A program made the translations under genes and the position numbers. DNA of 22,047 nt from positions 1 through 22,047 of the IMG/VR virus record IMGVR_UViG_3300036832_000229. One strand, 5' to 3'. Position 1 is the stretch's first letter; each line of letters opens with the position of its first letter. This DNA comes from a virus. Positions 1 through 22,047 of the stretch are shown piece by piece. Below the pieces are notes generated by a model. That model ran no database searches. It was not told where the DNA came from and was given only the letters and a program-made list of their open reading frames with translations.

Positions 1-9
1 ATGCTTCGG

Positions 10-22
10 CGTGGCCACCACG
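10..22. repeat. Short inverted repeat near the left edge
   Basis: CGTGG and CCACG flank a 3-base spacer, a perfect interrupted palindrome 100 bp beyond the HNH stop codon. The 120 bp left of the HNH gene contain no gene that I can support. They do hold this palindrome, two similar C-rich runs ending in CACCTT (about 31-40 and 64-72) and a T run at 40-44. The T run has the wrong orientation to terminate minus-strand transcription. If the window ends are joined, this stretch becomes the HNH-terminase spacer, where cos elements are often found. The functional reading is speculative. Confidence 0.3.
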
Positions 23-120
23 AAAAGCGACCCCCACCTTTTTTGCCGACAGCGTGGGTCACCCCCCACCTTGGGAAAGTGGATGCCTGTTCGGTTGCCA
101 CCCGTGTCATCACCACCCAG

Positions 121-399
121 TCACCACCTACCTGCCTCATGTCTGTGGGCATACCGTGCGTTGCGTACCACCCGGTAACGCTGGCCTCTGGTGTTGTTGC
201 AGTGGGCACAGGACGCACGCAGGTTGGCCAGGTCGTAGAAGCCACCACCGTCCAGCGGTGGTGCGATGTGGTCAACACAGGTGGCACCGTGCGTGCAGTC
301 TGCCTCCCGTATCTGGCATGTCCATGCATCACGTTCCAACACCAGCAGTCTTGTACGTTTCCATTGTGGTGTGTTGTATCTCTTGTCTCTGGTTGTCAT
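121..399 (-). CDS. HNH endonuclease
   Basis: A 92-residue HNH nuclease. Cys28 and the CAHC pair (Cys64, Cys67) look like the structural zinc site. Asp43-His44 (in VDHI) carries the catalytic histidine, and Asn59 and Asn68 complete the HNH/McrA-type fold. Small HNH proteins of this kind in cos phages, such as HK97 gp74, stimulate terminase cleavage and packaging. Its ATG overlaps the TGA of the upstream 67-residue gene as ATGA (396-399), which indicates translational coupling; no strong ribosome binding site of its own is visible. It is the last gene of the early operon. If the genome is circular or cos-ended at the window edge, it lies directly upstream of the small terminase, the usual position for this family. 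A homing function is an alternative, but the position favours packaging. Confidence 0.88.
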   Translation of the reverse strand: MTTRDKRYNTPQWKRTRLLVLERDAWTCQIREADCTHGATCVDHIAPPLDGGGFYDLANLRASCAHCNNTRGQRYRVVRNARYAHRHEAGRW

Positions 400-599
400 C
401 GTTGTGCCCGCACATGTCCGAGGGCTGTGGTCGCTGCCCGTAGTTCGATATTGTGCCGTGGTTCCAGATGCTTACCCTTGAGGGCCTGCAGTTCGGCCGT
501 GCCCTGCCATCCACAGGTGCACACAGGCACACAGCGCCAACGGTCGCTGACCACCTGCATCAGCACTTGCCATTGATGTATCTGCTCGGTTATCGCCAC
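396..599 (-). CDS. Small Cys/His protein of unknown function
   Basis: A 67-residue protein with no confident family match. It carries a CTCGW motif (Cys27, Cys29) with Cys23 nearby, followed by His44 and His49. This pattern is seen in many short actinophage proteins and suggests a small zinc-binding fold. The start is GTG at 599, supported by AAAGGA seven bases upstream. The stop overlaps the HNH start as ATGA, and the start overlaps the previous gene by 10 bp. Both junctions argue that the frame is real despite its length. It may assist the HNH nuclease or be an unrelated early host-takeover protein; the sequence does not decide between these. Confidence 0.65.
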   Translation of the reverse strand: MAITEQIHQWQVLMQVVSDRWRCVPVCTCGWQGTAELQALKGKHLEPRHNIELRAATTALGHVRAQR

Positions 600-781
600 A
601 TTTTGTCCTTTGCATGGCTTGGATGATTCAGCATGCCTTCAAGCCGCTGGCGTGCTGATCGAACTTGACCATAGCTGTGCAATCGCTCTGGCGTTGTTTG
701 CTCATAGAGTTTGAACTTCAATACGGCTTCACGTTGGCGGAAGTAAGCAAGTAACAGCCGATCCTTCACACTGAGCGCCAC
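590..781 (-). CDS. Small basic hypothetical protein
   Basis: A 63-residue protein, rich in Arg, Lys and Gln, predicted by eye to be mostly helical (KDRLLLAYFRQREAVLKF, then QVRSARQRLEGML). I do not recognise the family. The GTG start at 781 is preceded by AAGGGG seven bases upstream. The end overlaps the following gene by 10 bp. It is separated from the primase-helicase by 103 bp (782-884), the largest gap within the early operon. That gap contains no convincing gene or terminator but does contain CCCTTTTGACT, which resembles the 11-bp repeats near integrase. A nucleic-acid-binding role is possible but not demonstrated. Confidence 0.6.
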   Translation of the reverse strand: MALSVKDRLLLAYFRQREAVLKFKLYEQTTPERLHSYGQVRSARQRLEGMLNHPSHAKDKMWR

Positions 782-884
782 TGCGTCACCCCTTTTGACT
801 GGTCATCTGACTTTTTGGCCTCTGACCTGCGGTTTTGTCGATTTCCGGCGGCGAGTCACTTGCTCACATGCTCTAAGTTTTGGA

Positions 885-2975
885 TTAGAACATCTGATCA
901 TCTGGGTCATGGTCGTCTGACGACCCTGGCAGCCACACATAGTGTGCATTGATGCCTTGTAGCCTACGTTGAAATGACTGCACACCTAGCGCCACTCGGG
1001 CCCGTCTTGTTGTGGCCACTTTGTGACCTTCCTTCAACATTTGTTCTTCAAAGTCTTTCACCGACATCTCTTGACCATTGGCCAGCAGTTCCTTGATGGA
1101 ATCCTTGGCCCGATCTATCGGCCCATTTGCTGACGTTTCACCGAACAGCCGATCAGCTGTGATATTGACCCGTCCCTGCCAGACGACCTGAGCGCAGGGG
1201 TAGTCAGGGTGCTGCAGCAGCTTGAAACCCAGCGGCTGAGGCTTGACCGTCAGGTTGGCTTTGACAGCCGCCAGCACTCTCAGGGCCTCATCCTCAGGGT
1301 GATAGGCGACACCCCAGCCCGCTCGGGCTGCACCCACGATGCCGATTGAGCCACCACCTCGGTAGATGGCCTTGCCGCCTTCCTTGCGCAGGTGGCGTAG
1401 GAAGCACACCGCACAGTCACAGTCGTAGGCCACATCTTTGAGCCTGTGCAGTGCCCGCCTGACGTCCTGGTCGCTGTGGCTGTCCACCTTGGCGCTGAGG
1501 TACTCATTGAGCACATCCACGATGACCAGGACAGCCCTGGTGCGCCGGATCATGTCTGCCAACATCCTCAGATCGCCAGGAATGTTGAACGGGTCAGCCT
1601 CCACCCGCTGGACACCGGTGATGACATGGACACGGTCCATGTCCGCACCTGCTGCCATCAACCGCCAGCTGATGGTGTCGTCAGCGTCATCCTCGCCAGC
1701 CAACAGGATGACATCACCTCTGCCACCAGCTGGCGTGCCATCGGGCATGTCTGCACCCACCGTCAGCCTGGCGGCAATGTCCAGGATCATGGTGGATTTA
1801 CCCGTGTCCGGGTCACCGTCCAGGCAGGTCAACTTGCCAGCGGGCAACCAGTGGTTCCACAGCCACCGCACGGGCACAGGCTTGATGCTGCTCATGGTCA
1901 CATATTTGAGCCATGGCCCATCCAAAATGGTGGCACCAGCTGGTGCCGCTGGCTGGTCGTCAGCGTCATCGTGGAAGCCCATAGCCTCAACGGCCACATG
2001 GGATGCGTGGAAGTCACCACCGTGTCTGAGCCAGGTGAACAGCCCGTAAGCGTCCAGTGGACGCTGTAGAGGCACACCGGTCTCAGCCGAGGCTGTCTCC
2101 GACCACACCGTGCAGTGTCCATCGTTGGCATAGATGGACGCTGACTGGTCGTTGCTGGCCCCGGGATAGTGCCAGTGCACGTCACCGTTGACATCCTGGC
2201 GCAGCTGCTGCCAACCGCAATCAGCCAGCACCTCGCTGCAGGTCACCCGTTCGTTGAACCGAGAGCCCGCCAGGTGGCCCGTGTAGGCCCGCTGGCGCTC
2301 AGCTGGCTCTGATACCTCATCCAGCTGGTCCAGCACCTCTGAGAGGTGGTGAGCAACATCCCATTGGGCTCTGACGGTCACGGGCAGGGCCACACCGGGC
2401 ACCTTGCGATTGTGGGTGCCCGGTAGACGCATGACCCGATCCAGGTTGAACACGCTGTCCAGCCGGAATCCTGCCTTTGCCGCCAGAGCGTGCCAGGTGG
2501 CTGCCCAGCGGGCCAGCACGCTGATGGCCTCGGCAGCCTCCACGGGCTCTGTGAGCAGCCACCAGGGCTGCAGCCCGTAGCCTGAGCGCACCACTGCGGT
2601 TGGCGCCAGCGGAAAGCTGCGTATCAGGTTGGTGGCTTCCTCCAGGCTTTCCGGCAGTCCCTGCAGTTTGTGCCCGAGGCCAGCCACGTCCACATCCACC
2701 CACAGGGCAGGGATGCGCAGGCAGTCGGTGACACCACCACGATGGTAGGGCCCCAGCTGAGCCCGTCTGACGGCCACGCCGAACCAGGTGTCACCCTGCT
2801 GGTCCAGCCTTTCCACCGCTGGGCCCATGTCCAGCAGGTTGGTCAGCTGGCACCATTCCACCAACCGTCCACCCGTGCTGCGGTTGACACCGAACAGATT
2901 GAGCCAACCGTCATCTGGCGTGCGGTCGTACAGCCCTGACAGGAAGGCCAAAGCCGTATCAGTGTCGGTGGCCAC
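885..2975 (-). CDS. Primase-helicase (AEP-like primase fused to RepA-type AAA helicase)
   Basis: A 696-residue replication protein. The N-terminal part looks like an archaeo-eukaryotic primase domain: LWVDVDV (Asp94, Asp96) for metal binding, AVVRSGYG near 127-134, and RVMRLPGTHNRK near 180-191, a hallmark of phage and plasmid primase-polymerases. The middle is a RecA-fold hexameric helicase with Walker A GDPDTGKST (387-395), acidic AGEDDADD (426-433), Walker B VLVIVD (482-487) and a FLRHLRK sensor-like stretch near 525-531. The last 70 or so residues resemble a winged-helix tail. It would unwind and prime phage DNA at the fork. The GTG start directly follows the TAG of the previous gene; its ribosome binding site is weak, so it probably depends on coupling. 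No separate DNA polymerase is visible in the window, so elongation probably uses the host enzyme or this primase domain. Confidence 0.88.
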   Translation of the reverse strand: MATDTDTALAFLSGLYDRTPDDGWLNLFGVNRSTGGRLVEWCQLTNLLDMGPAVERLDQQGDTWFGVAVRRAQLGPYHRGGVTDCLRIPALWVDVDVAGLGHKLQGLPESLEEATNLIRSFPLAPTAVVRSGYGLQPWWLLTEPVEAAEAISVLARWAATWHALAAKAGFRLDSVFNLDRVMRLPGTHNRKVPGVALPVTVRAQWDVAHHLSEVLDQLDEVSEPAERQRAYTGHLAGSRFNERVTCSEVLADCGWQQLRQDVNGDVHWHYPGASNDQSASIYANDGHCTVWSETASAETGVPLQRPLDAYGLFTWLRHGGDFHASHVAVEAMGFHDDADDQPAAPAGATILDGPWLKYVTMSSIKPVPVRWLWNHWLPAGKLTCLDGDPDTGKSTMILDIAARLTVGADMPDGTPAGGRGDVILLAGEDDADDTISWRLMAAGADMDRVHVITGVQRVEADPFNIPGDLRMLADMIRRTRAVLVIVDVLNEYLSAKVDSHSDQDVRRALHRLKDVAYDCDCAVCFLRHLRKEGGKAIYRGGGSIGIVGAARAGWGVAYHPEDEALRVLAAVKANLTVKPQPLGFKLLQHPDYPCAQVVWQGRVNITADRLFGETSANGPIDRAKDSIKELLANGQEMSVKDFEEQMLKEGHKVATTRRARVALGVQSFQRRLQGINAHYVWLPGSSDDHDPDDQMF

Positions 2976-3482
2976 CTACCGGGACAGCTGGCGAAGGCCA
3001 AACTCACGACGCTTGCCCACCCGGATTCTTCCACCACTGGCCAAAGCCCCTCTTGGTGGAGTGCTTCCACCAACACGGGCTGGAACCGTCCCCACGCTGG
3101 CACCCTTGCTCTTTTCTTCTTTACGATGCTCCAGGCGTGGCTTATCAGGCATCCCTGCCCTTTTCCTTCGCCCCGCTGCAGTTAGGGTGACCATTGGGTT
3201 ACGCAACTCGAAACGAAATGGCTTCACTGTCCGCCCTTGGTCAAAATCCAAAAGTGCCAGCTGTGCAGGGCGAGGCGTCAAGTAGGTGTAACGGAGACCC
3301 TTGCTAGGGTCCGTCCATCGGATCGTAGCCAAATCAACTGACACGCTCTTGGCACCAGGTACAGCAGCATAGACAGCATCAGCAATCATGCAGTGTCCAG
3401 AGTGCTTAGGCGTAGCTGCGGCAATGATCAACTCCATCACATCAATCATGGGCCGTGGTGTCCGTTGGTTGTTTGAAGTCAT
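2976..3482 (-). CDS. Conserved actinophage protein of unknown function
   Basis: A 168-residue protein. The first half is compact and looks folded, with HSGHCMIADAVYAAVPGA, then IRWTD and RYTYLTPRPAQLALLDFDQG. The second half is basic, Pro/Gly-rich and probably disordered. The arrangement (a short domain noting cytosine/histidine-bearing helices, then a line such as LLDFDQGRTVKPFRFEL) resembles small early proteins of actinobacteriophages that I recall as unnamed. I choose ATG at 3482 over a TTG one codon earlier because GGAAAGG lies just upstream. It sits between the SSB-like gene and the primase-helicase, with a TAG-GTG junction to the latter, so a replication accessory role is plausible. 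There is no motif to define a function. Confidence 0.7.
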   Translation of the reverse strand: MTSNNQRTPRPMIDVMELIIAAATPKHSGHCMIADAVYAAVPGAKSVSVDLATIRWTDPSKGLRYTYLTPRPAQLALLDFDQGRTVKPFRFELRNPMVTLTAAGRRKRAGMPDKPRLEHRKEEKSKGASVGTVPARVGGSTPPRGALASGGRIRVGKRREFGLRQLSR

Positions 3483-3498
3483 CAACCCTTTCCTTTCT

Positions 3499-3939
3499 TT
3501 AGCTGGCGAACAGGTCGTAATCGTCAGCTGGCGGGCTCTGAGGCCTCATCGGTGTGGGCTGCTCAGGCCGGGGCTGGTTGGTGCCTGGATGCTCATAGCC
3601 TCCAGCAGCGGTATGCCTCACGTCCACCTGCCAGATTTTGGCTGTGCCCTGAGCCACGTTGCGGATTTCCTGCAACGTGACGCTCACCAGGTCACCGATG
3701 GCAGGCCTGGCGTTCTTCATCTGGCCCACCAGGTTCTTTGAGCCCAGCATGACCACCATGGGCCTACGACGGTCAACGTCGTCAATGGTCAACTTGCCCC
3801 GTTCCCCGTAGCGGGTGTTGACCGTTTCCATTTTGAGCAGCGTGCCCCGGCAACGGTCGCCCACCTGCTCAAAGCTCACGCTGTTGTCCTGAAAGTCGCC
3901 ATCATCGTCAAAGGCTGGGTTGTCCCAAAAATCACCCAT
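3499..3939 (-). CDS. SSB-like OB-fold protein
   Basis: A 146-residue protein whose central region (about 20-110) alternates beta strands in a way that suggests an OB fold: FEQVGDRCRGTLLKMET, GKLTIDDV, MVVMLGSKNL, IGDLVSVTLQEIRNV, AKIWQVDV. A Pro/Gln-rich linker leads to the acidic-hydrophobic end DDYDLFAS, similar to the SSB C-terminal tip that recruits partner proteins. It should bind single-stranded DNA during phage replication and recombination. The ATG at 3939 is preceded by AAAGGA nine bases upstream, and its start overlaps the end of the Cas4/RecB-like nuclease gene by 8 bp. The tip differs from canonical DDDIPF by ending in two extra residues. The assignment rests on architecture and neighbours rather than a strong signature. 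Confidence 0.65.
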   Translation of the reverse strand: MGDFWDNPAFDDDGDFQDNSVSFEQVGDRCRGTLLKMETVNTRYGERGKLTIDDVDRRRPMVVMLGSKNLVGQMKNARPAIGDLVSVTLQEIRNVAQGTAKIWQVDVRHTAAGGYEHPGTNQPRPEQPTPMRPQSPPADDYDLFAS

Positions 3940-4912
3940 TGCGCTGCATCCTTTCTGCTAGGTGCATCCTGATTTGTCCTCTGATGAAATCCTCGGCGTC
4001 AGCCGTCATGCCCTGTGCCGTCAGCACATAGCCCCGGTCCACGCACAGCCGCTGCACCTCGGCTGTGATGTCGGGGCCCAGCTGCTGCAGGTCAGCCCGG
4101 AACTGCACCAGCACGGCCTTGTTGTAGGCCACGTCAAAGGCCACCTGGGCGGGCTCTGGTGGCGGCACAAAGATGGCTGACAGTTCGGGCCGTGTCTTTT
4201 CCCAACGGTAGAGTTCCAGTGCCGCCAGGGCAGCCCGCCTGTGTGGTTCCTCAAAGCCACAGGGAAACAGCCGGTAATGCCCACCGGGCTGCAGGTGAAC
4301 GATCAAACCTGAGGCTGGTCGCTGCCACTCCTGCTGGCGGTCACTATCGTCAAGCCAGTATTCGGACAGCACACCGTAGGCAGTGACCTGGACCTGTGCC
4401 TCGGGCCAGACATTGTTGCCCGCTTTCAGGTCTATGAGGCACGGACAAGGCAGCGACGGCACACCGGGCAAAACGCTGGCCAGCAGGTCAAAGGTGCCAG
4501 CCGCCATCAGCCTATCGGTGTAGACGCTGGTCTCAATCATGGACACCACGGGCCGCACATCGTCAACAAAGGCCTGAGCCCCAGCCACCCAAGGCAGGGC
4601 TGCATCACTGGCGTCTATATCCTCACCTTTGATCATTGCCCCGACAATCTCATGCACCTCGGTGCCTTTGCGGGCTGCCCCGTTGCGGTTGCTGTTGGCT
4701 GCCCCTTTGACAAACTCGTAAGCCTCGGCATCGGTCATGTCAGCTAGGGCTTTGCGGTTGTCGGCTGCCCGCTTGGCTGCCTGGTTGGCGTACCACTGCG
4801 GCAGTGCTGGCTTGTTGATGCGTCCGAGGGCTGATGTCCAGCCAACGTGCAGCCCATTGTGGTCATAGTGGCGGTCACCGTTGATGTAGACGGTATGGCG
4901 TGGACCGGTCAC
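3932..4912 (-). CDS. Cas4/RecB-family PD-(D/E)XK exonuclease
   Basis: A 326-residue nuclease. From the chosen start the active-site elements in order are GTEVHEI (His87), an acidic residue in the ETSVYTD segment, GTFDLL (Asp142), IDLKAG (Asp161, Lys163) and VQVTAY (Gln173 to Tyr179). This is the order found in RecB-type and Cas4-type exonucleases of phages. It would resect double-stranded ends for phage recombination. An ATG at 4954 is also in frame, but GTG at 4912 is better: it forms a GTGA overlap with the upstream gene and has AGGAG seven bases upstream. The cysteines are few and not arranged as a complete Cas4 iron-sulfur site, so a plain RecB-like nuclease is the safer description. The SSB-like gene follows immediately, which suggests a resection/ssDNA-handling pair. 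Confidence 0.8.
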   Translation of the reverse strand: MTGPRHTVYINGDRHYDHNGLHVGWTSALGRINKPALPQWYANQAAKRAADNRKALADMTDAEAYEFVKGAANSNRNGAARKGTEVHEIVGAMIKGEDIDASDAALPWVAGAQAFVDDVRPVVSMIETSVYTDRLMAAGTFDLLASVLPGVPSLPCPCLIDLKAGNNVWPEAQVQVTAYGVLSEYWLDDSDRQQEWQRPASGLIVHLQPGGHYRLFPCGFEEPHRRAALAALELYRWEKTRPELSAIFVPPPEPAQVAFDVAYNKAVLVQFRADLQQLGPDITAEVQRLCVDRGYVLTAQGMTADAEDFIRGQIRMHLAERMQRNG

Positions 4913-5559
4913 TGGGCCTCTCCTAGGGTTAGTTGCGCACCACGCATGAGCCATCGCTCCAGCTGGGGCAGATTCCTGTCTGGTCCAAAGGCCAGAAAGG
5001 TCCCATCAGCTGAGTCAGCCAGGTTGGCGCAGGCCAATCGATACCGGGCAGCTGTGTTGACCCGTCCATAGTGGGTATGTAGGCCCAATGCTCGGGCCTC
5101 GGTCACCAGGTGGGCGGCAACTGCCGATTCTTTCCATGGAGTGTCACCACCGATGAACAAACAATCAGCAGCGGCAAACTGCTGGGCCAGGTTGTCCATG
5201 TGTTCCATGCCGTTTTGAGCAACGAGGGCAGCACGGTGCCCGAGGGCCTGGACCTTGGGTGCCAGTTGCTGAAAAAGCCGCCAGGTGGCCACCGGGTCAC
5301 CACCCAGCCGCCCGTCAGGTCGTCTGGCCACATCAGGCACCACCACAAAAAGGCAACGCTCAGGATGAGGCATCTGGCGTATCCATCCTAGCCAGGCATC
5401 ATCACCGATGTAGCTGTCAGGGTTGAAACACCCGTTGTCGGCTGCGTAGTAGGGGAAGAACGGGATTTGCCTCAGGGCATGGCTGAGCGGCTGAACCATC
5501 AAGCCAACGTCCAAGCGGTGGGCAGCTTTGGGGCCCGAGGCACCGGTCAGGTATCTCAT
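4909..5559 (-). CDS. TGT/DpdA-like TIM-barrel protein (possible deazaguanine transferase)
   Basis: A 216-residue protein with barrel-type signatures: YYAADNGCF (38-46), FVVVPDV (71-77), ALVAQNGME (111-119), CLFIGGD (133-139), HYGRVNTAARYRLA and DSADGTFLAFGPD towards the end. The DNG, PD, QNG and IGG elements occupy places that resemble the catalytic and base-binding loops of queuine/archaeosine tRNA transglycosylases and their phage DNA-modifying relatives (DpdA). Known relatives swap guanine for a 7-deazaguanine. Here the protein is short and lacks the zinc site of bacterial TGT, and no preQ0 synthesis genes are in the window. It would have to use a host precursor, or do something else. ATG overlaps the upstream stop as ATGA; there is no strong ribosome binding site, so translation is probably coupled. 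The family resemblance is moderate, the reaction uncertain. Confidence 0.5.
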   Translation of the reverse strand: MRYLTGASGPKAAHRLDVGLMVQPLSHALRQIPFFPYYAADNGCFNPDSYIGDDAWLGWIRQMPHPERCLFVVVPDVARRPDGRLGGDPVATWRLFQQLAPKVQALGHRAALVAQNGMEHMDNLAQQFAAADCLFIGGDTPWKESAVAAHLVTEARALGLHTHYGRVNTAARYRLACANLADSADGTFLAFGPDRNLPQLERWLMRGAQLTLGEAQ

Positions 5560-5792
5560 GAACGATCACGGTTCACGATATGGGTGACGGCGGAGATACT
5601 CATGCTTGCGGCCGTTGCGGCTTGGGCACGGGCAGCACCAGCTGCGACATATCTGCAGATTGCTTCATCACGACGCTGACGGGCGTGCTGGATGATCGCT
5701 GACCAGAAGGTGATTTGTGCCCCGTAGTCCGGGTCGCCAGCCGGCTCGTCCAGGGCGGGCAGTGCCGAACGGGGAAAGGACCATTGTGTCAT
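5556..5792 (-). CDS. Small helix-turn-helix protein
   Basis: A 78-residue protein. The C-terminal 40 residues (EAICRYVAAGAARAQAATAA, then SMSISAVTHIVNRDRS) match the pattern of a short helix-turn-helix: an alanine-rich first helix, a turn, and a recognition helix beginning SISAVTHIV. The N-terminal half is Pro-rich, then helical (AQITFWSAIIQHARQRRDE). It probably binds DNA and may regulate phage genes. It is coupled at both ends by ATGA overlaps, with the resolvase-like gene upstream and the TGT-like gene downstream. It is one of only two DNA-binding regulator candidates in the window, so it could take part in immunity or early control. There is no direct evidence for that role. Confidence 0.65.
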   Translation of the reverse strand: MTQWSFPRSALPALDEPAGDPDYGAQITFWSAIIQHARQRRDEAICRYVAAGAARAQAATAASMSISAVTHIVNRDRS

Positions 5793-6127
5793 CGCTCACA
5801 CCAGGCCTGCAGCAAGGGCAGAAAAAACCGTCCACGCATGACCACAGGCCAGTGCAGCGGATCGGTCGAGCCCCGCAGCTTGAACCAGCAAACACCAATC
5901 TCGGCGTTGGCGTTGACCACTTCGGCATCGGTCTCTTTCAGCCATTGGGCAAGCTCCACCCGCTTGGCTGCCTTGGCTTCAACTACCAGCTTGGAGTGCA
6001 CTCCTGTGATGTCGCCACGATCCTTAGCCCCGTTGAGGGCCCGTCTTTCGCAGCTGGGGAACAGGGGCTGCAGGACATTGACTATGGCTGTCTCTGCCGA
6101 GGTTCCGGCACTGCGTGCCCTGGACAT
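5789..6127 (-). CDS. Holliday-junction-resolvase-like PD-(D/E)XK nuclease
   Basis: A 112-residue protein with a compact PD-(D/E)XK core: Glu12 in the first helix (GTSAETAIV), RGDITG with Asp39, then LVVEAKA with Glu50 and Lys52, followed by a helix (VELAQWLKETDAEVVNAN) and a strand (GVCWFKLRG). This spacing matches archaeal Hjc-type resolvases and the small resolvases of actinobacteriophages. It would cut four-way junctions formed during phage replication or recombination, before packaging. The ATG abuts the TAG of the excisionase-like gene, and its TGA overlaps the next gene as ATGA. A VRR-NUC-type or restriction-like nuclease is a less likely alternative. Confidence 0.8.
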   Translation of the reverse strand: MSRARSAGTSAETAIVNVLQPLFPSCERRALNGAKDRGDITGVHSKLVVEAKAAKRVELAQWLKETDAEVVNANAEIGVCWFKLRGSTDPLHWPVVMRGRFFLPLLQAWCER

Positions 6128-6391
6128 CTACGATGCCCGCCCTTGTTCATCGAGCCGCTCCAACCATTTGCGGGCATCACTGCGGCGCACTCTCAGCCTG
6201 GTCGGACGGCCCAACCGATCCGAACCCATCCGGGCCGCTGGTAGGTCACCGTTGTTGATGTGGCTGTACACAAACTTGGGATGCATTTTTACGAGTGCCG
6301 CCACATCCGCCACAGTCAGGTAGTCGTCATCGTCGGTTTTGATGGTTGCGTTTTTGGCCGTGCTTGTAGACGGCCCCGCTTTGGTGGCCAC
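6128..6391 (-). CDS. Excisionase-like MerR-type helix-turn-helix protein
   Basis: An 87-residue protein. After a flexible N-terminus comes a winged helix of the excisionase/HTH_17 class: DYLTVADVAALVKMHPKFVY, then SHINNGDLPAARMG, then PTRLRVRRSDARKWLERL. Proteins of this class bend DNA at tandem sites to direct integrase towards excision, or act as small repressors. The GTG start at 6391 is preceded by AAAGGG nine bases upstream. It is the first gene of the early operon, and 190-250 bp upstream lie three tandem 10-bp repeats that such a protein could bind. Because no other repressor is evident, it might also control lysogeny. Both roles are inferred. Confidence 0.78.
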   Translation of the reverse strand: MATKAGPSTSTAKNATIKTDDDDYLTVADVAALVKMHPKFVYSHINNGDLPAARMGSDRLGRPTRLRVRRSDARKWLERLDEQGRAS

Positions 6392-6772
6392 CAGCCTTGA
6401 CCCTTTCTTTTATGAGTCCTGGTGTGCTGTTGTCAGCGCCAGTCAACCCACCTGCACCATTCGGCACTAACCAAGGGTCAGGGCCGTAGCACATCAATAC
6501 TCCTGCCCCGTGGATGCTGCAAGCGGTGGTCAGAAAGATTTGTAGCCTGATGACCGCAACGAGTGACGGGCTTGGGAACCCTAGGTAACTCTAGGGTACG
6601 TCAGGGTACGCCAGGGTACGAACAAAGTTACCCTGATGTGGTTTCAGCCGCCCAAACAGCCACACTGGGTGGGAAGATAAAAGTTCTCACAGGTTGAGCC
6701 CACACCTGCGTCACATGTTGTTAACACACAGAGCCCGAATTCGCAGAGTGGTCAAGCGAATTTGTAGAGTGG
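6392..6772. other. Gene-free regulatory region between integrase and the early operon
   Basis: This stretch of 381 bp contains no supported gene. It holds the repeat cluster at 6579-6636, the 21-bp tandem repeat at 6736-6777 that runs into the integrase stop, and a weak hairpin (CAGGT/ACCTG, 6690-6708) followed on the minus strand by a short T run, a possible weak terminator for integrase. A minus-strand promoter for the early operon is expected here. The best I can find is CTGACA with ATAAAA 17 bases on, immediately ahead of the excisionase ribosome binding site; it is unconvincing. Confidence 0.6.
6579..6636. repeat. Tandem 10-bp repeats with flanking inverted copies (operator or Xis-site candidate)
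   Basis: Three head-to-tail units, CTAGGGTACG, TCAGGGTACG and CCAGGGTACG, occupy 6591-6620 at an exact 10-bp period, about one DNA turn. CCCTAG at 6579-6584 pairs with CTAGGG at 6591-6596, and TACCCTGA at 6629-6636 is an inverted copy of TCAGGGTA. Excisionases and cooperative repressors bind such phased sites. The downstream gene at 6391 encodes an excisionase-like protein and is the natural candidate ligand. The same region contains AAGTTACC (6625-6632), which recurs in the inverted repeat ahead of the portal gene. Confidence 0.7.
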
Positions 6773-6777
6773 TTAGG
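6736..6777. repeat. 21-bp tandem repeat abutting the integrase stop
   Basis: Two adjacent copies, each beginning CGAATT and containing AGAGTGGT, match at 17 of 21 positions (6736-6756 and 6757-6777). The second copy overlaps the integrase stop codon. Repeats flush against an integrase gene can be integrase arm sites or part of attP, so this is a rival to the attP candidate on the other side of integrase. The AGAGTGGTTAGG string resembles a tRNA D-arm, but no complete tRNA can be folded here. Confidence 0.6.
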
Positions 6778-7912
6778 CCACCTGCCGTGCAGCAATGGCC
6801 AAAGCCACCACATCAGCAGCTCGCTCAGTGGCTTTTTTGGCTGTCCCGTAGAGGGCGGTGACGGCAGCAGTGCTGTGGCCCAGCAACATGCCAATGGTCC
6901 GATCCGACAGGCCAGCCTCAATCATCAAGGTGGCGTAGTAGTGGCGCAGGTCATGAAAGTGGGCACCGGGCACGCCAGCCCGCTTGGCTGCCAGCCTCCA
7001 GGCCCGTCCGATCAGGTGACGGTTGACGGGCTTGCCCGCATCCGAGGTGAACACCAGGTCATCCACCTGGATGACCTTGGCCCCTGTTTCCTCCTGGCAA
7101 CTGCCCCGCTGTGGGTGGGCTGCCATGTGGGCAGCCAGGGCAGCGACCGTGGCCGGGCTCAAAGGCACCTCTCTGCGCCCACCTGTCTTGCCATGCTTGG
7201 TGTGGCGCAGGTACGGGGCCCGCTCGCTGGCTGGCGGTGTGATCAGCTGGCGGTCAACGTGCACCACCGGGCTGGCGCTCAGCCAGTCCACGGCACTGGA
7301 GCGCAGCCCCAGCACCTCGGACAGCCTCATGCCCGTGTCTGCCGCCAGACGGGCGCACATGCGGTAGTGCTCGGGCAGAGCGGCAATGATGGCCTCCACC
7401 TGGTCACCGGTCAGCGCCATCCTCGGGGCTGGGTCACCCTTGTCCACCCGCAGGCTGTCGGCAGGGTTGACCGTGATGCCCTGATGGTCCTCCACTGCAG
7501 CCCGCAGGATGCCTTTGACCCACCCGAGGCAGCGGTTGACGCTGGAGGGGCTTAGACGGCCTTCCAGGGCCCTCAGCCAGGCTGCCAGCTGACGGGTGGT
7601 GACAGCCCGCAGCTGGTGGCTTCCGAGGGTGGGCAGGATGTGCAGCCGAAGGTCACGGGCCACAGCGTCACGGGTGGCATCGGTGTGGTCAGCTGTCGCT
7701 GCCCACTCTGCCGCCATGCTGGCGAAGGTCCGGCGCAGCCCGGTAGCCACCGGTGCCGCCACGCCCAGCTTGCTGGCCTCATACAGGGTGCGGAACTGCT
7801 CAGCTTCCTTCAGGGTCCGGAAACGCTTGGTCGTCTTGTTGCCCAGGGCGTTGACGTAGGGAACCTTGAAGCTTGAGCCTCGGGACCCGGTGGTCTCGGT
7901 AATCTGTTGCAC
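6773..7912 (-). CDS. int: Tyrosine-recombinase integrase
   Basis: A 379-residue phage integrase that would recombine attP with a host attB and, with the excisionase-like protein, reverse it. The N-terminal segment (1-50) is a short arm-binding-type domain (FKVPYVNALGNKTTKRFRTL). A SAM-like core-binding domain (about 60-150) follows, and the catalytic domain fills the rest. Catalytic residues are Arg196 (TGMRLSEV), Lys239 or Lys242, His320 and Arg323 (HFHDLRH), His346 (LLGHS) and Tyr355 (VTALYG). All are present, so it should be active. The GTG start at 7912 is preceded by GAGGAGAG. A strong hairpin lies just upstream of that ribosome binding site, and repeat clusters lie on both sides of the gene. 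The central location in the window indicates a non-integrated genome. Confidence 0.97.
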   Translation of the reverse strand: MQQITETTGSRGSSFKVPYVNALGNKTTKRFRTLKEAEQFRTLYEASKLGVAAPVATGLRRTFASMAAEWAATADHTDATRDAVARDLRLHILPTLGSHQLRAVTTRQLAAWLRALEGRLSPSSVNRCLGWVKGILRAAVEDHQGITVNPADSLRVDKGDPAPRMALTGDQVEAIIAALPEHYRMCARLAADTGMRLSEVLGLRSSAVDWLSASPVVHVDRQLITPPASERAPYLRHTKHGKTGGRREVPLSPATVAALAAHMAAHPQRGSCQEETGAKVIQVDDLVFTSDAGKPVNRHLIGRAWRLAAKRAGVPGAHFHDLRHYYATLMIEAGLSDRTIGMLLGHSTAAVTALYGTAKKATERAADVVALAIAARQVA

Positions 7913-7935
7913 GGCACTCTCCTCGCAGAGTGTTC

Positions 7936-7968
7936 GGAAGCCCCGGCCTCTCGACGGCTGGGGCTTCC
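7936..7968 (-). terminator. Strong hairpin just upstream of the integrase ribosome binding site
   Basis: Bases 7936-7948 pair with 7956-7968: a 13-bp stem with one G-U wobble and a 7-base loop. It lies 13 bases 5' of the GAGGAG of integrase on the minus strand. No T run follows on either strand, but actinobacterial terminators often lack one. It could stop late read-through into integrase, or control integrase translation or message stability. Confidence 0.5.
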
Positions 7969-8326
7969 ATTGTCTCAGGGCTCAGGCAGCCGCCCGAGGG
8001 CTCAGACCCGTTTTGACTCCTTTTTGACTCCTGACATCAGGGCATCCAGGGGTATCCAGGGGCACCTCAGGACATCGGGGCTGCTTGCCAAATGCAGCAA
8101 AAGCCCTGGTCAGGGGCACATTTGGGCAGGTCAGGTGCTTGACAAAAAATAGGGCTTCCAAAACAACAGCTTCTGAAAGCATGTGACGAAAAACCTTCCC
8201 TGACCAGCCCGTTTACCGGGCCACGGTGCCGTCAGAGCCCGTTTTGACTCCCTTTTGACTCCCTGACTCTCGGGAGGGCTGTCTCTGCCCGGACGACAAC
8301 CTGAACCCGGCAGCCCTCCCGAGACT
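7969..8326. other. Gene-free attP candidate region
   Basis: There is no supported gene in this stretch. It contains two copies of a 37-bp near-identical block (8001-8034 and 8231-8267). Each block carries two tandem 11-bp units that read GGAGTCAAAAN on the minus strand, at 8010-8020 and 8021-8031, and at 8241-8251 and 8252-8262. The pairs are 231 bp apart. Inside lie ATCCAGGGG twice in tandem (8044-8062), a CCCTG-GT-CAGGG palindrome (8104-8115) and GCTTCTGAAAGC (8169-8180). Paired arm repeats flanking a core next to integrase are the normal plan of attP for tyrosine integrases. I cannot identify the crossover core. A weak minus-strand promoter-like TTGTCA occurs near 8140. Confidence 0.5.
8268..8324 (-). 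terminator. Late-operon terminator hairpin
   Basis: A perfect 14-bp stem (8268-8281 with 8311-8324) closes a 29-base loop that can itself pair through CCGG elements. It starts 2 bases beyond the stop codon of the holin-like gene, the last gene of the late operon. No clean T run follows on the minus strand. Position and stem strength support a terminator of the actinobacterial kind. Its far side touches the second repeat pair of the attP candidate. Confidence 0.65.
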
Positions 8327-8503
8327 TCAGCTGCCGTTGCTGGGCAGCGAGGTGATGACGATGGCCACACCGCCAGCCAGGCCAATGACCGCCAGCAGGT
8401 CAGTGTCCACGCTGCGATGGCGGGCAAGGATGATGATGGACAGGACCAGGACGATCACACCCAACAGGATTAGGTACACCTCTTTGCGCAGCTTCCAGGG
8501 CAT
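8327..8503 (-). CDS. Holin-like protein with two membrane segments
   Basis: A 58-residue protein read directly from the minus strand. It has a basic amphipathic start (MPWKLRKEVY), a first hydrophobic segment at about 11-27 (LILLGVIVLVLSIIILA), a short polar loop (RHRSVDTD) and a second hydrophobic segment at about 36-54 (LLAVIGLAGGVAIVITSL). Two membrane spans, small size and position directly after the endolysin fit a class II holin that would open the membrane for lysis. The ATG overlaps the TAA of the 30-residue gene as TAATG, with AGGG five bases upstream. A terminator hairpin follows 2 bases after the stop. Very short even for a holin; an accessory membrane protein is the alternative. 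Confidence 0.75.
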   Translation of the reverse strand: MPWKLRKEVYLILLGVIVLVLSIIILARHRSVDTDLLAVIGLAGGVAIVITSLPSNGS

Positions 8504-8595
8504 TACACCCTGCGGCTGAGCAGGAAGGTCAGCAGCGTGATGAGGGCCAGCACGCCAACCTCAGCGATAATCCACCAGGCTTGGGTCTCGGTCAC
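8503..8595 (-). CDS. 30-residue single-span membrane protein of the lysis cassette
   Basis: GTG at 8595 overlaps the endolysin stop as GTGA, and GAGGTG lies five or so bases upstream within the endolysin gene. The product has a polar start (MTETQAWW), one hydrophobic segment (IIAEVGVLALITLLTFLL) and a basic end (SRRV). The single span with positive residues at the C-terminal end suggests an N-out, C-in insertion. It ends TAA-TG into the holin-like gene. Being wedged between endolysin and holin with overlapping codons on both sides argues that it is translated. It may be a holin partner, antiholin or pinholin-like peptide; the sequence does not distinguish these. Confidence 0.62.
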   Translation of the reverse strand: MTETQAWWIIAEVGVLALITLLTFLLSRRV

Positions 8596-8822
8596 TGGGC
8601 ACCTCGGTCAATGTTCTCCAGGTCGACCTGGACAGAGTCGGGCTCGACCACGGGCAGAATCTCAGGCATGCGGTCGATGGTGTAGTCAGCGAGCTCCACA
8701 GGGTCTGTCTGCCCGCAGATTTTGAGCAGGTCAGGTGCCTCCATGGTGGGCTCACCGATATAGCGCTTGGTTACGCCATCGGTGATGTACTGGCGACCGT
8801 CTGGCCGCTTGATCACTTTCAT
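8592..8822 (-). CDS. Possible internal-start product: free C-terminal domain of the endolysin
   Basis: Met174 of the endolysin (ATG at 8822) is preceded by a perfect AGGAGG (8831-8836 on the plus strand as CCTCCT) with an 8-base spacer, better than the site of most genes in this window. Starting there gives a 76-residue protein that consists of the C-terminal domain alone (MKVIKRPDGRQY onwards). It falls exactly at the linker-domain border. Several endolysins, for example Lys170 and CTP1L, are known to make an extra wall-binding subunit from an internal start and to assemble with it. The underlying codons (Q-E-D-V-T) could produce the motif by chance, so this is a prediction. Confidence 0.45.
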   Translation of the reverse strand: MKVIKRPDGRQYITDGVTKRYIGEPTMEAPDLLKICGQTDPVELADYTIDRMPEILPVVEPDSVQVDLENIDRGAQ

Positions 8823-9341
8823 GGTCACATCCTCCTGTGTCGGTGCGGGTGGGGCTGTCCCACCGGTGGCCATGGCCAGAATGTCGTCACGTCGGCTCAG
8901 CCGGACATCACAGGGGCAAGCGGTGGACACCGCCATACGGTGAAAGCCGAACCCTGGCTGTCCGTTAGCATCGGCACAGACAGCAGGCCAGCCGTGACGG
9001 GCCATGCCCTCGGCAAAAATGGCAGCCAGGCCGGCCACCATGGCCTCAGACATCGGATCAGCGTGCGGTGGATTGGAACAGCCCTCTGTCTCCACGCCTA
9101 CATAGCGGCTGTTCAGGTCCATGCCATGCCAGGCCACCACATCAGTGTCCACGTACTGCTCCACCAGCCCTGACTGAGCAACCCAAAAATGTGCGGAGAC
9201 CTGCGCTGAGGGGCTGTTGAAAAACGACCACAGCGACCCGTCAGCCACCGCATGGTGCAGCACCAGTCCAAGGTTAGGTGACAGCCGCCCACCAGTGTTG
9301 GTGGCGATGGGGCGATGGGTGGCGCAGCTGAACCAGGCCAT
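8592..9341 (-). CDS. Endolysin: N-acetylmuramoyl-L-alanine amidase
   Basis: A 249-residue lysin. Residues 20-155 form an Amidase_2/PGRP-type zinc amidase: LVLHHAV (His29 or His30), AWHGMDLN (His72), VGVETEG, GFGFHRM (His134) and ACPCDVR (Cys142 or Cys144) are the expected zinc and catalytic elements. It would cut the bond between muramic acid and the stem peptide at lysis. A Pro-rich linker (GTAPPAPTQE, 161-170) leads to a separate C-terminal domain (174-249; VIKRPDGRQYITDGVTKRYI), probably for wall binding or assembly. ATG at 9341 has AAAAGGAG just upstream. It has no signal peptide, so it needs the downstream holin-like proteins. A very good internal start site occurs at the domain border (next entry). 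Confidence 0.93.
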   Translation of the reverse strand: MAWFSCATHRPIATNTGGRLSPNLGLVLHHAVADGSLWSFFNSPSAQVSAHFWVAQSGLVEQYVDTDVVAWHGMDLNSRYVGVETEGCSNPPHADPMSEAMVAGLAAIFAEGMARHGWPAVCADANGQPGFGFHRMAVSTACPCDVRLSRRDDILAMATGGTAPPAPTQEDVTMKVIKRPDGRQYITDGVTKRYIGEPTMEAPDLLKICGQTDPVELADYTIDRMPEILPVVEPDSVQVDLENIDRGAQ

Positions 9342-9354
9342 AGAAACTCCTTTT

Positions 9355-11100
9355 CTAGGTGCTCTGCGCTGACAACACTTTGATCACTTTGCCGATGGCG
9401 ATGAAGGGCGGCATGTTCTCATGAGCGGTGCCGTCGCCTGCGTTTTGGGTAACACCCGACAGAGAATGCTGATGATGGACAGACTCGCCACTGGTACTTC
9501 CAGCCACGGTGACCGAGTGAGTGTGTTCCTGGTTCTCTGAACCGGTAGTATTCGCTCCAGCCACGTAGGTGTTGACTCCGACCCCTCCAGCCGCTACTCC
9601 ACTGAAAGCGAAGGCGGCAGTGTTGTGGTTGTGGGACTGGCCAGGGTTGCCAGTTGCGGCAACGACACTAAAAGTATGGCCATGGTCGGTGCCATCGGTC
9701 CCGGTGATCCCATCAGCGGCATGGAAGTGCACACCATTCTGTGTCCCCGTCAATGCCACCGTATACGCACCACCAACCGTCCCAACGGGATAGGCACTGT
9801 CTGCGCCCATGGTCACCCGTCCGTTGCAGTTGGGCAGGTTGAAGGTGGTTGACCCATCACCCGGCCCGTAGGTGGTGCCCAGCAGGGCGAACAGGTCGGC
9901 ATAGACGGCCCTGGAAATGGGCGAACCGTCAGCCCACAAGAACAGCTGCGGCGGGCTTGAACCAGGCCAGTCAAACATTGTGCCCACCGGGGCATCAGGG
10001 ATGTACCCCAATGCCCGCTCCACGTTGTTCAATCTGGTGTTGTACGACACCAGGCGGGAGGTGAGCACGGGCACAGCCTCAGCCACCGATAGGATGACCG
10101 TTTCGCCCCCCGCATCGTCCAAGGTCACATCAATCTGGATGATGCGCCGGGTCAGGTTGACGTTGAGCCGTCCGGCCTGGATGATCAGCGTGGCCTCATC
10201 ACCAACCCACAGCTGACTCGGGTCCCATCGCCCAGCAGCCAAAGTGACCGAAAAAGACGGGTCAAAGGTCGAAGCCGTGTCCAGTTCAGCGGTGGCCTGG
10301 TCCTGCACCGTTTGCTGCAGAATCAGGTTGGGGTCGGATTTTTGGGCGTCCCACCGACCAACCTCAGGGTCAAAGGTCGACAGGGCTGCCTCCACTGGCG
10401 TGGTGGCGGTCGAGCCCGTATAAAAGACGGCATTGGCGTAGCGGGTGGGATCAATGGTGCGGGTGACACCCACAATGTCACGGCCGTAGGTCAACACCAG
10501 CCCGGTTGAGCGACCCCGCTGGGGGTAGAACAGGTTGAAGTTGCGGTTGGCGTCAATCTCCCAGTCGAAGCCGTTGATCACGTCACCCAGCTGGGTCAGT
10601 GCCTCGCCCACGTTCTGACCGGTGTTGTAATCCCTGTCCCGCAGCATTCCGGTGGTCGGTGCCGATCCTCGGACAATGCTCAGGTTGCCGCCTGGTTGGG
10701 CCTGGGTGTCGGCAATCATCTGCCAAGCGATGTTGGCCTGATCGGCTTGGCGGAATGATCGGGTGGCGTTGGCCCACATGAGGCGACGACCCAGGATGCC
10801 CCGATAGTCGGTGGCTGTAAAGGCAACGGTATCGGCGTTGGCAGTTAGGGTGTCGGTGCTGCCACCGACCCGTCCTCGAAACAAGGCTACCCCGTTGCGA
10901 CTGCAGGCAACGTCAACGCTCAACTCCGCAACTTGGGCAGTCTCGGGATGCGCACCGGGCATGGTGAACCCACAACCAGCAGCCGAATCCAGGTACCAGG
11001 ACAGCCTTCGGGTGGTGGCTGAGGTAAGTGTGCCGACATTTTCGCCAGTTGGGCGAGCCAGGGTAAAAACCCACTGCGGCGCTGTCGGCGAAGCCGCCAT
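9355..11100 (-). CDS. Tail-tip protein: Gp37-like domain fused to a collar domain and histidine-rich tip
   Basis: A 581-residue protein with two parts. Residues 1 to about 350 resemble the siphovirus ReqiPepy6 Gp37-like family found at actinophage tail tips (YGRDIVGVTRTIDPTRYANA near 215-240 is typical). Residues from about 365 form a phage tail collar domain (PVGTMFDWPG, then LFLWADGSPISRAVYADLFA, then GPGDGSTTFNLPN). The last 130 residues are Gly/Thr-rich and carry repeated H-x-H motifs (HFH, HGH, HNH, HTH, HQH), as in trimeric fibre tips that bind metal ions between chains. It probably joins the tail tip to a receptor-contacting element. Its stop lies 13 bases ahead of the endolysin start, and its ATG shares one base with the upstream gene. 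Confidence 0.85.
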   Translation of the reverse strand: MAASPTAPQWVFTLARPTGENVGTLTSATTRRLSWYLDSAAGCGFTMPGAHPETAQVAELSVDVACSRNGVALFRGRVGGSTDTLTANADTVAFTATDYRGILGRRLMWANATRSFRQADQANIAWQMIADTQAQPGGNLSIVRGSAPTTGMLRDRDYNTGQNVGEALTQLGDVINGFDWEIDANRNFNLFYPQRGRSTGLVLTYGRDIVGVTRTIDPTRYANAVFYTGSTATTPVEAALSTFDPEVGRWDAQKSDPNLILQQTVQDQATAELDTASTFDPSFSVTLAAGRWDPSQLWVGDEATLIIQAGRLNVNLTRRIIQIDVTLDDAGGETVILSVAEAVPVLTSRLVSYNTRLNNVERALGYIPDAPVGTMFDWPGSSPPQLFLWADGSPISRAVYADLFALLGTTYGPGDGSTTFNLPNCNGRVTMGADSAYPVGTVGGAYTVALTGTQNGVHFHAADGITGTDGTDHGHTFSVVAATGNPGQSHNHNTAAFAFSGVAAGGVGVNTYVAGANTTGSENQEHTHSVTVAGSTSGESVHHQHSLSGVTQNAGDGTAHENMPPFIAIGKVIKVLSAQST

Positions 11101-11915
11101 CAGTACGACCAGACAACCACGTAAGCAATGGCCACGACCGTGCTGCCCAGTCCCTGCCCAGCGTTGTTGAAAATCCTGAAAGTGGCGTTTGGTCCACCAG
11201 CGGGAGTGTCTGTGTTGTTTCGCACCACGATGTTTGGGAAGTTGGCCTGCGAACCGATGGCCACAGCCGAGATGACTTTGCCGTTGGCAGGGATGCCGGG
11301 TACGGGGAACATGTTGAAGTTGCCGAAAGCATCCGTGCCGCCCTGGATTTCGCCACCCAGCACGTATGGTCCGGGATTGGTCGCTGTCGCCCTCACCCGT
11401 CGATCGGTGATGAGCCCGACAATGATCGAAGCCGTGCCCGAGGCAATGGTGATGTCAGCCAACAGCAACGACGATGGGGGAATGGTCGGAGGTACAGGAT
11501 TGCTGCTGGCTGGGGTGCCAACTACAGGGGTCTCAACGGTCATGGCGTTGGTTGTTCCACCAATCACGGTGGCATCGACGACATGGGCCACGATCCGGTC
11601 AATGCGGGTCAGCCCTGCGCTGGGTGCCGCTGAAATGGGCACGTTGACGGTGTTTTTTAGTCGACCGATGTACTTGCCCTGCCCGGAAACGTCGGTACCG
11701 GGTACCACAATCTTGCCAGCGGCCACGTCTACGGACATGTTTGCCCCTGCCCCTCTCGGGCCGACCAGGAAGTCACCAGCCCCGATAACGCCAACTGCGC
11801 TGAACGTGGCATCAATCAAATCTCGGTCGGTGCCCGCTGGATAGGTAATTGCCTGCAGCCACAGCGGTGGGTCGTAGTCGGTGGCAGCCAGCGGTTCTAC
11901 CTCGATGTCGGTCAC
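11100..11915 (-). CDS. Minor tail protein (beta-rich tail-tip component)
   Basis: A 271-residue protein of alternating beta strands, with no coiled coils or membrane spans. The segment VAAGKIVVPGTDVSGQGKYI followed by LTRIDRIVAHVVDATVIGG is typical of actinophage minor tail proteins, where a self-contained N-terminal domain reports values that are then compared per residue. The C-terminal half (about 190-271) is a jelly-roll-like Gly/Asn-rich stretch ending in VVAIAYVVVWSY. It lies between the distal tail protein and the collar-domain protein, so it is probably a baseplate or tip component. The GTG at 11915 has AAGGAAGG seven bases upstream. A carbohydrate-contacting role is possible but unproven. 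Confidence 0.72.
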   Translation of the reverse strand: MTDIEVEPLAATDYDPPLWLQAITYPAGTDRDLIDATFSAVGVIGAGDFLVGPRGAGANMSVDVAAGKIVVPGTDVSGQGKYIGRLKNTVNVPISAAPSAGLTRIDRIVAHVVDATVIGGTTNAMTVETPVVGTPASSNPVPPTIPPSSLLLADITIASGTASIIVGLITDRRVRATATNPGPYVLGGEIQGGTDAFGNFNMFPVPGIPANGKVISAVAIGSQANFPNIVVRNNTDTPAGGPNATFRIFNNAGQGLGSTVVAIAYVVVWSY

Positions 11916-11927
11916 AGCGGGCCTTCC

Positions 11928-12830
11928 TTAAAGGGATGCGTCATTCCAGAGCACCAGCAGCTGGCAGGGAACAGAGAAAGTGGTGGGAGCAAAGCGCAGG
12001 ACTGTCTGCCCCGAGAAGAACGGTTGCCACACGGTTTGGGTGAAGTCGAGCGATGAGTACCGGGACGATCCGACCAGCCCGTTGATCAAGGCGGTCTGAG
12101 CGAAGGTGTCAACCTCTAGGTAGTCGCCAGCAGCCACCGACAGCCCGCCACCGAACACAACCGCTCCACCTGGTGGGCTGACCCAATAGACGGCAGGGTT
12201 GGTGCACGGCCCATAGATGCGCAGCAACGGCCAGGTCAGGTAGTCACCGTTGTTGGTGACCGTGCCTTCACCCGAACCACCGGGGCCAGCAGGTGGATAG
12301 GTGCGGGGAAAGGTCAGCGGATAAGTCCTTCCGCCTATGGCTGCCGCCTGTTGTGGGGCGATGGTGGCCGAGTTTTGCACCAGGCTGTAGGCGATGGGGT
12401 TGGGGGCCACCCATGACACCTGGAAGGCGGAAATGTGGGCGTCGTTGTAGGGTCCAGACATCTGCGAGCCCCGCAACCCGATGGCCAGTGGTGTCCTGTC
12501 GGCATCGACGGCATAGACCAGACGGGGCCGCAGCCGAGGTTGGCACCAGTGGGCCAAGACGGTCAGAGCGGCCTGGCGGCTTCCCATGCTGGAGGCAATC
12601 GCTGATCCGGCAATGGTCACCACCCGTGGGCCGAACAGAGCCGTGGTGTCGTAGTCGCCGTCCCTGGTGGGCAGGGCAGCAGTCACCTCCCGCACGGTGG
12701 GATAGGCAACGTCCAGCGAGGCCACCCGAAAACCGTTTGTTTCATTCATCAAATCAAGGGTGTCGGTCACGTTGCCGAAGGTGTCGAGCAGTTCGAGCCG
12801 CAGCGTGGCAGGACTGGAGCAGTAGGTCAT
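11928..12830 (-). CDS. Distal tail protein (Dit-like)
   Basis: A 300-residue protein placed directly after the tape measure, the usual position of the distal tail protein. The N-terminal half has Dit-type strands (LRLELLDTFGNV, GFRVASLDVAYPTVREVTAA, RVVTIAGSAIAS, LRPRLVYAVDADRTPLAIGLRG, FQVSWVAPNPIAYS). The C-terminal half (about 190-300) looks like a galectin-type beta sandwich (TWPLLRIYGPCTNPAVYWV, DYLEVDTF, TVLRFAPTTF). The protein would form a hexameric ring at the end of the tail tube and carry the tip proteins. ATG overlaps the tape-measure stop as ATGA. Confidence 0.82.
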   Translation of the reverse strand: MTYCSSPATLRLELLDTFGNVTDTLDLMNETNGFRVASLDVAYPTVREVTAALPTRDGDYDTTALFGPRVVTIAGSAIASSMGSRQAALTVLAHWCQPRLRPRLVYAVDADRTPLAIGLRGSQMSGPYNDAHISAFQVSWVAPNPIAYSLVQNSATIAPQQAAAIGGRTYPLTFPRTYPPAGPGGSGEGTVTNNGDYLTWPLLRIYGPCTNPAVYWVSPPGGAVVFGGGLSVAAGDYLEVDTFAQTALINGLVGSSRYSSLDFTQTVWQPFFSGQTVLRFAPTTFSVPCQLLVLWNDASL

Positions 12831-14629
12831 ACCCGTACCCCTGCGTTGATGGCAAACTCCAGCCGCTTGGACAGCATGTCGACGTCAACCGCACTGTTGA
12901 AGGTGGCATTGTTGATTTGCAGGGCTGGGCCCATGCCGTGCCGACCGTCAAGGGGTATCACAGCCTCGGGGCCACTTTCACCGATGAGGGCCAGGGTGGC
13001 CCGGTTGACGATGCCGCCTGTGGCCATGGGCTGGATTTGGGGTACACCGATGTCACCGCCACCAATCTTGCCCAGTGGGCCCAAGTCAATCTTTGGCAGG
13101 GTGAAGTGCAGTTTGTTCCACAGGCCGATGACATCGTTGATGACGGCCCGGAAGGCGTCATAGATGCCGTCCCACATGTGGGTAAAGTAGCCTGCCAGCT
13201 TGCCAGGCAAGCCAGATACGAACTTCACAAAGTCGTTCCAGAGGCCAGTGATGAAGTCAACCGCATCCTTGGCCGCACCTTTGATCTGTGACCAGTATCG
13301 AATGATCAAATCCACCGCTATTCCGAACGGGCCCAGCAGGATAGCCAAAAGCAAGGGCCAATGATCCTTTATCCACGTCCATGCTGCCTCAACGGCCTCT
13401 TTGACCTTATCCCAGTGGGTGACCATCCAGGCTATGCCCGCCACCACAGCAGCGATCAAGAGAGGTATGCCCAGCAGGGCCAGGTTTTCAGCCACGGCAG
13501 CTGCCGCAGCGGCTGCTGCGTCACCTATCCAACCGATTATGGACAGATCGTGCAGGGTGGTGACAAGCTCAACCGCTGCACCCACACCAGCCAGGATGCT
13601 GCCCACACCGGTCAAGGCCGGACCGTATTTCTGGCCCAGCTGGGCGGCTTGATCCTCAAACCCGGCTTTGAGGGCTGACAGCTTGCCCCCGAAGGTGTCG
13701 GCTGCCGCAGACGCCTGACCTTTCAGCTTGCCCGACAGAATATCCAGGTTGTTGCCGGAGGCTTGGGTTTTGTCAATGACCTGCTGATGCATGTCGGCCA
13801 GCTTCTTGTGAGCATCGGTGGCCTTGCCTGCGGTCTCGGTCACCTTCTGCTCAGCGTCCCGCAGGGTTATGGCATCCTGAGCGCTCAGCTTCTTTTTGCC
13901 TGAGTCGATGGCCTCCAGGTCAGCCAGGTGCTGCTTGGCTTGGGCTGCCACCTGGTCAGCTGCGGTGGCTGTCTTGGTGGCTGCCTCAATCTGTTTGGTG
14001 TTGTCGGTGGCTTTTTCGGCCGTGCCCCCGAACTCCTTCAAAAGCCGGGTTGAACCGCCATAGGTTTTGCCCAGCTGCCCAGCCGCTGTGCTCAGACTCT
14101 CATGCTTGGCTGCTGCCAGGTCCGATGCCGTCCCGAGGTACTGCAAGGCTTTGGCCGGGTCACCAGTGGCCTGGGTCAGGATGCGCAAGGCATCCTGTGT
14201 GTCTGATGCCGAATGACCAAAATGCTCCTGTTTTTTGATGGCGTCGTCAACCTGCTTGGCATAATCCTCATAGTCCTTGCCCGTGGCCTGAACCGAGGCC
14301 TGCAGCTGCTGGTGGGCTGCCTGGTCCTTGGACCCGAGGGCTGACAGCCCAGCCCCGACACCTGCCATGGCCCCACCGATACCCAGCAGGGCCAGTCCTG
14401 CGTCCTTGCCATGCTTGTTGATCTGGTCCAAGCCGCTGACCACACCGTTGAGGGCGTCACCGAACGGACCCAGCACCCCAGTGGCGTTGAGGGTGGACAG
14501 CAGCCCGCCAAAGGTGTCCTTCAGCTTGCCTGCCGCACCCGCACCCTTGGCAGACACCTCCTCCATGCTTTTGCCCAGCCCGGTAACATCAGCCAGGATG
14601 CGCAGCAGCAGGGACGGGCTGTTGGCCAT
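12827..14629 (-). CDS. Tape measure protein
   Basis: A 600-residue tail-length ruler. Residues 1-340 are almost entirely helical and Ala/Lys/Gln-rich, with long coiled-coil stretches (about 100-330). A hydrophobic region follows: an alanine-rich segment at 364-382, LLGIPLLIAAVVAGIAWMV near 385-403 and WPLLLAILLGPFGIAVDLII near 424-443. Aromatic repeats (WDKVKEAVEAAWTWIKDHW) sit between. The C-terminus has the common motif MATGGIVNRATLALIGESGP (535-554). At about 0.15 nm per residue this would predict a tail of roughly 90 nm. It assembles with the chaperones encoded just upstream. ATG at 14629 follows a weak AGG site, and the end is coupled to the distal tail gene. Confidence 0.94.
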   Translation of the reverse strand: MANSPSLLLRILADVTGLGKSMEEVSAKGAGAAGKLKDTFGGLLSTLNATGVLGPFGDALNGVVSGLDQINKHGKDAGLALLGIGGAMAGVGAGLSALGSKDQAAHQQLQASVQATGKDYEDYAKQVDDAIKKQEHFGHSASDTQDALRILTQATGDPAKALQYLGTASDLAAAKHESLSTAAGQLGKTYGGSTRLLKEFGGTAEKATDNTKQIEAATKTATAADQVAAQAKQHLADLEAIDSGKKKLSAQDAITLRDAEQKVTETAGKATDAHKKLADMHQQVIDKTQASGNNLDILSGKLKGQASAAADTFGGKLSALKAGFEDQAAQLGQKYGPALTGVGSILAGVGAAVELVTTLHDLSIIGWIGDAAAAAAAAVAENLALLGIPLLIAAVVAGIAWMVTHWDKVKEAVEAAWTWIKDHWPLLLAILLGPFGIAVDLIIRYWSQIKGAAKDAVDFITGLWNDFVKFVSGLPGKLAGYFTHMWDGIYDAFRAVINDVIGLWNKLHFTLPKIDLGPLGKIGGGDIGVPQIQPMATGGIVNRATLALIGESGPEAVIPLDGRHGMGPALQINNATFNSAVDVDMLSKRLEFAINAGVRV

Positions 14630-14632
14630 CGT

Positions 14633-14740
14633 CTATCGCCTGACCTGGCGGGCTTGGACGGCCTTAGCCTCACCAACCATCAGCCGGACGAAGGCAGCGA
14701 ATACCTCATCGTCCACGGCCTCAAGCTCGTCAGGGGTCAT
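14633..14740 (-). CDS. Tail assembly chaperone, second part (short frame, possibly made by frameshift)
   Basis: A 35-residue frame starting at an ATG that overlaps the stop of the first chaperone as ATGA. The product (MTPDELEAVDDEVFAAFVRL onwards) has the acidic helical look of the T part of gpG/gpGT-type chaperones and ends 4 bases before the tape measure. The same frame stays open upstream through an Arg/Tyr-containing segment (YERQRADAIAGLCRYYR), so a -1 frameshift in the first chaperone would give a longer fusion. I see no canonical slippery heptamer in the overlap (about 14737-14820). Reinitiation at the ATGA is therefore as likely as frameshifting. Confidence 0.6.
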   Translation of the reverse strand: MTPDELEAVDDEVFAAFVRLMVGEAKAVQARQVRR

Positions 14741-15030
14741 TCGGTAGTAACGGCAGAGGCCTGCGATGGCGTCGGCCCGCTGCCGTTCGTAGGGTCCGGT
14801 TCGCTTATTTCCACCTCCACGTCATAGGCGTGCATCCACAGGTTTTCTGGATCACGCTCGGGACAGTCCCGCATCAGAGCCCGAAAGGCCACCACCCGAA
14901 ACGGCTGGTTTTGCAGCACCTCGCCCATGGTGCCGCCCTCAATGCGGGTGATGGTGTCCTGCAGGCGTTGGGTGGGCATGCGCTGGGTGAAAGCCTGGCT
15001 GACCTTGACCGTGGTGGGAAGCTCAGTCAT
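14737..15030 (-). CDS. Tail assembly chaperone, first part
   Basis: A 97-residue protein directly upstream of the second chaperone frame and the tape measure, the conserved place of the G part. The folded portion (about 1-75) includes RMPTQRLQDTITRIEGG, then VAFRALMRDCPERDPENLW, then YDVEVEISE. The last 22 residues are a Pro/Ser/Thr-rich tail. It would bind the tape measure and recruit tube subunits. The frame is open further upstream, but I choose ATG at 15030 because the earlier part overlaps the previous gene and looks non-protein-like. It overlaps that gene by 8 bp. The short low-complexity end would be replaced if frameshifting occurs. Confidence 0.8.
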   Translation of the reverse strand: MTELPTTVKVSQAFTQRMPTQRLQDTITRIEGGTMGEVLQNQPFRVVAFRALMRDCPERDPENLWMHAYDVEVEISEPDPTNGSGPTPSQASAVTTE

Positions 15031-15460
15031 GGACGGCCTCGGGGCTGACGGTGCCGTTGGTCCAGGGGTATTTGTCCAGGGCGGCTTGGACAGCAGCGGC
15101 ATAGGTGCGCTCGGCTGTCGCAGCCAGATCGGCCCCAGCTGGGTACAGGTAGCGTCCACCAGCCAGGAAGGGACGCTGACCGGGGTACCCACCGAAGTCC
15201 ACGGGCCCTGCGTAGAGCACCTTGGCCTTGCCCATCCTCACCCCTGCCCCGGTACGGGCTGCTGTGACCCTCACAGAGCCCGCCAGGGCCCCCGAGACAC
15301 TGGGCACGGTGGATTGCACCCGTGCCGCCACCGGGGCGGCTGCAGCCCTTCCAGCCGCCTTCAGGTCAGCCAGCATCGGGCCCTTCTGGTCGTCAGCCAG
15401 CCTGTTGATGTCCCTGACCAGGGCTTTGAGCCCGATCAGGCCAACCTCAGCGGTGGCCAT
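15023..15460 (-). CDS. Head-tail joining or minor tail protein (HK97 gp10-like)
   Basis: A 145-residue protein. An N-terminal helix pair (LKALVRDINRLADDQKGPML, ADLKAAGRAAAAPVAARVQ) leads to a beta region (VSGALAGSVRVTAARTGAGV) and a segment common to HK97 gp10 homologues (VLYAGPVDFGGYPGQRPFL, about 86-104), ending in a helix (AATAERTYAAAVQAALDKY). HK97 gp10-like proteins help join tail to head. Here it follows the tube protein, although in other phages it precedes it. ATG at 15460 overlaps the tube-protein stop (TGATG). The gene order makes a tail-assembly role likely, whatever the precise name. Confidence 0.65.
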   Translation of the reverse strand: MATAEVGLIGLKALVRDINRLADDQKGPMLADLKAAGRAAAAPVAARVQSTVPSVSGALAGSVRVTAARTGAGVRMGKAKVLYAGPVDFGGYPGQRPFLAGGRYLYPAGADLAATAERTYAAAVQAALDKYPWTNGTVSPEAVHD

Positions 15461-16140
15461 CAGGCCTTACCTGCCACCCAGGCACTGCTGGACCAGTGGG
15501 CTGCCAGCAGGTCAGCGGTGATCACATACTGCCCGGTGGCCCAGGCGGTGGCCGGGGCTGCCGTCACACCGGTCAGGGCAGCCAGGTTGGCAGGCGTGGA
15601 CGCACCCGATGGGGTGTAGTAGCCCGGAGCACCAGCGGTGGCCCCGGTGGCGGCAACAGAGCCGTTGTCCACGGTGGGTGGTGCGGTCAGGTTCCAATCC
15701 ACAATCACCTCTGACGCTGCCCCTGCGTCGCCCCCGATCAATTCAAAGGGTTGAGGTATGGCCATGCCACTGATGATCGGATTGGTGGCCGAGGCTGTGC
15801 GGCTGGAGTACGGACGGGCCTTGAAGTTGACCGGGCTGCCGTTGGCCACATAGGCGTTGTAGGCAGCCTGCAGGGTGGCATAGGTGGCCCCAGCGTCAAA
15901 GGACTGCTGAAAGGTCACCCGCAGGTGCCATTTGGTCACCCCCGGGTAGTCAATCTCTGAGCAGAAGCTGGTCACCGTCACTTGCTTGTTCTCTGGTGTC
16001 ACCTCCAGGTGCTTGACCAGGCAGCGCAGGTTGACGCCCGAAAGCTCAAAATAGGCGTCATTCAGGATGAGCGGTGTGGCTGGTGGCGGCAGCGGGTCAC
16101 CGGTGGCGGTCAGGGTGGGTGCATCCATCAGGTCAGACAT
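15460..16140 (-). CDS. Major tail (tube) protein
   Basis: A 226-residue protein located between the connector genes and the chaperones, the standard position of the tail-tube protein. Beta strands such as VTVTSFCSEIDYPGVTKWHL, RVTFQQSFDAGATYATLQAA and EVIVDWNLTAPPTVD fit the tube fold (VTKWHLRVTFQQSFD is a frequent motif in actinophage tube proteins). The second half (about 165-226) is Ala/Thr/Gly-rich and may be a surface-exposed Ig-like or decoration segment. I choose ATG at 16140 over a GTG four codons earlier because GAGGAG precedes it. Its stop overlaps the next gene. Confidence 0.82.
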   Translation of the reverse strand: MSDLMDAPTLTATGDPLPPPATPLILNDAYFELSGVNLRCLVKHLEVTPENKQVTVTSFCSEIDYPGVTKWHLRVTFQQSFDAGATYATLQAAYNAYVANGSPVNFKARPYSSRTASATNPIISGMAIPQPFELIGGDAGAASEVIVDWNLTAPPTVDNGSVAATGATAGAPGYYTPSGASTPANLAALTGVTAAPATAWATGQYVITADLLAAHWSSSAWVAGKA

Positions 16141-16148
16141 GAGACTCC

Positions 16149-16535
16149 TCACATGGTTATGTCAATGATCAAATCCACTGCCAGCACCTCAGCACCGCTG
16201 ACAGGTACGTTGCGCCAGTTGCGTTCTCCCGTGCAGGTGGCCCGCTGCACGGTCCCTGCCAGTGTCGGGTCATCAAAGACGGCTGACCTACAGGTGGCTT
16301 TGAGGGCATCCACCGTGTCATCAGCATCAATAGCCCCGACACAGTGCACAGGCAGGGTGGTGGTGTCTATGCCCATGGTGGGCACCCCATATTGCACGTT
16401 CTCAGCCCGTCCGATGACCACAGCGGGCACGTTGAGGCTCAGCGGTGGGCGATCAAACACCGTGACAGCCCCGCCCAGGGCTGCACTCAGCAGCTGCGCC
16501 AGCGAGGCTGTCACGGTGGCCCGATCCCATGGCAT
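16149..16535 (-). CDS. Tail terminator / neck protein
   Basis: A 128-residue protein with an N-terminal helix (DRATVTASLAQLLSAAL), then strands (VTVFDRPPLSLNVPAVVIG, TLPVHCVGAID), a helix (ADDTVDALKATCRSAVF) and further strands ending in VLAVDLIIDITM. The topology and the position just before the tube gene fit the tail terminator family (lambda gpU/SPP1 gp17-like). It would cap the growing tail tube and join it to the head connector. ATG overlaps the connector stop as TGATG. There is no strong signature motif, so the name rests on order and fold. Confidence 0.65.
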   Translation of the reverse strand: MPWDRATVTASLAQLLSAALGGAVTVFDRPPLSLNVPAVVIGRAENVQYGVPTMGIDTTTLPVHCVGAIDADDTVDALKATCRSAVFDDPTLAGTVQRATCTGERNWRNVPVSGAEVLAVDLIIDITM

Positions 16536-16903
16536 CAGGGATACAGCGTCCTGTCTGCGCCACCGAACACCACGGGCCCGATGGAGGCATACATGGCGTC
16601 AATGTCAGGGTCGTACTTGCCCACCCTGATAGGCCCAGCCTCGCCAAAGCCGAGGGCCCCGTCAATGGAGTCCCTGCGGCGGTACAGGCGGGCTGCGTGC
16701 ATCAGACAGGCCTGGAAGGCAGTATCCGGCAAACCTGTCTGCCACTGGGAAGGGGCTGTGTTCGGGTCCCACAGATAGCCCGTATGTCTGTTGCCATAGT
16801 CGATGGCGGCAGCCAACGCATACCCAATGATCAAATCCTCATTGCTGTCGGGCTGCAGGCGCAAAAACGACCGCACCTGGGTAAGCGTTGGCCATGCCGC
16901 CAT
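16535..16903 (-). CDS. Head-tail connector protein (HK97 gp6-like)
   Basis: A 122-residue mostly helical protein (LTQVRSFLRLQPDSNEDLI, then YALAAAIDYGNRHTGYLW, then DTAFQACLMHAARLYRRRD). The pattern of an early helix beginning near residue 5, a long helix with ANRYTGY-like residues, and an RLYRRRDS helix is that of gp6-like head-tail connectors. It would form the ring below the portal. The frame is open to 16969, but that part overlaps the capsid gene; ATG at 16903, 7 bases after the capsid stop, gives the usual length. Its ribosome binding site is weak. Confidence 0.8.
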   Translation of the reverse strand: MAAWPTLTQVRSFLRLQPDSNEDLIIGYALAAAIDYGNRHTGYLWDPNTAPSQWQTGLPDTAFQACLMHAARLYRRRDSIDGALGFGEAGPIRVGKYDPDIDAMYASIGPVVFGGADRTLYP

Positions 16904-16910
16904 CAGAGCA

Positions 16911-18221
16911 TCACTTCTTGTTGGAGGTGTGCTCGGCCTCGGGCTCAACCATGGTGGGCAGCACGCCAACGATGGTCAAGGGCACAAAGCTGTTGCCGTC
17001 CAAGCTGCCGAAAGCCACATAGCCCCCGTAGGCCACCTGCACGCCGAGGATTGAGGGCTCGATGACCGAAAGCAAACCAATGACTTCCTCGTAAACCTCG
17101 TAGAGGCTGGAGGGCCCAACAATGGCGGTGCCGCTTGGGAAGGTGGGCACCACGATGCGGGGCAACCCGAACAGGTCACCAGCGAAGGTGGCCAGGTTGG
17201 AGGTGCCCGGTGCCCCCATTTCCCTGGTGGTGTCCACGGGCAGGACAACCCTGGTGGTGTCCACCAGCGAACCGAGGGCAGCCCACACATCCAGGGAACA
17301 CCAGATGCGGTCAGGCATGCGCTTGGATGCGCTGTAGCTGTGCATGGCTGCGGTGTACAGCCCATTGGCCCAACCAGCCAGCGTGATGGGCTGCCCAGCC
17401 GTGCCCACACTGACCGCAGTGCCTGTGGCCTTGGTTTTGAAGTCAGCGGCAACGGCTGTCTCAGTCTGGATGCTGTAGACGTTGGCCAGGTCTCGGACAA
17501 GGATGTCCCAAGCCGCTGGGCTGGTCCAGTCGATGTCCTGACGGCTGATGTCCACCGTGCCGCCATAGGTGGCCTTGGTGAAGCTCACCGAAGCAACGTG
17601 CATCTGCTGGCTGGGCAGCTGGGTTTTCTCCCCGGCCTGGACGCCAACCAGGGTGTGGATGGTGATTTTCGGTCGGGTAAAGGTGGTGCCCGGAATGCCG
17701 CCAAGGCCCATGGCCCCGCCCAGCGAGGAAATGAGAGGCCTCTGAGCATCAATCAGGTCAACCACCTGGCCCACAATCGGTGTGGGCAGGATGCCGGGAG
17801 TGTCGGTGGTGACCTGGTTGGACACAACACGGGCCTGGTAGGCCTGCTGCACCCGCAGCTTGGCTGCCTCATCTGGGCCACCACGCTGATCGCCCAAGCC
17901 ACGGGCCCGGAGCAGGTCAACCACAAACTGTCCGGGGCTGGCGTACTCAATGCCACGGTCGCTGGCATCCAACCTGCGAGGCTGGGCGGGGACGGTGGCA
18001 GGCACCAGCCGTGAGGCGGTGTCGGCGTGCTGGTTGCGCATGGCCTCGTATTCCTCCAGCGGGGCAATCTGTGCGTCCAGGGCACCGATGCGCTGGCGGC
18101 AGGCTTCCAACACTCCACGCTCTGCGTCCACCATGTCCCGGCCCTCAACCTGGGCCAGGATGTGGTCCATGGTGTCCACCTGCTCGGCACGCTGGGCAAG
18201 GTATTGATCAAGCAACGTCAT
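16911..18221 (-). CDS. Major capsid protein (HK97 fold) with N-terminal delta domain
   Basis: A 436-residue protein. Residues 1-70 are a helical, coiled-coil scaffold-like segment (LLDQYLAQRAEQVDTMDHIL). A linker (70-100) carries the likely protease cleavage area. The HK97-fold portion follows: VVSNQVTTDTPGILPTPIVG, LGGIPGTTFTRPKI, THSFTKATYGGTVDISRQDI-type E-loop neighbours, a spine helix (WDILVRDLANVYSIQTETAV) and the C-terminal strand region. No separate scaffold gene exists, which agrees with the N-terminal delta domain serving that role. ATG at 18221 is preceded by AGGGAG eight bases upstream. It is the one structural gene with a long untranslated leader (18222-18378). Confidence 0.93.
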   Translation of the reverse strand: MTLLDQYLAQRAEQVDTMDHILAQVEGRDMVDAERGVLEACRQRIGALDAQIAPLEEYEAMRNQHADTASRLVPATVPAQPRRLDASDRGIEYASPGQFVVDLLRARGLGDQRGGPDEAAKLRVQQAYQARVVSNQVTTDTPGILPTPIVGQVVDLIDAQRPLISSLGGAMGLGGIPGTTFTRPKITIHTLVGVQAGEKTQLPSQQMHVASVSFTKATYGGTVDISRQDIDWTSPAAWDILVRDLANVYSIQTETAVAADFKTKATGTAVSVGTAGQPITLAGWANGLYTAAMHSYSASKRMPDRIWCSLDVWAALGSLVDTTRVVLPVDTTREMGAPGTSNLATFAGDLFGLPRIVVPTFPSGTAIVGPSSLYEVYEEVIGLLSVIEPSILGVQVAYGGYVAFGSLDGNSFVPLTIVGVLPTMVEPEAEHTSNKK

Positions 18222-18378
18222 TGGTCAAGCTCCCTTTGTTGTTTGGTTGGTTCGCTGGCGGTGTATGCCTGGCGTGCCCAAACTGTGCCGTTGTTGGTGG
18301 GTTTCCCCGGGCAACAAGGCGGGAGCTAGGACGGAGCGGGCCCCGTATGTCAGCTGTCAGGTGCGAATGATAAACCTT
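18222..18378 (-). promoter_or_regulatory. 157-bp leader ahead of the capsid gene, with a hairpin
   Basis: This is the largest gap in the late operon. TTGTTG (18291-18296) pairs with CAACAA (18312-18317) around a GGG-TTT-CCC inner stem. No gene is supported. High capsid demand makes a leader with its own promoter or a stabilising hairpin plausible, but I see no convincing -35/-10 pair on the minus strand. Confidence 0.35.
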
Positions 18379-19017
18379 TCACCTGCGAATGTCACGGACA
18401 TAATCACGCCAAGCGCTGACTTCGGCATCACGCTTGGCTTCTAGCTCGGCCTGGCGTTGGGCTCTGACCAGGATGAAGGCATCACGGGTGGTGTCGGTGT
18501 GCACGTTGGTAACCATGGCGTCAGCAAACACAGGCGTTGGCGTCAGCGACACCTCAAACAGGGCCGACTCTGTGCGCAGCACCTTGTCCATGTGCTCGGG
18601 GCCAAGCTCGGGGGCCCAGTCATCCACCCTGGACCATTCCGATTTGACGGGCTGAAAACCTATTGACATGCCGGTCAGGTCGCCATCCTCAGCCATCTGT
18701 GCCGCCTGCTGGGCATCGTTGCTGTCGTTCAGCTTCCACAGCCCGTGCAGCCCGTCAGGCTTGGACTTCCACGATTCAGCGTGACCGATGGGCCAGCGGG
18801 CATTGTCGTGAAACAGCATCAAGGGCAGAGACCGGGCCTTGTTGCCGTTGGTGGAGCGGTTGAACGCTCCCGCCTTGTGGGCTTCCAGGTAGATGCCCAT
18901 GACATCGCCAAAGGTGTCATAGGGCACCGCTCGGCCTTCCAGGTAGCGGTACGGCTTGCCTACGGCCTGGACATCAGCCAGGACAGCCAGCGAACGGTAC
19001 ACACGGCCCTCAGACAA
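18379..19017 (-). CDS. Prohead protease (HK97 gp4 / peptidase U35 type)
   Basis: A 212-residue serine protease that would trim the capsid delta domain during maturation. The catalytic histidine is His70 (LMLFHDNARWPIGH) and the nucleophile Ser118 (LTGMSIGFQ), with Glu155 (LFEVSLTP) as the likely third residue, the order of the HK97 protease. The C-terminal third is a charged helix (RAQRQAELEAKRDAEVSAWR). The frame extends far upstream over the portal gene, but I choose TTG at 19017 because a strong AGGAGGG lies about six bases before it, inside the last codons of the portal gene. The start overlaps the portal stop by 8 bp. The next ATG would remove the conserved N-terminal strand. Confidence 0.88.
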   Translation of the reverse strand: MSEGRVYRSLAVLADVQAVGKPYRYLEGRAVPYDTFGDVMGIYLEAHKAGAFNRSTNGNKARSLPLMLFHDNARWPIGHAESWKSKPDGLHGLWKLNDSNDAQQAAQMAEDGDLTGMSIGFQPVKSEWSRVDDWAPELGPEHMDKVLRTESALFEVSLTPTPVFADAMVTNVHTDTTRDAFILVRAQRQAELEAKRDAEVSAWRDYVRDIRR

Positions 19018-20263
19018 TGTTGCCCTCCTGGTCGGTGCCGCCACCAGCTGGCGGCAGGTCAGCAGGTGGCAGTCCTGTGGTTGGTGCCTGCTGGACCACC
19101 GTGGTTGGTGCCGGGGCTGCCTTGAAGTCCCCCATACCGTCAGCGGGCTCTGGTGGCAGTCCCAGCCCGTCCCTGGCCTCACCTTGGGTGAGGATGCCTG
19201 CGTTGTACCCGTTGACCATGGCCAGCATGGTGGTGGGCAGGTCATCCTGCAGCAGCTTGACCCGATCAAAGCGGGCCTGCTGGCCCCGAGGCAGCAGAGC
19301 GAAGGACCACACATCCTCAAAGTCAGCGATGACGGGCTCAATGCTGGTGCGCAGAATCTGCTGGTACTGCGGGGCAGCCGTCTTGTAGGTCATTCCGGCA
19401 ACAGGTGAGCCCAACCAGTAGCCATCAAGGTTGAAGATGTTGGCCACGTCCAGCAGCGACATCTTGCGGGCTTCGATCAGCTGCGTGTCGGTGGGTGACC
19501 AGGACAGGGGCACAATCTGCGTGCCGTTGGGGACGATGGCTGGACGCCTGGACGGGCCACCGTATTTGGCCATCCAGTCGTCAGCGGCACTGTTGGCCGT
19601 GTCCTCGTTGAGGGTGGCCTGTGGAGTGATCAAAGCCACTGAGGGCACCGCACCCGATTGCAGGGCACTGGCCTCGTAGGCTTCCTCCATGGCCACCCGA
19701 TCCAAGGTGTAGAGGGCTTCCTCCACAATGCCCACACCTCGAACAGGAAACCAGCGATCGGCACCACGGGGCACATGGATGACATCGGCTGTGGGCAGTT
19801 GCTGGCCCCAGTAGTAATAGCTGACCGGGCCCCAAGGTGTTTCCGGCATCCAGATGATGGACACGCCAGATGAGGGCAGCCACATGACCGAGGTGGGCCA
19901 GCCGTCAAAGCCTCGGGATGTAACAAGACTGATGGCGTTGCCGTTTAACAGGTAGTCCTCCACGCTGTTGTGCACAAACCAGCTGCGGGCATGGGTCGGA
20001 TCGGGTCGGTCCAGAATGCGGGGCCGCTCCAGCAGGTCGCTGCCCCGGTAGGCGTCCAGCGGCATCTGTTTGCACATGCCTGCGTACAGCTGCAGGCACC
20101 TGGCGACGGCTGGGACACGTCTAGCAGTGGTGGCATCCCAAACGTAGGGGCCAATGCCCATGGCCCAGCCGTCACCAGGTGGTGGTGGAATCAGCGAGTC
20201 TCGACCACTACCGGCACCACGCATAGCGCTGCCCAGCCGTTGGCTTGGACTCACTGCCAGCAC
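19010..20263 (-). CDS. Portal protein (HK97 family)
   Basis: A 417-residue portal, the dodecameric ring at one capsid vertex through which DNA enters. Family marks include the N-terminal stretch VPAVARCLQLYAGMCKQMPL, LNGNAISLV near 105-115, IHVPRGADRWFPVRGVGIVE, then ALQSGAVPSVALI, and SLLDVANIFNLDGYWLG (about 268-285), typical of HK97-type portals. The last 50 residues are Pro/Ala/Thr-rich. GTG at 20263 is the first available start, six bases after a perfect inverted repeat, and I see no clear ribosome binding site. An ATG at residue 14 is an alternative. Its last codons contain the ribosome binding site of the protease gene. Confidence 0.93.
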   Translation of the reverse strand: MLAVSPSQRLGSAMRGAGSGRDSLIPPPPGDGWAMGIGPYVWDATTARRVPAVARCLQLYAGMCKQMPLDAYRGSDLLERPRILDRPDPTHARSWFVHNSVEDYLLNGNAISLVTSRGFDGWPTSVMWLPSSGVSIIWMPETPWGPVSYYYWGQQLPTADVIHVPRGADRWFPVRGVGIVEEALYTLDRVAMEEAYEASALQSGAVPSVALITPQATLNEDTANSAADDWMAKYGGPSRRPAIVPNGTQIVPLSWSPTDTQLIEARKMSLLDVANIFNLDGYWLGSPVAGMTYKTAAPQYQQILRTSIEPVIADFEDVWSFALLPRGQQARFDRVKLLQDDLPTTMLAMVNGYNAGILTQGEARDGLGLPPEPADGMGDFKAAPAPTTVVQQAPTTGLPPADLPPAGGGTDQEGNIV

Positions 20264-20269
20264 AGATGT

Positions 20270-20293
20270 CTAAGTTACTCGCCGGTAACTTAG
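20270..20293. repeat. Perfect inverted repeat ahead of the portal gene
   Basis: CTAAGTTAC and GTAACTTAG form a 9-bp perfect stem with a 6-base loop, in the 33 bp between the terminase stop and the portal start. The half-site AAGTTACC also occurs in the integrase-excisionase region (6625-6632). It could be a repressor stoperator, or an RNA hairpin that controls portal translation, since the portal gene has no obvious ribosome binding site. No T run follows on the minus strand. Confidence 0.6.
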
Positions 20294-20296
20294 GAG

Positions 20297-21793
20297 TCAA
20301 TAGACCTTGAAAGCCCCCAGCCTCGGGGCATGATCCTCAGCCCAGCGGGCCACCGTTGCCGCTGTGAGGGCAGCCAGGCTGACGGTGGCTGTCCTGCGGC
20401 CCCAGCCCCAAGCGTCGCCCACAGCCCGCCTGGTGGCGGCTGAGACAGCCTCATCTAGAGCCTGGTGGGGCCGGTAGCGCAGGGCCTTCTTTTCAGGTGT
20501 CAGGGCCTCCAGGAAGCCAGCGCAGGCAGCTACGTACTCCTTGGTTTTGAGCGGCATCAGGGTCAGGCCTAGACGCTCAGCCTCGTCAGCCACGTCCAGG
20601 GCGGGCCCACCGGAGTCATAGGAGACCGCACGGGGCTGCCAGCGGGCCTGGAGCTCCACCAGGCGGGCTGCCACCCAACCCGTGCCCTCTGCCCAATCGG
20701 TCACCTCCAGGCGGCAGCGGCCGTCCTGGTCGGTCCAAGCCGCCACGATGGCGGCATCGCTGCGATCCAGAGCCACGTCAAAGCCCAGCGACACCTCGCC
20801 ACGGTTGGGCAACCCCTGCCGCTCATCGGCTGCGTCACGCCAATGGTCGGCAGGGATCACCCGGGCTGTAGTAGACACCCAACGGTTGCCGTAGGCCCTA
20901 GCAAACTCATCAGGCCCGAGGATTTCCAGGGCAGCGTGCATGGCCTCGGGCCCTATCGTCCTCCCGTAGGCGGGATGGTAGACGGGCCAGGACGATTCCT
21001 GGCAGGGGTCAAGGTCATCGGGGCAGGTCCACTCAAAGAACGCCAGCCCTGAGTCCCGGCCTGCCTTGACTGCTGCACGGCCAGCCTCCACCGTACCCAG
21101 CCACCACGTACTTGTTGCATCACCTGCCGTTGACACCTTCCAAACTTGAGCATTGGGCCTCGTTGCCTGTGTGGGGACAATGGCCTGGTCTATCTGTTTG
21201 CCCCGCACCAGGTCAAAAGCCCAAGGCTCATCGACAACCACCAAATCGCTGATCTTTGAGTGAAGCCCCGATGGTGTGGGTGGAAACGGCCTGACCAGTG
21301 AACCGGTGGCATGCCACTTGATGTGCTCCGAACCAGCCGCCCTGCGCACATGGAAGGCAGAGGCCAAAGGCTGCAGCACGGGCACATGCTCATTGAGCAA
21401 CCAGTCAACTGCGTCCTTGCCGCTCTGCTGGGTGAACCACACCCTGGCCCGTTGAACCATCAAGGCACGATGCTCCATGGTGGCACCGAACAAAGTCGTT
21501 TTGCCGCTCTGTCTTGGCACCGTGATGATCACTTGCTTGTAGGCGAACAGCCCCGAGGGCAACACCTCCAAAGCCACATCAGCAACCAGCTGCTGCCAGG
21601 GCATGAACGGCAAACCGATGGCAGCGGCAAACTTGGCAACGGCTGGGCCGAAGCTATCCCGGTCCAGGTTGCGTGGTGTGGCCCACGTTGCCTGAGGGCT
21701 TGGCCATTTCGGCAAGCAGTTCGGCAAAGGTGTCGGTGGCTGGGGCTCCAGCGAGGCTGAGACCTGCGCTCTGGTAGAGGATGGCGAGGACAC
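20297..21793 (-). CDS. Terminase large subunit
   Basis: A 498-residue packaging motor. The ATPase domain has Walker A VPRQSGKTT (92-100) and Walker B LVVVDE (184-189), followed by a coupling-type TAG near 222. The nuclease domain has Asp339 (LGFDVALDRSDAA) and Asp393 (YDSGG), with Asp460 as a further candidate. It would cut and translocate DNA through the portal. A GTG at 21793 is the only early start; the conserved WATPR segment (37-41) precedes any ATG, so the gene must begin within the terminase small-subunit gene. The two overlap by up to 140 bp in different frames. Family resemblance is to actinophage HK97-like large subunits. Confidence 0.95.
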   Translation of the reverse strand: MSSPSSTRAQVSASLEPQPPTPLPNCLPKWPSPQATWATPRNLDRDSFGPAVAKFAAAIGLPFMPWQQLVADVALEVLPSGLFAYKQVIITVPRQSGKTTLFGATMEHRALMVQRARVWFTQQSGKDAVDWLLNEHVPVLQPLASAFHVRRAAGSEHIKWHATGSLVRPFPPTPSGLHSKISDLVVVDEPWAFDLVRGKQIDQAIVPTQATRPNAQVWKVSTAGDATSTWWLGTVEAGRAAVKAGRDSGLAFFEWTCPDDLDPCQESSWPVYHPAYGRTIGPEAMHAALEILGPDEFARAYGNRWVSTTARVIPADHWRDAADERQGLPNRGEVSLGFDVALDRSDAAIVAAWTDQDGRCRLEVTDWAEGTGWVAARLVELQARWQPRAVSYDSGGPALDVADEAERLGLTLMPLKTKEYVAACAGFLEALTPEKKALRYRPHQALDEAVSAATRRAVGDAWGWGRRTATVSLAALTAATVARWAEDHAPRLGAFKVY

Positions 21794-22007
21794 GGTTGGC
21801 CTGACTTATGGCGTAGGGGTCGCCAGCTGCGGTGGCAATGTCCACGGCACGGGCTTGGGCTCGCAGCATGGCCCGCTCAGCATGGTCAATATCGTCCCTT
21901 TCACGCAGTTCCTTGTTGAGTGCTTGCTCTGTGCGGCCTAGGCGTGGATTGGGTACATCCTCGCTTTCATCGGTCGGTGTCAGCTTGAACCTAGGCCTAT
22001 CGGTCAC
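21654..22007 (-). CDS. Terminase small subunit
   Basis: A 117-residue protein with a polar N-terminus (about 1-25) and two long helices (TEQALNKELRERDDIDHAER, then AVDIATAAGDPYAISQANRV). The pattern resembles small terminase subunits of actinophages. It would recognise the packaging site and recruit the large subunit. GTG at 22007 is the first start in the frame; a possible AAGGGG lies somewhat far upstream (about 13 bases). Its end overlaps the large-subunit gene deeply. It is the first gene of the late operon, and its promoter must lie in the last 40 bp or beyond the window. Confidence 0.75.
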   Translation of the reverse strand: MTDRPRFKLTPTDESEDVPNPRLGRTEQALNKELRERDDIDHAERAMLRAQARAVDIATAAGDPYAISQANRVLAILYQSAGLSLAGAPATDTFAELLAEMAKPSGNVGHTTQPGPG

Positions 22008-22023
22008 AACCGCTCAGACCCCT

Positions 22024-22038
22024 TTCGGTTCGAACGAA
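22024..22038. repeat. Near-palindrome ahead of the small terminase gene
   Basis: TTCG, one extra G, TTCGAA and CGAA make an imperfect palindrome 17 bp upstream of the GTG, followed on the plus strand by an A run. Palindromes near a small terminase are common at packaging or cos sites. The right edge of the window cuts the context, so this is only a candidate. Confidence 0.35.
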
Positions 22039-22047
22039 AAAAGCAAG

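Follow-up and report, generated by a model that had tools for sequence, protein, structure and literature searches.

Does the endolysin gene of this virus carry a second, in-frame translation start that supplies free copies of its C-terminal domain? The window is the entire stretch analysed, a 22-kb virus record from IMG/VR (22,047 nucleotides), and its terminase is approximately 40% identical to those of phages of Gordonia, Rhodococcus, and other actinobacteria. The gene in question is an open reading frame (ORF) of 249 codons (8592..9341, minus strand) coding for an N-acetylmuramoyl-L-alanine amidase, which matches the Pfam family Amidase_2 (PF01510) with an E value of 9.8e-17 and a score of 61.9 bits (curated cut-off 26), and is classed as an endolysin by PHROG. 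The protein has a two-domain layout. Residues 25-143 form the Amidase_2 catalytic domain (8913..9269, minus strand), to which the relatives are 56-85% identical. It is followed by the Pro-rich linker GGTAPPAPTQEDVT (residues 160-173; 8823..8864, minus strand), as delimited by translation and comparison with relatives, and then by a shared C-terminal module (residues 174-249). When searched alone, the 76-residue C-terminal domain has no match in Pfam or PHROG and no significant sequence match in the PDB.

The signal that raises the question is encoded by the final codons of the linker. A sequence-only reading of this DNA had noted a perfect AGGAGG 8 nucleotides ahead of an in-frame ATG (residue 174) at the border of linker and C-terminal domain, and both the coordinates and the description are correct. 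The minus strand at the junction reads CACAGGAGGATGTGACC ATG AAA GTG ATC, where the AGGAGG (8831..8836, minus strand) lies within the codons CAG GAG GAT GTG ACC ATG, and the ATG of Met174 (8820..8822, minus strand) follows after the 8-nucleotide spacer. Thus, a Shine-Dalgarno (SD) sequence and an in-frame start codon are located between the two domains, as in endolysins that produce a free C-terminal domain, and the predicted second product would be the 76-residue domain alone (8592..8822, minus strand).

The duplex energy at Met174 is −10.3 kcal/mol, as calculated with a simple duplex model that assumes the standard anti-SD sequence (CACCUCCUUU), from which the 3′ end of the host's 16S rRNA may differ. 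Across 14 of the window's genes, no other of the 384 in-frame internal ATG, GTG, or TTG codons has a better value, and the site is also the best of the 89 that are ATG. The earlier remark that the match is better than those of most real starts is borne out, in that the site surpasses all but one of approximately 24 presumed gene starts, including the lysin's own start (−8.4 kcal/mol). In addition, AGGAGG is depleted on both strands of the window, with 4 occurrences compared to 12.5 expected from dinucleotide shuffles. However, when the codons of the linker region are shuffled synonymously, an equal or better best site is obtained in 48% of cases, and a single site in the window is therefore not proof. 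The case for the predicted internal start comes from its relatives, and the window gene alone leaves the question open.

A first genome scan with the lysin recovered no relative, and a second one, with a profile, returned only matches of 33-40% identity, mostly in actinobacterial genomes, which were left out of the comparative analysis. Relatives of the C-terminal domain are present in two virus contigs, L006 and L007, where the domain is 74-78% identical to that of the window but is joined to different amidase domains. L007 has the amidase domain of a second family of lysins (A3), and the amidase domain of L006 is distinct from both others, its match to Amidase_2 scoring under the curated cut-off. 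The junction in L007 reads GAGGAGGAACCGACC-ATG (−11.6 kcal/mol) and retains the AGGAGG, whereas that in L006 reads GAGGAGCAACCCACC-ATG (−7.9 kcal/mol) and carries GAGGAG, and in both genes the junction site is the best internal start. As judged from these three genes, the catalytic half has been exchanged while the predicted start signal has stayed with the C-terminal half. The sequence-only reading had proposed asking whether homologues keep the SD and start codon beyond codon need, and both homologues of the C-terminal domain do keep them.

A wider set of proteins was also compared. When viral contigs were scanned with profiles of the two amidase families, 114 lysins with distinct C-terminal parts were obtained, and grouping these parts at 40% identity gave 28 clusters. 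One of these clusters (27 lysins, class assigned by HMM) has a C-terminus resembling PG_binding_1, with a Pfam match for L164, and is found on both amidase families; the remaining 87 lysins have diverse C-termini. A junction start with an SD of −5 kcal/mol or better is present in 83 of these 87 lysins versus 4 of the 27 PG_binding_1 lysins (Fisher test, 4e-16), and the counts at −9 kcal/mol or better are 50/87 and 0/27 (1e-8), where the PG_binding_1 side of the contrast represents essentially one homologous class of C-terminal domain, though on both amidase families. Among all in-frame starts, the junction site ranks first in 66 of the 87 non-PG_binding_1 genes (12.9 expected). Where sites were compared with the genes' own starts, several of the locus starts used are match starts. 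As a rule, then, the conservation anticipated by the sequence-only reading extends to lysins with C-termini other than PG_binding_1, and the internal start seems to go with the type of C-terminal domain. Two distant relatives in Streptomyces phages carry other C-termini; that of Tubberson is without a strong site and that of Percastrophe has a linker GTG at −8.3 kcal/mol.

The explanation that survives best beside a functional start is a coincidence of coding, in which the acidic or basic linkers of a G+C-rich genome are by chance written in purine-rich codons and the methionine is retained for structural or historical reasons. This possibility draws on the synonymous codings of the window that are as good as the real one, and on the synonymously shuffled mean of the 87 non-PG_binding_1 lysins, which is still −6.25 kcal/mol. 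The junction energies are best-of-region values, and for this reason the shuffles, in which the junction region was recoded with the codon usage of each locus, also took the best site each time. The observed mean of the 87 lysins is nevertheless lower, at −9.06 kcal/mol (Wilcoxon test, 9e-13), whereas the PG_binding_1 lysins, which have the same amidase domains but lack the signal, exhibit no difference (−1.84 observed versus −2.02 shuffled). The lysins of the survey are related to one another, and when each of the 27 non-PG_binding_1 C-terminal clusters (below 40% identity to one another) contributes one value, which removes kinship only partly, the means are −9.32 observed and −5.73 shuffled (P = 7e-8). 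The junction site is present in 25 of these 27 clusters.

Two further features are difficult to reconcile with coincidence. The residues ahead of the start vary widely (EEQPT, RKGRN, TGGGA, EEVFT, LEDEN, SEDKE, RRSCN), and since linkers of quite different composition keep the signal, the common factor is at the nucleotide level. Moreover, start codons replace one another at the same place: the best sites comprise 70 ATG, 13 GTG, and 4 TTG codons, and the near relatives L024 and L025 differ by Met versus Val through an ATG/GTG exchange that preserves a start codon. Thus, the signal is conserved in relatives beyond coding need. The excess over shuffled codings, the varied linkers, and the start-codon exchanges fit selection on putative translation initiation rather than on protein sequence, and we consider coincidence improbable.

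It is also conceivable that the site is a fossil of gene fusion, such that the C-terminal domain was once encoded by a separate gene whose surviving start travels with the cassette during module exchange. The presence of one C-terminal domain on three amidase domains, with similarity that begins approximately at the SD, would be expected from such a history, as would the sharing of downstream membrane ORFs. However, no free-standing gene for the C-terminal domain was seen, the lysins of L079 and L080 being followed by unrelated ORFs, and an unused relic would decay, whereas the signal persists across many diverged linkers. A fusion origin is compatible with a present function, but a fossil without function is very unlikely.

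Internal sequences that resemble an SD have been proposed to make ribosomes pause, and the location of this SD at a domain border would suit a model in which slowed elongation allows the catalytic domain to fold without any initiation. However, pausing requires no start codon, yet of the 55 genes whose linker contains a strong SD (−9 kcal/mol or better), 45 have one at a usable distance, and the SD is absent where the same catalytic domains carry PG_binding_1 C-termini, which leaves pausing with a very low probability.

We therefore prefer the reading in which the lysin gene contains, within its reading frame, a functional second start that supplies free C-terminal subunits, and the comparisons among genes make this highly probable. 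Ribosomes starting at the first codon would produce the full amidase, and those starting at Met174 would produce only the 76-residue domain. The free domains would most likely join the corresponding domain of the complete amidase to form a complex with one catalytic domain and several putative cell-wall binding domains, like those of Lys170, CTP1L, and LysP7951.

Systems of this type are known from other phages. One survey predicts internal starts for roughly half of all endolysins encoded by phages of Gram-positive hosts (PMC9430671). Published cases with the layout of the window gene, namely Lys170, CTP1L, CD27L, CS74L, and LysP7951, form complexes of 1:3, 2:2, or 1:5, with activity that depends on the short subunit in several cases (PMC9430671, PMC4777826). 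The cases of a free C-terminal domain confirmed in that survey are from Firmicutes phages, namely enterococcal, clostridial, lactococcal, and streptococcal (PMC9430671). The window gene resembles Lys170, LysIME-EF1, CTP1L, CS74L, CD27L, and LysP7951 in having one catalytic domain, a linker, and a small C-terminal domain, with an SD and an ATG or GTG in the linker and a predicted product that is the C-terminal domain alone. It differs from this group in that its phage is of actinobacterial type and its C-terminal domain is unrelated, unnamed, and known here from sequence alone.

The sequence-only reading had been unaware of such a start being described for an actinophage amidase with this C-terminal domain. 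In-frame internal starts in actinophage amidase genes are already known from Ms6 lysA (Lysin384/Lysin241), where the signal TGGAGGT is followed after 6 nucleotides by GTG and is tabulated for many mycobacteriophages (PMC3111421), and from the Pollywog lysin (PMC9430671). However, the short products of Ms6 and Pollywog retain a catalytic domain, whereas the start in the window follows the amidase domain. We considered a lysA of the Ms6 type with an enzymatic short product and rejected it, since the start at residue 174 lies past that domain.

Candidate internal starts are likewise found in cultured phages. In Cutibacterium acnes phages (L167 and L172-L176), GGAG followed by GTG or ATG is located at the junction of linker and C-terminus in all six examined. 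Their linkers vary in length and sequence, and an exchange of ELTV to ELSM keeps the start codon. The C-terminus after the linker is heptad-like in these endolysins. Gordonia phage Chickadee (L169) and Corynebacterium phage SamW (L168) have candidate starts at residues 170 and 148, respectively, which are located between the N-terminal and amidase domains in a layout like that of Ms6. Among the lysins related to that of the window, those of L079 and L080 stop directly after the catalytic domain (positions 3480-3520), and the next ORF in each codes for a short acidic protein and overlaps the lysin stop codon. A separate gene for a C-terminal domain was sought beside these two lysins, but the ORFs that follow are unrelated.

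Why the start should accompany some C-terminal domains may lie in their folds. An AlphaFold2 model of the window's domain built from 3 sequences is poor (mean pLDDT 58), and for this reason we claim no fold for it. By eye it looks similar to the small C-termini of L075, L129, and L132, but profile comparison assigns this relationship a probability of 2% and we rejected it. The commonest C-terminal group, which is of a GYW...FGD type not shared by the window's domain, accounts for 54 of the 114 lysins and gives a confident AlphaFold2 model from 36 sequences (pLDDT 90) with two three-stranded units. The best Foldseek matches to this model are almost all beta-propellers, although weak (E values of 0.05 and above), and include 6r5x, an 8-bladed propeller made of four two-blade fragments. 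The model and these matches suggest that the GYW...FGD domain is a two-blade propeller fragment that would need further copies, since two predicted blades are too few for a closed ring. The C-terminus of one related lysin resembles PLL lectins (E value of 5e-4), and another has a weak match to DUF346 repeats.

A two-blade domain could not close a ring alone, and it is easy to see what purpose additional free copies would serve. It is thus possible, if somewhat doubtful, that in a large group of lysins from phages of actinobacterial type the internal start accompanies C-terminal domains which, like two blades of a propeller, are not complete on their own, such that free subunits close the binding domain and contribute more than mere avidity, while self-sufficient PG_binding_1 lysins do without the start. 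A rule that links internal starts to domain type seems new, as no description was found in the literature searched. The tables of PMC9430671 may nevertheless already predict an internal start in a comparable lysin of an actinophage. The rule is testable, since the type of C-terminal domain would predict the presence of an internal start. The predicted layout with free C-terminal subunits would also extend to uncultivated phages of actinobacterial type, where the confirmed actinophage cases have the other layout. If such lysins are expressed from codon-optimised genes, the second subunit would probably be lost, which was the case for CTP1L (PMC4777826).

Downstream of the lysin gene are two tiny ORFs on the same strand. 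The first (8503..8595, minus strand) codes for 30 amino acids with one hydrophobic, membrane-like segment and is a holin-like candidate. Its GTG start overlaps the lysin stop (GTGA), and it is conserved downstream of the lysins in L006, L007, L012, and L013. The second (8327..8503, minus strand) codes for 58 amino acids with hydrophobic segments and is also a holin candidate, with counterparts in L012 and L013; its ATG overlaps the stop codon of the 30-residue ORF (TAATG). Across these four contigs, exchange of the lysin halves has left the tiny ORFs (8327-8595 in the window) conserved. Judged by their sequences, the two ORFs are probably a holin pair.

The region that separates the integrase gene from the lysis genes contains two copies of a 25-nucleotide direct repeat, CCCGTTTTGACTCC(T/C)TTTTGACTCC (8007-8031 and 8238-8262), which are 96% identical and 231 nucleotides apart, with a 17-nucleotide inverted repeat between them. 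These copies are possibly arm sites of an attachment site or regulatory sites. Just past the last lysis ORF, a perfect 14-nucleotide inverted repeat, TCTCGGGAGGGCTG, with a 29-nucleotide spacer (8268-8324) is a possible terminator.
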